Part shown: positions 1 through 64,000 of the stretch, in pieces
Numbering within the stretch: position 1 is the first letter of the stretch
How the letters are laid out: each line of letters starts with the position of its first letter
NCBI GenBank assembly: GCA_014238785.1
Contig: JABAAL010000047.1
Location: 1-64,000, forward strand
Reading direction: 5' to 3'
DNA: 64,000 nt
From: Phycisphaerales bacterium
GTDB taxonomy: Bacteria; Planctomycetota; Phycisphaerae; Phycisphaerales; SM1A02
The notes under the pieces: generated by a model
The model's input: the letters and a program-made list of their open reading frames with translations, nothing else
What the model was told of the DNA's origin: nothing
Databases searched by the model: none
Translations under genes and position numbers: made by a program

Positions 1-239
1 AATTAGTTTCAGAGCAAAATCCTCATATTTCACGGTCGTATTACTCGATTTCCTATCCAACAGTAAGTTCTTGGTTTTTAGAATAATAGTGAATGACAAG
101 AATGCCTCAAAAACCACCTTTGGTACGCATTCAGTCACGGTAGAGTAATTTCCAACGGGGGCTTTACTTACCCTTGGGTTAATGTATCTCTTTAGATACC
201 GCTGGTTTACGCGCTAATAAACAATCCAGCGAGTTTTCT
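1..239. other. left-edge stretch, no supported gene
   Basis: No gene can be supported here. Plus frame 2 is open from base 2 to a TAA at about 143-145 (47 codons, no start visible), so the last part of a gene entering from the left is possible. The translation matches nothing I recognise. Bases 146-239 are AT-rich and lie downstream of the minus-strand gene that ends at 240. I see no convincing terminator hairpin. Confidence 0.3.
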
Positions 240-1412
240 TTACTCTGAGGAATTGTGTATTGACATTCTGAGGCGGATCGGGGCGGTGTACTCGAGGAAG
301 ATGGCACCGATGAGGGCGGCAATTGAAAAGGAGGGAGGAAGCGCGCCCGCGCCGATGAGCAAAGCCGCCATGCAAAGCTGGGAGACTCCTGCATCTACAA
401 GGGGAATGGCAAGACGCATTGAATCAATACTCTTCCTGCCTCCAAGAAGTCCAAGGCCAATAATGCCACCAAGCCAACGAGCATCAGCACAAAATAGAAT
501 CACAAAGAGAATGGGCCAGAATTGAAGATGCTCAAGAGGGTTGATGAGCACAAGAGATGCTGCCATCACGCTTGGGATTGCACAGTAGTCGGTAAAGATT
601 CGGAGCCAATGCCAATCTCGAGATGGAATAAGCCAAAGGAATGGAAGTACTAGCAGGGGAAGCAACCACACAAGAGTCATGGCGCCTTGCGTTTGCCACA
701 CGGCGTACATTGCAATTGCTCCAGCGATGAGCCATGCAATTCTGCCACAGCGTAGCATGAGCAGCGCACCGCTTGGTTCTGCAGCATCAGCAGCAGTTCG
801 CTCCCACGAAGCGAGTGTCCAAGGACCAGCACCAAGGCACGCGCCCAGTGCAATTATTGCCGGTAATTCCATACTCGTAACCCAAAACAAGAAAAGTGTT
901 GTGATCCCGCTTGGGATGAGAGCGGCCCAAACACCAACGGAGAGCGACATAGCCGCAGGAGCAGTTCCCTTTGCTTTGCAGCGCATACTTCCACTAAGAA
1001 GAATCACAATAACGAGTAACATGAGATAATAACGGATCGTTCGTTGATCCTCCCATTGTGCCACTTTCCACGTTTCTTGCAGCACCGTCAAGTCATAATG
1101 GTGATTTGCGCGTAAATGCAAAATGCTCGTTTCATCAACTCCAAGCGTCGTTGCTGCAAGGATATCAGCCTCTTGTTGCCGCTGGAGCCGTATAACTTTT
1201 TCGTGTGTCACGGTACCACCCTGAAATAACCCCTCCCAGTATGTAGGTGCAACAGAGCCAAAAATAGCTGGACCAAGCAATATGCCGCCAATCACGCCTC
1301 CGAGCATCGCCCAACCACGAATTTTGGTCTGTTTTAGAATGAATGCAAACACCAGTGGTATAAAAAGTAACAAAGCATGTTGTACTGGGCTGTTGATAAG
1401 AAGGTCTTGCAT
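240..1412 (-). CDS. Kef/CPA-like multi-pass membrane protein, unassigned function
   Basis: The 390-aa protein is strongly hydrophobic with about ten membrane segments. The N-terminus (about residues 8-55) resembles the first helices of monovalent cation:proton antiporters of the CPA2/Kef family, with a glycine-rich G-G-V-I-G-G-I-L-L-G-P motif. A soluble, polar insertion of about 60 residues (about 60-125) separates the first two helices from the rest, which is unusual for an antiporter. I see no RCK/TrkA-N nucleotide-binding domain. Family membership suggests ion/proton exchange at the inner membrane, but the assignment is inferential. The gene is divergent from folP with a 19-bp gap. An ATTCTA (TAGAAT on the minus strand) lies 5 nt before its ATG. 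Confidence 0.6.
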   Translation of the reverse strand: MQDLLINSPVQHALLLFIPLVFAFILKQTKIRGWAMLGGVIGGILLGPAIFGSVAPTYWEGLFQGGTVTHEKVIRLQRQQEADILAATTLGVDETSILHLRANHHYDLTVLQETWKVAQWEDQRTIRYYLMLLVIVILLSGSMRCKAKGTAPAAMSLSVGVWAALIPSGITTLFLFWVTSMELPAIIALGACLGAGPWTLASWERTAADAAEPSGALLMLRCGRIAWLIAGAIAMYAVWQTQGAMTLVWLLPLLVLPFLWLIPSRDWHWLRIFTDYCAIPSVMAASLVLINPLEHLQFWPILFVILFCADARWLGGIIGLGLLGGRKSIDSMRLAIPLVDAGVSQLCMAALLIGAGALPPSFSIAALIGAIFLEYTAPIRLRMSIHNSSE

Positions 1413-1431
1413 CGATTATTCTACTTCCTGT

Positions 1432-2289
1432 ATGGATACTCACGCATCAACTTGGCAGTGTGGAAAACACATAGTATCGTTAGATATACCAATAATTGTA
1501 GGCATTTTAAATGTAACACCTGATAGTTTTAGCGATGGGGGGAAATTTTCAGGTTTGAACGATGCAATCGGTAGGGCACTCGAAATGGAATCGGAAGGTG
1601 CGGCTATTATTGATGTTGGTGGCGAGTCAACACGACCCGGGGCTAAACGAGTTTCAATACAAGAACAATTGCACAGAGTGTTGCCAGTCATTGAAGGTAT
1701 TCAGAATCGAAGTAATGTACTGATTTCGATTGACACAACAATGTCACAAGTTGCTGCTGCTGCGATAGATGCGGGTGCTTCAATTATCAATGATGTCTCA
1801 GCAGGACAAGATGATGATGCGATGTTTTCAGTTGCAGGTGAAACTGGTGCTGGTTTGGTATTGATGCATCGCCGTTTGCCCCCAGAACTCGATCGATATA
1901 GCGATGGGTACGATGAGGACCCCGAATCGGAAGATATTGTTTTCGATATTATTGAAGGGTTATTGGCACGGGTGAAGGTGGCAATAGCGCAAGGAGTACA
2001 AAAAAACACCATTGCTATTGATCCAGGTTTGGGGTTTGGAAAAAGCGTTGAGCAAAATTGGCACATTATTAAACAAACAGACCGCATTACGGCATCGGGG
2101 TATCCAGTATTCATTGGCGCAAGTCGAAAAAGTTTTATTGGGGCAACTTTTGGAATAGAAGACCCAAGTATGCGAGATGGACCTTCTGCTGAAGTCGCAA
2201 AAGAAGCAGCCGAGTTAGGAGCGCAGATTTTTCGTGTGCACAATGTTTTAGACCACGTTCGAGTGCTACAATCCCAATCTCATTCGTAA
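1432..2289 (+). CDS. folP: dihydropteroate synthase
   Basis: This enzyme joins p-aminobenzoate to dihydropterin pyrophosphate in folate synthesis in the cytoplasm. The 285-aa protein shows the family landmarks in order: the N-T-P-D-S-F-S-D-G signature near residue 22, G-E-S-T-R-P-G, a D-V-S loop, M-H-R, the D-P-G-L-G-F-G-K motif, and the late G-A-S-R-K-S-F loop. Length matches the family. The reading frame is open 150 bp further upstream, but that would overlap the divergent gene. ATG 1432 precedes the conserved core by a normal distance. trxA follows 31 bp downstream on the same strand. Confidence 0.93.
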   Translation: MDTHASTWQCGKHIVSLDIPIIVGILNVTPDSFSDGGKFSGLNDAIGRALEMESEGAAIIDVGGESTRPGAKRVSIQEQLHRVLPVIEGIQNRSNVLISIDTTMSQVAAAAIDAGASIINDVSAGQDDDAMFSVAGETGAGLVLMHRRLPPELDRYSDGYDEDPESEDIVFDIIEGLLARVKVAIAQGVQKNTIAIDPGLGFGKSVEQNWHIIKQTDRITASGYPVFIGASRKSFIGATFGIEDPSMRDGPSAEVAKEAAELGAQIFRVHNVLDHVRVLQSQSHS

Positions 2290-2307
2290 TCCCCAAACCA
2301 CGTAATT

Positions 2308-2312
2308 AGGAG
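2308..2312 (+). promoter_or_regulatory. Shine-Dalgarno AGGAG deciding the trxA GTG start
   Basis: AGGAG stands 8 nt before GTG 2321. It supports GTG as the start because no in-frame ATG precedes the conserved thioredoxin fold. Confidence 0.7.
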
Positions 2313-2320
2313 ATAGACTC

Positions 2321-2638
2321 GTGGCACTAGAATTTACAGACGCAAATTTTCAAGATGAAGTTCTTAACGCAGATCAACCAGTCCTTGTAGATTTTTGGGC
2401 AGAATGGTGCGGACCTTGCAAAATGCTTGGTCCCGTCATTGATGAACTTGCTGGCGAGTACGAGGGCAAAGCAAAAGTTGGCAAGATAGATATTGATAAT
2501 AATCGTGACGCCGCTGTGCAGTACGGTATTCAATCAATCCCTAGCATTATCATTTTTAAGAATGGAGAAGTTGTCAACAAGTTTGTTGGCATCTCACCAA
2601 AAGATGAACTTGCAAGTGCGATTGATTCTGCAATGTGA
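2321..2638 (+). CDS. trxA: thioredoxin
   Basis: A 105-aa cytoplasmic disulfide reductase with the W-C-G-P-C active site (Cys30 and Cys33), the buried Asp24 in V-D-F-W, and the cis-proline segment S-I-P-S near residue 72. It starts at GTG 2321, supported by an AGGAG ribosome-binding site at 2308-2312, eight bases upstream. It lies just behind folP and just before tRNA-Ala, so the three may be co-transcribed. Length and motifs are those of canonical TrxA. Confidence 0.95.
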   Translation: MALEFTDANFQDEVLNADQPVLVDFWAEWCGPCKMLGPVIDELAGEYEGKAKVGKIDIDNNRDAAVQYGIQSIPSIIIFKNGEVVNKFVGISPKDELASAIDSAM

Positions 2639-2658
2639 TGCATGCGGGGAATTTCTTT

Positions 2659-2731
<73 letters not shown>

Positions 2732-2842
2732 CTTTATTTACAACGGGTCTGGCATAAGCATTGCGAGGCAATGCACTATTGCCTGACCCTGATCGAAGTA
2801 GGCGTTGATCCATGCCTCAGCCTCGCCGTGACTCTGCAATTA

Positions 2843-2895
2843 GGTTCAGGCCTCGTGGGGTCTGAACCCACTTATACCCAATGGAGTCTGACCCC
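2843..2895. repeat. REP-like palindromic element, two degenerate copies
   Basis: Two imperfect palindromes lie between tRNA-Ala and the M24 peptidase. 2855-2871 pairs GTGGG with CCCAC around a TCTGA core. 2883-2895 reads GGAGTCTGACCCC, a 13-nt palindrome with one mismatch. Both look like degraded versions of GGGGTCTGACCCC, which resembles repetitive extragenic palindromes often linked to Y1 (RAYT) transposases. GGTTCAG 2843-2849 can also pair with CTGAACC 2862-2868. No transposase gene lies nearby. Confidence 0.5.
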
Positions 2896-2898
2896 GAG

Positions 2899-2904
2899 TA
2901 CACT
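2899..2904 (+). promoter_or_regulatory. -10-like TACACT, leaderless start of the M24 peptidase gene
   Basis: TACACT ends 6 nt before ATG 2911, so transcription would begin at or next to the ATG. It supports 2911 over the in-frame ATG at 2881. No good -35 is seen; the expected area is occupied by the REP-like palindrome. Confidence 0.45.
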
Positions 2905-2910
2905 AGAGTT

Positions 2911-4059
2911 ATGGAATCAAAAACGGCAAGAGTTATGGCGGGGAATCCATCAACGAACAAATCGCTTTATCGAGCGGTTCGATTTATGGTGCACGATGCG
3001 ATGATCGCAATTGATTTACCTGATGGCACTCGAGCCCTCATTCTTCGCGAAATTGAAATGGATCGAGCAAAAAAGCACGCACGTGCCGACCGTGTCTATG
3101 GATACAGTGACTTCACGCCCGGAAGTGGGATGTCGGGAGATCGCGATATTGCTGCTGCGCAAGCTACGGCGGAGTGTCTACGAAGAAATGGAATCACCAA
3201 CGTTATTGGCGACCGCACATTACCGCTTTTGTATGTTGATGAAATGCAAGCGATAGGAATCACCGTCGAACTTGATGAAGAGATGGGCGTCACGGATCGT
3301 CGCGTCAAGGATAGCGAAGAAATTGCAAGTCTTACACAAGCTCAAAAAATAACTGAGGAAGTTATGCGGATGGCATGCGAAACAGTTTCCGCTGCAACAC
3401 CCGATAGCGCAGGTGTGTTGCACGTTGGCGATGAGGTTCTTACAAGTGAACGACTTCGCACGATGATCGACACTTTCTTGCTTGAACGAAACTTTTTTAA
3501 TCCACCTTGCATCGTTGCCGGCGGAAGTGATGGGGGCGATTGCCATGAACTTGGTAGCGGACCCCTGCGAACTGGACAGCCGGTGATTATCGATATTTTT
3601 CCACTCGATAAGAGTTCGATGTACAACGGTGATTGCACTCGTACGGTTGTACATGGCGACATCCCAGAAGAGGTTCAAAAAATGCACGACGCTGTTGTTG
3701 CTGCCAAAGCAGTTGCAACTCTTGCAACAAAAGCAGGTGCAACGGGTGAGTATGTGTATCTTGAAACGATTCGTGTACTCCAAGAACATGGTTACGAGGA
3801 GGGGCTTCCAAAAGAAAGCGACCCAGCAACATTCTGTTCGATGCCTCACGGCACAGGTCATGGCATTGGACTCGATGTGCACGAACCCCCACTTTTAGAT
3901 CGAAATGGAGTAGTACTGCTTGCTGGGGATGTTGTAACAATAGAACCCGGTTTGTACTGCCACGCACTTGGTGGAGTACGGATTGAGGACATGGTACTTG
4001 TAACCAAAAGCGGTTGTGAGAATTTCAACTCACTTCCAGAAGGTCTTTCGTGGTGTTAA
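2911..4059 (+). CDS. M24 family aminopeptidase (Xaa-Pro type)
   Basis: A 382-aa cytoplasmic metallo-aminopeptidase of the pita-bread fold. The N-terminal half (to about residue 150) is the creatinase/prolidase-like domain. The C-terminal half carries the metal ligands: Asp in I-D-I-F-P, Asp in G-D-C-T-R, His in [12 protein letters not shown], Glu in I-E-P-G and Glu in V-R-I-E-D. This set is characteristic of Xaa-Pro aminopeptidase and prolidase; sequence alone does not separate the two. The ATG at 2911 was chosen because a -10-like hexamer precedes it by 6 nt. The next gene starts 10 bp before this stop, so the two are probably translationally coupled. Confidence 0.85.
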
Positions 4060-7013
4060 GTTTCATCGTAGCCATCCTGCTAACGGGATCTCCTGAATCG
4101 GCATTTGAATTGATGCAAGTTCCAGAAGGTTTTACAAAACAGTTAATAGCAACTGAACCACAAATCATGGATCCAGTTGCGTTTTGTTTTGATGACAAAG
4201 GAAACATTCTCGTTGCAGAATCATTTCGGCAAGAGCAAGGTGTCGAAGACAATCGCTCGAGTTCGTTTTGGCTTAACCGGGATATTGGTTTGCTCTCTGT
4301 TGAGGATCGGCTGCGGATGTATCAATACTATGCAGACCAACGCAAAAATGGGATGGACTATTACACAGAGTACGAGGATAGAATTCGACTCCTGAAAGAT
4401 GTTGATGGTGACGGTGTATTTGAAACGGCAACGATTTTTGCAGATGGTTTTAACGATCCCCTTGATGGAACTGGGTCTGGATTGCTTGCAATGGAGGACA
4501 CAGTTTGGTACACATGTATTCCACATCTTTGGGAGATACAAACTAATAAGCAAAAGAAATCACTCTTTGGTGACGGTTTTGGAGTGCGAATCGCATTACG
4601 CGGACACGATATGCATGGGCTTGCACTTGGTTTAGATGGGCGGTTGTATTGGTCTATTGGTGACCGTGGATATCACATAGAACTTGAAGACGGAACAGAG
4701 TTACACAGTCCGGGCGAAGGGGCAGTTTTCCGAAGCGAATTTGATGGAACAGATTTGGAAGTATTTCACCACGGCTTGCGAAATCCACAAGAGCTTGCGT
4801 TTGACAAGTATGGAAATTTATTTACCGGGGATAACAATTCAGACTCCATAGATAAAGCCCGCCTCGTGTATTGCGTGGAAGGTGGCGAGACGGGGTGGCG
4901 AATGGAATACCAGACACTTGGAGGCACAAACGAACGAGGCCCTTGGGTACAGGAAAACGGCTGGGATCCACATGCAAAGGAGAGGCCAGCGTGGATTCTT
5001 CCTGCTATCGACATTCTTGGTTCAGGACCCTCCGGCTTGGTTGCATATCCGGGTGCTGGATTAGCAAAAAGATACGACGACCACTTTTTTCTCTGCGATT
5101 TTCGTGGCGGTGCATCGCATTCAAATGTGTTGTCCTTTGCTGTGGAACCAGAAGGCGCATCTTTTACTCTGATTGATCTTCATCAATTCGTAGAAAAAGT
5201 TTTGTGCACGGACGTTGACTTTGGATACGACGGGAAAATGGTGATTAGTGATTGGGGCGAAGGGTGGACAGGGAATTACGAAGGCCGCTTGTACTCGGTA
5301 TGGGACGAGCGACATATTGCAGAGGGCGACGTGTCTTCTATTTTTGCAACTGGTTTTCGAGTGCGAAGTGCAGACGAGTTAATTTCTATGTTATCGCACA
5401 TAGATCGCCGAGTTCGTATTCGTGCACAGTATGAACTAGCAAGAAGAAAAGATATAGAGGCACTTGTTGGCGTTTTGCAATCTACAAACCAACTTGAGCG
5501 TATTCATTCGATGTGGGGGATTGCAATGATTCAACGTGATGGCGATATGAACCACATGGATAGCATTTTGCCGTTGCTTGAAGATGACGATCCTGAGATT
5601 CGAGCACAAGCGTGTCGTATTTTAGGTGAAGCGCATTACACAAAAGCATTCTCTAAGGTGGTTTCTCTAATAGTCGACCCCAATCCACGTGTTTCATACT
5701 TCGCAACAATAGCAACGGGGTATCTTGGTTATGCAAAAGACGCAATCATCGCGATGCTTGTGCGAAATAATGATGAAGATGTGTATCTTCGTCACGCGGG
5801 TGTTGTTGCACTTACAAAGACCCAGTATGCGGCGACTATGGCAAACTTGCAAACACATCCAAGCCGCGCAGTTCGCCTTGCTGCGGTGCTCGTGCTTCGA
5901 AGAATGGAATCTCATTTTGTTTCAGATTTTTTAGAAGATTCAGATGATCTTGTTGCAACCGAGGCGGCTCGCGCAATTCACGACGGTCGAATACAAAATG
6001 CAATGCACGCATTGTCGGAGTCGCTGCCGTTTGCAAGAACTATTCCATGGCAAAAAAGGGCAATTAGTGCAAATAAAATGAAGCACCTCTGCGATGAGAG
6101 TATTCGTGTTGCAGACTTTGCTTCGGATGAGTCAAAACCAGCAGAAACGCGATTACTTGCAATGCAATCACTCATGGATTGGGATGCAAGTATCTCGAGA
6201 CAAGTTAATCGAGATATTATTGAAGGTCGAGTTATTCCAAAGCGACATCGTGATACTGTGTGCATCGGAGATGTCCAACTGCAGATGGATGCATTATTGC
6301 AACATGCCGATGGGGAGTTATTACTCGAAACACTTCGTTTTGCAAATAAGCATTCCATGGCGCTTCCAAAAGGATATGCAGAGAAGTTGGTGCTCGATAC
6401 TACACTTCCTATTGAAATTCGTACGTATGCATTGCAAAAAGATCCAACGGAGGCATTGCTGGATATCGCTTTGCAAAGTGACCGCTGGCAACTTCGGTCT
6501 ACAGCAAGAGATGTTCTTCTTCGCCAACAACATGCAACGGCTGTGCAAGAGTTACTTCACGTGGTGAAGGTTGGCGAGGTGTTCGAAGCACAGGCTGCAA
6601 TACAATCACTTTCTTCAGAGAGAAAGTATGAGGCGGAGTTAGTGGGTGTCGAAATACGAAAAGAACTAAAGTTAGAGTATGCCGAGATGTCCAATGAAAA
6701 AGTGGAAGACGGTTGGCTGACACACGGTGGCAACCCTTCTCTAGGGGAAAAAATAGTCTTTGAAAATTCACGAAGCGAATGTTTGCGCTGTCACAAAATA
6801 CATGACAGAGGTGGTATCGCAGGGCCTTCGCTTGATGGTGTTGGCACGAGATTAGGTGTAGGGGAACTGCTTGGAGCGTTGCTTTCCCCCAATAATGAAG
6901 TAGCCGATGGATTTGGTGACTACTCAGCAATGCCGCCCATGGGGACCCTGCTCACAAAGCGAGAAATTCGTGATGTAGTTGCGTATCTTAAGACGCTTGC
7001 TGTGCGCGATTAG
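4050..7013 (+). CDS. propeller/HEAT-repeat/haem-binding protein, planctomycete type
   Basis: A 987-aa, probably exported protein. After a short hydrophobic leader (about residues 1-15) comes a sugar-dehydrogenase-like beta-propeller (about 20-420; blocks such as D-V-D-G-D-G-V-F-E and H-G-L-R-N-P-Q-E). Degenerate HEAT-like helical repeats follow (about 440-860), then a C-terminal c-type haem domain with C-x-x-C-H at 911-915 and a Met-rich segment near 960. This architecture matches large multidomain proteins frequent in Planctomycetota and Verrucomicrobiota, thought to be periplasmic redox or carbohydrate enzymes; the substrate is unknown. It starts at GTG 4050, inside the M24 gene, and its 3' end overlaps the convergent PqiA-like gene by 26 bp. 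Confidence 0.8.
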
Positions 7014-8043
7014 ATTTCTTAAGCATTAATTTGTTAAGGAAAACTGCAATGACCCCTAATCCATAACTTAATCCAATTGCAGCAACAACGACATAGAGCC
7101 CAGGTTGAATTCTTGTTTCTACAAGTTCTTTTCCCTCAGTTGCGATGAGGAAGAGCGCAAGACCGAACACATCAAGCATGCACCACCGTGAAAGGACATC
7201 GATAACTTGTTTTGTTTTAACGAGGTATATTTCACGCATCGGCGTAACCCACGCACCAAGCAAGAGTGCGAGTCGAAGTAGTGGCGCTACAAATAATGTC
7301 CCAACTAAAATAATAAGCAGTACCCAGCTTTTTTGGTCTTGCAAGACGGTGCACATTTCGTGAATACTGTAGGAGCGTGAGACAAGAAAGGCTTGATTGA
7401 TTTGTAAGAAAGTTGCATTCAATGAGTTGATGAGTGCCGCGGCAGAAGCAAGCACAAGAACTGGCACAGTCCAACCTAGGTAGATATTGTTAAAAAGCAT
7501 CCAACGCAGTTTTGTCGAATATTGTCTGGGGGGGAGTTCGTCTTTGCACTGTTTTCGTGCAAGTGTCATAATGATTTCCGAAGTAATCATGCTCAACGTT
7601 ATCGCGCTAATAAAGAAGTAGACCCCAATATGAACGGTAGAAGATATGTTTGTTTGATGACTTGTGAGGCTGAGTAGCAAGATGACTACAAAAATATCCA
7701 TATAGGACCATTTGCCGAGCAGCTCGATGGCGTGCAGATACCTCTCTCGATTTTTTGATTGCCAAGGCAAAAACCAAATGGCCATCAATGAAAAAAGTTT
7801 CACGAATGGGAATATGATTGAGAATGTAAGGATTAATATTGCAATGAAATGTAGGTGGTGTTGCCACATAAGATGGACCGAGTGGGGCAAACTGTAAATC
7901 ACTTTAGCGTGGAGGAGCTCATCAATCTCTAAGAATGGAAGGATGAGTCCAAGCACATTCGCTATGAGAGATATAACAAGGAGGAGTGGAATGATAATTC
8001 CCCACTTGCCTTCAATTTTTCGCAACGTATTTCGCTTTACCAT
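6988..8043 (-). CDS. PqiA-like inner-membrane protein, two-module
   Basis: A 351-aa membrane protein with two related halves of about four helices each. Each half has the paraquat-inducible protein A pattern: a P-F-V-K-L or P-L-L-R-L segment followed by a W-x-M-x-D-V/I-F motif (residues about 80-125 and 260-310). In other bacteria PqiA acts with PqiB/MCE proteins in lipid traffic across the envelope. No MCE-domain gene is nearby. A TATGAT lies 6 nt before the ATG. A small divergent reading frame begins 57 bp away. Confidence 0.75.
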   Translation of the reverse strand: MVKRNTLRKIEGKWGIIIPLLLVISLIANVLGLILPFLEIDELLHAKVIYSLPHSVHLMWQHHLHFIAILILTFSIIFPFVKLFSLMAIWFLPWQSKNRERYLHAIELLGKWSYMDIFVVILLLSLTSHQTNISSTVHIGVYFFISAITLSMITSEIIMTLARKQCKDELPPRQYSTKLRWMLFNNIYLGWTVPVLVLASAAALINSLNATFLQINQAFLVSRSYSIHEMCTVLQDQKSWVLLIILVGTLFVAPLLRLALLLGAWVTPMREIYLVKTKQVIDVLSRWCMLDVFGLALFLIATEGKELVETRIQPGLYVVVAAIGLSYGLGVIAVFLNKLMLKKSNRAQQAS

Positions 8044-8049
8044 GCATTT

Positions 8050-8055
8050 ATCATA
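8050..8055 (-). promoter_or_regulatory. -10-like TATGAT, leaderless start of the PqiA-like gene
   Basis: On the minus strand TATGAT is followed after 6 nt by the ATG whose complement is 8041-8043, giving a leader of about zero length. No clear -35 is seen. Confidence 0.45.
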
Positions 8056-8064
8056 CTCTCATAT

Positions 8065-8093
8065 TTCGCAACAGGAGAAGTATTGTGTATAAT
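8065..8093 (+). promoter_or_regulatory. sigma-70-like promoter for the small membrane ORF
   Basis: TTCGCA 8065-8070, a 17-bp spacer, and a perfect TATAAT at 8088-8093. The ATG at 8101 is 7 nt downstream, so the transcript would be leaderless. Confidence 0.5.
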
Positions 8094-8100
8094 TTCCACC

Positions 8101-8193
8101 ATGCTCACGATTCTCATCACAAATGGTCTATGGCTTGCGTTTCTTCTGGGTTGGTGTTTGTTGTGCTATGCGGACTCGAAAAATCAGTCTTGA
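8101..8193 (+). CDS. possible 30-aa single-span membrane peptide
   Basis: A short frame of 30 codons starts at ATG 8101 and ends at TGA 8191-8193. Residues about 3-23 form a hydrophobic helix rich in Leu, Trp and Cys; the tail A-D-S-K-N-Q-S is polar. It is preceded by the best -10 element in this area (TATAAT) at leaderless distance. Its last 10 bases overlap the 3' end of the convergent HD-GYP gene. The evidence is promoter placement plus a plausible topology; no family is recognised and it may not be translated. Confidence 0.35.
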   Translation: MLTILITNGLWLAFLLGWCLLCYADSKNQS

Positions 8194-8975
8194 TTTTGTA
8201 TACGGTTCTTTACTGATTTGATCGAATCAACTTGTGCTAAAAATGCATCAACGACTTTTGGGTCAAAATGTATGCCCTTGCCATTGAGTATTATTTCTAC
8301 TGCTTTGTTGTGGTCCATCGCTTCTTTGTATGCTCTCTTTGAGGTGAGCGCATCGTAGACGTCTGCAACGGCAACAATACGAGCAGGTAGATTTATCTCT
8401 TTGTTTTTCAAACCAAACGGGTAGCCGCTGCCGTCCCATTTTTCGTGGTGTGCGATTGCTATTTGGATAGAGGTGTCAATCCAAGGGTCTCTCCCAAGTT
8501 CTTCAGAAAGCGCAAAAAGAATATCTGCACCTATGTTTGTATGGTGTTTCATGCGTTCAAATTGATCTTTAGAAAACTGTCCAGGGTGCAGCAATACATC
8601 ATCAGAGATACCGACTTTGCCAATGTCATGCAAGATTGACGAGGCACCGATGATGGAAACTTCGCCAAGAGGGAGCAATGTTGGGTTTGCTTTGGAGTAG
8701 GCGCTTGCGATGATTGTTGTGTAGTGGCGAATTCTTGCGAGATGGGTGCCGGTATCGTCGTCCCTTGACTCAGCTAGTTTCGCAAGTCCTGCAATCATCG
8801 CCATTCTTGATGGTGGCGGATCGCCGTTTTCTTGCGCTGCATCAACCATAAGCAAAGCAATTTCGGCTTCCATTGCTTCCTCTTGAGCAATGTTTAATTG
8901 TGCCCGTAACGAAGCAATTTCATCCCTGAGGGCGAATACATCATTTGTTGTGGTGGAAACAGGAATCAGGGACAT
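8184..8975 (-). CDS. HD-GYP phosphodiesterase without receiver domain
   Basis: A 263-aa cytoplasmic protein expected to hydrolyse cyclic-di-GMP. An N-terminal heptad-like helix (about residues 10-50) may form a coiled coil in place of the usual receiver. The HD-GYP domain follows, with H-D-I-G-K near residue 115, an H-H-T-N segment, H-H-E-K-W-D-G-S-G-Y-P near 175 and a D-V-Y-D-A-L motif near 205. All these family signature residues are intact. It is monocistronic and convergent with the small ORF. It is one of two HD-GYP proteins in the window; no GGDEF synthase is present. Confidence 0.88.
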   Translation of the reverse strand: MSLIPVSTTTNDVFALRDEIASLRAQLNIAQEEAMEAEIALLMVDAAQENGDPPPSRMAMIAGLAKLAESRDDDTGTHLARIRHYTTIIASAYSKANPTLLPLGEVSIIGASSILHDIGKVGISDDVLLHPGQFSKDQFERMKHHTNIGADILFALSEELGRDPWIDTSIQIAIAHHEKWDGSGYPFGLKNKEINLPARIVAVADVYDALTSKRAYKEAMDHNKAVEIILNGKGIHFDPKVVDAFLAQVDSIKSVKNRIQNQD

Positions 8976-9078
8976 GCTTCTGTGACAAGCAGGTAGAAAT
9001 CCAATCTTTTCATAAAAATATGTTTGATTCGGGGTCTTGGTGTTTGATCACAAAAAAGCGGCAAAAGTCTCAGAGGAG

Positions 9079-10110
9079 TTATTTGGAACCAAAAACCGAC
9101 TCATTCTGTAGAGGGCGGGCGAAGATGTTTGTGAAATTTGCGTTACTACCACCAATCCCAATACTTCCGCCCATGCCCTTGTGCGTAGAGCGAGTCCAAG
9201 ATCCTGCCTTTGTCTTAGGGAGTTCCGTTTTTTTGCCATCGACGACTATATAAGCAGTGGAATTCTCATCTTGGAGTTTGTAATCAACAATGAGTTCATA
9301 GGATCCATAGGTTTTTGATGTCGTGAGTGTTTCACTCTCCTGTTTGCAATGCAGCACATTGTCGCCAACTGTCCATGCAGAGGCATTCCCCGTTGTCCAA
9401 CCAGTTACGTCAAGACCAGTAAACAGCGTGACAAATCCGATATCTTCATGTGCAACGTCCGTCGTCTTGGGCGCTGAAGGTGGGAGTTCCATAATGCGAA
9501 AATTCTTGAATTGCGCGGGCGTGCCTTCTGCTTCAAGGCAGATGTATCCCTTGCGTGGCGTGACATCAGTTGCGCCTGAAACAAAGGCACCATTGACGGA
9601 CAAATTAATTTGACCATCAATACACGTAACTATGTAATGGTTCCACTCGGGCGCTGGTTTTGAACGACGTTCACTAGGAAGACAGCGTTCGATATGGTCG
9701 CCCATCGGGTGAGGGTCGTCAGGGGTCATCTTTGCGCCCCAAATGGAAAAGATGTCGCCGTGGGTTGTGTACCAGTCGAGTTCTTTTCCATCCATGATTT
9801 GCACTTCGATAGAACGAGTGAATGGAACACCGACTGCTGGAACTGGATCGGACCAAACGAAAAGACCAGCGTTGCCATTTGCAACAAGGTGACGCCAGTC
9901 AAGTTCAAGTACAAAGTTTTCGTACATCTTGTTTGTTCGCATGACGCCGGTTGGTTTACCAGTTGTAACAATCATGTTGTCCTGCGCTACCCACGTTGTT
10001 TTGTCTCCATTGACAATAGTCCATCCATCAAGGTTTTCGCCATTAAAGAGTGGTGACCAAGAAGAAGATTGGGCGAGGAATAACGCAGTAGTGATGAATT
10101 GGGTAAGCAT
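9079..10110 (-). CDS. exported DUF1080 (3-keto-disaccharide hydrolase-like) protein
   Basis: A 343-aa secreted protein: signal peptide (about residues 1-15), then a concanavalin-like DUF1080 domain beginning L-F-N-G-E-N-L-D-G-W and ending near residue 205. A second, shorter domain begins L-F-T-G-L-D-V-T-G-W (about 220-335), so the fold appears duplicated. DUF1080 proteins are abundant in planctomycetes and associated with carbohydrate breakdown; some act on 3-keto sugars. Start 10110 was chosen over two upstream ATGs because a TAGTAT lies 7 nt before it. It is separated by about 270 bp from the propeller gene behind it. Confidence 0.82.
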   Translation of the reverse strand: MLTQFITTALFLAQSSSWSPLFNGENLDGWTIVNGDKTTWVAQDNMIVTTGKPTGVMRTNKMYENFVLELDWRHLVANGNAGLFVWSDPVPAVGVPFTRSIEVQIMDGKELDWYTTHGDIFSIWGAKMTPDDPHPMGDHIERCLPSERRSKPAPEWNHYIVTCIDGQINLSVNGAFVSGATDVTPRKGYICLEAEGTPAQFKNFRIMELPPSAPKTTDVAHEDIGFVTLFTGLDVTGWTTGNASAWTVGDNVLHCKQESETLTTSKTYGSYELIVDYKLQDENSTAYIVVDGKKTELPKTKAGSWTRSTHKGMGGSIGIGGSNANFTNIFARPLQNESVFGSK

Positions 10111-10117
10111 GGGATAC

Positions 10118-10123
10118 ATACTA
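10118..10123 (-). promoter_or_regulatory. -10-like TAGTAT, leaderless start of the DUF1080 gene
   Basis: On the minus strand TAGTAT stands 7 nt before the ATG whose complement is 10108-10110, which decides the start among three in-frame ATGs. Confidence 0.45.
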
Positions 10124-10140
10124 CTCACTCTTGGGAACAA

Positions 10141-10377
10141 AAAGGGTGCTTATATCTTGAGTATGGAGCTCTTTTGCATTGCCGTGGTACAACCAAAAGG
10201 AGAAATAGGATGTTCCAACTTATAAGACTTGCTCATCATGCGGGGTCACGGCAGTAATCAAGAAATAGTCGAAGCAGTACTCCGTAGCCACGGGAAAATT
10301 CTTGAAGTTGATTTTTCTGGCATGCTGGATACTGTGTGTCTTGCTGTGTAAGGCAATCCCGCATCAACAGATTGGAT
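10141..10377. other. intergenic stretch with a 37-codon frame, no supported gene
   Basis: The only reading frame of note is a plus-strand ATG at 10238 running 37 codons to a stop at 10351. Its translation has a soluble, helix-like pattern (G-S-N-Q-E-I-V-E-A-V-L), but no family is recognised and no ribosome-binding site or -10 at the usual distance is seen. It may be a gene remnant or chance. Confidence 0.25.
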
Positions 10378-12732
10378 TTATGGGACAGTCCTAATATACG
10401 TCCTTCGCAACGAAAGTTCCGCATCATAGACATCGATGATAATTTCATTGGTCTTCATAGATGGCACATTGTCAACATGTAGGATTGGGATATCGTTGAT
10501 GGACACGACAGTTCCGTTTTCTTGATTGATTTCAATCGTACACCATTCGTTCTGGTCGATGAGGTTTGCCTTGATTGGATGCCCAGCGATGGAGCCAGTT
10601 TTATTGTCACCATGCGTTGCAATACTTACTTCTACGTCGCCGATTACGATGACCGCGTGTCCAGAACCAGAGATTTTTGTATCAAAACGAATTGCTGAAA
10701 AATCTGATTGTGAGAGTGGAATTGTTTGGGTGCTTGTGCCCTCAAGCGTGGCAGAGCCGCCTTCTGGTTGAACTGGTTCCCATTTGTTGTCATCGAGTTC
10801 TTTTAATGAAGTCTTAAACCGAACATCACCAAACGCAAAGTTTCCTTTGATGCATTTGATTTCAAGCGGCGACGGCTTGATAAGTCCGCTGTTTGTAACG
10901 GTGTTCACTTCGGTATTGACACTGTTAATTTCTAGAGATGTTATTTTTGGTGGATTTGCTTGGAACTTTATGCGTGCTTTATGCCAGATGCCTGCGCCTA
11001 AGTATCCGCCGCCTTGGTCATCAGAGAGAATGAGCGACATCCCAATCGGAAGCTTTATTTCCGCTTCGCTTTCGCTGGCAAACATATATGAAATTAGCAA
11101 CTCGCCTTCGACAAGGTTGAACTTTGTTGACATGGATTCGCCCTTGCTGGCAACGAGTGCGCCCATGCCTTCGCTCATAACAAATTCTGTCGGATTTTTT
11201 GTGTCGAGTTCAGCATTACAGAGTTCAATGCCGTTGTTATTCCAAACATCAGTAGCATCTGCCCACGTAAGATAAAGCCAGCCCTCGACTTCTTCACCGC
11301 GTTCTATTGGTGGTTCGACTTGTTTTGCAACGTACACAAGCTCGCCGCCTGGAAGTTTGTTGATTGTGTACGACATTTCGTTGTGTAGGAGTTGCTCGCC
11401 ATTACCACTTGTTGCATTATCGAGTTTGATCATGACGCACTTGCCAGATTCAAGGTTGTCAATAGTTACCTTTGCCGAGAGCCCGTCTTTGGAAAGAGTG
11501 ACGTTAGAGACCGATAAATCTTCAACGTGTTGTTGCGGTGAACCATATTCCCACCAGTAGTTGTAGTCGTATTTAGTTCCGGAAACAGTTGGCGTAGTTG
11601 CAAGTGGTTTTGTAAACGTAAGTTCAAATCCATCTTCAACAAGATGCGCACTTCTCATTTCAAGTGGTAGATTGCCATTGTATTTGACTCTCGCAATTCC
11701 GCTGCCTGGTGCGAGCCCGCCCCAACCACGATTTGTCATGCCTGCATAGAGCGTTCCATCGGGGCCATATTCAATGTGGTACGCAGAACCGACCCGTTTG
11801 TGTGCGAGCCAACATGCACCTTGTAACACTCCATCAATTTCTTCAAACTGAGCGCGAAGTATTTGTCCGTTTGTAAGTTCAGCGATGAGATATTGTCCTT
11901 GGAAGGGACCATCTGAATTGTCTTTAATTATATTTCCAGTTGAGCGAGACCATTGGTACGGAAGCCATAAAACAGGATGTTCTCTCGTTACTTTTGTAGG
12001 TTGGGTGTCGCTTGGCTCCACGTTGGGTTGATCTTCGTACCATTGCAGCGATGCAGGATGCCCGTAGAACGCACCTTCTTTAATTGCAAATACGGGGCAA
12101 ACAGCCATCCAGTCACCTTGGTTATCCGTAACGAGCAGGGTACCGTCGTCCAAAAGTCCCAAGCCAGCAGGCGAACGAAGCCCGCCCGCAATCGGCGTGA
12201 CAGTTCCATCGGGTGAAAGTTGTAGCACCCAACCGCGATAAGGTGCGCGTGATTTACCATGCCACCAATGGGGATTCCAAAAACCAACATTTAACGAAAA
12301 ATACATATTGCCATCTTGGTCGACAGGTAGTCCAAATCCAAATTCGTGATAGTTCCCACTCAAGCCCCAATCTTGGGTAATAGTGTGAACCTCATCGATA
12401 ATTGTGTCGCCGTCAAGGTCCACGAGTTTAGAAATTTCACCGCGTTGCATGACGAAGACTTCATCGTTGACAACGCAAAGGCCGAGACCTTCATGAAGTC
12501 CTTCGCAAATTAAAGTAAACGTTGCATCTTCAGGGTCCTTCGCATTTGGATTTTCAACTCGCCAAACTTGACCACGGCGCGTGCTTGCAACAAGATCTCC
12601 GTCGGACATAAACCCAATGCCACCGACTTCTAAGACTTCTCCCTCTGGTGGTGCGAGATAATCAACAGTCCAGAATTCGTTTTGCGATTGTTGCGCTTGC
12701 GCAAATGTGAGTACGAAAAGAAGCGGAATCAT
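10378..12732 (-). CDS. exported sugar-dehydrogenase-like propeller protein with C-terminal glycan-binding-like domain
   Basis: A 784-aa protein with a signal peptide (residues 1-13, ending A-Q-A). Residues about 20-370 form a six-bladed propeller like PQQ/sorbosone dehydrogenases; examples are D-L-D-G-D-T-I-I-D-E, D-Q-D-G-N-M-Y-F-S and L-R-S-P-A-G-L-G. The middle region (about 380-470) looks like a fibronectin/Ig-type strand segment. The C-terminus (about 500-784) contains two DUF1080/LamG-like pieces. It overlaps the upstream cytochrome gene by 4 bp. That fits an electron-transfer pair, with this protein oxidising a substrate and the cytochrome accepting electrons. The substrate is unknown. 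Confidence 0.78.
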   Translation of the reverse strand: MIPLLFVLTFAQAQQSQNEFWTVDYLAPPEGEVLEVGGIGFMSDGDLVASTRRGQVWRVENPNAKDPEDATFTLICEGLHEGLGLCVVNDEVFVMQRGEISKLVDLDGDTIIDEVHTITQDWGLSGNYHEFGFGLPVDQDGNMYFSLNVGFWNPHWWHGKSRAPYRGWVLQLSPDGTVTPIAGGLRSPAGLGLLDDGTLLVTDNQGDWMAVCPVFAIKEGAFYGHPASLQWYEDQPNVEPSDTQPTKVTREHPVLWLPYQWSRSTGNIIKDNSDGPFQGQYLIAELTNGQILRAQFEEIDGVLQGACWLAHKRVGSAYHIEYGPDGTLYAGMTNRGWGGLAPGSGIARVKYNGNLPLEMRSAHLVEDGFELTFTKPLATTPTVSGTKYDYNYWWEYGSPQQHVEDLSVSNVTLSKDGLSAKVTIDNLESGKCVMIKLDNATSGNGEQLLHNEMSYTINKLPGGELVYVAKQVEPPIERGEEVEGWLYLTWADATDVWNNNGIELCNAELDTKNPTEFVMSEGMGALVASKGESMSTKFNLVEGELLISYMFASESEAEIKLPIGMSLILSDDQGGGYLGAGIWHKARIKFQANPPKITSLEINSVNTEVNTVTNSGLIKPSPLEIKCIKGNFAFGDVRFKTSLKELDDNKWEPVQPEGGSATLEGTSTQTIPLSQSDFSAIRFDTKISGSGHAVIVIGDVEVSIATHGDNKTGSIAGHPIKANLIDQNEWCTIEINQENGTVVSINDIPILHVDNVPSMKTNEIIIDVYDAELSLRRTYIRTVP

Positions 12733-13673
12733 TTGGCACTTCCCCTCGTAGCATGTATGAGCGTATGCACCGATTCCCCGGCGGGTACTAGAGTGGGATC
12801 ACTCATGACCGTGCCATCGAGAATGAGAATCTGAACAGGCTTTGTTGCATGGATTGTAAATTGTTGTTCGATAAGCGCACGGGCGCCAGTTGTTGGCTTG
12901 CATAGTTCTTTCACGGTTGCAAATTCAGTACCGTCTTTGCCAAGCAACGTATACGCGATAACACCATATTTCCCAAGAGTATTTGTCCAGGCGAGTTTTG
13001 CTCGAAGTGGCTCACCCTCGAGTGTTCTAAAGATAGCCTTTGGGTTTCCATATTCTACAAGCACAGAAATTTTGCCAAGAAGTGTTAGGGGCGCGCCTCC
13101 ACGTTCTCCCCAGTCGGCACGTTCAACAAACCTGCCTTGGCGAATTGCAAGTAGCCGAACGTCATCAACGCGGTACTCATAACTAAAGCCATCAGGATTC
13201 CCAATGACAAGCCCGCGAGGGTGTAAGGGTAGGCCATCTTTTATTGGCGGAATCATGCCCCGAGCAACGAGCGGTGTATCCATAACTATCATTTCAGTTT
13301 CTTTTGCAGTCGCCTCTTTGAGTGTTGGCGCAAAATTGCGAATGTACTTGGAAACTAATTTGATTTGTTCTGTACTTAGAACATCAACAAAGGGTGGCAT
13401 TGGTGTGCCCGGAATGCCAGAGGCAGTCGTTTTAGAAATAGCGTGTACAGTGTTGCCGAAAGAAAAACCGCCGTCAATAAAACTCCTTGCTGGTCGGTCG
13501 AGCATAAGGGTTCCCTTGCCATCACCCGTTGCACCGTGGCATTGCGCGCAATACATCAAGTATATTTCCTTGCCGGTTTGTTTTGGAACGCTAGGTGTTA
13601 CTTCTTGTTGTTGCTCCGGATCGCTGCACCCGATTAGGAAGAGCGTGAACAAAAATATTGTAAGCCATTTCAT
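12729..13673 (-). CDS. c-type cytochrome lipoprotein
   Basis: A 314-aa lipoprotein: signal with lipobox L-I-G-C (Cys16), then a mono-haem cytochrome c domain with C-A-Q-C-H near residue 42 and the distal Met in G-T-P-M-P-P near 93. After residue 120 comes a domain of about 190 residues with beta-strand character that I cannot assign. It is translationally coupled (4-bp overlap) to the propeller protein and lies 6 bp behind the M28 peptidase. It probably works at the periplasmic face as electron acceptor for the propeller enzyme. Confidence 0.8.
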   Translation of the reverse strand: MKWLTIFLFTLFLIGCSDPEQQQEVTPSVPKQTGKEIYLMYCAQCHGATGDGKGTLMLDRPARSFIDGGFSFGNTVHAISKTTASGIPGTPMPPFVDVLSTEQIKLVSKYIRNFAPTLKEATAKETEMIVMDTPLVARGMIPPIKDGLPLHPRGLVIGNPDGFSYEYRVDDVRLLAIRQGRFVERADWGERGGAPLTLLGKISVLVEYGNPKAIFRTLEGEPLRAKLAWTNTLGKYGVIAYTLLGKDGTEFATVKELCKPTTGARALIEQQFTIHATKPVQILILDGTVMSDPTLVPAGESVHTLIHATRGSAK

Positions 13674-13679
13674 GTCGCA

Positions 13680-14570
13680 CTATGGTACAGGATGAGCAAG
13701 ATCAATTGCAGCTAAGAATGCAAGTCGCGCAGTTTTTGCTGCTAGTTCTGGGATAATTTTATCTGTATGGTCAGTGACTTGGTGGTAATCCTCATGGTCT
13801 TCGACACTAAGAAAAATGCAGGGAACATTTTTTTCTAGGAAGGGAGCTTGGTCACTCCGATGAAGCCAATCAGTATGCGCATTGCGAATGATGTTGAGCG
13901 AAACTTGTTTGTTTGCGCGCACGATTGCCATGTTGATTCGTGGAGCATCTGGCGCACCTTCTAGAAAAATAGTATTCGGTTCGCCTCGACTTATCATGTC
14001 AAGATTCATGAGCCCGCGGATTTTGGCTAGTGGAATCGGCGAATTGTTTGCAAAATATTTAGAGCCAACAAGGCCAGCTTCTTCGCCAGTGAAAGCAACA
14101 AGAACAATGGAACTTTGTATCGGTGTTTGTAGTTTGGACAATGCGTGGGCAATGGCCAGAAGCGCAGCAGTTCCAGACGCATTGTCATCAGCACCGTTAT
14201 AAATTTTGTCTTTGCCGCTGCGACGTGGTTTTAGGTGGTCGTAATGCGCTGTAATCAATACGAAGGTGTCGCCCGTTCCTTTATACATGGCAGCAACGTT
14301 GGGAGAATCTCTAGAATCGCCCGTTGGGAGGTACATGGAAGTTTTTGTTGGCAATGGAGTAAGCCCAGCAAGTTTCCATTTGTCGGCAATGTATTTTGCT
14401 GCCTTACGCGCTTCTATCGAACGGTAATGTCTTCCTTGCATTTCGTCAGAGGCAAGCCATGAAACATCTTGCAGGATTTGATTTGCAGTAATAGATGACT
14501 CGGGCGAGTTTTGCGAGGAGCTGCAACCATAGAAAACAATACATAATGCAACAATGCAACAGTTACGCAT
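13680..14570 (-). CDS. M28 family zinc aminopeptidase, lipoprotein
   Basis: A 296-aa exported peptidase. Starting at ATG 14570 gives a signal peptide with lipobox F-Y-G-C. The M28 di-zinc ligands are visible: His and Asp in A-H-Y-D-H, Asp in N-G-A-D-D-N-A-S-G, Glu-Glu in T-G-E-E-A-G, Asp in L-D-M-I, and a late His (H-Q-V-T-D-H). A longer frame begins at 14630, but it would overlap mntR by 68 bp and bury the signal peptide. With 14570 the overlap with mntR is 8 bp, so it is probably the second gene of an mntR-led operon. The substrate is not predictable. Confidence 0.85.
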   Translation of the reverse strand: MRNCCIVALCIVFYGCSSSQNSPESSITANQILQDVSWLASDEMQGRHYRSIEARKAAKYIADKWKLAGLTPLPTKTSMYLPTGDSRDSPNVAAMYKGTGDTFVLITAHYDHLKPRRSGKDKIYNGADDNASGTAALLAIAHALSKLQTPIQSSIVLVAFTGEEAGLVGSKYFANNSPIPLAKIRGLMNLDMISRGEPNTIFLEGAPDAPRINMAIVRANKQVSLNIIRNAHTDWLHRSDQAPFLEKNVPCIFLSVEDHEDYHQVTDHTDKIIPELAAKTARLAFLAAIDLAHPVP

Positions 14571-15219
14571 ATTCAACCTCAATTCGTCCAGCTGCAGCAA
14601 GCCCAAGAACAACATCTTTCCCTTTGGCATGAATCGTCATAGAGTCAGCGATGTCATTACGATTTGTAACCTCAATCCTTGCGCCAAGGAGAAGACCGTT
14701 ATCTTGAGCAAACTGTAAAAAGTTAGCGTTTTGATTCCCGATTCTAGCTATGGAAACAGAGTCGCCTCTGTCGCAAAATGAAAGAAGTTGCAATGGTCGT
14801 TCTGGCAACGTTCCATCTGTTGTTGGAATTGGGTCGCCATGGGGATCATGACTTGGGTGACCAAGTAAATCGTCCATTCTTGAAATGATTTCATCAGAAA
14901 CAACATGTTCGAGTTGCTCTGCTTCTTCGTGGACTTTGCTCCAGTCCATGCCGAGGACCTTGACGAGGAACAATTCTACAATTCGGTGCCTTCTCACAAC
15001 ATGCACCGCGAGGGTACGTCCTTGCTTTGTGAGTTTTACGCCATAGTGGGGGCGGTGCTCAACGAGCCCCGCTTGGGCAAGCGTTTTAATCATTGACGTT
15101 GCTGAGCCAGGCGTCACATCGAGCGATTTTGCAATTTCGCCGGTAGCAATCTCTTTATTACCGTATTGATCAAGTAAAAAGAGCTCTTTGAGATAATTTT
15201 CAACAGTACTTGAGAGCAT
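14563..15219 (-). CDS. mntR: DtxR/MntR-type metal-dependent repressor with FeoA/SH3 domain
   Basis: A 218-aa repressor with three parts: winged helix (about residues 1-70, recognition segment S-A-T-S-M-I-K-T-L), metal-binding/dimerisation domain (about 71-140, R-R-H-R-I-V-E-L-F and E-A-E-Q-L-E-H) and FeoA-like SH3 domain (about 150-218). The D-P-H-G-x-P-I-P motif typical of the family is present. Proteins of this kind shut off Mn or Fe uptake when the metal binds. The gene is divergent from the metal transporter operon, and a 16-bp palindrome in the shared promoter is the likely operator. Mn versus Fe cannot be settled from sequence, so the symbol is by family. Confidence 0.85.
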   Translation of the reverse strand: MLSSTVENYLKELFLLDQYGNKEIATGEIAKSLDVTPGSATSMIKTLAQAGLVEHRPHYGVKLTKQGRTLAVHVVRRHRIVELFLVKVLGMDWSKVHEEAEQLEHVVSDEIISRMDDLLGHPSHDPHGDPIPTTDGTLPERPLQLLSFCDRGDSVSIARIGNQNANFLQFAQDNGLLLGARIEVTNRNDIADSMTIHAKGKDVVLGLAAAGRIEVEYA

Positions 15220-15222
15220 GGC

Positions 15223-15251
15223 TTGACTTGTAGCATATCATAGATTAAACT
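15223..15251 (+). promoter_or_regulatory. promoter of the metal ABC operon
   Basis: TTGACT 15223-15228, a 17-bp spacer, TAAACT 15246-15251. The -10 ends inside the palindrome that starts at 15251, so a bound repressor would block the polymerase. Confidence 0.5.
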
Positions 15252-15264
15252 TTTGACTAATCAA
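15237..15264 (-). promoter_or_regulatory. promoter of mntR
   Basis: On the minus strand, TTGATT (complement of 15259-15264), a 16-bp spacer and TATGAT (complement of 15237-15242). Its -35 lies inside the palindrome 15251-15266, which suggests autoregulation. Confidence 0.5.
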
Positions 15265-15266
15265 AA
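15251..15266. promoter_or_regulatory. candidate MntR operator
   Basis: TTTTGACTAATCAAAA has perfect 6-bp arms around a 4-bp centre. It overlaps both divergent promoters between mntR and the transporter operon, as an operator of a DtxR-family repressor would. Binding is inferred from position and symmetry only. Confidence 0.6.
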
Positions 15267-15276
15267 AGAATCTTTT

Positions 15277-16224
15277 ATGCTATTAAAAACAACTATTATT
15301 ACACTTGGAATCACAATTGCCGCATCTGCTGAGTTGAATATTATCGCGACAACGGGAATGGTTGCAGATATCACGCGTCGTGTTGTTGGCGAACACGGTA
15401 CCGTGGATGCGCTTATGGGCGAAGGAGTAGATCCTCACCTCTACAAACCGACAGCTGCTGATGCCCGCAAAATTTTGAATGCTGAGATGATTTTTTATAG
15501 CGGCTTGCTTCTTGAGGGGAGAATGACGGATACTTTTTTGAAAGCCGCCCGATTAGGCAAAGTAGTCTTTCCTGTGACCGAACTTATTGAAGAGGCCTAT
15601 TTGCTCGAGCCTCCAGAATTTGAAGGACACTGGGATCCTCATGTTTGGATGGATGTCTCGGCATGGGGACACGCGGTTGACGCAGTTGCAACCGCGCTTT
15701 GTGAGCAAGATCCAGTGCATTGTCAACAATACAAAGACAACGCAAAGGCGTACAACAAGCAATTAGAGGGCTTGCATGCATACGCAATTAAATCAATTGC
15801 ATCTATTCCAAAAGAGCAACGCGTTTTGATTACAGCGCACGACGCTTTTAATTATTTTGGACGTGCGTACGGTATCGAGGTTGTTGGAATTCAAGGTCTT
15901 TCTACCGAATCCGAAGCGGGCATCGAAGATGTGAATCGACTTGTGAATATGCTCGTTGATAAAGGGATTACTGCAGTCTTTGTAGAGTCAAGTGTTTCAG
16001 ATAGAAATGTAAATGCACTCATTGAAGGGGCAAAAGCAAAAGGGCACTCTGTAACAATTGGTGGTCGACTTTATTCTGATGCGATGGGCAAGCGCGGCAC
16101 GTACGAAGGGACGTACATTGGAATGCTCGATCATAACATCACCACAATCGCGATTGGTTTAGGCGGAGAGGCACCTTCGACTGGGTATGCGGGAACAGAC
16201 ATAGTTGAGAAAGTAAAAGAGTGA
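15277..16224 (+). CDS. metal ABC transporter substrate-binding protein (Mn/Zn/Fe type)
   Basis: A 315-aa cluster A-I/ZnuA-like periplasmic binding protein. ATG 15277 gives a signal peptide ending A-S-A; the in-frame TTG at 15253 lies within the operator and is unlikely. Metal ligands expected for the family are visible: His in D-P-H-L-Y near residue 55, His in D-P-H-V-W-M-D near 120, the A-H-D-A-F segment near 187 and an Asp in S-V-S-D-R near 250. The long His-rich loop of zinc-specific ZnuA is absent, which favours Mn or Fe. It is the first gene of a four-gene operon with overlapping genes. Confidence 0.9.
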
Positions 16225-17000
16225 TGAAAATTGAAGCGGGTCACTCTCCAACATCACCGGTTTCAATTCACGATCTTACGGTTGCCTATCATCGCAAGCC
16301 CGTTCTCTGGGATGTTGACCTCGATATTCCAGAGGGAAAACTTATTGCTATCGTTGGCCCAAATGGAGCAGGGAAGAGTACGCTCATAAAAGCGGTCATG
16401 GATCTTGTGCCAAAAGCATCGGGTAAAGTGATGATTTACGGAAAATCATTTAAAAAACAACGAAAATTAGTGGCATACGTTCCTCAGCGAGAATCAGTCG
16501 ATTGGGATTTCCCTATCGATGCGCTTGGCGTTGTTGTGATGGGTCGGTATAACAAAATTGGTTGGTGTAAGTCTGTACGCAAACGCGATACTCAAGCGGC
16601 GATGGAGGCGTTGGATCGGGTTGGTATGACTGATTATGCACACAGGCAAATTAGCCAACTCTCTGGCGGGCAACAGCAACGTGTTTTTTTGGCTCGGGCG
16701 CTTGCGCAAGATTCGACTATTTATTTTATGGATGAGCCCTTTGCTAGTGTTGATGCAGCGACGGAAAAGGCGATTGTTAAAGTGCTCCGTGACCTGCGCT
16801 CGTCTGGCAAGACAGTCGTTGTGGTGCACCATGATTTGCAAACTGTTCGCGAATATTTCGATCACGTCATCTTGTTAAATATGCGCGTTGTTGCGCATGG
16901 ACCTGTTGACGAAGTTTTTACAGATGCAAACCTGAAGAAAACATACGGTGGTCGATTGACGCTGCTCTCTGAAGCGGCGGATCGATTGGCTCGCCATTGA
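16221..17000 (+). CDS. metal ABC transporter ATP-binding protein
   Basis: A 259-aa ABC ATPase energising metal uptake. It shows Walker [10 protein letters not shown] near residue 47, Q-loop [10 protein letters not shown], signature L-S-G-G-Q-Q-Q-R, Walker B I-Y-F-M-D-E-P and switch His in V-V-H-H-D-L. The V-D-W-D-F-P motif after the Q-loop is typical of Mn/Zn/Fe (MntB/ZnuC-like) members. GTG 16221 gives a 4-bp overlap with the binding-protein gene; ATG 16224 is an equally good start. The permease gene overlaps its end by 4 bp. Confidence 0.92.
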
Positions 17001-18349
17001 GTGTAAGTCACTCCATTTCAGATGCGAGAAGGTCAATTCCTTCGTGGGATGAACTCGTTCGAGTCTTGACACTTGAAGAATACAATACGCGAGTAGTAGT
17101 GCTTGGCGTGATGGCACTTGGGACTGCCGCAGGTTTAGTCGGCACTTTTTTGCTTCTTAGAAAAAGAGCACTTACAGCAGACGCATTAAGTCACGCAACA
17201 CTCCCTGGAATAGCAATTGCGTTTATGGTGATGGTTAGTTTTGGTGGTGATGGCAAGACGCTCGTTGGATTACTGTTAGGCGCTTTTGTTTTTGGTTGCG
17301 TTGGTGTTCTGGCGATATTGGGCATACGTCATACAACTCGGCTAAAAGATGACGCAGCAATTGGTATTGTGTTGAGCGTTTTATTTGGGCTTGGTCTTTG
17401 TTTACTTCGTATTGCAACGGAACTTCCTAATGGTTCTGCGGCAGGTTTGAGCGGTTTTATTTTTGGCAAAGCAGCTTCGATGGTCGCAAGTGATGCAATG
17501 ACGATGGGGATGGTCGCACTTGGAACTGCAATTGTGACGGCAGTCCTTCGCAAAGAATGGACGCTTCTCTGTTTTGACGAAAAATTTGGCGAGGTACAGG
17601 GATGGCCAGTGCTTTGGCTTGATGTTGTACTTATGGTGCTTGTAGCGACTGTCACTGTTATTGCGTTGCAATCTGTTGGGCTTGTGCTTGCTGTTGCCAT
17701 GTTGATTATTCCAGCAGCATCCGCAAGGTACTGGACAACAAAAATTACAAGTATGTTAATCGCCTCCGCGCTGATTGGATGTATGAGTGGTTGGCTTGGA
17801 GCAGTCGGGAGTGCACTCATTCCACGCATGCCAACAGGACCAGTTATTGTTTTGATTTGCGGTTTTTGGTTCGTGTTCAGTTTCATCGTTGGCCCAAATG
17901 AGGGGCTTCTTATTCGGCAAGTTTCTAGAGTCCGATTGAATCGACGTATTGCACTGCAACATATTCTTAGATCCATGTGGGAAGTGTGTGAAGACAACAA
18001 TAAATCCGAATTTGCACTTGAAAGCATTGTGCACGTTCGGTCGTGGAATAAAAGAACGGTCTTGAAGTTGTTGCGATATTGTGCAAAAAAAAATTATGTA
18101 ACGAGTCTGCCAACGAATGCTTGGCGATTAACCGAAAAGGGAAAAGCTGAAGCTTCGAGAGTTGTCCGAAACCATCGCCTATGGGAAGTCTACTTGATTA
18201 CGTACGCTGACATTGCGCCTACACATGTTGATCGAGATGCTGACATGATTGAACATGTGCTTGGTAGAGATCTTGTTCAAAAACTTGAGGCACTTCTAGA
18301 TTCGAAAACGATTCCATTGAGCCCACATCCGATTGGAGCAAGCGAATGA
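16997..18349 (+). CDS. metal ABC permease fused to a DtxR/MntR-like C-terminal module
   Basis: A 450-aa fusion. Residues about 30-310 are an ABC-3 family permease with eight or nine helices (L-L-L-R-K-R-A-L near 50, [12 protein letters not shown] near 60). Residues about 315-450 are soluble and resemble MntR: a winged-helix segment, then L-T-E-K-G, the N-H-R-L-W-E-V-Y helix and D-x-x-I-E-H near the end. In MntR these carry the metal ligands; the first Glu of E-x-x-E-H is Asp here. A permease-repressor fusion is known as chlamydial YtgCR, where the tail is cleaved off. Start is TTG 16997, overlapping the ATPase stop by 4 bp. Confidence 0.85.
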
Positions 18350-19632
18350 TGTGGTCAGAAATTGACACGTGGATTATTGTTATCGGTGCGCTCTGTGCAG
18401 CTGGTTGTGCAATTCCAGGAACCATTTTGGTCTTGCGGCGAATGAGTTTAATGGGCGATGCAATTAGCCACACAGTGCTTCCAGGTATTGCAATTGCTTT
18501 TTTGGTAACTGGAAGTCGAGATCCAATGGCCATGTTAATCGGGGCAGTTGTTGTTGGATTGCTTACAGCTTTTTTAGTGCAAGCAATTCAATCACTAGGC
18601 AAGGTAGAAGTTGGTGCATCCATGGGGATTGTATTTACGGTGCTGTTTGCGTTTGGTCTTGTGTTAATGCGACAGGCGGTGGATCATGTTGATATTGATC
18701 CTGACTGCGTGTTGTACGGTTCCATTGAGTTGGCTTGGTTTGACCAGGATCCTGATGGCCTTGGAATACCTCGCGGGGCAATTGTTAATGGTGTCATGTT
18801 GCTTGCAAATCTTATTGTCATGCTTCTTTTTTACAAGGAGTTTAAAATTACATCGTTTGATCCAGCGCTTGCAAAGTCGCAAGGTATCCATCCCTCGTTT
18901 ATGCACTATCTCCTTATGACGATGACCGCGGCGACAGCTGTTGCAGCGTTTGAAACGGTTGGCTCCATCCTTGTTGTTGCGATGTTCATAGTTCCACCAG
19001 CAACGGCGTATTTGCTTACCAACAGATACGGAATGATGTTTATACTTGCAATTGGGTTATCCATACTTGCAGCGGCACTGGGTCATGTGTCTGCAATCAC
19101 TGTTCCGACGTGGTTTGGATTTTCGGGCACAAGCACGGCTGGTGCAATGGCTGTTGCTACTGGTTTCTTATTTATTTGTGCGTGGGTTGCTTCGCCCAGC
19201 CAAGGGGTTCTCGCAAAATTGTGGCACAGAGCTTCAATGCGTTTGCGTGTAATTCGAGAGGATATCCTTGGAGTGTTGTGGAGACTTGAGGAAAGAGGGC
19301 AACAACAGTTGGATGCACTTCAACTTTCAGAGGCAATCGGCGCAACTCGTTGGATGGTTCTAGTTGCACTAAGGGGATTACAAAAAAAAGATTCAATCGC
19401 AAGAGAAGATGCGCATTGGTCCTTGACTGAGCGTGGAAGAATTCGTGCCACAAAGCTAGTCCGTGCACATCGACTGTGGGAAATCTATCTCGATAAACAT
19501 TTTCCTCAAGATAGTCATCAGTTACATCAATCTGCTGAGCGCTTAGAGCATGTAACAACTCCATCGATGTATTCTTCACTTGGAGATGCAAAGGAAGATC
19601 CACATGGGAGTAGAGTTCCTGGTGACGAATGA
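18346..19632 (+). CDS. second metal ABC permease, also with a DtxR/MntR-like C-terminal module
   Basis: A 428-aa fusion. Residues about 8-290 form an ABC-3 permease (M-G-D-A-I-S-H-T-V-L-P-G-I-A near residue 35). Residues about 295-428 repeat the DtxR-like module: winged helix (R-E-D-I-L-G-V-L-W-R-L-E-E), L-T-E-R-G-R, A-H-R-L-W-E-I-Y, S-A-E-R-L-E-H and D-P-H-G. The last three match the stand-alone MntR of this locus closely, so its ligand set looks more complete than in the first permease. With both permeases fused, the transporter would carry two cytoplasmic metal-sensing tails. The 4-bp ATGA overlap with the preceding gene fits co-translation. Confidence 0.85.
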   Translation: MMWSEIDTWIIVIGALCAAGCAIPGTILVLRRMSLMGDAISHTVLPGIAIAFLVTGSRDPMAMLIGAVVVGLLTAFLVQAIQSLGKVEVGASMGIVFTVLFAFGLVLMRQAVDHVDIDPDCVLYGSIELAWFDQDPDGLGIPRGAIVNGVMLLANLIVMLLFYKEFKITSFDPALAKSQGIHPSFMHYLLMTMTAATAVAAFETVGSILVVAMFIVPPATAYLLTNRYGMMFILAIGLSILAAALGHVSAITVPTWFGFSGTSTAGAMAVATGFLFICAWVASPSQGVLAKLWHRASMRLRVIREDILGVLWRLEERGQQQLDALQLSEAIGATRWMVLVALRGLQKKDSIAREDAHWSLTERGRIRATKLVRAHRLWEIYLDKHFPQDSHQLHQSAERLEHVTTPSMYSSLGDAKEDPHGSRVPGDE

Positions 19633-19644
19633 TGAAGAAGGTGG

Positions 19645-19650
19645 TATGCT
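19645..19650 (+). promoter_or_regulatory. -10-like TATGCT, leaderless start of the chagasin-like gene
   Basis: TATGCT ends 6 nt before ATG 19657. A weak -35 (GTGACG 19622-19627) is 17 bp upstream. Confidence 0.45.
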
Positions 19651-19656
19651 GATTGC

Positions 19657-20055
19657 ATGAAAACTATTTTCGTACTCATTTGTTTCTTCCTCCTTGCCTC
19701 TTGCTCTATTTTTTCTAAAGATGAAGGACTGGTTCATTTTAAGCCATTAACAGCCGTTGATACTGAACGAAAAGTGGTTTATTCTCAAAACCATCAGTTT
19801 AAAGTTATGTTGCCAAGTAATCCAACAACAGGATTTACATGGGTGGTGGCAATCGATAACCCAAATATAGTCTCAGTAAAAGATAGCAACTATGAGGCTC
19901 ATCCAAGCGGACGTGTTGGGGTTGGTGGCGAAACGACTTGGAAATTGGTAACGAAGGACAAAGGAAACGCGAAACTAACGTTTTCGTATCAAAGACCTTG
20001 GGAAGAAAACACCACACCGACTCGAGTTGTTCATTTTTCGATTAGTGTCCGCTAG
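19657..20055 (+). CDS. chagasin-like (I42) cysteine protease inhibitor, lipoprotein
   Basis: A 132-aa lipoprotein with lipobox L-A-S-C (Cys16). The I42 inhibitor motifs are in order: N-P-T-T-G-F-T-W near residue 55, a glycine-rich loop G-V-G-G-E near 90 and R-P-W-E near 113. In chagasin these three loops enter the active site of papain-family peptidases. A likely role is protection against secreted or host cysteine proteases in the envelope. It has its own -10 directly before the ATG and ends 14 bp inside the convergent glycosyltransferase gene. Confidence 0.85.
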   Translation: MKTIFVLICFFLLASCSIFSKDEGLVHFKPLTAVDTERKVVYSQNHQFKVMLPSNPTTGFTWVVAIDNPNIVSVKDSNYEAHPSGRVGVGGETTWKLVTKDKGNAKLTFSYQRPWEENTTPTRVVHFSISVR

Positions 20056-21193
20056 CAGCGGCTAAGTACATTTCTTCGTATCGCTCCGCAACGCTGTTTG
20101 TATCGAGCCATTCAAGAATATGCTTTCGCCCTTCCTCGCCCTTTGTTTTTAACAACGTTTTGTCTGATGTGAGCGTTAGGATGGCATCAGCGAATGCTTC
20201 TGCCGTTCTGTCCGCTATTACTGCTCCACCTTCTTCAAGTTCTTTCCAGATATCAGTGCCCTTAGTTCCTATCGCAGGCGTTTCGCAAAGCATAGCTTCT
20301 GGATACACAAGACCAAAGTTTTCTTGTTGAGTTGGAAGCGCAAAGATATCAGCCATTGCGTAGAGAGAGAGTTTTAAGGATCCAACGACCATTCCTAGAA
20401 AGGTAACGTTGTCACTAACACCTGCGACTTCGGCGCGTTTTTGAAGAGATTTGATGTATGCGTCCTCGCCGGTGCCGGCGATGAACACCCGAGTGGGGCA
20501 TCCCCTTTGTTTGAGAATTGCAGTTGCATCGATCAACGTTTCAATAGATTTCTTTTCATGAACTCTACTTAGAAAAAGTATTGTTGGCTCCTCTGCAAGT
20601 CCGTATTTGTCGATGGCTTCCTGCGGGCTAGGTATTTCATTGTACGGCTCTAAATCGACAATGTATGGAATGACCGCAATGTTCGAGTGCTTGAGCCATT
20701 TTTCAGATTGACTTTTCTCAGCTTCTGCAGTTGTGAGAAAAGTATTTGCGCCTCGAATTAAAATCCTTCCTGCGGTTGCTAGATAAAACTTCTTTTTTAA
20801 CCCGCGTTGTTCCATGCACCAATCGTCGAGCATGCCATGCGTGCTAAGTACCCAAGGCGTCCCAACAGAATCGCATGCTTTTGCCATTTGTGGATTTGAT
20901 GGCATCCACATCGCGTGGATATGTGTGACGTCGGCGTCTTTTGCGACTTCAGCAGCAATTGCAATTTGTTGTTTTGTTAATCGCTTCCCTGTTTTTTGAA
21001 GTGGTCCAAGAAGTTTAATTGTTGGCGTATTTGGTTCACCATCTTTCCACGATTGAGGAGCATCTGCGTCGTCACAAGTAAGCCATGTCACTTCGTGGCC
21101 TCGACGAGCTAGGACCGTACAGAAATCAATTGCGGCTCGGACTGTTCCGCCTTCGGTAAAACGTGTTGTTGGGAAATAGTGTACTAGTTTCAT
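20042..21193 (-). CDS. GT4 family glycosyltransferase
   Basis: A 383-aa GT-B glycosyltransferase with an N-terminal acceptor domain (F-T-E-G-G-T-V-R-A-A near residue 13) and a C-terminal nucleotide-sugar domain. The latter has F-L-S-R-V-H-E-K-K-S near 210, G-T-G-E-D near 245 and the E-x7-E motif (P-E-A-M-L-C-E-T-P) near 305. Such retaining enzymes build polysaccharides or glycolipids at the inner membrane. It is the last gene of a minus-strand operon, 5 bp behind the sulfotransferase, so sulfated glycan assembly is a reasonable inference. Confidence 0.88.
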   Translation of the reverse strand: MKLVHYFPTTRFTEGGTVRAAIDFCTVLARRGHEVTWLTCDDADAPQSWKDGEPNTPTIKLLGPLQKTGKRLTKQQIAIAAEVAKDADVTHIHAMWMPSNPQMAKACDSVGTPWVLSTHGMLDDWCMEQRGLKKKFYLATAGRILIRGANTFLTTAEAEKSQSEKWLKHSNIAVIPYIVDLEPYNEIPSPQEAIDKYGLAEEPTILFLSRVHEKKSIETLIDATAILKQRGCPTRVFIAGTGEDAYIKSLQKRAEVAGVSDNVTFLGMVVGSLKLSLYAMADIFALPTQQENFGLVYPEAMLCETPAIGTKGTDIWKELEEGGAVIADRTAEAFADAILTLTSDKTLLKTKGEEGRKHILEWLDTNSVAERYEEMYLAAASGH

Positions 21194-21198
21194 TGATT

Positions 21199-22116
21199 CT
21201 ATTTGCTTTCTTTGGTAATCCAGGAATCATTTGTTTCATACTCATTTTCAATGAGAAAGTCGGAAAGTAATCTTCCGTATTGATCACGAAGTTCGGGAGT
21301 GAAGTGGTTTTTCCAATCCCCAGCAACACCCTTCCTTGCAAAAGAAGTATTTGAGGATTCGCCGATACTTCTACCTCCACTCATATTTTTGAAACTGTGT
21401 TTTTCTACAAGGGCAGTTATTGTTTCAATGGAATTGTCTAGCTCAAAGAGCGTGGCAACGTTAGTCATCCCCGCAATAGGATCCAAAAGCATGTCTTCGT
21501 AACGAAGTTGAATTGAGTGTTTAGGATTTGCATTTTTCTTCCACGAATGCACCCATTTAATATATGCAGGAAGCATTCGGATGGCAAAAACAGATAAACC
21601 TTCTTGAACACTTTTATTGTGGTGTCTTTTGTGTTCGGGATGCCATGGAGTATTGTGTACGTAGAAATGGTAACTCACTGCTACGTCCCGAAGGTCACGG
21701 TGCAATAGCACGTAATTGATTTTTGCATCTTCAAGTATTTTGACATTGTTCACTGAGCCATGACAGTGCATTTTAGTTAAAACCAGCATCTCTTTCATGT
21801 TGTCAAACATACCAACCGGCATCTCAAAATCATGACTGCCTCCGGTTGCTAATTCGTGTTTTGCAATTGCAGGCAGTAAATACTCGTGATAGCCAGCATA
21901 ACTTGCGACCATTTTTTCGATCCAGGTCGAACCACTTTTTGGTAGTCCTGCTATGAAAAGAATTGGCTGTGGATATCGAGTGCCGAATTCTTTAAATCCT
22001 TTTTTGCACGCCTTGAGTTGATTCCGGCCTCGCATCGGGACAGTGATTCGTTTTCCAAATCGAGTTGCCCAAGGGGGCAGTTTTCTTGCAATTGATTCGA
22101 GTTTTTTTAGGGTCAT
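21199..22116 (-). CDS. sulfotransferase domain protein
   Basis: A 305-aa PAPS-dependent sulfotransferase. The 5'-phosphosulfate loop G-L-P-K-S-G-S-T-W lies near residue 58 and the 3'-phosphate site (H-R-D-L-R-D-V-A-V-S-Y) near 140. A late R-x-G-V-A-G-D-W-K-N motif near 265 matches the third conserved segment. Basic residues dominate the N-terminus. The neighbouring glycosyltransferase suggests a glycan acceptor, which sequence alone cannot confirm. It lies 18 bp behind the transglutaminase-like gene. Confidence 0.87.
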   Translation of the reverse strand: MTLKKLESIARKLPPWATRFGKRITVPMRGRNQLKACKKGFKEFGTRYPQPILFIAGLPKSGSTWIEKMVASYAGYHEYLLPAIAKHELATGGSHDFEMPVGMFDNMKEMLVLTKMHCHGSVNNVKILEDAKINYVLLHRDLRDVAVSYHFYVHNTPWHPEHKRHHNKSVQEGLSVFAIRMLPAYIKWVHSWKKNANPKHSIQLRYEDMLLDPIAGMTNVATLFELDNSIETITALVEKHSFKNMSGGRSIGESSNTSFARKGVAGDWKNHFTPELRDQYGRLLSDFLIENEYETNDSWITKESK

Positions 22117-22134
22117 GCAGATTGAATCAATTAG

Positions 22135-22986
22135 TTAAAGATCAACAATTTTATATCGCTTATCCACTACACCATGAAGACGATCTTGCGGGACACGACC
22201 AATTGGCCATAAATCAGTGAGCTCTATCAAAATCCAATCTTTGCCTTTGTGGAGAATAGTTTGGTCGTCTTGGTTTGGACTCAATTGGACACCGGCAAAC
22301 AAATGTTCGTCCATAACAATGAAACATACTTCAGCTAGATTGATACTTTGAACTAGCGCGGCAAAAAGCAAACTTTTGGAATCGCAATCTCCCCAACCTA
22401 GCGATAGCGTTTCAAGAGGCATCATTGCGCCAGCTGTGAGTATTTTTTCGCCCTCTTCATTTACCCGATGATCTGGTGGCACGCGGTACTCAAGCGATTG
22501 GACAAACGATGCAAATGCACCGATGAGATCTCTTCTAGAACGGTATCCCTTTCGCCTTGCAGTGCTTCTTATTCGTTTTGCAATATCGGTTATCGAACGA
22601 TTGCTTTGATGTATTACCCAGTCGTAATCGACGCTGAAACGGTTCCCGTCTTCGAGCATGAGAATCCCATGATTTGCCGATTTGGCTTTCAGTTGTTTTT
22701 GTTTTTTGGCAAGGTCGTTTTCGTCAGAGTACGTAAATGTAGTCCACACTTTTGGAACGCCAAATGAACTAATTGCATATTCGACGTCTGTAGGATTTAT
22801 AGTAACTTTACACTCTAGCTCCTGCATGGAACTTCCTTGCTGAACAACGGCGACATCGCCTTCCCAACGTAGCACTTTCCGTGTGTTTATATCTTCCCAA
22901 ACAAAGGTGGTTCTGGACATCGCAAAAGTTGTGCCGTGGGTAGCGGCAAGTGCGAGTCCAACAATGATAGTGTTACTTCGAAACAT
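22135..22986 (-). CDS. transglutaminase-like exported protein
   Basis: A 283-aa protein. ATG 22986 gives a signal peptide (about residues 1-20); the open frame extends further upstream but lacks a signal there. The C-terminal half has the transglutaminase-like triad: Cys in G-W-G-D-C-D-S-K-S, His in D-E-H-L-F-A-G and Asp in E-L-T-D-L-W. The N-terminal half is unassigned. The fold is used by peptidases and crosslinking enzymes; the target is unknown. It overlaps the upstream threonine aldolase gene by 14 bp, so the two are probably co-expressed. Confidence 0.65.
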
Positions 22987-24022
22987 GTTTGCAGATATCG
23001 GCTGTGATTTGAATCGCTCTTTCGATTTCTGGTTCTGTAACATCCAAGTGCGTTACGAATCGAATTCTTTGCGAATCAAGGGCTTCAGCGAGTACTCCGT
23101 TCTCCCATAATTTTCGGCAAAAAGAAGCCCCATCTCCAAGCATTTTATCAATATCGAAGAATACAAGGTTCGTATCGGTGGTTTCGGCATCACAGGCGAC
23201 ACCATCAATGGCATGAAGGCCTCTTGCGAGAGTTTTTGCGTGGATATGATCAGTTTTTAGTCGCTCTAGATGGTTATCTAGGGCAAAATTTGCCGCGCCG
23301 GCGAGAATACCGGATTGGCGCATAGTTCCACCGAACATCTTTCTAAATCGACGAACTGCGTGGATAGTTTCCTTGTTCCCAACGACTATGGATCCTGCAG
23401 GGCAGCCGAGCCCTTTTGAGAAGCACGCAGAAATAGTATCAAACGGCGCACCCCAAGTAGCTGCATCGAGTTCGGATTCAATAATTGCATGCCAAATTCT
23501 TGCACCATCAAGATGCGTGTGTAGTCCGAGGGAATGGGAGACCTCACAGACATCTCTGAGTTGTTGGATGGGCCAAATCGAACCTCCTCCTCTGTTGTGC
23601 GTGTTTTCGAGCGATACAAGGCTGCTTCGTCCGAAATGGAAATCATCTGGGCGAAAAAGTTCTTTGACGTCATCTGGAGTAAAAAACCCACGAGCCCCTT
23701 CGACAATAGCAAAGCTGCACCCACTTAATGCCGCAGCGCCACCCGCTTCATACCGCACGATGTGGCTTTCTCCGTGAATAATAATTTCATCACCCGGCTG
23801 AGTTTGTGACCGAATCGCAAGTTGGTTTGCCATCGTGCCAGAAGGGACAAAGCATGCATCTTTCTTCCCAAATAAAGCGGCACAGCGTTCTTGCAATGCA
23901 TTGACAGTCGGGTCATCTCCCCAAACGTCATCACCAAGTGGGGCTTCCATCATTGCATTTCGCATTGCAAGTGTCGGTTGGGTTACGGTATCACTCCGTA
24001 AGTCAATTGGTTTGTTTGTCAT
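22973..24022 (-). CDS. ltaE: low-specificity L-threonine aldolase
   Basis: A 349-aa PLP enzyme cleaving threonine and allo-threonine to glycine and acetaldehyde. It starts L-R-S-D-T-V-T-Q-P, shows [16 protein letters not shown], and the PLP-binding lysine in F-S-K-G-L-G-C-P near residue 190. Start 24022 was chosen over 24046 because TACAAT lies 7 nt before it and no conserved sequence precedes the L-R-S-D block. It leads the operon ltaE - transglutaminase-like - sulfotransferase - GT4, an odd grouping. Confidence 0.9.
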
Positions 24023-24029
24023 ACATTTG

Positions 24030-24035
24030 ATTGTA
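24030..24035 (-). promoter_or_regulatory. -10-like TACAAT, leaderless start of ltaE
   Basis: On the minus strand TACAAT ends 7 nt before the ATG whose complement is 24020-24022. No convincing -35 is seen. Confidence 0.45.
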
Positions 24036-24063
24036 GACAGAGCCAACGATTTCTGGGTACTAT
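24034..24063 (+). promoter_or_regulatory. promoter of the HdeD-like gene, leaderless
   Basis: TAGACA 24034-24039, an 18-bp spacer, TACTAT 24058-24063, then ATG 24070 after 6 nt. Confidence 0.5.
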
Positions 24064-24069
24064 GAATAT

Positions 24070-24600
24070 ATGATTAATTGGAAATGGTTTATTGTTGAAG
24101 GCGCAGTCCTCTTTGTACTGGGTATTTTGGCTATCGCAAGCCCCGGCATTGCAGCAGAAGCGATTGTCATGTTTATAGGTTGGCTTTTACTCTTTGTGGG
24201 CGGTTTTGCAATTTTGGGTGGTGTAACATCGCAATCGGGACCGCGGGCACCCGTCTCACTTGCAGGAGGACTCTTTGCAGTTATTTTTGGATTGATTTTT
24301 TTATTGATGCCCTCGCCTGCACTCGCAACTATTACAGTCGTACTTGCAATCTTCTTTTTGATGACAGGATTTGCTGAAATTTCATCTTCGATGGCGTTGC
24401 GATCTTCTGGTGGGCATGCAAATCACTGGGGCTTGGCATTCTTTAGTGGCCTCATTGGGGTCATGCTCGGTGTGATTATGTTGGCAATGTGGCCAAGTTC
24501 GTATGAAATTATTGGGTTGTTTCTTGGGATTAATTTTTTACTAAGTGGTTCCTATCTATTGTCGTTGGGTTGGTTTTTTAGTCACGCGCCAGCACATTGA
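24070..24600 (+). CDS. HdeD/DUF308 family membrane protein
   Basis: A 176-aa inner-membrane protein of six helices in three hairpin repeats, glycine- and alanine-rich. Its pattern (W-L-L-L-F-V-G-G-F, a glycine-rich hinge, S-P-A-L-A-T-I-T) matches DUF308/HdeD proteins, linked in enterobacteria to acid resistance; the biochemical role is unknown. It ends 3 bp before the ClC gene ATG, so the two may form a pH- or chloride-related pair. Confidence 0.78.
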
Positions 24601-24603
24601 TTG

Positions 24604-25902
24604 ATGACACGTGAACCAGTAAAAAGACTATCACCGCTTGCTTGGGTTGTTGTTTTATTTGCTGCTGGGTTAACAGGATTAGTTGCCTATTATTTTGCTT
24701 TTGCGGGGAAGCAGTCAGAACATCTTCGAGAATGGTTAATGCAAAACCAATCTTGGGCAGTCTATCTCTTGCCTGCTATTGGCTTGGTTACCATTACCCT
24801 GTTGAGAGTTCGTTTTTTTCGCGGTACCGAAGGTACAGGCATTCCGCAAACGATTGCTGCGTTGCAATTTGAAGACGAGGGAGAGCGACAAAAATTATTA
24901 TCACCGAAAATTTTGTTTGGAAAAATAATTTTGACCACCCTTGGTTTATGTAGCGGGGCATCTATGGGTCGAGAAGGCCCAACAGTTCAAGCAGGCGCTT
25001 GCATCATGTATTACTGCAAAAGAATTCTACATGTGCCTCAGCACTTGGCCCAAAAAGGCTTGATTGTAGCTGGTGGAGCAGCTGGAATTGCCGCCGCGTT
25101 TAACGCACCAGTTGCAGGCATTGTTTTTTCGATTGAAGAAATAGGAAGATCATTTGATAAGCGAAACGTAAGTGTATTACTTTCAGTTGTCATCGTTGCT
25201 TGTGCGGTATGTGTTGGTTTCTTTGGCGAGTATTGGTTTTATGGTGAGGTTCAGTTGTTTGAAGTGACCCATGCAGAGTGGCTCATGGTTCCAGTTATTT
25301 CAATTGGGATGGGACTCCTTGGTGGATTTTTTTCCCATGCCATAGTTTGCATTTTCCCGAAGGTAATGAAGGGTATGCTTAAACGGCCTATTATTGTTCC
25401 GTTGTGCATTGGACTAGCAATAGGATTCCTAGGATGGTTGTCTTCTGGTCAGACGCTTGGCACTGGTTTTCTTGAAGCAAAGGGCATGCTCATTCATGGA
25501 AATGAAATGGATTGGTATTACGCGCCGCTTCGACTGCTTGCAACAGCACTCACGTTACTCAGTGGAATCCCCGGTGGATTGTTTGATCCGTCGTTGTCTG
25601 CAGGCGCAGGATTTGGTCAGTGGTTTACAAGTTTGGCGCAGAGTTTTGAGTGGACAGCAAGCGTCGATTCCAAAATCATCATGATGATTGCAATGGCATG
25701 TTTTTTTTCAGCCGTTGTGCAAAGTCCCGTGACCGCTGTTGTGATTATGGTTGAAATGACAGACTCGGTACACGCAACGATGCCAATGCTAGCAGGGGCG
25801 TTGATTGCGTATGCCATATCGAAACGCATTTGTACTTGTTCGATATATGTATCTCTTGCGAAGAGTTATTTCAAAGATAGTTGTGACGAACTGCCACGTT
25901 GA
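24604..25902 (+). CDS. ClC family chloride channel or H+/Cl- antiporter
   Basis: A 432-aa membrane protein with the three ClC selectivity motifs: G-T-G-I-P near residue 79, G-R-E-G-P near 121 and G-I-P-G-G-L-F-D-P near 325. The gating glutamate in G-R-E-G-P is present. At the position of the internal proton glutamate of EcClC I cannot be sure of the residue, so channel versus antiporter is open. No C-terminal CBS domains are seen. Start ATG 24604 is used; TTG 24601 is in frame. Its 3' end overlaps the convergent sigma-region-4-like gene by 37 bp. Confidence 0.9.
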   Translation: MTREPVKRLSPLAWVVVLFAAGLTGLVAYYFAFAGKQSEHLREWLMQNQSWAVYLLPAIGLVTITLLRVRFFRGTEGTGIPQTIAALQFEDEGERQKLLSPKILFGKIILTTLGLCSGASMGREGPTVQAGACIMYYCKRILHVPQHLAQKGLIVAGGAAGIAAAFNAPVAGIVFSIEEIGRSFDKRNVSVLLSVVIVACAVCVGFFGEYWFYGEVQLFEVTHAEWLMVPVISIGMGLLGGFFSHAIVCIFPKVMKGMLKRPIIVPLCIGLAIGFLGWLSSGQTLGTGFLEAKGMLIHGNEMDWYYAPLRLLATALTLLSGIPGGLFDPSLSAGAGFGQWFTSLAQSFEWTASVDSKIIMMIAMACFFSAVVQSPVTAVVIMVEMTDSVHATMPMLAGALIAYAISKRICTCSIYVSLAKSYFKDSCDELPR

Positions 25903-26177
25903 GATGCTTGCATTGATTCGCGAGCAATCTTTCGTAATCGTTGAACTCTGCAAAGTACATCGCTCATTGACATGTTGAGGACAACATGGATTTCCCATGG
26001 GGAAAGACGTTCTGCAAAATGGAGCGCAAGAACTTGCCTATCGGTCCACGACAGATTTGAAAAGAACGTGCCGAGTCGATCATCGTATTGATCGGTTTGG
26101 AGCCGAAATGGTATTGTGTTGTTCGTTGGTAACGATGGTGGACCAATATGTCCAAGTGGAGATGTGTCGGCGATCAT
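25866..26177 (-). CDS. stand-alone sigma-70 region-4-like helix-turn-helix protein
   Basis: A 103-aa protein (114 aa if the ATG at 26210 is used). The N-terminal 40 residues are low-complexity. Residues about 50-95 match sigma factor region 4, with L-S-W-T-D-R-Q-V-L-A-L-H-F, then S-P-W-E-I-H-V-V-L-N-M-S, then D-V-L-C-R-V-Q-R. It has no region 2, so it cannot be a full sigma factor. It may be a truncated sigma factor or a small DNA-binding regulator. The function is not known. Confidence 0.5.
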   Translation of the reverse strand: MIADTSPLGHIGPPSLPTNNTIPFRLQTDQYDDRLGTFFSNLSWTDRQVLALHFAERLSPWEIHVVLNMSMSDVLCRVQRLRKIARESMQASQRGSSSQLSLK

Positions 26178-26323
26178 GGGCGACTTCCTGTCTTGTTGAG
26201 AAGCCAGCACTCCGCTGGCTCATTGAGATAAGCACGCAACACTTCAATTTCATTCAGAAAAAAATAAATGGAATACAGCAAAGAAAAGTGAAAAGAAAGG
26301 TTAGAAAAGCGATTGTCTCTCTT

Positions 26324-26417
26324 GGTGGCACGGAAGCCACCTTACTTAAACTCCTCTCTCTTTCTTCCTCCTTTCCTCTGCGAGCCTACGCCAAAAGCGT
26401 GGGCTCGCGGCGTTTTT
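26324..26417 (+). ncRNA. candidate small RNA ending in an intrinsic terminator
   Basis: In order on the plus strand: hairpin GGTGGC/GCCACC with a 6-nt loop (26324-26341), about 38 unpaired nt that are almost all C and U with anti-Shine-Dalgarno-like runs such as CCUCCUUUCC, and a terminator hairpin with U-tract. This is the design of many trans-acting bacterial sRNAs. The 5' end is undefined because no clear promoter is visible. Confidence 0.35.
26380..26417 (+). terminator. intrinsic terminator, 12-pair stem
   Basis: GCGAGCC-T-ACGC pairs with GCGT-G-GGCTCGC (one T:G pair) around a CAAAA loop. It is followed by GGCG and TTTTT at 26413-26417. It has no upstream plus-strand gene closer than the ClC gene about 480 bp away. 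Confidence 0.7.
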
Positions 26418-26472
26418 AGCCTATAAACGAGGTTTATTAGACTTTGGAACCAATCAATCCAAAAATAAAAAT

Positions 26473-26494
26473 ATTCCTCGGAGGAATTTTTTTT
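26473..26494. terminator. bidirectional terminator-like palindrome
   Basis: ATTCCTCGGAGGAAT is a perfect 15-nt palindrome around one base, followed by eight Ts on the plus strand and preceded by an A-rich run, so it reads as a terminator on both strands. On the minus strand it lies about 80 bp behind the PilZ gene stop. Confidence 0.55.
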
Positions 26495-26571
26495 GAAGAG
26501 GGTGAAAGTTCCAAATATAGCCCTAGGTGAGGAATTGTGGCCTCTTAGTTACGCTGCGAAACTTGTCAGGA

Positions 26572-26895
26572 TTAGGAACCGAAGAACCAAATGCCGCAGT
26601 GGTAGCCATCATCGTCGGGAGTAGTGCTGCTCCACGCAACCATCATTGGTTGGTGTACAGTGGTGCCTTCGGGCAAATAACGAGTAATTACCCCCGTCAT
26701 CCCCTCAGATAGGGGAAATTGCGAAATAATACGCATGCCACCTTCGCTTCGATCAACAACTCGATACCGGACTGGGGTATCAAAATCGTGACTCCACCGA
26801 AGAACGGCTTCGCCTTGATACTCTGTACGAGTACGATCGCGGCGGTTTTGGTTAGCTGAGGTAAGTTCAGATGTAATACTTGGGTCATGGATCAT
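26572..26895 (-). CDS. PilZ domain protein
   Basis: A 107-aa protein made almost wholly of one PilZ domain, the common cyclic-di-GMP receptor. The first motif is an Arg-rich R-R-D-R-T-R near residue 18; the second, D-R-S-E-G-G, is near 48 and matches D/N-x-S-x-x-G. Both ligand-contact motifs are therefore present. It ends with a short beta-strand typical of the family. It is monocistronic and separate from the pilus operon, but with the two HD-GYP proteins it suggests active cyclic-di-GMP signalling. Confidence 0.82.
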   Translation of the reverse strand: MIHDPSITSELTSANQNRRDRTRTEYQGEAVLRWSHDFDTPVRYRVVDRSEGGMRIISQFPLSEGMTGVITRYLPEGTTVHQPMMVAWSSTTPDDDGYHCGIWFFGS

Positions 26896-26949
26896 ATTCC
26901 CAAGGTCGGTCGCTTTTGTCGCCGACTTAACATGTTGTAAAAGAATTAC

Positions 26950-27960
26950 TTATGTATCAGCATTTTGAGCGTTGTATTCGCGTACTTGTTCTTCAGCATG
27001 ATAGGAACTACGTACCAGTGGGCCAGATTCTACGACCCGAAAGCCCAATCGTAACCCTTCTTTCTTGTACATCTCGAATTGATCTGGATGTACCCACCGA
27101 TCAATTGGAAGATGATTTCGGCTAGGTTGTAAATACTGCCCAATCGTGATAATCTCGGCTTTTGATTTTGTCCGAATATCAGCAAGCATCTCGAGAATTT
27201 CATCATCAGTTTCACCAATACCAACCATAATGCCTGTTTTGCATACAAGCCCGGCATTGGAGATACGCTCTAATACCTGCATGGAACGGTCGTATTTTGC
27301 CTGGGGACGTACTGCGCTATGCATACGGGGAACAGTTTCTAAATTGTGCGAGAGGATGTCTGGTTTTGCGGCGATAATGGTTGCCAAATCTTGGGCATCG
27401 CCTCGTAAATCCCCAATTAAAGCTTCGACGGAGGTATTTGGTGCCTGTTTGCGAACTTGCTCAATTGTTTGAGCCCAAATATCAGCCCCACCATCTGTAA
27501 GGTCATCTCGGTCAACACAGGTGATGACTATGTGTTTCAAGCCCATGAGAGCGATAGATTTTCCAACATTTGCTGGTTCATCGTAGTCTGGCGCGCTGGG
27601 TTTACCCGTTCGCACATTACAGAAGCCACAAGACCGAGTGCAAATATCACCAAGTATCATGATTGTTGCAGTGCCCCTTGTCCAGCAATCTCCAATATTC
27701 GGGCACGAGGCCTCTTGGCAAACGGTGTGTAGATCATGTTTTTGTATGTTCTCGCGCATGGCGAGATAGGCCTCACCACTTGGAATTCGGGCACGAATCC
27801 ATGAGGGCTTTCTTTGCATCAATAATTTTTGTGAACCGTCATCATTGTTGAGGACTTGACTACTTAAATCAAATGTTACAGAACTTCTGGTTCTGCGGGC
27901 CGTATCACCACCAAGTGGTTTTGGATGTCTTGATGTAGGCGAAGGTTTTGTCACGAGCAA
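26950..27960 (-). CDS. lipA: lipoyl synthase (radical SAM)
   Basis: This enzyme inserts sulfur at C6 and C8 of octanoyl groups on lipoyl domains. The auxiliary cluster C-x4-C-x5-C (C-Q-E-A-S-C-P-N-I-G-D-C) and the radical-SAM motif C-x3-C-x2-C (C-T-R-S-C-G-F-C) are present, as is the C-terminal R-S-S-Y-H-A-E-E. The frame is open to TTG 27960; GTG 27954 is 6 bp in. The family-conserved part begins K-P-S-W-I-R near residue 51, so the first 48 residues are a nonconserved extension and ATG 27819 is an alternative start. No lipB lies in the window. Confidence 0.9.
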   Translation of the reverse strand: MLVTKPSPTSRHPKPLGGDTARRTRSSVTFDLSSQVLNNDDGSQKLLMQRKPSWIRARIPSGEAYLAMRENIQKHDLHTVCQEASCPNIGDCWTRGTATIMILGDICTRSCGFCNVRTGKPSAPDYDEPANVGKSIALMGLKHIVITCVDRDDLTDGGADIWAQTIEQVRKQAPNTSVEALIGDLRGDAQDLATIIAAKPDILSHNLETVPRMHSAVRPQAKYDRSMQVLERISNAGLVCKTGIMVGIGETDDEILEMLADIRTKSKAEIITIGQYLQPSRNHLPIDRWVHPDQFEMYKKEGLRLGFRVVESGPLVRSSYHAEEQVREYNAQNADT

Positions 27961-28129
27961 TATATTCTATCAGACAGAGCGTGATTATCCCTAATCTAAG
28001 CGCCCGCCATTAGTCGATGAAGTCCGATACCATCCTGCATATTGAATGTGCGGGGGCTGTATGTTGGATTATTGATGCACAAAGGGCTACCCTTGATTGA
28101 CTGGAAGAAAACATCGTTACTCGTATGTC

Positions 28130-28145
28130 CGTTGCATGTGCAACG
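28130..28145. promoter_or_regulatory. 16-bp perfect palindrome at the SLBB lipoprotein start
   Basis: CGTTGCATGTGCAACG has 7-bp arms and a 2-bp centre and ends one base before the chosen ATG 28147. It could be an operator for a dimeric regulator of the exopolysaccharide cluster, or a hairpin limiting translation. Confidence 0.4.
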
Positions 28146-28146
28146 A

Positions 28147-29757
28147 ATGTTCTTGGCATTGGCGCTCGGGCTTTTTTTAGTTGGCTGTAACGCTAACTCT
28201 TGGATGGCAGATCCCGGTGGCCAAGGGTATTACAAGCCAACTCCAACAACAATTCCAATTTTGGATCGAATTGATATTATCGAAGATTCTGTTGCGATAC
28301 CACAATATTCAAAAGTGACACACGCTGATTTGATGCCTTCAGATTTAACCTACAAGGTTCATCCTGGAGATACAGTTGATTTGAAAATATATGGCCTCTA
28401 CGCAACCAATCAGCAGTACCCGGTAACAAGGCGTGTAGATGAAGGCGGGTATTTGCGAATTCCAGAAGTTGGTGACGTATTGATTGCTGGGTTGACCGCA
28501 CAAGCCGCACAAGATTTAATTTCGAGTGAATTGGGCAAGAAGGTTATGACGCACCCAAGCGTACAGTTGGAAGTTCTTGATCACACCGGCTTCACGTATA
28601 CAGTGTACGGAGATCTTGCAAGGTGGGGGAAATTTACCCTTCGAAATCCTGACCTACGACTTATCGATGTTCTTGCACTTGCAGGCGGTGTCCCGCAATC
28701 AACGAGATTCATTTATGTTATTCGCGATTTACCACTAAGTGATTCTGTTCTTCCAAGTTGGGACAGAAAAAATACCGGCGATGATGCTAAAGCTGAATTG
28801 CTAAAACAATCTCCTACAAACACAGAGGAATCGGCACCTGCCATAAATATTGAAGACCTCATAAATCAATTAGATGTTGGCAAAAATAATACTGTTTCGC
28901 CTAAACTCAATCCCATACCTACGCCCGAACCAAAAGATGAATCCACACCGAACATTGAGTCACTTATTCAAAACTTGGATATAGGTGACAACGATGATAC
29001 GGTTGAACATTCAGTATCGCCTGGGATTATTCAAACTGGCAAGCACGAGTTAATTGACATTGACGATGTTGTTCCTGTTCGCAAGACGGCTTCAACCCAA
29101 AAGCGTGTTCCTGTAGACATTGATGCGCTGCTACCTCAGGCGCCTGTAAAAACAAAAGACGCAGCATTTGTGTATGTTCCAGAGAGCGACACCTGGCTGG
29201 AAGTCCATGCAGAATCTCCAAAGAGAGGTGGTTCTAACAAAGCGCAATTGTCGTCGAAGAAAAATGATTCCAAAATGCTTGAACGAGTTATTGAAGTTGA
29301 ATGGCTGCCGCTTAAGCAAGGTGATAGTTCTTATAATATCGTTATCCGTCCAGAGGATCGAATTTATGTGAAGGGTGCGCCATTGGGGCATTTGTATATT
29401 CGCGGTGAAATAGGAAGACCAGGAGTATTTGATTATCCAAGGACTGGCGAAAAAATTACCCTTTCGGAATTCATCACCTCTGCTGGCGATCTTGGTCCTA
29501 TTGCAGTGGCGGAAAAAGTTAGTTTAACTCGCCGTTTGAGCGATAGCACACAAGCAACTATAACACTTAATTACGCTGCGATTATTCAGCGAACAGAGCC
29601 CGATATTTTCCTTAAACCAAACGATCTTATTAGTATTGGCACGAGTTGGGGTGCTACGCCCACGGCCATTATTAGAAACGGATTTAGAACTACCTATGGA
29701 TTTGGATTTCTTCTTGATCGAAATTTTGGCAATGATGTATTCGGACGGCCACCGTAA
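28147..29757 (+). CDS. polysaccharide export lipoprotein (SLBB/Wza-like)
   Basis: A 536-aa outer-membrane export protein. ATG 28147 gives a signal peptide with lipobox L-V-G-C (Cys14). A Poly_export domain (about residues 60-140; V-H-P-G-D-T-V-D-L-K-I-Y) is followed by an SLBB domain (about 155-195), then a charged, Pro/Asp-rich insert (about 200-400), then a second SLBB domain (about 415-500) whose first strand is L-Y-I-R-G-E-I-G. The insert repeats N-I-E-x-L-I-x-x-L-D-x-G (234-245 and 269-280) and I/V-D-I-D-x-x-x-P (303-310 and 323-330). First gene of the exopolysaccharide cluster. Confidence 0.82.
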   Translation: MFLALALGLFLVGCNANSWMADPGGQGYYKPTPTTIPILDRIDIIEDSVAIPQYSKVTHADLMPSDLTYKVHPGDTVDLKIYGLYATNQQYPVTRRVDEGGYLRIPEVGDVLIAGLTAQAAQDLISSELGKKVMTHPSVQLEVLDHTGFTYTVYGDLARWGKFTLRNPDLRLIDVLALAGGVPQSTRFIYVIRDLPLSDSVLPSWDRKNTGDDAKAELLKQSPTNTEESAPAINIEDLINQLDVGKNNTVSPKLNPIPTPEPKDESTPNIESLIQNLDIGDNDDTVEHSVSPGIIQTGKHELIDIDDVVPVRKTASTQKRVPVDIDALLPQAPVKTKDAAFVYVPESDTWLEVHAESPKRGGSNKAQLSSKKNDSKMLERVIEVEWLPLKQGDSSYNIVIRPEDRIYVKGAPLGHLYIRGEIGRPGVFDYPRTGEKITLSEFITSAGDLGPIAVAEKVSLTRRLSDSTQATITLNYAAIIQRTEPDIFLKPNDLISIGTSWGATPTAIIRNGFRTTYGFGFLLDRNFGNDVFGRPP

Positions 29758-29828
29758 TGTTGCATATGGATGAAATTGTGTTTTCTGTGAACACGGTATG
29801 GGCTTGCCTCGTACTTCTGGAGTTGAAT

Positions 29829-29849
29829 CAGAGCGTCTAAGGCGCTCTG
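29829..29849 (+). other. hairpin before the exosortase gene
   Basis: CAGAGCG 29829-29835 pairs with CGCTCTG 29843-29849 around a 7-nt loop. A third AGAGCG copy stands at 29860-29865, directly before the ATG, and could compete for the same complementary arm. It may be an mRNA structure controlling translation or a weak terminator without U-tract. Confidence 0.4.
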
Positions 29850-29865
29850 CTTCTGATATAGAGCG

Positions 29866-31644
29866 ATGACGAGTAGCCTTGAACATGAAACTGCGCATGA
29901 AGTAACGCCACAAAAACTTTTGTTTTGGTCTGTTGCAATTCTTATTGCATTCGGATGGATTTTTTGGGATTTTATACAACGGCAATTTTGGTTTGCAATT
30001 CAACAGCAAGCCGACTGGGGACACACGTTGGTCATTCCTTGTATCGCCGGTTATTTCGTTTGGCTATCCCGCGGGAAAATTTTGAGCGAACCATTTAAAA
30101 GATCGTGGACAGGGTTGTTCTTTCTGTTTCTCGGTCTTGGTTGGTATACGCTTTGTGCACTTGGCCCAACCGTGATGCACCATCACAACTTAATGGGATT
30201 GGGCGTTGCGTCTACAACATTCGGAATATGTTTATTCTTATTTGGGTGGCGACCCATGCTATATTTATGGTTCCCATTGTTGTATTTGTTTGTTTTTGGT
30301 CAAACAATTTCTGACCGATTTATGGAAATTGTTACGTTTAAATTGCAAGACATCGCTTCGGTTGGATCGTACTATGGTTTATCTTTTTTAGGGCTTGATG
30401 TTACTAGAGCGGGCAACACTATTGATATATTTTATAACAATGAAACCTATCCGCTGAACATTGCAGAAGCTTGCTCCGGAATGAGAATGCTCATGGCCTT
30501 CTTAGCTCTTGGCGTTGCAATGGCATTTACGGGACTGAAATATCATTGGCAGCAAATAACGTTAGTCGTGTTAGCGTTACCCACGGCAGTGTTTGTAAAT
30601 ATTCTTCGCGTTATGACGCTTGGCTTACTTAGTATTGCAGACAGCGGGTTTGCCGCTGGGGACTTTCACACCTTCGTGGGAACGGTCTGGTTAATTCCTG
30701 CCTTTTTGATTTACCTTGGAATTGTGTGGATTCTAAAAAATCTAGTCATCGAAGATGACGATGAGGATGAGGATGAAGAGGAGCCTCTAATTTCAACAAT
30801 TCGTTTTTCGAGTTCTGCAACGGTAGGTTTTGTCATCGCAGTCCTCCTTCTTTCCTCGTCTGCAGTTGGGCTTCAGGTTGGTGTAAACGCTCTCAATGTA
30901 TATCTTAAAAAAGCGCCTGTACTCCCAAGAGAAGATTTTGCTGTTTTGCCACATTCAATTGGTGATTGGAAGCGGATTGGTGAAGATCTTCGGTTCGATG
31001 CGGCTGGAGTTGAGGCGTTGGGAACAGAGTTGTATTTAAGTAGGGGATATATCAATAGAAAACTGGTTCATCAGCCCATGCAATTGCATATAGCCTATTA
31101 CACAGGGCAAGTTGATGCAGTGCCACACATTCCAGACCGGTGTATGGTCGCTGGAGGGTATGTTCCCTTAACGGCAGAACCCATAACTATGCCAATGTTG
31201 ATTGACACCTCAACTTGGAGCGAAGGCGCGCTAACAGATTTAAATGGAAGACCATATCGAATTGTAGAACAGATGAATTCACAGTATGGGGAATCTGAAA
31301 TAATTCGACTCCCGATAGGGGATTTTGAACTCCGAATCACTGAATTTAGCCATCCGAATCTTGGGGACGAACACGTATTCGCGGGATATTTTTTCATAGC
31401 AAACGGTAATACAACAGCCTATCCAGAACGAATTAGATTGCTGGCATTTGATCGATCTGCAAAATACGCGTATTACTGCAAAATTCAGTTTACTATGCAG
31501 GGTAACAGGCAGTTTGATATAGAGCAATTTAATGCTATAGCTTCAGATTTTACAGAAAGTTTATTACCAGAAATTATGAAGTGCCTCCCTGATTGGGCAG
31601 AAGTAACAAAGTCAGTACACGATACTGATTCAATTGATAACTAG
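29866..31644 (+). CDS. exosortase fused to an EpsI domain
   Basis: A 592-aa inner-membrane protein. Residues about 20-300 form the eight-helix exosortase, with the catalytic triad Cys203 (E-A-C-S-G-M-R), Arg248 (I-L-R-V-M) and His268 (G-D-F-H-T-F). An acidic linker at about 300-310 (D-D-D-E-D-E-D-E-E) leads to another membrane helix and a periplasmic EpsI-type domain (about 350-580) with the family motif H-x-P-D-R-C-M-V-A-G-G. In proteobacteria exosortase and EpsI are usually separate genes and process PEP-CTERM proteins. No PEP-CTERM protein is visible in the window. The TPR gene follows 14 bp downstream. Confidence 0.87.
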   Translation: MTSSLEHETAHEVTPQKLLFWSVAILIAFGWIFWDFIQRQFWFAIQQQADWGHTLVIPCIAGYFVWLSRGKILSEPFKRSWTGLFFLFLGLGWYTLCALGPTVMHHHNLMGLGVASTTFGICLFLFGWRPMLYLWFPLLYLFVFGQTISDRFMEIVTFKLQDIASVGSYYGLSFLGLDVTRAGNTIDIFYNNETYPLNIAEACSGMRMLMAFLALGVAMAFTGLKYHWQQITLVVLALPTAVFVNILRVMTLGLLSIADSGFAAGDFHTFVGTVWLIPAFLIYLGIVWILKNLVIEDDDEDEDEEEPLISTIRFSSSATVGFVIAVLLLSSSAVGLQVGVNALNVYLKKAPVLPREDFAVLPHSIGDWKRIGEDLRFDAAGVEALGTELYLSRGYINRKLVHQPMQLHIAYYTGQVDAVPHIPDRCMVAGGYVPLTAEPITMPMLIDTSTWSEGALTDLNGRPYRIVEQMNSQYGESEIIRLPIGDFELRITEFSHPNLGDEHVFAGYFFIANGNTTAYPERIRLLAFDRSAKYAYYCKIQFTMQGNRQFDIEQFNAIASDFTESLLPEIMKCLPDWAEVTKSVHDTDSIDN

Positions 31645-31658
31645 GAGCCTCGAACTCA

Positions 31659-34600
31659 ATGGCGAAAAAGAAAAGCAAATCAAAAAATAGAAGTGTAAAA
31701 CGAAAACGTAAAGCCGCAAAGGCGAATAAAAAGCTTATTACTATCGTAATAGCCGCAGCAATAATAATTGGCGGTGTCTTAGGTGGATTGCTGTACGTTA
31801 ATCTTCGAAGTGCTGAGAAAAATGCTCAGAATGGAGACGAGTTTTTTGCAGTTGGCGAGTATAGAAAGGCATATAAAACGTATGGTCGAGCGGTAAGCAA
31901 AGAACCTGCAAACCTCGTTTATATTGGCAAGCTTGAAGACACATTGCATAACATTATCCCAGTTACTTCTGATGAAGCAGCGGCATTTTACGATAGTTAT
32001 CTTACGGCTTTAGTGCATAAATCAAGATATGCGCCTTCTAATATAGATTTTCACCTTGAAGTTGCTGAAGAATTGTATAAAGCGGCTCATCTGACAGACA
32101 TTACTTTTTATTGGAGAAGGTTACAGGCTGCTGCGGAGAGTGGGTATGAAAATATATCTCCAGACGATCCGAGACGGCATGAATTGCTGTTGTATGTTGG
32201 GCTTTCATCACTGAAACTAGAAAACGCTTCAATGACAGACGTTTACGATGATGAGGGCAATATTCGTTTTCCTGGAGAAGATGAAATTGAGCGGGTCCTT
32301 GAAATAGATCCAGGCAATGAAGTGGCATGGGCTGCACTCGCGCATGGTCGTCTGGCTGTCTTTTATAATTTAGATCAAGAAGGGCAAACAAAACAAGCGC
32401 AAAAAAATCGTAGGTTGTTCGATGAAACTTTGCAGTCAGCAATGGAAGTGGCTGGAGACAGTTTTGGCGTACTCATAGTATTCTTCAAAGAGGCGGCACT
32501 TCAAAATGCAATATTTGCTAAACGATTTGCAGAGGGCAATCCGGCTACCCAGGAAGAGTTGGATGCTTTCAAAAAAGAAGTAGCAATTGCGCAGGAAAAA
32601 TTGATTCAAGCATACAACCCATCCGAACATAGCATGCGTATAGTTGAGGTCATTTCGAAATTGGTATCCACACAAGAGGGAGCGGAAGCAGCAAACAGGC
32701 TGCTAGAAAAACACTTAGAGCAATACCCAAAAGATTTTGGAAGGCATTATTATCAAGCGAATATTTTAAAGCAACTTGGCAAATTTGAAGAAGCAGAAGC
32801 TTCAGCATTGTTGGTTGTCGAATCGCCACAGCTTACGGTGTCACTCGAAGCGTTAGAGATGTTCCAATATAGGCCACAAGCTGCACAATTTTTAGTCGAA
32901 TTAGCCGTGCTGCAGGCCCTGGATTCTGATGACGAATTAGAACGGAGTGCGTATCTAGCAAAGGCAGAGACATATCGTGAAATATTAGCAGAGCTTGTCT
33001 CAAATAATAGCGCCAACCAATTGTTAGTGTACGCAGATGGCCTTATTGCACTTGCTGAAAAAAGGTATCTGGTCGCGGCGCGTTTACTTGAAGAGGTTAT
33101 TAGCAAAAATCAAAATGCAACTGCCCAACAATTACGGTACGCGGCAAGTGCACTTAGAGAAACAGGTTCAGTTGGTTTGGCCATTGAACGACTCGGCGGT
33201 GCACTTCAAAAGGAGCCCTCCAGACTGATGAATTATATTTTGAAAGCTCGGTTGGAATTAAGTATCTCGGATTATAAAGCAGCGAGAAATACCCTAGCTG
33301 TCCTTTCTCCTACTGCGCGGCAGTTGCCGGAAGTTGCAGCTCTACTTGACCACATCTCGATGGGTGACCCCTCTTCTGAAGCTACTATGTTCACCGATCC
33401 TATTCTAGCTGTCATTGCTGCGTCGGAGAAATTATCTTCACGAGGTGAAACCGAAGTAGCAGTTGCGGGGCTGATGATTGAAATTGACAAAACAAATAGC
33501 GAAGATTGGCGCCTTTTATTAGCGATGTCGAATGTATACACGGAGGCGGCTAATACGGAGGAGGCAATTCTCTGGCTTAAAAAGGCAATAGAGGTGGGAG
33601 AAGATATACCAGGACTTAAAAATCAGTTGCTTTTAATTGAGAATAGTAATCAGGTGGATTCTGTTATCGCAATAATAAAATCTAAGGGCATGACTGCAGC
33701 TGAGGAAGCAACAAAGTTAGCAGTCACGCTAGCCTATATAGGAGCTGATTTACGTGAGGAATCAAAACGATGGAATAGAGTAGGAAACCATGTTGATTAT
33801 ACGTCGGCTAAAGAACTTTCTGAAAAAGCAGTTATTGAAAGCAATAAATACCAACGGATTGCAGAGGAACTTGGCGGCGACCTCTCTCAAATTCTAGTTC
33901 TTTCTATTAATGAGGCACTAGCTGAAAAAGATACGCGTAAAGCAAAAGAATTGCTCGAGAAAATTGACGAATTGTCATCCGTGGATACAGTGCAAATGCA
34001 TGGCATGCAAGTCAGCCTTGAATTAGTTCAAGCAAGAATAGCGAAAGATAATGGAGATTTGGCAGCCTATACAAAGCACATGCAAATTGCTTTAGATACA
34101 GCGAAATCTTCGACGGAAGAGGCACCATCTTCAGATAAATCGTGGAGGATGTTAGGACTTGTTTATTCTACCCAAGGAAATGGATCAGACGCGCTGGATG
34201 CAAATGAGAAGGCGTATCACATCTCGCCTAAATCGAAAACTAATATTAGAACGTATCTTGGGGCATTACTTTCAGATGGGAAAAATGCGCAGCGTGCACT
34301 TAGTATCATTCATATTGCCAGGAAACAGTACCCTAAGGACAAAGACTTAATTGCTGTCTGGCTTGAAATTGAAGAGTTGTATGGCAATCCAGAAGTGGTG
34401 CTTGCATATCGAGAAGAGCGTTATCTTGTAACACCAAGCGATCGAATGAATGCTATCAAGCTAGCACAGTTTTACATTAATTATTCTCCAGAGCATAAGT
34501 ACTTACTCAGCGCTGATGGATCTCAATCGGTTACCGCTCGTGCTTGGGACAAAATGCCCATTGCGAAAAAGGAAACAGTACTACGTACAGCAAGAACTGT

Positions 34601-36773
34601 TTGGGCATCTCGTTCAAACGATATCCTTGCTGAACTTTCTGACGACATAGATCCAGATGTTCGTACATGCGTTCTGCATACGATAGCCCTCAGAGATAAA
34701 GGTCTTCTTTCTGAGGCTTCGTCGGTATGGGATCGCTTTATAGAGAGCCGAGAAGGTACTGAAGAATATGAAGATGCTGTAATCACTGCAGCAGACTTTT
34801 TAGTGAAGAGTGAACGATTTATACAAGCAGAGTTGTTACTTAAAAGCGCAAGGGCGGTTCAGGGAGACACCTTTGCTATTGACGGTGCGCTTGGGGATGT
34901 GTTTTTTACGCAATTTAAGTTTGAGGAAGCTGCCGAAGCGTTTAAAAAGTACGTCGAAGCAACTAAAAACCCAATACTGCATGCTCGGATGATAGAAGCA
35001 TTGATTTTCTCTGGGCAATTTGAAAAAGCAGAAAAACTCCTTTTAGAATTTGCGACCACAAATCCTGCGTATGGGACAGCAATGTTGCAGGCGACGATGT
35101 TTAGAGTAAAATCAGAACAACTTCTTGCACAAGGAGATATTGATAAGGGCAGCGCCGCTGTCAAGCTTTATAGAAACGCACTTCAAGCAGGAATCGAAGC
35201 AGACCCCTTAAATCTAACTCCATATTTTCTTCTCTGTAGGAGTCTCCTAAGCGAATATAGTTTAACGCAACAAAAAGAACTTCTTGAGGAAGCGCTTCAA
35301 GTTATAGATAAAGGTGAAAAGACTGGTGAAGAATCTGAGCAATTTGCAGTGATTCGTGCAGACGTATTACAGGCAGATGGTCAATTGGCTCGTGCTGCAG
35401 ATAGACTAGCTATGTATGTAGAAAATAATCCAAAAGCGAATGGAGCAAGGCATCGATTGATGGAAACCTATTTGGATTTGGATAAAATTTCGCGGGCGAT
35501 TTTAACGGTAGAAGAAGGTATCGAACAATTTCCAGCGGATAGTCTTTGGCTTCAGCGATTAGGTAATTTACAGATGCGCGCTAATGATAATGTGTACGAA
35601 GCGATTAAAGCGTACATTTCTGCAATTGAGCACGAGCCTTCAGTACGATTGCTACAGCAAATTAACTTAATGACACGGACCAATAAAAAGCTGCCGGATC
35701 ATGATTTGCTTACTATGGCACAGAGCGATTATTCAAAATTACATCCAGTAGCAGGGGTGATCGAGGCAAAATCGTTAGCGAATTTGGAGCGCAGGCGAGA
35801 TGGTTTGTTAGCGATGGAAAAAGCCTGGCAGGCCTATCATGAAGCTATTGAAAATAGTTGGATTCCACCCCTATCAATTACAGAGTGGTTTATCGATCTT
35901 CATGAATTATTTAAGGATGTGCCTGAAGAGGGAGAGGCGTTTGCGCTTCGTCTTGCGAATGGAAATTTTACACACGAGCAATATTTTGGTTTAGCAATGT
36001 ACTACAAGCTGTTTGGAAACGAGTTTATTGATAAAGCTATTGATCTCATTGCTCATGAGGCAGCTGACCCAACCCTACCAAAGCAATTCCGCTCGCAGTT
36101 ACTCAATCTTCTTGGCGGCTATTTAGTTGAAGCAGGCAGGTTTGAAGAAAGCAAGTCTGTATATAAACAACTTGTTGAAGAAGAAAAATCTCCACTTGTA
36201 TTGAATAACTATGCGTACGTCGTCGGTGTATATATGGATAATCCTCAAGAGGGTCTTCGGCTGGCAAAAGAAGCTGTGCTTCAAGCGCCAAGGAACCCTT
36301 CTGCTCTTGATACTGTGGCTGTGCTGTATGGGCGAACCGGTGACTATGAGAAAGCAGCAGAAATATTTGACTATCTAATACAAGTTGACCCCACGAATAC
36401 AAAGGCAATGGCAAAGCTTGCGATTCTGTACGCTGAAAAACTAAACCAGCCAGAACGCGGGCTTGTGTTTGCTCAGCGTGCTCGAACTTTAACGCCTCGA
36501 TTGCCCGAAGTATTGGATGCACTTGGGTGGAGTTATTATCAGACGGGGCGAGAAGAGCAAGCAGAAGATTTATTAGTAAGATCATTGAGACAAGGAGAGA
36601 CAATGGATGCGTATATCCATTTAGCGCAGGTAGTTATGAATAGGGACAAGTTTGAAGATGCCCTTGGGCATTTAAGAATGGCCCAAGAATTAGCGGATGA
36701 TACGTATTCTAAGAAAAGAATATCAGCCCTTCGGGACGATATTCGCAACATTCAGACAACTGTCCCTGAGTAG
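31659..36773 (+). CDS. giant TPR-repeat membrane-anchored protein
   Basis: A 1704-aa protein. The first 25 residues are extremely Lys/Arg-rich, followed by one membrane helix (about 26-50), so the bulk is likely periplasmic. The rest is helical tetratricopeptide-like repeats, clearest at about 50-90, 320-400, 800-900, 1080-1180 and 1470-1700. It holds the place of the TPR protein found with exosortase/PEP-CTERM exopolysaccharide loci (PrsT-like, about 900 aa) but is almost twice as long. A scaffold or synthase-regulating role is inferred. SD-like AGGAG lies at about 31643. It sits between the exosortase and the chain-length/kinase gene. Confidence 0.72.
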   Translation: MAKKKSKSKNRSVKRKRKAAKANKKLITIVIAAAIIIGGVLGGLLYVNLRSAEKNAQNGDEFFAVGEYRKAYKTYGRAVSKEPANLVYIGKLEDTLHNIIPVTSDEAAAFYDSYLTALVHKSRYAPSNIDFHLEVAEELYKAAHLTDITFYWRRLQAAAESGYENISPDDPRRHELLLYVGLSSLKLENASMTDVYDDEGNIRFPGEDEIERVLEIDPGNEVAWAALAHGRLAVFYNLDQEGQTKQAQKNRRLFDETLQSAMEVAGDSFGVLIVFFKEAALQNAIFAKRFAEGNPATQEELDAFKKEVAIAQEKLIQAYNPSEHSMRIVEVISKLVSTQEGAEAANRLLEKHLEQYPKDFGRHYYQANILKQLGKFEEAEASALLVVESPQLTVSLEALEMFQYRPQAAQFLVELAVLQALDSDDELERSAYLAKAETYREILAELVSNNSANQLLVYADGLIALAEKRYLVAARLLEEVISKNQNATAQQLRYAASALRETGSVGLAIERLGGALQKEPSRLMNYILKARLELSISDYKAARNTLAVLSPTARQLPEVAALLDHISMGDPSSEATMFTDPILAVIAASEKLSSRGETEVAVAGLMIEIDKTNSEDWRLLLAMSNVYTEAANTEEAILWLKKAIEVGEDIPGLKNQLLLIENSNQVDSVIAIIKSKGMTAAEEATKLAVTLAYIGADLREESKRWNRVGNHVDYTSAKELSEKAVIESNKYQRIAEELGGDLSQILVLSINEALAEKDTRKAKELLEKIDELSSVDTVQMHGMQVSLELVQARIAKDNGDLAAYTKHMQIALDTAKSSTEEAPSSDKSWRMLGLVYSTQGNGSDALDANEKAYHISPKSKTNIRTYLGALLSDGKNAQRALSIIHIARKQYPKDKDLIAVWLEIEELYGNPEVVLAYREERYLVTPSDRMNAIKLAQFYINYSPEHKYLLSADGSQSVTARAWDKMPIAKKETVLRTARTVWASRSNDILAELSDDIDPDVRTCVLHTIALRDKGLLSEASSVWDRFIESREGTEEYEDAVITAADFLVKSERFIQAELLLKSARAVQGDTFAIDGALGDVFFTQFKFEEAAEAFKKYVEATKNPILHARMIEALIFSGQFEKAEKLLLEFATTNPAYGTAMLQATMFRVKSEQLLAQGDIDKGSAAVKLYRNALQAGIEADPLNLTPYFLLCRSLLSEYSLTQQKELLEEALQVIDKGEKTGEESEQFAVIRADVLQADGQLARAADRLAMYVENNPKANGARHRLMETYLDLDKISRAILTVEEGIEQFPADSLWLQRLGNLQMRANDNVYEAIKAYISAIEHEPSVRLLQQINLMTRTNKKLPDHDLLTMAQSDYSKLHPVAGVIEAKSLANLERRRDGLLAMEKAWQAYHEAIENSWIPPLSITEWFIDLHELFKDVPEEGEAFALRLANGNFTHEQYFGLAMYYKLFGNEFIDKAIDLIAHEAADPTLPKQFRSQLLNLLGGYLVEAGRFEESKSVYKQLVEEEKSPLVLNNYAYVVGVYMDNPQEGLRLAKEAVLQAPRNPSALDTVAVLYGRTGDYEKAAEIFDYLIQVDPTNTKAMAKLAILYAEKLNQPERGLVFAQRARTLTPRLPEVLDALGWSYYQTGREEQAEDLLVRSLRQGETMDAYIHLAQVVMNRDKFEDALGHLRMAQELADDTYSKKRISALRDDIRNIQTTVPE

Positions 36774-36790
36774 TTAAGGAAAGTAACGTT

Positions 36791-38974
36791 ATGCCCACAC
36801 CACCACCTAGAAATGTAGGTTCACCAAACCGCCCAATGCCTAAAGGCCGTGCCCTTGACCCTGTCCGTGTTTTGCGGAGATATTGGAAGGGGATTCCAGT
36901 CTGGGGCATCGTTGGTGCACTCATCGGAACCGGTGCATTCTTTTTGTTTGCCAGGGTGTACCCTCTTTACTCAGGTGAGGTGATGTTTGAAGTTCGCCCT
37001 GGTCTTGGAGAGGCAACAGATATTGCTACGACTGACACTATCAGCGATAAAATGGTTGAGCGTGTTGCTGCAACGCAAGTGTATTTGATAAAAGAACGAT
37101 CGATTCTAACTGAGGCGGTCACAAATAGAACGATACGAGAAACAGTTTGGATTGAGCAATTTATTGATCCCGCAACAAATACTGTCCTAATAGATGAAGC
37201 GGTGGATCAACTTATAGAAGAGGTCGGGACAGTCATCAAAAAGGGAACACAACTCTATGGCGTGGCTTGGTCGGGGCATGTTCCAGCAGACATTCCTATT
37301 ATGTTGAATGCTATTTCAGATTCATACATGCGTCGAACAAAAGAATTAGACGATCAGGGTTTCAGGTCAAACATGGAACTCTTTGAGGATCAAGGGCGTC
37401 GAATTGGTTTTTTGCTCCAAGATTTGAATGATGACCTTGGTGCATTTATTCAGCAAAAGGGTATTACAACGCTAGATGATGCACGGTTTTCTGCCGCGAT
37501 GTTTGAAATACAACAATTAACAGAGCAAGCAACCCTGTCGAGGCAAGGGTTGATGGGGCTGAAGCAAACGTACTTGCAGATTGCAGCAAAGCTAGACGGC
37601 ACAATGGAGCCGACGATGGAAGATAGGCTTCGAGCAGAGAACGACAATATTGTTATACGTCAAGAGCAGATCCTTGAATCTTTGCAAGCAAACTTACGAG
37701 CGTTACGCGAAAGGCTCGGAGCATCGCATCCGCAAATTAAAGAATCAGAAATTACAGTCAGGGCAACCAAAGATCAAATTGAATCAAAAATTCTCATCAT
37801 TATTAGAAGAAACTTGACGGCTGAGTTAAGAGAAACAGATTCTTTGATTCAAAGAACTGAGGCATCGCTTGAACGGACAGAGGTTGAAATTGAAATCAAA
37901 GACGCCTCATTACGTGACCTTGCTTCAAATCAGTCGGTGTTTGAAGGTATGGAATCAAAACGTAAGCGTTTAGAAATGCAATTGGATGAGAATCAGCGAC
38001 TTACTTCTAGTTTGAAACTTATGCAACTTCGGGCGGATGCTAGCCGGGTTCGTAGGTTAACCCCTGCGCTTGAGCCACGTGAAAAATCTTTTCCTAAAAT
38101 TGAAATTATGATTCCTGTCGGCATAGTTCTTAGTATTGGTGCCTTCGTTGGAATTATTTTCCTTAGAGAATTGACTGATCAGAAAATAAGAAGTGCAAGT
38201 GATGTATTAATTATTCCTGGTGCAAGAGTCGCCGGCGTATTGCCAGATGTTGATGAAGATCCATCAGGATTAGAAGACGCAGAATTAGCATTGTTAACCA
38301 GCCCCGACAGCGTGTTTTCAGAATCATGTCGACAAGCTTGGGCTGGCATAAACCGATCACTCCAACAATCGGCGCACCAGACTCTCTTGGTGCTTTCGGC
38401 TGCACCTGAAGCAGGAACAACAACAGTAATCGGTAATTTTGCAGTTGCGGCACAATCCTCGGGGACACGAACGATTGTTGTTGACTGTAATTTCCGTCGA
38501 CCATGTCTAGCCTCAATGTTTGACAAAGATGATGGACGTTTAGGAGTTGCGGATTTGCTGGCCGATGGCGCAGGATTAGATGAAGTTATTATTCACACCA
38601 AATCAGGGGTGGATGTAATTTCTGCAGGAACACCGGCAAACCGCCTCTTTCAACGGCTTGGAAGTGAAAAAATGAGGAGCATTTTAGCGCAGCTTCGGGA
38701 CAAATATGACTTAGTTATTATCGATGCACCACCTTCGATTGTTGCAGGTGACGCTGTATTACTTGCGAATTTAGTTGACGCAATTACACTTGTAGTTCAT
38801 AGCGATAAAGACGAACGAGGTCTTGTTGCACGTGTACTTCGAGAACTCGGCCAGAGTCGTGCAGAAGTTTTAGGCGTCATGCTAAATGCAGCAGTGGGTA
38901 CAGTTGGCGGTTATTTCCGTAAAAATTATCTCGCGATGATTTCCTACTCTGAACAGGATGACAACGACGAATAA
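36791..38974 (+). CDS. Wzz/GNVR plus tyrosine-kinase-like protein with degenerate P-loop
   Basis: A 727-aa polysaccharide co-polymerase. A first membrane helix (about residues 40-60), a Wzz domain, a coiled coil (about 190-420) and a second helix (about 437-457) lead to a cytoplasmic CpsD/BY-kinase-like domain (about 520-727). Walker A' (V-V-D-C-N-F-R-R-P) and Walker B (V-I-I-D-A-P-P) are present. The P-loop reads P-E-A-G-T-T-T (539-545), so Thr543 replaces the essential Lys of G-K-S/T. Three tyrosines near the C-terminus resemble a phosphorylation cluster. It may bind nucleotide weakly or act as a pseudokinase. Followed after 5 bp by the sugar-phosphate transferase gene. Confidence 0.8.
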   Translation: MPTPPPRNVGSPNRPMPKGRALDPVRVLRRYWKGIPVWGIVGALIGTGAFFLFARVYPLYSGEVMFEVRPGLGEATDIATTDTISDKMVERVAATQVYLIKERSILTEAVTNRTIRETVWIEQFIDPATNTVLIDEAVDQLIEEVGTVIKKGTQLYGVAWSGHVPADIPIMLNAISDSYMRRTKELDDQGFRSNMELFEDQGRRIGFLLQDLNDDLGAFIQQKGITTLDDARFSAAMFEIQQLTEQATLSRQGLMGLKQTYLQIAAKLDGTMEPTMEDRLRAENDNIVIRQEQILESLQANLRALRERLGASHPQIKESEITVRATKDQIESKILIIIRRNLTAELRETDSLIQRTEASLERTEVEIEIKDASLRDLASNQSVFEGMESKRKRLEMQLDENQRLTSSLKLMQLRADASRVRRLTPALEPREKSFPKIEIMIPVGIVLSIGAFVGIIFLRELTDQKIRSASDVLIIPGARVAGVLPDVDEDPSGLEDAELALLTSPDSVFSESCRQAWAGINRSLQQSAHQTLLVLSAAPEAGTTTVIGNFAVAAQSSGTRTIVVDCNFRRPCLASMFDKDDGRLGVADLLADGAGLDEVIIHTKSGVDVISAGTPANRLFQRLGSEKMRSILAQLRDKYDLVIIDAPPSIVAGDAVLLANLVDAITLVVHSDKDERGLVARVLRELGQSRAEVLGVMLNAAVGTVGGYFRKNYLAMISYSEQDDNDE

Positions 38975-38979
38975 TATAT

Positions 38980-40248
38980 ATGATTCCAACTGATACCTCA
39001 GAGCCGTTTATTCAAATCGGGTGGGCTTCTTTTTTACTAAGGTATTGGCCTGTGCTATGCGTAGCATTTTTATCTTCGGTGATTGCAACGCCGATAACTC
39101 GCTTTGTCGCAAGAAAAACTGGGGTGGTTGATCATCCAGACGAATCTAGAAAAATGCATAAAAAACCCATCGCCTATCTTGGCGGCGTGGCTGTATTTAT
39201 AGCAGTTTTTTTGGGCATCATTTCAAGTTACTTTTTTATGAGCATCCCACCGATTTTTCAACCCTTCCCAATCGTAGTTTTACTGGGCATGTGTGCAATT
39301 GGACTAACTGGTTTAGCAGATGATATATTTGAATATTTTGATCCATGGTGGAAGATTGCTGGACAACTTGTTGCGGCTGCCGCAATGGCGCAACAGGGAA
39401 TAGGCACACATGTTGCCGAAGGGTTTATGCGCGGTGTGTTAGGTATCTCTGAAACAGTGTGTAATTATGAACTCATTGGATCGGGCACTCTTTTTCCTGA
39501 CCCGGTTACATTAACGATGATAACGGGGGTCATCATTATTGTTATCTTTATTCTTGGAGCATGTAACGCAGCGAATTTGCTTGATGGATTAGACGGATTG
39601 CTTTCTGGAACAGTAGCAATTACTTGCATTGGTTTGATTACAATTAGTGTTTTGATTGCAATGAACATGTCACAAGACGATCTTGTAAATATTGCAGATC
39701 GACTTCCAAAGAATGTATTTTTGTCGATTCGAGGTAACTCTATTACGCTTGTTAGTGCCAATATTATTTTAGGGCTTTCTGTTCTTGGAGCAGTTCTTGG
39801 ATTTTTAATTTACAACTTTAATCCTGCAACTATTTTTCTTGGTGATGCAGGCAGTTTGCTTCTAGGATATTTATGCATTGTTATGGTCTTAATGCTGGGC
39901 GAACGAGGGCAAACGTATTTTGTAATTGCTGGATTGATCGTGTTTGCGCTACCAATACTCGATACACTTCTTGCGATTATTAGAAGGAAGCTTGCCGGTA
40001 AAGCAATCTCAGATCCAGACTCAAATCATATACATCATATTATCAATCGAAAATTTCAAAATGTAAAACTGACCGTTCTTTCACTCTATGGTGTTTCGTT
40101 TATATTCTGCTTGTTAGGCGTCGCTCTTGCGTACGCGCATACTGCCTCGACAATTCGTGCTTGGGTAATTTATTTGGTTGCAGTAATTATTTTTGGTGGG
40201 ATAAGTTTGATTGCGTTACATGCAGCTAGACGGCATGAGAAAGCGTGA
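38980..40248 (+). CDS. polyprenyl-phosphate HexNAc-1-phosphate transferase (WecA/TagO type)
   Basis: A 422-aa inner-membrane enzyme with about eleven helices that starts glycan assembly on undecaprenyl phosphate. The family motifs are all seen: an early D-H-P-D segment near residue 48 and G-L-A-D-D near 110; N-L-L-D-G-L-D-G near 193; F-L-G-D-A-G-S near 285; H-I-H-H near 348. This places it with WecA/TagO/MraY rather than the PglC/WbaP fold. Insertions of about 40 residues near 140 and 230 make it longer than usual (about 350 aa). It is part of the exopolysaccharide cluster and overlaps the phosphatase gene by 4 bp. Confidence 0.87.
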   Translation: MIPTDTSEPFIQIGWASFLLRYWPVLCVAFLSSVIATPITRFVARKTGVVDHPDESRKMHKKPIAYLGGVAVFIAVFLGIISSYFFMSIPPIFQPFPIVVLLGMCAIGLTGLADDIFEYFDPWWKIAGQLVAAAAMAQQGIGTHVAEGFMRGVLGISETVCNYELIGSGTLFPDPVTLTMITGVIIIVIFILGACNAANLLDGLDGLLSGTVAITCIGLITISVLIAMNMSQDDLVNIADRLPKNVFLSIRGNSITLVSANIILGLSVLGAVLGFLIYNFNPATIFLGDAGSLLLGYLCIVMVLMLGERGQTYFVIAGLIVFALPILDTLLAIIRRKLAGKAISDPDSNHIHHIINRKFQNVKLTVLSLYGVSFIFCLLGVALAYAHTASTIRAWVIYLVAVIIFGGISLIALHAARRHEKA

Positions 40249-40712
40249 GTAGTTATATGACAAAAGTATTGTTTGTATGTTTGGGGAATATTTGTAGGTC
40301 ACCAGCTGCAGAATGTTTTTTTAGAGAAGCGCTTAAAAATAGAAAGAATGCACCCTTATTTGAAATAAAGTCGGCAGGAACTGGCGGTTGGCATGTTGGG
40401 GCAAAGCCAGACAGAAGAATGCGAGCAGCCGCAAAAAAACAGGGGCTAATCATCGAAGGAAGTGCAAGGCAAGTTGCAGTTGAGGACTTTTCGAAGTTTG
40501 ACTGGATATTTTGTATGGACAGAGACAATCTCGATGATTTGCTAGGAATGGGTGCAAATGCTGATACAACAAAATTGTTATTACCTTTTATACACCATGA
40601 GACGCTAGATGAAGTGCCAGACCCCTATTACGGTGGAGAAGATGGGTTTGAAAATGTCGTTCGGCTTATCCATGAAGCTACTACGAAATTAGCACTGAAA
40701 CTTTGCGATTAA
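40245..40712 (+). CDS. low-molecular-weight protein tyrosine phosphatase (Wzb type)
   Basis: A 155-aa cytoplasmic phosphatase. The P-loop C-L-G-N-I-C-R-S (C-x5-R) near residue 12 and the general acid Asp in D-P-Y-Y-G-G near 128 are intact. In exopolysaccharide clusters such enzymes reverse the phosphorylation of the tyrosine kinase; here that kinase partner has a degenerate P-loop. GTG 40245 overlaps the preceding stop by 4 bp; ATG 40257 is an alternative. Last gene of the cluster. Confidence 0.88.
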   Translation: MSSYMTKVLFVCLGNICRSPAAECFFREALKNRKNAPLFEIKSAGTGGWHVGAKPDRRMRAAAKKQGLIIEGSARQVAVEDFSKFDWIFCMDRDNLDDLLGMGANADTTKLLLPFIHHETLDEVPDPYYGGEDGFENVVRLIHEATTKLALKLCD

Positions 40713-40723
40713 ATTGGTAAAAT
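40695..40723 (+). promoter_or_regulatory. serA promoter, leaderless
   Basis: CTGAAA 40695-40700, a 17-bp spacer, TAAAAT 40718-40723, then ATG 40730 after 6 nt. Confidence 0.5.
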
Positions 40724-40729
40724 GAGGGG

Positions 40730-41995
40730 ATGTCAAATCAAACACTGGAATGTTCAACATGTGATTCAACAGGTAGTAAGCCTTCTGCTGTAATTTTATT
40801 AGCAGATTCATTTCGCAAGCAAGGTTTAGAAGCATTAGGCAAGTGCGGCTGCGAGGTTGTACTTAACCCTTCTTTAAAAGAAGCTGCACTAGAAGAAGCA
40901 ATTTCAGCGACCAATCCAGATATCCTTGTTGTTCGTTCTACGAAGGTAACCGCAAAAATGCTTGATGCTTCTGAAAATTTAAGCGTTATCGTTCGTGCGG
41001 GAGCGGGATATGACACGATTGATGTTGCGGCTGCCTCAAAGCGCGGAATATTTGTAGCAAATTGCCCGAGCAAAAACTCTGTAGCTGTTGCGGAACTTGC
41101 TTGGTCTCTTATTTTGACATGTGATCGTAAGATTCCAGACCAAGTCATTGATTTACGGAATGGAATCTGGAATAAAAAAGAATACTCCAAAGCAAAGGGA
41201 CTTTACGGACGAACTCTTGGTGTTGTTGGACTTGGTGAAATTGGTAAAGAAGTTATTCGTCGTGGCAAAGCGTTTGGTATGGAAATAGTTGCTTGGTCGC
41301 GTTCTCTAACGGACAATGTTGCGAAAGAGTTAGGAATTACCAAATGCGATAGTTTGCTCGATGTAGCAAATATGTCCGACGTAATTACTGTTCATCTCTC
41401 TGCAACATCAGAAACGGAGCACATCATAGACGAAGATTTTCTACGCGCCATGAAAGATGGTGCAACACTTGTTAACACAAGCCGCGGAAAAGTGATTGAT
41501 GAACAAGCGTTAGTAAAAGTATTGCAAGAAAAAAAAATCGTTGTTGGCCTTGACGTTTACCAGAATGAACCAACAACTGGCGAATCTGAATTTACACCTG
41601 AAATCATTAATCAATATTTGGTATATGGCACGCATCACGTCGGTGCATCAACAGAGCAAGCACAGGATGCCATAGCAATGGAAGCAGTTCGTATTATTGA
41701 TACATATATTAAAAGTGGAATAGTTCCAAACTGTATCAATCGCGCGAAATCAACACCAGCAAAAGCAATGCTTTCGGTAAGACATTTAAATTTGCCAGGA
41801 GTGCTCGCCTATGTATTTGAATCGATAAGCCACGCTGGTGTGAACGTAGAAGAAATGGAAAACATTATCTACGAAGGAGCAGAAGCAGCGTGCGCAAGAA
41901 TACAACTTGGGGAAATGCCTGCCCAAGAACAAATCGAAAAAATTCGTGGCAACGACAATGTGTTGTCTGTTACCGTTTCATCCATTAAATCATAA
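40730..41995 (+). CDS. serA: phosphoglycerate dehydrogenase-like 2-hydroxyacid dehydrogenase
   Basis: A 421-aa NAD-dependent dehydrogenase making 3-phosphohydroxypyruvate for serine synthesis. It shows the Rossmann motif G-L-G-E-I-G near residue 168, the S-R-G-K substrate Arg near 245, the Glu in N-E-P near 280 and the catalytic His in T-H-H-V-G near 302. Residues about 340-421 form an ACT-like regulatory domain. Immediate linkage to serC supports the serine role. The first 20 residues are Cys-rich and nonconserved. It is preceded by a leaderless promoter. Confidence 0.9.
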   Translation: MSNQTLECSTCDSTGSKPSAVILLADSFRKQGLEALGKCGCEVVLNPSLKEAALEEAISATNPDILVVRSTKVTAKMLDASENLSVIVRAGAGYDTIDVAAASKRGIFVANCPSKNSVAVAELAWSLILTCDRKIPDQVIDLRNGIWNKKEYSKAKGLYGRTLGVVGLGEIGKEVIRRGKAFGMEIVAWSRSLTDNVAKELGITKCDSLLDVANMSDVITVHLSATSETEHIIDEDFLRAMKDGATLVNTSRGKVIDEQALVKVLQEKKIVVGLDVYQNEPTTGESEFTPEIINQYLVYGTHHVGASTEQAQDAIAMEAVRIIDTYIKSGIVPNCINRAKSTPAKAMLSVRHLNLPGVLAYVFESISHAGVNVEEMENIIYEGAEAACARIQLGEMPAQEQIEKIRGNDNVLSVTVSSIKS

Positions 41996-42004
41996 AGTGA
42001 CACT

Positions 42005-43099
42005 ATGACAACTACAACAACTGATCGTATTCTTAATTTTTCAGCAGGGCCAGCAACATTGCCAGAGCCGGTTCTTCGCCAAGCGCAAAGTGACCTTTGG
42101 AATATTGCAAACAGCGGTATTGGTATTTGCGAACACAGTCATCGTGGTCCCGTGTTTGACAACGTACTTAAAGAGGCGGTTGCTGATTGTAGAGCAGTTG
42201 GTACTATTCCAGATGATTTCGAAATCCTATTTTTGCAAGGTGGCGCAACGCTCCAGTTTGCAATGCTCGCCATGAACTTTCTTGGTGAGGGTGAAGTTGC
42301 CAACTACCTTAACACAGGGGTGTGGACAACGAAGTCAATCAAAGAAGCGAAAAAAATAGGGAACGTTAACATTGCTTTTGAAGGGTCAGCATGTAACTTT
42401 GATCATTGTCCCGCTGACGATGAAATACATCTTGTTGATGACGCTTCTTATCTGCACTACTGCACAAATAACACAATTTATGGCACGCGTTTTGTAAATG
42501 TCCCTTCAAGCAATGCCCCAATCATTTGTGATATGAGTTCCGATATTTTTTCACGCGCAATAGATTGGTCAAAATTCGATATGGTCTATGCGGGTGCACA
42601 AAAAAATCTTGGCCCTTCGGGCACTGTGCTCGTCATTATTCGTAAGTCGATGTTAGAAAAATGCCCCGACACGTTGCCAGTTACATTGAATTACAGTGCA
42701 ATTGCGGCTAAAGGTTCTCGTTTAAATACCCCGCCCACGTTTGGAATCTATTTGATGGGTCAAGTCTTTAAATGGATTTTAGAAGAGGGGGGGCTGCAGG
42801 AAATAGAAGCACGAAATGAACATAAGGCTGATATTATTTATCACGCTCTTGATTCGAATAGTGACTTCTATACGACTTTTGCGAGGGATTGTTGCCGTTC
42901 CCGAATGAATATATCGTTCAAAACTAAGGCGCCAGAGTTTGATGCTCTATTTCTTGAAGAATCAGCTACGCAGGGAATGTCTGGCTTAAAGGGCCATCGT
43001 GACCTTGGTGGTTTGCGCGCATCTGTTTATAACGCATTTCCAGTAGAAGGTTGTGAACGGTTTGCTGAATTCTTAAAAACCTTCGCTGCTGCTCATTAA
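42005..43099 (+). CDS. serC: phosphoserine aminotransferase
   Basis: A 364-aa PLP aminotransferase, second step of serine synthesis. It begins I-L-N-F-S-A-G-P-A, has the S-H-R motif near residue 46, Q-G-G-A near 80 and the PLP lysine in G-A-Q-K-N-L-G near 200. It lies 9 bp behind serA. Its last four bases overlap the convergent DUF1015 gene. In many bacteria serA, serC and DUF1015 genes are neighbours. Confidence 0.95.
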   Translation: MTTTTTDRILNFSAGPATLPEPVLRQAQSDLWNIANSGIGICEHSHRGPVFDNVLKEAVADCRAVGTIPDDFEILFLQGGATLQFAMLAMNFLGEGEVANYLNTGVWTTKSIKEAKKIGNVNIAFEGSACNFDHCPADDEIHLVDDASYLHYCTNNTIYGTRFVNVPSSNAPIICDMSSDIFSRAIDWSKFDMVYAGAQKNLGPSGTVLVIIRKSMLEKCPDTLPVTLNYSAIAAKGSRLNTPPTFGIYLMGQVFKWILEEGGLQEIEARNEHKADIIYHALDSNSDFYTTFARDCCRSRMNISFKTKAPEFDALFLEESATQGMSGLKGHRDLGGLRASVYNAFPVEGCERFAEFLKTFAAAH

Positions 43100-44331
43100 C
43101 TTAAGTCGTGAATAAATAAACCGCTTCGAAGTTTTGGTTCAAACCAAGTAGACTTTGGCGGCATAATGAGGTTTGCATCTGCAACATCAAGTAGTTGTTC
43201 AATTGTTGTATGAAACATTGAGAATGCGATTGCGGCATCCCCATTGTCCACGCGTTGTTCTAGTGCGTCGGTGCCTCGTATGCCCCCAACGAAATCAATC
43301 CGTGTATTGCTTCTTGGATCGCCGACGCCAAGTAGCGGCGCAAGTATTTGTTGCTGAAGTAAATCCACGTCAAGTGATGCGATTGGATTAGTGGTGTCAA
43401 TGTTTTTGAAATCAAACTGGAACCAACCATGTTCTTTTCCTAAATAGATACAACAAGAGCCAGATGAAGATGGATTTGGATTGGAGGTTTCTGAAAGTGT
43501 TCCTACTTCTTTCAGTTGGTTTAGTAGTTCTTCTGGAGTATTCCCGTGAAGATCGAATACAACACGATTATATGGAAGAATGTCAAGTTGCGATGAAGGA
43601 AACAGAACAGTGAGAAACCAGTTGTATTCTTCACTTCCATTGTGATTTATATTTTTACTTTGCAGTTCTACTGCCGCGCGAGCGGCGCTCGCACTCCGAT
43701 GGTGACCATCTGCAACATAGGCGATATCGATTTGTTCACACGCCACTACTAGCGCGTCCTTATCTTGAACTCTCCAACCTGTGTGCATGACGCCATCATC
43801 AGCAACAAAGTGGAAAAGGGGCCGTTTATTCATCTCGTCACTAACAATGGAGTCAATTGCACACTTTCCTCTATAGGTAAGGAAGACTGGTCCCGAGTTG
43901 GCATTGATGCCCAAGACGTGGTTTGTTCTATCGTCCTCTTTGACTGGGCGGGTTTTTTCATGCTTGCGAATGAGATTATCGTTGTAGTCATCTACATGAC
44001 AACAGGCAACAATACCAACTTGATGGTGGTCCCCCATGCATTGTCTATATAAGTAGAGTGAAGGTTCCTTATCTTTTATAAGGACGCCGATATCAAGAAG
44101 CCGTTTGTAATTTTCCTTTGCTTTGGCATAAACGGATGTGTCGTATGGCGATATTTCTGGGTCAAGATCAATTTCAGCGCGAACAATATGCATGAAACTG
44201 TTTTCATTCTGTAGACCAATCGCAGCAGCTTCTTCTCGGTTTACGACGTCATAGGGTACTGATGCGACTCGGGTTGCATCAGAAGTAGTGGGATGAATAG
44301 CTTGAAATGGTCTTATTCGAAGGGTTGGCAT
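43096..44331 (-). CDS. DUF1015 family protein
   Basis: A 411-aa cytoplasmic protein of the DUF1015 family, often next to serine-pathway genes; the exact reaction is not settled. The conserved N-terminus R-I-R-P-F-Q-A-I and V-P-Y-D-V-V, the K-H-E-K-T segment near residue 115 and A-D-G-H-H-R-S-A-S-A near 205 are present. Start 44331 was chosen because TACAAT lies 6 nt before it; an upstream in-frame ATG (44415) adds a nonconserved tail. It is convergent with serC. Confidence 0.85.
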   Translation of the reverse strand: MPTLRIRPFQAIHPTTSDATRVASVPYDVVNREEAAAIGLQNENSFMHIVRAEIDLDPEISPYDTSVYAKAKENYKRLLDIGVLIKDKEPSLYLYRQCMGDHHQVGIVACCHVDDYNDNLIRKHEKTRPVKEDDRTNHVLGINANSGPVFLTYRGKCAIDSIVSDEMNKRPLFHFVADDGVMHTGWRVQDKDALVVACEQIDIAYVADGHHRSASAARAAVELQSKNINHNGSEEYNWFLTVLFPSSQLDILPYNRVVFDLHGNTPEELLNQLKEVGTLSETSNPNPSSSGSCCIYLGKEHGWFQFDFKNIDTTNPIASLDVDLLQQQILAPLLGVGDPRSNTRIDFVGGIRGTDALEQRVDNGDAAIAFSMFHTTIEQLLDVADANLIMPPKSTWFEPKLRSGLFIHDLS

Positions 44332-44337
44332 ATGGAA

Positions 44338-44343
44338 ATTGTA
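44338..44343 (-). promoter_or_regulatory. -10-like TACAAT, leaderless start of the DUF1015 gene
   Basis: On the minus strand TACAAT ends 6 nt before the ATG whose complement is 44329-44331, deciding this start. Confidence 0.45.
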
Positions 44344-44419
44344 CTCAATTGAGAAAATAGGAAAGGAAAAAGGGTTATGCCTGCTTCTCTTTATCGCTGC
44401 AGAAATATAACTCATCCAA

Positions 44420-44615
44420 AGGCCTTCTTGCCCCGATGATTGAGAAGCAGCTACCTAATTCTTGGCCATCAGGAAGAGCATGGCCCAGGAATATGAAGTT
44501 GCAATCCCGCCGCTAGGATGGCAGCAGGAACCCTAGGTTCGAGATCGCCGTGATCTTGATCAAGTCACCCCAGCCCCGCAATCCATGTTTGATTGCTTTA
44601 AAAGGGATTTACCGT
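44420..44615 (+). promoter_or_regulatory. structured leader of the GspG-like pseudopilin gene
   Basis: About 200 nt, G+C richer than the coding DNA, that fold into several hairpins: GGCCAT/ATGGCC (44464-44484), GAACC/GGTTC with a 3-nt loop (44528-44540), CGAGATC/GATCTTG (44540-44558) and GCAATC/GATTGC followed by TTT (44578-44599). The last may attenuate transcription just before the ATG. AGCAGG...TAGGTTCGA (44523-44542) recurs before the GspH-like gene. It matches no riboswitch class I can recognise. Confidence 0.35.
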
Positions 44616-45038
44616 ATGAGCACACTCACAACAACTAACACTAACATTATCCGACGCGGATTTACGCTGATTGAAATCCTGATTGTCGTTGTCATTCTTG
44701 GTATTTTAGCCGCCATAGTGGTGCCGCAATTTACCGATGCTGCCGATGATGCAAATGATGCTGCTGTACGCAGCCAGTTGCAAACACTTCGAGGGCAAAT
44801 TGAACTTTATCGTGCACAAAACACACCATCAAATCCAACTTTAGTTGCTGATCAATGGGCTCAATTGGTCACTGGTGACTACCTCATGGGTGCTCCGATG
44901 AACCCATTAACAGGTACCTCAACAATTGCAGCAGCTGCAGCAGAAGATGTGGCTTGGATTTGGAAAGATAAAGGCAACGGGACTTTAGCTCTCTACGCTG
45001 GAGATAACTCTGAGGCCACATTCCTTTTTAGTGAATAA
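44616..45038 (+). CDS. GspG-like major pseudopilin
   Basis: A 140-aa pilin-like protein. Residues 1-14 form the leader, then the prepilin peptidase site R-R-G|F-T-L-I-E with Glu5 of the mature part, then a 20-residue hydrophobic helix and a long amphipathic helix. A compact C-terminal domain of about 90 residues follows. Size and pattern fit the T2SS major pseudopilin GspG or a short type IVa pilin. ATG 44616 was preferred to 44550, which would extend the leader through a hairpin. It is followed by a strong terminator, so it may be expressed more than the genes behind it. Confidence 0.8.
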   Translation: MSTLTTTNTNIIRRGFTLIEILIVVVILGILAAIVVPQFTDAADDANDAAVRSQLQTLRGQIELYRAQNTPSNPTLVADQWAQLVTGDYLMGAPMNPLTGTSTIAAAAAEDVAWIWKDKGNGTLALYAGDNSEATFLFSE

Positions 45039-45080
45039 ATAATGAGATAAGCCTTCTCACCTCGGGAAGACAGATTCCCT

Positions 45081-45123
45081 CAGCGGGGCAGATGATGGAG
45101 GTCGTCTGCCCCGCTGTTTATTT
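45081..45123 (+). terminator. strong intrinsic terminator after the pseudopilin gene
   Basis: CAGCGGGGCAGA 45081-45092 pairs perfectly with TCTGCCCCGCTG 45105-45116, with further pairs inside; TTTATTT follows. It lies 42 bp after the pseudopilin stop. Confidence 0.8.
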
Positions 45124-45306
45124 GGCTCCATCCATATTAGAATCTGAACCAATGTATTTGATGTGATAGCAGGGAGTTAGGCTCGACAACGTCCTATAAC
45201 TCTAGTGGGGAAATTCTCTGAGCGAGAATTTCATTGCTGCGCTTGTGTTGGGTAGTGAATTGCCCGATGCAAGTCAGTGACCTGCTCCTGTTTTGTGATA
45301 AGAATA
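45124..45306 (+). promoter_or_regulatory. leader of the GspH-like gene
   Basis: AGCAGGGAGTTAGGCTCGA (45168-45186) aligns with the motif in the first pilin leader at 15 of 20 columns. A perfect 9-bp hairpin, GAAATTCTC/GAGAATTTC with a 5-nt loop (45210-45232), follows. Because a terminator stands before it, a promoter must lie here, but no clear -35/-10 pair is seen. Confidence 0.35.
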
Positions 45307-45891
45307 ATGAAGAACTACACCAATACATTACTACCTGTTCGCCGTCGAGGATGGACGTTTATTGAATTGCTCGTCACTATTATGATAATGGCTATTGCTA
45401 CTTTGTTTGTTGGGCCACAAGCGAGTTCTGGTGCATCAGCATCTGGTCAATCAGCAACACGACTTGCCGTGACAGAGATACTTGCTGCGCAAATGGATGC
45501 TGTTGCACTTCAAGAATTCCGCCGTATCGCATTTTTCGTAGATGGAAGTGGCTGGTGTGTAGAGGTGCTTCAAAGCAACCAACTCAATACTCCGTATAAC
45601 GCCGCGACTGCGGAATATGCTGATGACGTATATGAGTCACAAGGTCACAATCAAAAATCCGTTATTGACTTTAATCAAGATACTCGTTTCACGAATGTAT
45701 CAATTTCATCTCCTCTTTTTGATGGGGCAAACACCAGTATCATTTTTGATCAAACCGGAGGTGTTATTGCACCGGATGGTTCACCAAGTACAGGTGGGAG
45801 TTTCGAAGTAAAAAGCGGTGACCACGCTTGGCAAGTTCTACTCGCTCCGTTAACTGGAAAAGTGACAGTTTCAAAAGTTGGTAGCTTGTAA
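45307..45891 (+). CDS. GspH/FimT-like minor pseudopilin
   Basis: A 194-aa protein with a prepilin site R-R-R-G|W-T-F-I-E-L-L (Trp instead of Phe after the cleaved Gly), a hydrophobic helix (about residues 17-37) and a beta-rich C-terminal domain like GspH. Minor pseudopilins prime or cap the pilus tip. ATG 45307 was chosen since it gives a normal short leader. It abuts pilM (TAATG overlap), opening the operon that runs to the pilC-like gene. Confidence 0.72.
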   Translation: MKNYTNTLLPVRRRGWTFIELLVTIMIMAIATLFVGPQASSGASASGQSATRLAVTEILAAQMDAVALQEFRRIAFFVDGSGWCVEVLQSNQLNTPYNAATAEYADDVYESQGHNQKSVIDFNQDTRFTNVSISSPLFDGANTSIIFDQTGGVIAPDGSPSTGGSFEVKSGDHAWQVLLAPLTGKVTVSKVGSL

Positions 45892-46946
45892 TGTTTTTAT
45901 CGAAAAATAATACAAAAGGTCAAATAGGAATCGCATTCCATGATGGTGGCGTGACTATTAGTCAATGCTCTTGGAATCAAGGCAGGTATGTGCATCCAAT
46001 AGCTGCGCGGATTAATCAAAATCCTCGTGATCTTACTTCTGAAAGTTGGCAAACGTGTATCAACCAAGCAGGCATCACTGGTACGGACTGTGTACTTTCT
46101 TTACCGCCTTCAATCGCACATCACCAAGTACTTCGACTACCAAACATGAGTGAACAGGAAGTCAAAGAGGCAGCAGCTTGGGAAATGGTAGATCGCCTTG
46201 GTGTTGAACGGTCAACGCTTCAACTTGATGCGATTCCGGTAGGTGCCGGTGGTGATGTTCTTGCAATTGCAATCGATCAACAAGTATTGTCGGGTTTACT
46301 TGACCCACTGTATGCAGCAGGTCTTAGGCCCACTGCAATTGAGCCCCAATGTATTTCTGTGGTTCGAACTTTGAGTATGTTGCACAGAAGGCAAAGTGAT
46401 CTCTCAGTTGTCCAGTCAGTTCTAGATTTTGGAATGCATGATTCTGCATTTATGGTTATTGCTGGTGACTCATTGGTTTTCTATAAACATCTCGATCACA
46501 ACGGAATGCAATTGATTGAAGCGATAGCATCCAATACGGATGTTACCTTTGACCAAGCCGAACGTATGATTACGTCTTCTCAAGAAGGAGAAGAAGATGC
46601 AGACATAAGCAAAGCAGTTCGAGATGCCACACGATCTACACACGAGTCGATTACCACAGATGCGATGAAATGCATGCGGCATTACGGTGTAACAAACCGT
46701 GGTCCAGTTTCTACTCATCTGATTGTGACTGGAAGTTCGGGTTGGAATGCCCATCTTGCAAATGTACTTGAAACATCGTGCAGCCAGGAAGTTATATCAG
46801 ACAGGGATATTCAGCATATTCAGGCATTGCCGAGCGATATGCTATCTTCAAGTGGCTGGCATATCGCTCTTGGAGCAAGTTTGTCAAGCGTAAACAGTCA
46901 AAGACAACGTCGTGGTAGCGACGCCACAGTAAAGGATGCAGCATGA
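45891..46946 (+). CDS. pilM: PilM-like actin-fold pilus assembly ATPase
   Basis: A 351-aa cytoplasmic protein resembling PilM: early G-I-A-F-H-D-G-G strand, V-L-S-L-P-P segment near residue 70, E-V-K-E-A-A-A-W-E near 95, A-A-G-L-R-P-T-A-I-E near 145 and a D-F-G-x-H-D phosphate-loop-like motif near 185. In type IVa pili PilM binds the N-terminal tail of PilN. The next gene fits that partner; it overlaps by 4 bp. Confidence 0.8.
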   Translation: MFLSKNNTKGQIGIAFHDGGVTISQCSWNQGRYVHPIAARINQNPRDLTSESWQTCINQAGITGTDCVLSLPPSIAHHQVLRLPNMSEQEVKEAAAWEMVDRLGVERSTLQLDAIPVGAGGDVLAIAIDQQVLSGLLDPLYAAGLRPTAIEPQCISVVRTLSMLHRRQSDLSVVQSVLDFGMHDSAFMVIAGDSLVFYKHLDHNGMQLIEAIASNTDVTFDQAERMITSSQEGEEDADISKAVRDATRSTHESITTDAMKCMRHYGVTNRGPVSTHLIVTGSSGWNAHLANVLETSCSQEVISDRDIQHIQALPSDMLSSSGWHIALGASLSSVNSQRQRRGSDATVKDAA

Positions 46947-47539
46947 ATTTATTGCCGGAACAGTATGTTGAGCGAAGCAAAAACAAAGCGAGAAGTAACC
47001 GAGTTTCTATTGCAATAATTATGACACTTTGCGCAGTTGCAGCAGTCGCAACCCATTCACGTATTTTGATGAACTCCTCGGTAGAACATCTTGCAATTTC
47101 GCAATCTCGCGCGAACAGTGCTCTTGAACTTGAAGTTGATGCAACATCCTTAGAATTAAAGAAGGCGCGCTTGGAAACGTTTATCAATCGGTACAACAAC
47201 GAAAAAACAGTGTTTGCAATGGGAGACATCGTTGCAACTATCACAAACATGCTTCCAGACTCTTTCACACTAGAAGATATTTCACTGGATATAGTGCAAA
47301 CCGAAAAGGGGGAGGCAATTAGTGGGCGTCTTGCTGGTTTTGCTGCAACAGATGAAACTATAGCCTCTCTTGTCTCCGCATTACAATCGCAGGATCCGTT
47401 TGCATTTGTAAGCATGGACTACAGTAAATCTCGAACTATTCGAGGGCAGAGGGCTCGTGAGTTTAGAGTAAGTTTTTTAATTGACCTTGAAAGTGACTGG
47501 GAAGTTTCAAGATTGGTTGTTGTTGGAGGTGTAGAATGA
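46943..47539 (+). CDS. pilN: PilN-like alignment subcomplex protein
   Basis: A 198-aa protein starting M-N-L-L-P-E-Q-Y-V-E-R, close to the I-N-L-L-P motif by which PilN binds PilM, with one membrane helix (about residues 25-43), a periplasmic coiled coil and a small ferredoxin-like domain. It is coupled by 4-bp overlaps to both neighbours. Confidence 0.78.
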   Translation: MNLLPEQYVERSKNKARSNRVSIAIIMTLCAVAAVATHSRILMNSSVEHLAISQSRANSALELEVDATSLELKKARLETFINRYNNEKTVFAMGDIVATITNMLPDSFTLEDISLDIVQTEKGEAISGRLAGFAATDETIASLVSALQSQDPFAFVSMDYSKSRTIRGQRAREFRVSFLIDLESDWEVSRLVVVGGVE

Positions 47540-48099
47540 CAGCATCACGTGAACGCTGGATGTTATTTGGCGCATTTATATTAACGGTTCTTTTTGTTTG
47601 TTTTTTTATAGTTCCAAACTATCAAAATGCAACCTTTGCATCTGCAGGTGCGATAGAGTTAGAGCTCCGAATTGAACAATTAGAACGGCGCCAAGTTGAA
47701 GTTGAAAAAATGCATCAAGATTTTGTTGCAATAAAAAATAAGATCCAGTCGGAGTGCAAATTTGTTCCAACTTCACCCGATACGGCACAAATAGTGAAAG
47801 CGCTATCTTTAGAAGTGGATGGTCAATATGTTCTTGACCAGAGTTTTACTACTGGAACATCATCTGCAAAGCTTCAAGAAGACGGTGGATTTTCAGTTCA
47901 GCCACTTGCAGTCACTCTGCATGCTGATTTTGATTCAATATTTTCAGTTATAGAAAATGTAGAATCGATGAACCGTCTCATACGAGTATCTTCATTGCGG
48001 ATTGCCGCGAAAGATGTTGAAAAGGATGGCGAAGTACCAATACTAGATGCTGCAATTGGATTGCATGCTATGTATGACAATGTTGGAGGTTTGAAATGA
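47536..48099 (+). CDS. pilO: PilO-like alignment subcomplex protein
   Basis: A 187-aa protein with one membrane helix (about residues 10-28), a coiled coil (about 38-75) and a ferredoxin-like periplasmic domain. Pattern, size and position between the PilN- and PilP-like genes support PilO. Sequence similarity itself is low, as is usual for this family. Confidence 0.7.
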   Translation: MTASRERWMLFGAFILTVLFVCFFIVPNYQNATFASAGAIELELRIEQLERRQVEVEKMHQDFVAIKNKIQSECKFVPTSPDTAQIVKALSLEVDGQYVLDQSFTTGTSSAKLQEDGGFSVQPLAVTLHADFDSIFSVIENVESMNRLIRVSSLRIAAKDVEKDGEVPILDAAIGLHAMYDNVGGLK

Positions 48100-48626
48100 A
48101 TAAGAAAATGAGATTAATATGGCAACGATTGATAGCGGATCGAAGACGATTTGGTTTATTTTGTATGTTATTGTTTGTTGGGTTACTTCTTTGGGCAAGA
48201 ATAATTGTTATCGCAAGGCCGTCCCGAACAGCAGTTGCTGAACCAATGGTTGAAGCATCCGTAGCAACTTTGGTAGCGACAAAGCACATTTCAATACCAG
48301 TTGTATTCGAAACGCATCCAGCAAAGAATCCATTTTTAATCGATGATGCATCGTTTCCTTCTCAGAATACGACGACCGATAATACTTCAATGCAATCTAC
48401 CAATGTAGGCGTAAAAGCAGAGCAGGACATTGTAGATGGCCTTACTCTTGAAGCTATTATGGGCAAAATGGCAATGATCAACGGTCGAGTGATTCAGCAA
48501 GGCGAGGTTGTGTTTGTGCAGAATATTCCAGATCCCCTTCGATTAGTCGAATTATCGGGGCGTTCAGTTATCATTTCAGCTGGAAATCGACGATATGAAC
48601 TAACAATAGTGCCCCCTCGCCGCTGA
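48096..48626 (+). CDS. PilP/GspC-like periplasmic linker protein
   Basis: A 176-aa protein: basic cytoplasmic tail, one membrane helix (about residues 20-40), Thr/Ser-rich linker, and a C-terminal beta domain (about 110-176) with I-M-G-K-M-A-M-I-N-G-R-V-I. This resembles the homology region of PilP and GspC that contacts the secretin. The membrane helix instead of a lipobox is GspC-like. It overlaps the PilO-like gene by 4 bp and is followed by the secretin gene. Confidence 0.65.
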   Translation: MNKKMRLIWQRLIADRRRFGLFCMLLFVGLLLWARIIVIARPSRTAVAEPMVEASVATLVATKHISIPVVFETHPAKNPFLIDDASFPSQNTTTDNTSMQSTNVGVKAEQDIVDGLTLEAIMGKMAMINGRVIQQGEVVFVQNIPDPLRLVELSGRSVIISAGNRRYELTIVPPRR

Positions 48627-48656
48627 TGGTATGGGTGCCTGCATGGAGACGCACCC

Positions 48657-50339
48657 GTGAAATACTCACTCTACACTCTATTGTTCTCATTACTTTTTCT
48701 AGCGCCACTGTCGACTGCACAAGAAGCAACGGAAGAAGTAGTGATAGACGAATTTGGAACCGTTGACCTCGTTGTTAATGAAACAGAAGTAACGCAAGTT
48801 CTTGAAATGCTTGCAATCCAAAGTCGCAAAAATATCATTGCCTCTAATAGTGTGACTGGTGCAGTATCGGCGAATCTCTACGACGTGACCTTTAATGAAG
48901 CGCTTGATGCGGTTCTTCGAGTTAATGGATTTGGGTATATTGAAGAGGGAAACTTTGTTTATGTGTACACAATTGAAGAACTCGATACAATTGAAAAAGC
49001 TAGGCGTAAGACTGAAAGCAGAATTTTTGAACTTCAATATTTATCTGCTGCAGACGCAGATGAGTTTGTCAAACCACTATTATCTGATGAAGGCAAGGCA
49101 GCATTTCGCGGTGATGTCAAAGCCGGGTACAAGCCAACATTAACAGATGGTGGTGGAGATAGTTATGCATGGGCAAGTAAACTTGTAATAAACGATTATC
49201 CTGAACATCTTAAAATTATCGCGACATTGTTAGCCGATCTCGACACTGCGCCTACACAAGTAGTGGTTGAATGTACTGTCGTGCAAACAAAAGTAACAGA
49301 GGATAACGAATTTGGAGTTGACTTCACTGCTTTGTCAAACATAGCAATCGGACAAGTTGCACTTCCTTTACTGGCAGCAGAGTCCGTTATTCTCGGCCTT
49401 GATGAGGTCAGAGGTAAAAGGACGGAAGTAGTTACTTCTACAGTCGGAAATACGGAGCTACCTATTGCAGGGGGACTTAAAGCAGGAATTATCAAGGATC
49501 ATGTCGGCGCTTTTTTGAAAGTGCTTGATTCAGTCGTTGATACTACTGTAATGGCTCGTCCAAGAATCACATGTTTGAATAGGCAGCGAGCTGAAGTGCT
49601 CATTGGTAAACGCGTTGGATATTTATCATCTACACAAACCGAAACAAGCACCATACAAACAGTGGAGTTTCTTGATACAGGTATTCAGCTCGTATTTAGG
49701 CCATTTATTTCACCCGAGGGCATGATTAGAATGGAGATTCATCCTAATGTTTCATTTTCACAATTACGCACGGATGCTGGGCAGAGCATCCCAGACGAAA
49801 TTACACAACAAGTAATGACAAACGTTCGTTGCAGGAATGGCGAAACAATTATCTTAGGTGGATTGTTTAGAGAGTCAACGCAAATTCAGCGGAATCAAGT
49901 CCCGTTTCTTGGAGATATTCCAATCATTGGCCTCGCGTTCCGCGGACAAGACGACGCAATTGAAAAAGAAGAAATTATTTTTCTTTTAACTCCGACAATT
50001 ATTCCTGACGAACGACTTTGGGAAGCGGGTAAGGATTCGCTCGAAATAGTTGAGTCAGTGCGTGTTGGAGCTCGCGCGGGGTTACTTCCATTTAGCAGTG
50101 AGCAAATTACTGCAAATTACAATCGCGACGCATTAAATGCCTACCGTGTTGGTGAATTAGATAATGCGTTGTATTGGTCAAATTTATCTCTGCGCAATAC
50201 GACAGAACAACCAGAAATGATTCGCTTGCGAGAAAAAATTACAAACGAAAAAGAATCTGTTTGGGAACGTGATTTACTTCAAAATCTTTTGCAGCGGGAA
50301 AAAGAACTCGCGCAAGCAGATTTGGAGGCACAGCAATGA
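48657..50339 (+). CDS. pilQ: secretin (PilQ/GspD family)
   Basis: A 560-aa outer-membrane secretin with a signal peptide (about residues 1-21, ending S-T-A). N0/STN-like domain about 35-110, one N1-like domain about 118-190, and the secretin channel about 200-460 with V-E-C-T-V-V, V-R-C-R-N-G-E-T-I-I-L-G-G-L-F and V-P-F-L-G-D-I-P-I-I-G near 415. The tail (about 470-560) is helical and Gln/Glu-rich. Only one N1 repeat makes it short for GspD. GTG start at 48657. The TPR lipoprotein gene overlaps by 4 bp. Confidence 0.87.
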   Translation: MKYSLYTLLFSLLFLAPLSTAQEATEEVVIDEFGTVDLVVNETEVTQVLEMLAIQSRKNIIASNSVTGAVSANLYDVTFNEALDAVLRVNGFGYIEEGNFVYVYTIEELDTIEKARRKTESRIFELQYLSAADADEFVKPLLSDEGKAAFRGDVKAGYKPTLTDGGGDSYAWASKLVINDYPEHLKIIATLLADLDTAPTQVVVECTVVQTKVTEDNEFGVDFTALSNIAIGQVALPLLAAESVILGLDEVRGKRTEVVTSTVGNTELPIAGGLKAGIIKDHVGAFLKVLDSVVDTTVMARPRITCLNRQRAEVLIGKRVGYLSSTQTETSTIQTVEFLDTGIQLVFRPFISPEGMIRMEIHPNVSFSQLRTDAGQSIPDEITQQVMTNVRCRNGETIILGGLFRESTQIQRNQVPFLGDIPIIGLAFRGQDDAIEKEEIIFLLTPTIIPDERLWEAGKDSLEIVESVRVGARAGLLPFSSEQITANYNRDALNAYRVGELDNALYWSNLSLRNTTEQPEMIRLREKITNEKESVWERDLLQNLLQREKELAQADLEAQQ

Positions 50340-51544
50340 ATCGATTAGTTGCAATTATTGGTGTTGTGATTTTGACAGGATGCGCTGGACCTACAAAGTC
50401 AGGCAAAGAGGCAAGAATCAAAGCGCATAGCAGAATGGATGTCGTGAATGCAAATCTTGCGGCACAACAAGCAATGCAACAATTCGAAGTAGGACAGCTA
50501 AAAGCAGCAATTGAAACCATAGACGCTGCAATTGAACGCTTCGAAGCAAATGCCGAGTACCACCTCCTTCGAGGAAGAATTTTATTAGAACAGCATAAAT
50601 TAGATGCTGCAAATAAAGCACTTATCCGCTCTATAGAATTAGATCCAACGAATGCAGAACCACACTATTTTATAGGAATTTTATATCAACGATGGTCTGA
50701 TGATGCCTCTGCATTAGCTTCTTACAAAAAAGCAATGGAATGTAATGAGACACACCCACAATTTTTACTTGCTGCAGCAGAATCTTACGTTGCCCTTGGG
50801 CAAATGGAAGAAGCAATTGCTCTTTTAGATAATTCAGGAAAAGAATTTCAACATCAACCGTCGGTGATGGCTTTAATTGGTCACATTCATTTGCGAAATG
50901 GCAACCCGAAAGAAGCATCGAAGTTTTTATCTAATTCACGATTACTTGGCAATGATGACACGGAAGTATTAACCCTGCTTGCAACAGCTCAATACAATGC
51001 AGGTGAATATGCTCAGTGTTTATCAACTCTTGTGCAGTTGGAGCAATTTTTTGAACTGTCTTACACTTTTCAACGTTTTCGAGGCAAGTGTTTAGCGGCA
51101 ACAGGTCGCCAAATTCAAGGCAGAGATATTTGCCTGAAGGTAACAAAGCAAACACCCGACGACGCTGGTGCTTGGGTGGATCTTGGCTTCATCGCTTGGG
51201 AAATGGGTGATTACAAGAGAGTGGCGAGATGTGGCAAGAAAATTAGTGAGCTTGAACCCGATTATGCAGAGGGGCCGTTGTTTGAAGGCATCGCTGCTTT
51301 GCATGAAGGGGACGTGAATAATGGGATGAAATTACTCGCGCAAGCACAGTCCGATAACACCTTTAATGGCATTGATTCCTTGCTTCAATGTTATAGAAAA
51401 TCAACAAAATTAAGTGTACAAACGCCAATTACACCGAATATGAGGGCAAATTTAGTCGAAGGTGCTCTTGGACATCCAGTTGCGCAGGTTGAGAAAAACT
51501 TGCCAATTGTGGGTGTTGCTCAAGATTACCCTCTTGCCCCCTAG
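50336..51544 (+). CDS. TPR lipoprotein, possible pilotin
   Basis: A 402-aa lipoprotein with lipobox L-T-G-C (Cys16) and about eight to nine TPR repeats over residues 40-340. PilF/PilW pilotins of type IV pili are TPR lipoproteins that place the secretin in the outer membrane, and this gene overlaps the secretin gene by 4 bp. It is longer than typical pilotins (about 230 aa), so it may have further roles. Confidence 0.72.
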   Translation: MNRLVAIIGVVILTGCAGPTKSGKEARIKAHSRMDVVNANLAAQQAMQQFEVGQLKAAIETIDAAIERFEANAEYHLLRGRILLEQHKLDAANKALIRSIELDPTNAEPHYFIGILYQRWSDDASALASYKKAMECNETHPQFLLAAAESYVALGQMEEAIALLDNSGKEFQHQPSVMALIGHIHLRNGNPKEASKFLSNSRLLGNDDTEVLTLLATAQYNAGEYAQCLSTLVQLEQFFELSYTFQRFRGKCLAATGRQIQGRDICLKVTKQTPDDAGAWVDLGFIAWEMGDYKRVARCGKKISELEPDYAEGPLFEGIAALHEGDVNNGMKLLAQAQSDNTFNGIDSLLQCYRKSTKLSVQTPITPNMRANLVEGALGHPVAQVEKNLPIVGVAQDYPLAP

Positions 51545-51589
51545 ACGTGATCGTCGACTTGGGCATGAACAACCCAAGCAAGGCGCCAC

Positions 51590-52849
51590 GTGTTTACTGA
51601 CCCAATTTCAATCCTACTCTTTACCGTAACACTGCTCTTAGCAGCGATGTCGATTATTGTTGCATTGAAATTGAAAGCGCGCGAATCGGCAGCGGTTGTT
51701 GCGATGCAAATTGCGAAACAGGATGCAGAAGAAGCGTGTTACGCTCTTGACTCCGCAAAAATTCATGCTTGTATTGATCGCACTCATAGGCGACAAGTTG
51801 AATCCGTTTTTAATGTTCTTCGTGATGCTGTAATTGTTATTGATGCACATGGGGAAGTTTTGCACGTCAATGAAATTGCATCAGGATTACTAAACGTGTC
51901 AATAGAATCTGCAACTGGAAAACCGATTACTGAAGTCGTTGTGGATCACCAACTTGCTTCGACTATATCTGATGCTCGAAGTGGGCTGCCAAAAGAAGGC
52001 CGGCAGTACGAACAAGAAATAAAGAATGACGAAGAAACGGTGGCATACGAGGTTCATCTGCAATCGGTGGGGCATCAGGATGAAGCGATGCATGCAGTTG
52101 TAACAGTGCTTCGCGACTTGTCACGTGAGAGAGAAATTGCCCGTCTCAAGAGTGATTTTGTTTCTAAGGCAAGTCATGAACTTAGGACTCCTCTTTCGTC
52201 CATCTCAGCATATATTGAAATGCTTGTTGATGGAGATGCACAAAACGAAGAAACGCGACAGGAGTTTTACGGTGTAATTACAACGGAAACACAACGTCTT
52301 CAGCGAATGATAAATAACTTGCTGAACATCAGTCAAATCGAAGCTGGGCTGATGCATATTGATCGAATACGGGTGGACTTTCAAGAACTTGTTGAGCGCG
52401 CCGTTACAAATATGAAACCGCAAGCACAAGAGAAAAATCTGGAAATTCATTCTCAAATCGCAGAGGTTGATTTGTCGATTGTTGGAGATGGCGACATGCT
52501 CTATCAGGTTATTGTTAACCTTCTTTCGAATGCAATTAAATACACGCCTGAAGGTGGTCGTATTACTGTTGCTGCAGATACCGACAACCTGACTAGAAGT
52601 TTACATTTCAGTGTATCTGATACGGGTCTTGGTATTGCTCCAGATCAAACGGACAAAGTATTTGATAAGTTTTATCGTGTAGAAAATTATCGACACGTTG
52701 CACAGGGCACGGGTCTTGGACTAAACCTTTGCAGGCATATAGTAGAAACATTACACAGTGGACAAATTGGCCTGGAATCAACTCTGGGCATGGGTTCTAA
52801 ATTTTGGTTCTCTATTCCATCAGAACGAGGTCAACGAAAGGCAGCATGA
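51590..52849 (+). CDS. membrane-bound PAS histidine kinase
   Basis: A 419-aa sensor kinase: one N-terminal membrane helix (about residues 4-26) with no real periplasmic domain, PAS (about 65-170), HisKA with His196 in S-H-E-L-R-T-P, and HATPase (about 300-415) with N-box N-L-L-S-N-A-I-K-Y, G1 D-T-G-L-G-I and G2 G-T-G-L-G-L. It resembles PhoR/ResE-like kinases that sense an internal cue through PAS. GTG 51590 start. It is coupled by ATGA to the receiver gene. It lies inside the pilus operon, 45 bp after the TPR gene. Confidence 0.9.
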   Translation: MFTDPISILLFTVTLLLAAMSIIVALKLKARESAAVVAMQIAKQDAEEACYALDSAKIHACIDRTHRRQVESVFNVLRDAVIVIDAHGEVLHVNEIASGLLNVSIESATGKPITEVVVDHQLASTISDARSGLPKEGRQYEQEIKNDEETVAYEVHLQSVGHQDEAMHAVVTVLRDLSREREIARLKSDFVSKASHELRTPLSSISAYIEMLVDGDAQNEETRQEFYGVITTETQRLQRMINNLLNISQIEAGLMHIDRIRVDFQELVERAVTNMKPQAQEKNLEIHSQIAEVDLSIVGDGDMLYQVIVNLLSNAIKYTPEGGRITVAADTDNLTRSLHFSVSDTGLGIAPDQTDKVFDKFYRVENYRHVAQGTGLGLNLCRHIVETLHSGQIGLESTLGMGSKFWFSIPSERGQRKAA

Positions 52850-53256
52850 CAAAAGCGCATACCATTTTAATTGTTGATGACGAAGCGCATATTTTGCAAG
52901 TGCTTTCTCTGAAATTACGCAATTGTGGATATTCCATTACGACTGCAGTTGATGGAGAAGATGCGTTGTATCAAGTAAAGACGTGCTTACCAGACCTTAT
53001 TATTACAGATGTGCAAATGCCCTATATGAATGGGCTCGAATTTGCCCATGAATTATCAAAAGATAGCAAGACTGCACACATTCCTGTTGTAGTGCTAACA
53101 GCAAGAGGTCATACGCTCGAAACTAGTGATACGGATATACCGAACGTACGGAAGGTGTTAAGTAAGCCATTCAGTCCTCGGGGGATTGCCGAATTATGCG
53201 AACAACTGCTTGCAAATGTACCAATCCGTGCTTCAGAAAAGCGAGATGCTGCATGA
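52846..53256 (+). CDS. single-domain response regulator
   Basis: A 136-aa receiver without output domain. Acid pocket D-D-E near residue 12, phospho-acceptor Asp55 in I-T-D-V-Q-M-P, Thr in L-T-A-R near 85 and Lys in S-K-P-F near 107 are intact. ATG 52846 overlaps the kinase stop by 4 bp. With the HD-GYP protein encoded by the next overlapping gene it forms a likely relay, the receiver contacting that protein or the pilus machine as CheY- or PilG-like proteins do. Confidence 0.87.
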   Translation: MTKAHTILIVDDEAHILQVLSLKLRNCGYSITTAVDGEDALYQVKTCLPDLIITDVQMPYMNGLEFAHELSKDSKTAHIPVVVLTARGHTLETSDTDIPNVRKVLSKPFSPRGIAELCEQLLANVPIRASEKRDAA

Positions 53257-54869
53257 ACGTAACTAACTTTACATCACCTACGAATACTGTTCCTTCAAAA
53301 TTTACAACATTGATGCGAGATGCTGGGATGGTTATGTTGCACTGCGATTCAAAGGGAAGACTTGTTTCAAGCGAACAGAGCGATTGGCTTATTGATCTAT
53401 TAAGCGCATCGCCCCTTGTGCGCCTTGCGATCACAACAAACTGTGCGACATGGAATACACAAGATATTTTGCAAATATCTGAAGCTTTTCAAGGTGTTTG
53501 GCTTGTGCCGGCACGAAAAACAAACAGTCGTCGCGATGGTGGTTTTGTAATCGGCGTAATTGTGACGGATGCACTTTGCACGAGCGAGTATATCCATGCC
53601 CTTTGCCAAGCTAGCGGTGCTGATACCACAGTAATTAAAGACATGTTGCTTTCTTTGTCGCCTGTAGCGTCACACGATGTTAAAAGAATTGCCTCCATGT
53701 TTCAATTTGCATGGAATGCTCAATCAGCGAGTGATTTGAATCAGTCCACTATGGAGTCAATCGGCCAAGAGCTTGCTGACTCATATGAAGAGATTAATTT
53801 GCTTTACACAATTACAGGTAGCATGAATTCAGTGAAAAATCCAAAGCGATTTATTGAACTTGCATGCAACGAACTTCTTCAAACACTTCCGTACGAATGG
53901 ATTGGAGTACAATTTCGTATAGGCGACCGCCTTCCACGAATTGGTAGTGAGCTTGTTTTTGCAGGCAATGCACCAGCAGAAGTTTCTGAGTACGTTTGCT
54001 CTATTACAAACGATATTGGAAATACGCCAATAATCTCGAACGGTGATGACCTTGTTTCAAATCGTCTTGGAAAGGCAACGATCATCGAGCCAATTTTGAG
54101 TGATGGTGATGTTATTGGTGTTCTCGTTGCGGCAAATAAACAAGGAAATGATTCGGAAGCATCCTCGGTTGATATTAAATTATTGTCCGCTACAGCGGCA
54201 CAAATCGCTATTTTCCTTGAAAATGCCCTTTTATACGAAGATTTAAGCGCTACATTCCTCGGAACACTCGAAGCATTAACTGCCTCAATTGATGCGAAAG
54301 ATAAGTACACCAGTGGCCATTCTCTACGGGTGGCATTATTAACCGCACAACTTGCTGAAGAAGCTGGTCTTGATGCAGAGCAGGTCGATCGATATCGCAT
54401 TGCTGGCTTAGTGCATGACATTGGAAAGATAGGCGTTCCAGAACATGTCCTTGCTAAAAAGGGTGGCTTGACGAGCGGGGAGTTTGCTGAGATTCAAAAG
54501 CATCCTGAAATTGGAGCGAAGATCCTAAAAGATATCCCTCAGATGGAAGACATTCTTGGTGGCGTTTTGCACCATCATGAGAAATTTGGTGGGGGTGGTT
54601 ATCCACATGGAATTTCAGGAAATGACATTCCGCTTGTTGCTCGGATGATTTCACTTGCCGATACGTTTGACGCGATGTCATCGAGTAGGACCTACCGCAA
54701 CGCAATGAACAGGAATTCGGTTCTAGACGAAATGAAACGAGTTGTTGGCTCCCAGTTTGATCCAGAACTCGCAGAACTATTCTTCGCACTTGATTTTTCA
54801 AAGTGGGAACAATTGATGATTGAGCACCATGTAGGTCGTCCTATAACTAACCAAAGGAACGCAGCATGA
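53253..54869 (+). CDS. GAF-HD-GYP cyclic-di-GMP phosphodiesterase
   Basis: A 538-aa protein. Residues about 1-160 are an unassigned domain. A GAF domain (about 175-330) is followed by HD-GYP (about 345-520), with His388-Asp389 in H-D-I-G-K-I-G and H-H-E-K-F-G-G-G-G-Y-P about 45 residues later. The catalytic motifs are complete. The start overlaps the receiver stop by 4 bp. Its operon position implies that the kinase and receiver control cyclic-di-GMP near the pilus machine; this is inference. Confidence 0.87.
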   Translation: MNVTNFTSPTNTVPSKFTTLMRDAGMVMLHCDSKGRLVSSEQSDWLIDLLSASPLVRLAITTNCATWNTQDILQISEAFQGVWLVPARKTNSRRDGGFVIGVIVTDALCTSEYIHALCQASGADTTVIKDMLLSLSPVASHDVKRIASMFQFAWNAQSASDLNQSTMESIGQELADSYEEINLLYTITGSMNSVKNPKRFIELACNELLQTLPYEWIGVQFRIGDRLPRIGSELVFAGNAPAEVSEYVCSITNDIGNTPIISNGDDLVSNRLGKATIIEPILSDGDVIGVLVAANKQGNDSEASSVDIKLLSATAAQIAIFLENALLYEDLSATFLGTLEALTASIDAKDKYTSGHSLRVALLTAQLAEEAGLDAEQVDRYRIAGLVHDIGKIGVPEHVLAKKGGLTSGEFAEIQKHPEIGAKILKDIPQMEDILGGVLHHHEKFGGGGYPHGISGNDIPLVARMISLADTFDAMSSSRTYRNAMNRNSVLDEMKRVVGSQFDPELAELFFALDFSKWEQLMIEHHVGRPITNQRNAA

Positions 54870-55201
54870 ATATTACCTCTGAATCACATCTAGCAGCAAC
54901 CGTTATCTGCATTAAAGGCGACTTAACCGCGGATGATACGGATTGCTTTCAACGCGATGTTCGGGAAACTAACGAACATTTTAGATCCAACGTAATCATC
55001 GATTGTTCGGGACTTGGTTTAATTGATTCTGTTGGGCTTGAGTCGCTTCTCTGGTTGTCCGATGAACTTAATAGAGCGGGGAATAAGCTTCGTTTTGCGT
55101 TCGTTCCAACAACGATTGAGCGAGTGTTTGAATTAACACGATTGAATCGTGTATTTAGCGTCCACGAATCGGTAGAACAAGCAGCGCGGAGTTTTGCATA
55201 A
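54866..55201 (+). CDS. STAS domain protein (anti-sigma-factor-antagonist type)
   Basis: A 111-aa single STAS domain. The loop I-D-S-V-G-L-E has Ser55 at the place phosphorylated in SpoIIAA. The partner kinase (RsbW/SpoIIAB type) is not in the window; the histidine kinase of this operon is not of that family. The 4-bp overlap with the HD-GYP gene and 6-bp gap to pilB tie it to the same transcript. It may be a partner-switch component or a membrane-complex adaptor. Confidence 0.82.
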   Translation: MNITSESHLAATVICIKGDLTADDTDCFQRDVRETNEHFRSNVIIDCSGLGLIDSVGLESLLWLSDELNRAGNKLRFAFVPTTIERVFELTRLNRVFSVHESVEQAARSFA

Positions 55202-55207
55202 GTAAGT

Positions 55208-56923
55208 ATGAAGCCTTTACCAGACAATTCGACATCATCTTTAACGGCACAAGCACCGCTTGGACAGTTGTTATTGGGTAAAGGTGTTTTGTCCCAGGAT
55301 CAACTTGACAGAGCACTTGAACAACAAAAAAATTGTGATGAACGGAAGTTAATCGGAGAAGTTCTTGTTGAAATGGGCTTAGCTGACAATCGCACCGTAC
55401 TTGAAACACTTGCCCAAGCGTACGGCATCCCTTTTGCTTCTGATACCGCGCGTCTTGCCGATCCAAAAGTAATTGAAGTCTTGCCACGCGAATTTCTTCA
55501 AGAGCATGGCGTCTTGCCAATGTTCCTTGTGCGTGATGTTCTCACCGTTGCAGTAAGCGAACCAGCGAATCTGTATCTATTGGAAGAAATAGAAAGACGA
55601 ACTGGATATACAACGCAAATTGTAGCTGCAACTTCGGATGATATAGAATCCGCGCATCAATCATATCTTCCTGCGGCAAATGTTTTTGTCATCGACGAAA
55701 TATATGAAGACATTGATGAACATGACTTTGCGGTAATCGAACAAGATGCTACTGAACTTGCAGACCTTGAAGAAGATGCGGGTCATGGTCCAGTAGTAAA
55801 ACTCGTTAACTTCTTAATTTATTCTGCAGTGCAAGAAGGTGCTTCGGACATTCATATTGAACCAGATGACCGCATGCTTCGCGTTCGGTATCGTGTTGAC
55901 GGCAAACTCTACGAAAAAATACAACCGCCTTACAAAATGCAGCAAGCAATTGCGAGCCGAATCAAAATTATGGCAAACCTCGATATTTCAGAACGTCGTC
56001 TTCCGCAAGATGGCGACTTCAATGTCATGATGGATGGTCGTCCAATCGACTTGCGAGTTTCAACCATGCCAAGCAAGTATGGCGAAATCGTTGTTATGAG
56101 AATTATTGACAGCAAAAATAATCGCCTATCGCTTGATAGTTTGGGCTTTAATGAACAAATGCTAATCGATTGGAAGAGTATCGTTGAGCAACCAAACGGC
56201 GTTGTACTTGTAACGGGACCAACGGGTTCAGGTAAATCAACCACGCTGTACTCGGTTTTGTCACAATTTGATACTGATGAAATTAACGTAGCAACGATTG
56301 AAGATCCAATCGAAGCACAAATCCGTGGGATCAACCAATCACAAATTAACGAACGCGCTGGCTTTACTTTCTCGACTGCCTTGCGTTCAATGCTTCGTCA
56401 AGATCCAGATGTATTGATGGTTGGCGAAGTTCGTGATTCGGATACTGCTGCAATCGTTTCCCAAGCCGCATTGACAGGACACCTTGTCTTCTCGACGCTG
56501 CACACTAACGATTCGATATCTGCAGTTACTAGGCTAGTCAATCTTGGCATTGAGCCCTATCTTGTTGCTGCAACGGTTCGTGGCGTCCTTGCGCAACGAC
56601 TCGTGCGTAAAATTTGCCCACACTGTAAAACCGCCTGGAACGGTGAAGACGCGGTACGTAGTGCATGCGGTGGCGGTGAATATTACATAGGCGCTGGTTG
56701 CAATCGTTGCCGAGGTACTGGATTTGCTGGGCGAATTGGCATATTTGAATTACTTATTCCAAGCAATGAAATACTTGAGGCAATTGGCAGGGGAGCCTCG
56801 CTCCAGGAATTGCGAACACTTACTTCGCACGCAACGCTTCGCGTTGATGGACTTGAAAAAGTTGCTAAAGGTCTAACGACACCTGAAGAAGTGCTTTGCG
56901 CAACAAGGAGTATCAGCTCGTGA
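55208..56923 (+). CDS. pilB: PilB/GspE-type assembly ATPase with MshEN domain
   Basis: A 571-aa hexameric ATPase that powers pilus/pseudopilus assembly. The N-terminal MshEN/GspE-II domain (about residues 17-160) has two L-x-G-x-x-L-x-x-x-G repeats (18-26 and 48-57). In MshE such repeats bind cyclic-di-GMP through an Arg before L-G; here Pro17 and Lys47 stand there, so binding is uncertain. Walker A is G337-P-T-G-S-G-K-S344, followed by Asp and His boxes and Walker B (D-P-D-V-L-M-V-G-E). A C4 zinc motif, C-P-H-C...C-N-R-C, lies near 475-500. It overlaps the pilC-like gene by 4 bp. Confidence 0.9.
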   Translation: MKPLPDNSTSSLTAQAPLGQLLLGKGVLSQDQLDRALEQQKNCDERKLIGEVLVEMGLADNRTVLETLAQAYGIPFASDTARLADPKVIEVLPREFLQEHGVLPMFLVRDVLTVAVSEPANLYLLEEIERRTGYTTQIVAATSDDIESAHQSYLPAANVFVIDEIYEDIDEHDFAVIEQDATELADLEEDAGHGPVVKLVNFLIYSAVQEGASDIHIEPDDRMLRVRYRVDGKLYEKIQPPYKMQQAIASRIKIMANLDISERRLPQDGDFNVMMDGRPIDLRVSTMPSKYGEIVVMRIIDSKNNRLSLDSLGFNEQMLIDWKSIVEQPNGVVLVTGPTGSGKSTTLYSVLSQFDTDEINVATIEDPIEAQIRGINQSQINERAGFTFSTALRSMLRQDPDVLMVGEVRDSDTAAIVSQAALTGHLVFSTLHTNDSISAVTRLVNLGIEPYLVAATVRGVLAQRLVRKICPHCKTAWNGEDAVRSACGGGEYYIGAGCNRCRGTGFAGRIGIFELLIPSNEILEAIGRGASLQELRTLTSHATLRVDGLEKVAKGLTTPEEVLCATRSISS

Positions 56924-58176
56924 CCGCATTACTAGCAAAAGAAACATTCGCCTGGAAAGCGCGTGATATTCATGGCCGCGAAATGACCGGATCGCAAGTT
57001 GCCTCAAATGAAGATGAAGTAGCAAATGTCCTTCGGACGCAGGGGTTATTTATTACTGCGATTGATCCAGAGCCGCTGCTTCGGGGCGATGTCGAATCGG
57101 GCAAGGATGTCATAATGACTACCATCGCGCAACGTCGCGTAAAGCAAGATGACGTCATTGCATTTTGTCAGCAGCTTGCAGTAATGCTTGAAACGGGTGT
57201 TTCACTTTCGGAGTCACTTGAAGCACTTGCAACGCAAACGAAACAAAAAGAGTTTAGAGATGTACTTAACAGTGTGTACGCTGATGTGTGTGGCGGCGAC
57301 GCGCTGTCGACAGCGCTTGCTCGCCGTAGACGAGTTTTCCCACGAATTGTTGTAAGTCTGGTTCGTGCCTCAGAGTTGTCCGGTACCCTCCCAATGATGC
57401 TCGAACGTGTTGCAAGTTATTTGTCACGAGAGCGTAAAACGATTCGAGAAGTAAAAGGTGCGATGACATATCCGATGATTATGGGTTTCACAGCAGTAGC
57501 GGTAACATCGCTCATCGTGACTTTCGTGCTGCCACGCTTTGCAAAAATATACGAGATGCGTTCCGCAACACTGCCTATGCCTACCAAGATTCTCATGGGC
57601 ATCAGCGACGGTTTGCTAGGTACGTGGATGTACTGGATTCCTGCGCTAATTGCGATACTTGTTGCTGCTGTTTTTTGGTATAAAACATCAAGTGGAAGAA
57701 ATTTCTTTGATTGGTTAAAACTAAGAACCCCAGTTGTTGGTCCCATGTTTAGCCAACTCTACACAACACGCGCTTCGCGAACGCTTTCAACGTTGCTTGC
57801 AGCGGGAGTTGGTGTGCTTGATGCAATTGGTATATGCCGAGATGTAACAAATAACGTGCAGTTTGATCGACTTTGGACGGACATGGAAAACAATGTTCGC
57901 AATGGTTATGCGCTAAGCGATGCAGTATTTGATTCGCCATATGTTCCCTCATATGTTGCATCGATGATGGCTTCGGGTGAACGTTCAGGTAGACTTCCAG
58001 CAGTGATGGATCGGGTTGCGAGTTTTACAGATGAAGAACTTGAGTCACGCGTAAAAAGTGTGAGTGCACTCATTGAACCACTTATGATTCTCGTTATGGG
58101 CGGTGTTGTTGGTGGCGTTGCGATTGCAATGTTACTCCCAATTTTCAGCATGTCCAAGGTCATTTCTGGAGGGTAA
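56920..58176 (+). CDS. pilC: PilC/GspF-type inner-membrane platform protein
   Basis: A 418-aa platform protein with two T2SSF repeats (about residues 75-195 and 275-400) and three membrane helices (about 175, 230 and 385). The conserved F-C-Q-Q-L-A-V-M-L-E-T-G-V and E-R-S-G-R-L-P motifs are visible. GTG 56920 overlaps the ATPase stop by 4 bp; the frame is open slightly further upstream, inside pilB. It is the last gene of the operon. No prepilin peptidase or retraction ATPase (PilT) is in the window. Confidence 0.9.
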   Translation: MTALLAKETFAWKARDIHGREMTGSQVASNEDEVANVLRTQGLFITAIDPEPLLRGDVESGKDVIMTTIAQRRVKQDDVIAFCQQLAVMLETGVSLSESLEALATQTKQKEFRDVLNSVYADVCGGDALSTALARRRRVFPRIVVSLVRASELSGTLPMMLERVASYLSRERKTIREVKGAMTYPMIMGFTAVAVTSLIVTFVLPRFAKIYEMRSATLPMPTKILMGISDGLLGTWMYWIPALIAILVAAVFWYKTSSGRNFFDWLKLRTPVVGPMFSQLYTTRASRTLSTLLAAGVGVLDAIGICRDVTNNVQFDRLWTDMENNVRNGYALSDAVFDSPYVPSYVASMMASGERSGRLPAVMDRVASFTDEELESRVKSVSALIEPLMILVMGGVVGGVAIAMLLPIFSMSKVISGG

Positions 58177-58303
58177 GACGGCCTTGCTCGGGACAGAATC
58201 TCATTTAAGTTGCTTTTGGAATTGCAATTACTTGTTAGTAACGCACACAAAACAATTTGTGAACAAACTATTGGGGGGACAGTCTCGTCGCAAGACAAGA
58301 ATT

Positions 58304-59287
58304 CTAATGTACTAGTTCCAAAGTCAACCACGCCTCAAGCGCTTCACGGATTTCATCCGCGCTTTTCGCAAGACGAACACGTTCTTTAAGTGGTTTAATA
58401 TGACCAAGCGTTCTGCCGTATAACGCAATGCGATTCGTGATGCAGTGCAACGCAGATCGTTCGCCACGATGTTCTAAAATCAACTCGAGATGGCGAAGAA
58501 TGATTTTGATTTTCATGTTGCGATCTCGAAAAATCGGGGTTTCGCCACGGAGTGATTTTGAAATATCATCAAAAATCCACGGCTCTTTCATCGAGTGTCG
58601 TCCAACCATCACGCCGTCGCAATTTGTGTATTCAAACATACGTTGCGCACTTTCTGGCGAATTGATGTCACCGTTACCAATCACAGGAATGGATACTGCT
58701 TCGACGACTTTCGCGATACCGTCAAGGCATGATCTTCCAGAAAACTTTTGGCTCGTTGTTCGACCGTGCACGGTGATTGCTTGGATACCAGAATCTTCTA
58801 AACGTTTTGCAAGGTCAGGCGCGGTGAGTTCATTTTCTCCCCAGCCGAGTCGAACTTTTGCTGTTACAGGAACTCCGTCGCATGCATCGATAATTTGCTT
58901 TGCAAGGTTTGCGGTTCTTCCGGGAGTCTTCAGCAACAACGATCCTCCGTTTTTTTTGCAAACCTTATCAATGGGACATCCCATATTGATGTCAATTAGC
59001 GTTGCACCTTGTTCAACAGCCCATGCTCCAGCCTGGGGAAGTGGATCTTCGACATTGCCATAGACCTGCACGGAAAGGGGTCTGTCGTCTGGGTGTAGTT
59101 TTGCTTTTTCGCAAACAGCTGGAATCCGCCGTGCAATCGCTCTTGAATTTAATAGTTCTGAACCAGCTAATCCAACACCGCCGAGTTCACGGCAGAGAAG
59201 TCGAAATGGCAAATCGGCAATCCCCGCCATTGGCGCAAGGAAGACAGGGGACTCAAGTTTGACAGAACCAATTTGCATTTGTGCCAT
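58304..59287 (-). CDS. tRNA-dihydrouridine synthase (DusB-like)
   Basis: A 327-aa FMN enzyme reducing uridine in tRNA. It has A-P-M-A-G-I-A-D near residue 17, the catalytic Cys region in C-P[10 protein letters not shown] near 105, K-V-R-L-G-W near 150, H-G-R-T near 182 and G-N-G-D-I near 215. The C-terminal helical domain is of the DusB/DUS family type. It is convergent with pilC and divergent from dnaK; upstream non-coding DNA of about 155 bp lies before dnaK. Confidence 0.9.
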
Positions 59288-59365
59288 TCTGGCATATTCG
59301 TCACTGAAAAACCATCTTTAAACATAAAAAACTGGCATTATTTTCCGAACTTTCGTGGGCACAAT

Positions 59366-59381
59366 TGGCATCGTAGTTGCG
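59366..59381 (+). promoter_or_regulatory. candidate sigma-54-type promoter before dnaK
   Basis: TGGCATCGTAGTTGCG has GG and GC exactly 10 nt apart and agrees with the sigma-54 core (TGGCA, TTGC). It lies 62 bp before ATG 59444. No sigma-70 pair at good spacing and no CIRCE element was found here. The match could be chance. Confidence 0.35.
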
Positions 59382-59443
59382 TATTAGTAGGTAGCAATGG
59401 CATCATCCCATCGAGGAATGCCCAAGCAGAAGGAGATATTATC

Positions 59444-61384
59444 ATGTCAAAAATTATAGGTATTGACCTAGGAACAACGAACTCGGTAGTTGCCATCATG
59501 GAAGGTGACCAACCTAAAGTTCTCATTAACAGTTCGGGTAACCGAACTACACCATCCGTTGTTGGGTTTACCGACAAGGATGAACGCCTTGTTGGACAGC
59601 CAGCACGTCACCAACAAGTGACAAACCCCACCAACACCGTCTTCTCGGTGAAGCGGTTCATGGGCAGGCTACACAACGAAGTACAATCTGAAGAAACAAT
59701 GGTGCCTTACGGCGTCCTTGGTGGCGCAGACGATCTTGTAAAGATTGGAGTGCGCGATAAAGAATACACACCATCGGAAATCGCAGCAATGATTCTTGGT
59801 GAACTGAAGAAAGTAGCCGAAGATTATCTTGGCGAAAAAGTTGACCGTGCAGTTATTACTGTACCGGCATACTTTAACGATGCGCAACGCCAAGCAACAA
59901 AAGATGCTGGCGAAATTGCTGGATTGACTGTTGAACGAATCATCAACGAGCCAACTGCAGCAGCACTTGCGTATGGTCTTGAAAAGAAAACAAATTCAAA
60001 GATAGCTGTCTTTGACTTGGGCGGTGGCACGTTTGACGTTTCCATCCTCGATATTGGCGATGGCGTTTTTGAAGTGCTTGCAACAAATGGCGACACCCAC
60101 CTTGGTGGTGATGATTTTGATCAACGACTTATTGATTACATCGCCGATGAATTCAAGAAGCAAGAATCAATGGATCTTCGCACAGATCCAATGGCATTAC
60201 AACGTTTGAAAGAAGCTGCTGAAAAAGCGAAGTGTGAACTTTCACAACAAAAAGAAACTTCGGTGAACCTGCCATTCATTACTGCGGACCAAAATGGTCC
60301 AAAGCACTTGCAGGCCACTATTACTCGTGCAACGTTTGAATCCATTTGCAGCGATTTGTTTGACCGACTCCGTAAGCCATGCTTGTCAGCACTTAAAGAT
60401 GCTGGTCTTGATGCTTCTGGCGTATCGGACATCGTGATGGTTGGCGGATCGACTCGAATTCCAAAGGTACAGGAAATCACAAAAGAGATTTTTCAAACTG
60501 CGGAACTTGATAAGTCGATTAACCCAGACGAAGTGGTTGCAGTTGGTGCAGCAATTCAAGGCGGCGTACTTTCTGGCGACGTAAAAGACGTTCTTCTCTT
60601 GGACGTTACACCGCTCTCACTTGGTGTTGAAACACTCGGCAGTGTGATGACTAGCTTGATTGAACGTAACACGACAATCCCAACTTCAAAGAAGGAAACA
60701 TTCTCGACCGCTGCAGACAGCCAGTCTTCAGTAACGATTCATGTTCTTCAAGGCGAACGAGAGTTTGCTGCGGATAACCGTTCGCTTGGTCGCTTTGACC
60801 TTACGGATATTCCACCAGCACCTCGCGGTACTCCACAGATTGAAGTTGAATTTGCAATCGATGCAAACGGCATTTTGAATGTTTCAGCAACGGACAAAGC
60901 AACAGGTAAAACCCAACAGATCGAAATCAAGGGTTCCTCTGGTTTGAACGAAGACGAAATTGAAAAGATGAAGCTAGATGCAGAAGCACATGCTGAAGAT
61001 GACAAGGCTCGGCGCGAACTTGTTGAAACGAAAAACAAAGCTGAAATGATGATGCATGAGACCAAGAAATCCATGGATGAACATGGTGATAAGATTTCGC
61101 AAGAAGCTCGTGGTTCGATTGAATCAGCGCTCTCCAACCTTGAAGAAAAACTCAAGGGTGACGACAAAGAAGCAATCGAAGCAGCACTAACAGCACTTGC
61201 TGGCGTTGCCGAAGAACTTGGCAAGGCTGTGTACGAAGCAACGGCAGCAAAGGCAACTGAAACCACCGGAACTCCCGGAACCGGCGAAGCTAGTGATGGC
61301 GAATGTTGTGGTGGCGATGGCGAAGACTGTTGCAACAATGGCGACGATGTCATCGACGCTGAGTACGAAGTTAACGAAGATTAA
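59444..61384 (+). CDS. dnaK: DnaK (Hsp70) chaperone with a cysteine-rich tail
   Basis: A 646-aa chaperone with the ATPase domain [11 protein letters not shown] near residue 3, [11 protein letters not shown] near 168 and [10 protein letters not shown] near 190, substrate-binding beta domain from about 385, and a helical lid. ATG 59444 is preceded by AGGAG at 59431-59435; the longer frame to 59273 is nonconserved. The C-terminus keeps the acidic D-V-I-D-A-E-Y-E end but has two Cys pairs (621-622 and 629-630), unusual for DnaK. No grpE or dnaJ is adjacent. Confidence 0.95.
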
Positions 61385-61431
61385 TTCGTAAACCCTGCCT
61401 CCCTCCCTCGGAATCATTTTTTGGTTCCTCG

Positions 61432-61462
61432 CAGAGCTCCTCGCAAGAGGGGCTCTGTCTCT
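61432..61462 (+). terminator. hairpin terminator after dnaK
   Basis: CAGAGCTCCTC pairs with GAGGGGCTCTG (one T:G pair) around a GCAA tetraloop, followed by a modest TCTCT tract. It lies 47 bp after the dnaK stop. Confidence 0.6.
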
Positions 61463-61489
61463 ATTGGTGTTTAAATATCACAAGGATAA

Positions 61490-62302
61490 TTAATGATCTT
61501 TAGTTTCTTCGCCTTCCACGGTAAGCCGTGCAGGGTGCCCGAACCAGGAGTTGATATCTGCCTCGCCGTACTGATCCTTGAGAATATCTACAACTTCTTC
61601 CATAGACCCCTCTGCATTTGCCCACCCATTAAAAACATCAGGAAAATCGACACTGCAGTTTGAGCACTTCTTCTTGTTATCAAAACGGATTGGGCACCAG
61701 AATGATTCAACGTTACGTAGCATTTCTGATCCAAGCGACCACACGCCCGTCATCCAGTCGCAATACAGACACCAAATCAAATCGTGACCAACTAAGTTTT
61801 CAAACTTATACCGTCCAACGCGAACCCATTCAGACTGTTTATATTTTGGAAACCGAATAAGCCAAACCAAAAACGGATAGACGAGTAATTCGGCGGCGCG
61901 TACACAGATAAAGACTGGTACAGCAAATGCTGTAATCCACACAGCGAGAAAGTTTCTCCAAGGTCCAACGAGTGCATTCAAGAATTTGACAATGCGTGGT
62001 CCTTTTCGTGCCTGTGGATGTGCAAGCCCGTGGAGCGTTGTCCATATCATGACTGCAAGTACCTGCGCAAGCACTGAAGCGCCCAGACCAATCCAGCCGC
62101 CAAACACAGGGCCAAGAATAAGAGGCAACGCGGTGAAGTAGCCAACAACGATATCCAAGCCAGGAGCGACACACAGCCATTGCGAGAATGCCTTGCCCGG
62201 TGCGCCTAGCCTTGGAATAAGGTGCAAGAAACCCGCAACTACCATTAAGGAGCCAAGCGTGATCCCGCCAATACAAATGCCATTACATATATAGTTGTAC
62301 AT
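61490..62302 (-). CDS. conserved-looking membrane protein with Cys motifs
   Basis: A 270-aa protein with about four N-terminal membrane helices (about residues 8-30, 42-62, 65-88 and 110-145) and a soluble C-terminal half. The latter has C-L-Y-C near residue 185 and a later C-P-I-R-F...K-K-C-S-N-C near 210-225; the four late Cys could bind a metal. No family is recognised. A TACCAT lies 7 nt before its ATG. It is divergent from the nucleoside-phosphorylase-like gene. Confidence 0.55.
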   Translation of the reverse strand: MYNYICNGICIGGITLGSLMVVAGFLHLIPRLGAPGKAFSQWLCVAPGLDIVVGYFTALPLILGPVFGGWIGLGASVLAQVLAVMIWTTLHGLAHPQARKGPRIVKFLNALVGPWRNFLAVWITAFAVPVFICVRAAELLVYPFLVWLIRFPKYKQSEWVRVGRYKFENLVGHDLIWCLYCDWMTGVWSLGSEMLRNVESFWCPIRFDNKKKCSNCSVDFPDVFNGWANAEGSMEEVVDILKDQYGEADINSWFGHPARLTVEGEETKDH

Positions 62303-62336
62303 GCTGAAGATGGTAACAGGTGTAGAATGTCAGTCG

Positions 62337-62903
62337 ATGCTTATTCTCACTGCACTTCAAGAAGAAATTCCTACCCTACACAGGGAAGACCGCGTTTTTG
62401 TGACGGGGCTTGGTAAAGTCAATGCCACGTTGCAAGCGACGAAATTGATCTTGGAACATACACCAAATTTAGTGGTAAATTTTGGCACAGCAGGATCAAT
62501 TTCTCGTGAGCATGGACAAGGGTTAGTCGAATGCACTGGCTTTATCCAACGGGACATGGATTGTTCACCTCTTGGTTTTGATAAATATGTAACCCCGTAT
62601 GAAGAGGAGCATCATTTGATTGGCTCGTCTGAAATAGTATGCGGCTCTGGCGATAATTTTATGACAGATGCTGGCGAACTTCCCGGTGCAGGAGTTCATA
62701 TAGTTGATATGGAGGCATACGCAATTGCGAAAGTGTGTCGAAACTTGGGAGTTCAATTTCGCTGCTTTAAATATATCAGCGACAACGCTGATGAAAACGC
62801 TGGCGATGATTGGTCAACCTTTGAGCACGCCAAAGCGGAAAAGTTGTTTATTGAGCAACTAGCATCGATTCGCGAGAGAATTAATTCGCCCAGGACCAGT
62901 TAA
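62337..62903 (+). CDS. nucleoside phosphorylase/MTA-SAH nucleosidase-like protein
   Basis: A 188-aa short member of the PNP_UDP family. A conserved G-L-G-K-V-N-A motif lies near residue 25, N-F-G-T-A-G-S near 45, V-D-M-E-A-Y-A near 130 and the Asp of S-D-N-A-D near 155. It is shorter than MTA/SAH nucleosidase (about 230 aa), so the substrate is not assignable. TAGAAT stands 8 nt before ATG 62337; the upstream in-frame ATG (62295) would overlap the divergent gene. Confidence 0.75.
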   Translation: MLILTALQEEIPTLHREDRVFVTGLGKVNATLQATKLILEHTPNLVVNFGTAGSISREHGQGLVECTGFIQRDMDCSPLGFDKYVTPYEEEHHLIGSSEIVCGSGDNFMTDAGELPGAGVHIVDMEAYAIAKVCRNLGVQFRCFKYISDNADENAGDDWSTFEHAKAEKLFIEQLASIRERINSPRTS

Positions 62904-62909
62904 TTCTCC

Positions 62910-62915
62910 TACAAT
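62910..62915 (+). promoter_or_regulatory. -10-like TACAAT, leaderless start of the C1 peptidase gene
   Basis: TACAAT ends 6 nt before ATG 62922; an in-frame ATG at 62916 touches the hexamer. No clear -35. Confidence 0.45.
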
Positions 62916-62921
62916 ATGTGG

Positions 62922-64000
62922 ATGACAACCTCCGAATTAACAGTAAAAACTACACCGATTTCGTCTGCGACTATTCAGTCGTTTCGAGATGCTTTTGAAC
63001 AGGATTTATCTGCAAAATCATCGCAAAATGCAGTAACGCAAACAACTATTGACGACGTTGCGATGGTCCGCGACATTGTGCAGGGAACAGATTTTTCGTT
63101 CTCGACGCATCTCGATGATTGGAAAGTAACAAACCAAAGAAAGTCTGGACGATGTTGGCTCTTTGCGGCCCTCAATATGCTTCGGGTACCTGCGATGAAA
63201 AAGATGCACGTCAAAGAGTTTGAATTTAGTCAAAACTGGGCGATGTTCTGGGACAAATTTGAACGGGCCAACTGGTTTTTACAACACATCATCGAAACAG
63301 CGGATAGGGATGCCGATGATCGTACTGTTGCGTTTTTATTGAGCGATCCAATTGGTGACGGTGGTCAATGGAATATGTTTGTCAATGTCGTAAAGAAACA
63401 CGGTCTTGTCCCAAAATCAGCAATGCCCGAAACGGAGAGTTCCTCTTGCACAATGAAGATGAATATGATTCTCAAATGGAAACTTCGAGATGGCGCTGAA
63501 CAAATTCGCACAAGCGGTGCTGATATGGAATCGACAAGGCAAGAAATACTTTCGGGTATTTGGCGCATACTTTGTATTCACCTTGGCACGCCACCTACAA
63601 AGTTTATGTGGCAGTGGCAAGATAAGGATAATAAGTTCCACCGCAAAGGCGAAATGACGCCGCTGGAGTTTGCCAGTGAATATATTGAAACACCGCTCGA
63701 TGAATATGTTTGCGTTGTTAATGATCCGCGGGAAAGTTCACCCTTGATGGCAACCTACACAGTTGAATGTCTTGGTAATGTTGTTGGTGGGGATTTGGTG
63801 AAGTATCTAAACATCGACACAGCCCAGATGAAGTCCCTTACGCAACAAATGCTTGAAGACAACAAGCCTGTTTGGATGGGGTGTGATGTGGGAAAAATGT
63901 TTAGACGAGATATTGGCATTTGGGACGCTGACCTCTTTGACTTTGAAAGTGTCTACGGAACAGACCTAGGTTTAGACAAGGCTCAAAGACTTACGTACCA
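62922..64000 (+). CDS. aminopeptidase C/bleomycin hydrolase (C1B peptidase), truncated by window end
   Basis: The frame runs open to the right edge (about 359 codons). The translation has the C1B active-site segment N-Q-R-K-S-G-R-C-W-L-F near residue 70 with the catalytic Cys and the preceding Gln, then the D-G-G-Q-W-N-M motif near 150 and K-P-V-W-M-G-C-D-V-G near 315. This matches PepC/bleomycin hydrolase of about 440-450 aa; the catalytic His and Asn lie beyond the window. It is a cytoplasmic homo-hexameric aminopeptidase in known cases. ATG 62916 is an alternative start. Confidence 0.9.
   Translation, partial: MTTSELTVKTTPISSATIQSFRDAFEQDLSAKSSQNAVTQTTIDDVAMVRDIVQGTDFSFSTHLDDWKVTNQRKSGRCWLFAALNMLRVPAMKKMHVKEFEFSQNWAMFWDKFERANWFLQHIIETADRDADDRTVAFLLSDPIGDGGQWNMFVNVVKKHGLVPKSAMPETESSSCTMKMNMILKWKLRDGAEQIRTSGADMESTRQEILSGIWRILCIHLGTPPTKFMWQWQDKDNKFHRKGEMTPLEFASEYIETPLDEYVCVVNDPRESSPLMATYTVECLGNVVGGDLVKYLNIDTAQMKSLTQQMLEDNKPVWMGCDVGKMFRRDIGIWDADLFDFESVYGTDLGLDKAQRLTY

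Follow-up and report, generated by a model that had tools for sequence, protein, structure and literature searches.

A kinase-receiver-STAS cassette at pilB with an exchangeable cyclic-di-GMP enzyme in Planctomycetota

In a pilus operon of a Phycisphaerales bacterium, four signalling genes, encoding a sensor histidine kinase (HK), a stand-alone receiver (REC), a GAF-HD-GYP protein and a single-domain STAS protein, directly precede the gene of the assembly ATPase PilB. Comparison across the Planctomycetota shows that the shared core of this arrangement is kinase-(receiver)-STAS-pilB and that the c-di-GMP enzyme within it is exchangeable. This enzyme swap elsewhere in the phylum is what is new here and goes beyond the first-pass annotation of the same DNA; it points to a dedicated switch for the machine and not to a chance gene order.

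It is an open question how a diffusible messenger can act on one machine but leave another alone. The present locus encodes side by side a sensor, a relay, an enzyme, a putative adaptor and the probable receptor. The exchange of hydrolase and synthase between lineages is in effect a natural experiment that bears on the sign of control. The locus also offers a concrete lead on STAS proteins outside sigma-factor control and on surface behaviour in Planctomycetota.

Signalling genes within a pilus operon

The features of interest in the window, i.e., the whole stretch of 64,000 nucleotides that was analysed, are listed in Table 1. The cassette and the two genes that follow score above the Pfam cut-offs for PAS-HisKA-HATPase_c, Response_reg, GAF and HD_5, STAS, MshEN and T2SSE, and T2SSF, respectively.

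Table 1. Features of the pilus operon and its signalling cassette (window coordinates)
Feature	Position	Strand	Basis or remark
Major prepilin-like gene, then GspH-like prepilin	44550..45891	+	Prepilin N-methylation motifs
pilM, pilN, pilO, pilP, pilQ (alignment complex and secretin)	45891..50339	+	Secretin 9e-39; PilM weak
TPR lipoprotein-like protein, neighbour 5' of cassette	50336..51544	+	TPR models; position conserved
Sensor histidine kinase (HK)	51590..52849	+	GTG start; Pfam
Stand-alone receiver (REC)	52846..53256	+	ATG within listed TTG frame
GAF-HD-GYP protein	53253..54869	+	Internal ATG; predicted cyclic-dinucleotide phosphodiesterase
N-terminal domain of HD-GYP protein (residues 13-140), possibly sensor	53289..53672	+	Model pLDDT 84
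Single-domain STAS protein (SpoIIAA/RsbV-like)	54866..55201	+	Pfam STAS
pilB, PilB/GspE-type assembly ATPase	55208..56923	+	T2SSE 5e-132, MshEN 6e-18 (Pfam)
pilC, PilC/GspF platform protein; final operon gene	56896..58176	+	T2SSF 1e-58

All three junctions within the cassette (HK/REC, REC/HD-GYP and HD-GYP/STAS) are 4-bp ATGA overlaps and the STAS gene ends 6 bp before pilB, which confirms the tight linkage described in the first-pass annotation; pilB and pilC overlap by 28 bp. At its upstream edge the cassette is not overlapped, the TPR and HK genes being separated by 45 bp. In 17 relatives outside the genus this spacing is 194-326 bp (median 230), and the junctions within the cassette are mostly kept at a few bp. 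Given this wide upstream spacing next to such tight junctions, the stretch from HK to pilC, pilB and pilC included, looks like a sub-operon of its own. A promoter scan was uninformative (21 found versus 30 expected).

The machine itself has the makeup of a type IVa pilus, with PilM-N-O-P-Q, PilB, PilC and prepilins in a single cluster. The pilN, pilO and pilP assignments follow from gene order and size, and the NCBIfam PilQ, PilB and PilC scores at the locus all lie under their respective cut-offs (207 bits for the PilQ model on pilQ). A strong terminator-like hairpin (45081-45116) follows pilA, between the two prepilin genes. The operon contains no gene for the retraction ATPase PilT; a PilT-like gene lies on contig C34, and two further contigs (C6 and C31) encode shorter ATPases of the T2SSE family.

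Conservation of the order and exchange of the enzyme

Each of the 12 genus mates has the complete gene order, and so do 8 of 12 other family members and 9 of 16 further members of the order. It also recurs in no fewer than 62 of 80 named loci, almost exclusively from Phycisphaerae. The upstream position of the TPR gene is likewise conserved. The gene-order search across Planctomycetota thus finds an arrangement that is kept at the level of genus, family and order and is not unique to this contig. Since the conservation extends across an order and beyond, a chance gene order is ruled out. Searches of the open-access literature found no paper describing a pilus operon with this gene order, in agreement, for that literature, with the earlier remark that none is described; nor did they find pilus regulation of this kind in Planctomycetota.

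Planctomycetota are bacteria of ocean and soil, and their pilus motor genes come with a small control circuit of their own.

In other parts of the phylum, the position that separates receiver from STAS (the slot) is taken by a GGDEF cyclase or by both enzymes, or is empty, and STAS still adjoins pilB; in the phylum-wide sample it lies immediately 5' of pilB in 35 loci. A GGDEF protein alone occupies the slot in seven sampled loci (six with intact GGEEF and GHQAGD, one degenerate), HD-GYP plus GGDEF in three, and the slot is empty, with HK-REC-STAS-pilB intact, in nine. In two loci (L252 and L254) HK-STAS-pilB occurs without the receiver. In a PilB tree, a single supported clade (100/99) unites the HD-GYP loci, and the slot states cluster, with 10 changes versus 26 in shuffles. 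One locus (L226), which combines a split PilB frame, a degenerate GGDEF and a long tree branch, was kept out of the argument.

The layout had been taken to suggest a local cyclic-di-GMP erasing module. This reading would hold for Phycisphaerae and fails phylum-wide: because other lineages carry a synthase, both enzymes or neither, “erasing” can be right for this class only. Moreover, HK-REC-STAS-pilB survives with no c-di-GMP enzyme in the slot, so turnover of the messenger is not essential to the core, a point against the c-di-GMP switch proposed below. The STAS protein, which keeps its place directly 5' of pilB in such loci, probably has a partner other than the eraser alone.

A putative switch on the pilus motor

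We give about an even chance to the cassette being a dedicated c-di-GMP switch that acts post-translationally on the pilus extension motor and uses STAS as its phospho-regulated adaptor. The membrane kinase would sense a cue and phosphorylate the lone receiver, and receiver and STAS would together set the activity of the GAF-HD-GYP enzyme. By hydrolysing c-di-GMP near the machine, this enzyme would lower MshEN occupancy on the adjacent PilB, to which STAS, via its phosphorylated conserved serine, would link the signalling proteins. As the slot holds a cyclase, both enzymes or none in other Planctomycetota, the sign of control may have changed there while the kinase-receiver-STAS-PilB core stayed. 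We infer in this scheme the kinase-receiver pairing, the action of receiver or STAS on the enzyme, its substrate, c-di-GMP binding by PilB and the direction of the effect. That the module is dedicated to this machine, as first proposed, is backed by the conserved order in Phycisphaerae, invariant HD-GYP residues, the two intact GGDEF proteins encoded in the genome and the MshEN-type PilB. A broader version, decidedly more tentative, would have a phylum-wide pilus control cassette whose kinase, receiver and STAS serve as a constant adaptor on PilB. Lineages would invert the sign of control by exchanging hydrolase for synthase at one operon position, or by retaining both or neither, and the motor would have a c-di-GMP pool private to it.

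The MshEN domain binds c-di-GMP (PMC5013675), its conserved ligand residues being R/K/L at position 1 and Gln at position 24 of both motifs (PMC5013675, PMC11731258). The N-terminus of PilB carries the two tandem 24-residue repeats of the RLG...Q type (motif I, 55256-55327; motif II, 55349-55420) and scores 46.6 bits with the c-di-GMP_motif model NF053729 (NCBIfam cut-off 38). The model also matches the cassette PilBs of loci L212, L224, L209 and L057, and has no match in the type II GspE (C32) or the C6 ATPase of the genome. The domain is probably of the c-di-GMP type, which would support PilB as a candidate target, as would the lack of any PilZ protein detected in the genome at the sensitivity of the search. 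Part of the ligand set is replaced, however: position 1 of motif I is Pro (not Arg) and position 24 of motif II is Ala (not Gln), the Gln being missing in all order members checked. With so imperfect a motif, c-di-GMP binding by PilB is only predicted.

Possible, at roughly half the likelihood of the c-di-GMP switch, is a switch by protein contact, in which receiver and/or STAS bind PilB (or PilC) directly and gate the motor, any c-di-GMP enzyme adding an optional input from the side. The nine loci with an empty slot, L252 and L254, and the constant position of STAS across the phylum all speak for such contacts, and PixE, a CheY-like protein of Synechocystis, is reported to bind PilB1 (PMC7690835). 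This reading nevertheless leaves unexplained why the slot is so frequently filled by enzymes of a single messenger and why the same PilB carries MshEN.

The GAF-HD-GYP protein

HD_5 covers residues 345-506 (54285-54770; 1e-37, 130 bits versus a cut-off of 27), and GAF is above its cut-off as well. The HD metal ligands and GYP motif of an HD-GYP phosphodiesterase are present, and H356, H388, D389, K392, H417, H441, H442, GYP 449-451 and D470 are invariant in 23 sequences. It is thus unlikely that the protein is a scaffold and not a catalyst, as reported for RpfG/GGDEF/PilZ proteins on PilT/PilU in Xanthomonas, where HD-GYP contacts rather than turnover control pilus motility (PMC3749722); nor was a PilZ adaptor detected in the genome at the sensitivity of the search.

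The predicted structure resembles PmGH (4mcw; E 4e-18), and in sequence the protein is about equally close to PmGH and to V-cGAP3, a 3'3'-cGAMP hydrolase with which it shares the YTxGHS context. Because Tyr stands here in place of the third-metal Glu of PmGH and V-cGAP3 is nearly as close, c-di-GMP is only the predicted substrate. The shared YTxGHS context and the Tyr would fit an enzyme that uses 3'3'-cGAMP or pGpG and has an indirect link to PilB, which we consider as improbable as the scaffold. Against it, where lineages fill the slot with GGDEF proteins, these carry the usual Asp at the GHQAGD position, which favours c-di-GMP.

For the N-terminal domain, Foldseek found no match to the model below 1e-3, VIA comparison with the Roadblock/MglB-like fold gave Z from about 6 to at most 8.2, and Pfam PocR matched weakly (0.024, 2/20 members). 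The genome has no obvious MglA, with one weak Arf match in an 848-aa frame, and a Roadblock/MglB-like assignment of the domain plays no part in the argument.

Kinase, receiver and STAS

The kinase combines HATPase_c (2e-29), HisKA (5e-19) and PAS (2e-7) with one N-terminal membrane helix, identified by eye. The receiver (Response_reg, 9e-22) is a CheY-like protein of 136 aa with no other domain above cut-off and no output domain, and D11, D12, D55, T85 and K107 are invariant in 20 homologues. It thus lacks the AAA+ and DNA-binding output of a PilS-PilR regulator, nor is it fused to HD-GYP as in RpfG, the two being separate genes with a 4-bp overlap.

The STAS protein (1.5e-13) has a phospho-acceptor-type serine, Ser55 (codon 55028-55030), and D54-S55 is invariant in 22 homologues; the HATPase_c_2 kinase and PP2C phosphatase of a partner-switching system are not encoded alongside. 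The genome has one RsbW-type kinase, on C47, and three SpoIIE phosphatases (PP2C), on C1, C9 and C47. A STAS-RsbW operon is ruled out, the RsbW gene having a separate STAS neighbour. Least probable is a role of STAS as anti-anti-sigma factor for this kinase and these phosphatases elsewhere in the genome, in a cassette that mainly controls transcription: the invariant Asp-Ser and the presence of such enzymes would allow it, but RsbW adjoins its own STAS, the cassettes read contain no sigma factor, RsbW or PP2C, and the constant pilB adjacency points to a machine partner.

Comparison with known systems

The solved structures closest to PilB include T. thermophilus PilF, V. cholerae MshE and other PilB chains. 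PilB shares the tandem 24-residue motif of MshE/PilF-type ATPases and differs in the Pro at position 1 and the lost Gln of motif II, its binding being predicted only. PmGH has the same GAF-HD-GYP arrangement and fold, whereas the present protein has an extra N-terminal domain and Tyr at the third-metal Glu. In PixE-PilB1, too, a CheY-like regulator acts on an assembly ATPase (PMC7690835), but no PATAN domain was detected here, and HK, STAS and a c-di-GMP enzyme are co-encoded. RpfC-RpfG, with the HD-GYP/GGDEF/PilZ complex on PilT/PilU, likewise joins two-component input and HD-GYP to pilus motor ATPases (PMC3749722); here, the receiver is unfused to HD-GYP, no PilZ was detected, the genes lie in the pilus operon and the nearest motor is PilB, not PilT/PilU.

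Precedents for the proposed role of STAS are HsbA, BgrV and SiaC, STAS or STAS-like proteins that bind diguanylate cyclases or control them (PMC5085249, PMC8457831). As in HsbA-HsbD, BgrV-BgrR and SiaC-SiaD, which are linked to surface behaviour, a STAS protein with a phospho-acceptor-type Ser is encoded beside a c-di-GMP enzyme (PMC5085249, PMC8457831). Unlike in these systems, the cassette is without a Ser kinase or PP2C, its STAS gene belongs to a pilus operon and has a classical HK and a receiver as companions, and the enzyme in this class is a predicted hydrolase.

Gene order and conservation of the cassette

Four signalling genes, for a kinase (HK), a receiver (REC), a GAF-HD-GYP protein (HDGYP) and a STAS protein, precede pilB and pilC. 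Re-examination of frames and domain models bore out all the open frames, junctions and domains that the first-pass annotation had given this cassette. The true starts of the receiver and HD-GYP genes are ATGs internal to longer mechanical frames, which accounts for three identical ATGA overlaps; STAS ends 6 bp before pilB, which overlaps pilC by 28 bp. Upstream of this unit lie prepilin genes, pilM-N-O-P-Q and a TPR gene, downstream dus (opposite strand) and dnaK. A terminator-like hairpin directly 3' of the first prepilin gene (stem of 16 bp) suggests high separate pilin expression.

The window HD-GYP protein served as query in 40 relatives, and stretches no longer than 20 kb were compared with the window genes. 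The order TPR-HK-REC-HDGYP-STAS-pilB was complete in all 12 genus mates, in 8 of the family's 12 other genomes and in 9 of 16 more from the rest of the order. It is missing from certain genomes, among them four of one f2 genus that have a REC-HDGYP pair elsewhere; in others parts are absent, as in locus L073, which has neither HK nor REC. Beyond the genus, TPR and HK are further apart (194–326 bp), and the median stays at -4 for both REC-HDGYP and HDGYP-STAS; the cassette and pilB-pilC thus appear to be transcribed as a single unit, in most genera probably from a promoter of its own. A REC-HDGYP pair with neither HK nor STAS as neighbour occurs in several members of the order (L069-L072, L067, L198, L201), near a second pilB-pilC cluster and mostly on the opposite strand.

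A receiver alignment searched against genome contigs gave 80 loci, titled nearly all Phycisphaerales, Phycisphaerae or Planctomycetota. HK-REC-HDGYP-STAS-pilB-pilC is uninterrupted in 58, and 4 more deviate solely by a split pilB match; 12 end at a contig edge, and the remaining 6 are four isolated REC-HDGYP pairs and two loci with no detected HK. By these matches the window belongs with Phycisphaerales-like Planctomycetota. This Phycisphaerae cassette also turns up in MAGs labelled Limnohabitans, Candidatus Kuenenia and Vicinamibacteraceae (L157, L175, L182); the contigs in question are therefore probably contaminants or come from mislabelled bins.

Coordinates of the features discussed
Feature	Locus or contig	Position
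Terminator-like hairpin	window	45081-45116
Signalling cassette	window (+)	51590-55201
HD-GYP N-terminal domain	window	53289-53672
pilB	window	55208-56923
445-aa slot gene between HK and STAS	L216	10116-11453
RsbW-like kinase, STAS and MlaE-type ABC permease genes in a row	L074	4229-5874
FHA-GAF-HD-GYP protein	L077, contig C37	3952-5472
PilB-PilT-PilB-PilC and prepilins cluster	L086, contig C34	1-9097
PilM-N-O-P-ATPase set	L087, contig C6	7510-12032
Type II secretion operon	L089, contig C32	5977-15582

An exchangeable enzyme between REC and STAS

A STAS profile was run on 392 genomes, and 35 of the 60 regions then read have pilB directly downstream of STAS. Between HK and STAS these hold REC-HDGYP (12 loci), REC-GGDEF (7), REC-HDGYP-GGDEF (2, plus one HDGYP-GGDEF ending at a contig edge), REC alone (9) or no recognised gene (3); one case is partial. 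By Pfam the slot enzymes are GAF-GGDEF and GAF-HD-GYP. GGEEF and GHQ(A/V)GD are intact in six of the seven GGDEF-only proteins, L226 being degenerate, and in all three GGDEFs paired with HD-GYP. The empty slots are real: REC adjoins STAS in L209, L213 and L246. The 445-aa protein of L216, one of the three HK-alone loci, has no Pfam match and looks by eye like a degenerate GGDEF; a divergent REC-HDGYP pair lies beside its gene. Over 127 loci, with some genomes in twice, the tally is HK-REC-HDGYP 99, HK-REC 9, HK-REC-GGDEF 7, HK 4, both enzymes 2 and other 6.

In the PilB tree, HD-GYP loci and reduced forms make up one supported clade spanning the class (100/99), GGDEF loci, L226 aside, fall in another (100/100) that also has empty-slot members, and both-enzyme loci form a third group. 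With the root unsure, this is compatible with an ancestor that had both enzymes, followed by losses.

The AlphaFold2 model of the window HD-GYP protein (mean pLDDT 78) matches the GAF-HD-GYP phosphodiesterase PmGH (4mcw, E 4e-18), and the protein is likely to be an active cyclic-dinucleotide hydrolase. Two-metal enzymes vary in substrate. In profile alignment Tyr replaces the third-metal Glu of PmGH, and the 3'3'-cGAMP hydrolase V-cGAP3 is about as close; the predicted substrate is thus not narrowed to one. The conserved N-terminal domain, modelled as helix-2 strands-helix-3 strands-helix (pLDDT 84), had no reliable match, roadblock/PocR-like at best, and is a candidate uncharacterised sensor.

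Cyclic-di-GMP components and the PilB motif

The genome (1.81 Mb, 97% complete) encodes two GGDEF proteins with intact motif and three HD-GYP-type domains, and gave no PilZ match. Its second complete HD-GYP, an FHA-GAF-HD-GYP protein, is encoded beside ribosomal protein genes. Three more type IV filament clusters occur in this 1.8-Mb genome besides the cassette operon (see table).

Cassette PilB has an MshEN domain and scores 46.6 for the NCBIfam c-di-GMP motif (cut-off 38), which the cassette PilBs of L212 (GGDEF), L224 (both-enzyme), L209 (empty) and L057 (HD-GYP) also pass. The genome's type II GspE and C6 ATPase gave no match to this motif; of two PilB-like ATPases on C34, one lies above the cut-off (50.9) and the other slightly below (37.6). 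Residue by residue against the published consensus (PMC5013675; extended in PMC11731258), motif I of window PilB has PLG where (R/K/L)LG is the rule, and its motif II ends in Ala in place of Gln. The T. thermophilus GSPII-C domain, a binder of c-di-GMP, likewise has Pro at one such first position (PMC11731258). Binding by window PilB is plausible.

A proposed switch on PilB and its relation to known systems

The likeliest role of the cassette is that of a dedicated post-translational switch acting on PilB. HK would signal to REC, REC and STAS would act on the slot enzyme and/or PilB, and local c-di-GMP would be read by MshEN. Dedication to this pilus machine is well supported and very probable; the chances that PilB is the c-di-GMP target are about even.

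Asp54-Ser55 of STAS is invariant in 22 homologues. The sole RsbW-type kinase of the genome adjoins a STAS of its own, and three PP2C phosphatases are on other contigs. A second STAS unit, at L074, is apparently tied to lipid transport, not to a sigma factor. Phosphorylation-dependent binding or control of diguanylate cyclases has been published for HsbA, BgrV and SiaC, which are STAS or STAS-like proteins (PMC5085249, PMC8457831). Contact of STAS with PilB, kinase or receiver is the more general possibility, because STAS stays beside pilB in loci that lack c-di-GMP enzymes altogether.

No description of the conserved combination, with hydrolase and synthase swapped at a single operon position, was found in the open literature searched, within which both appear undescribed; no individual component of the cassette is new.
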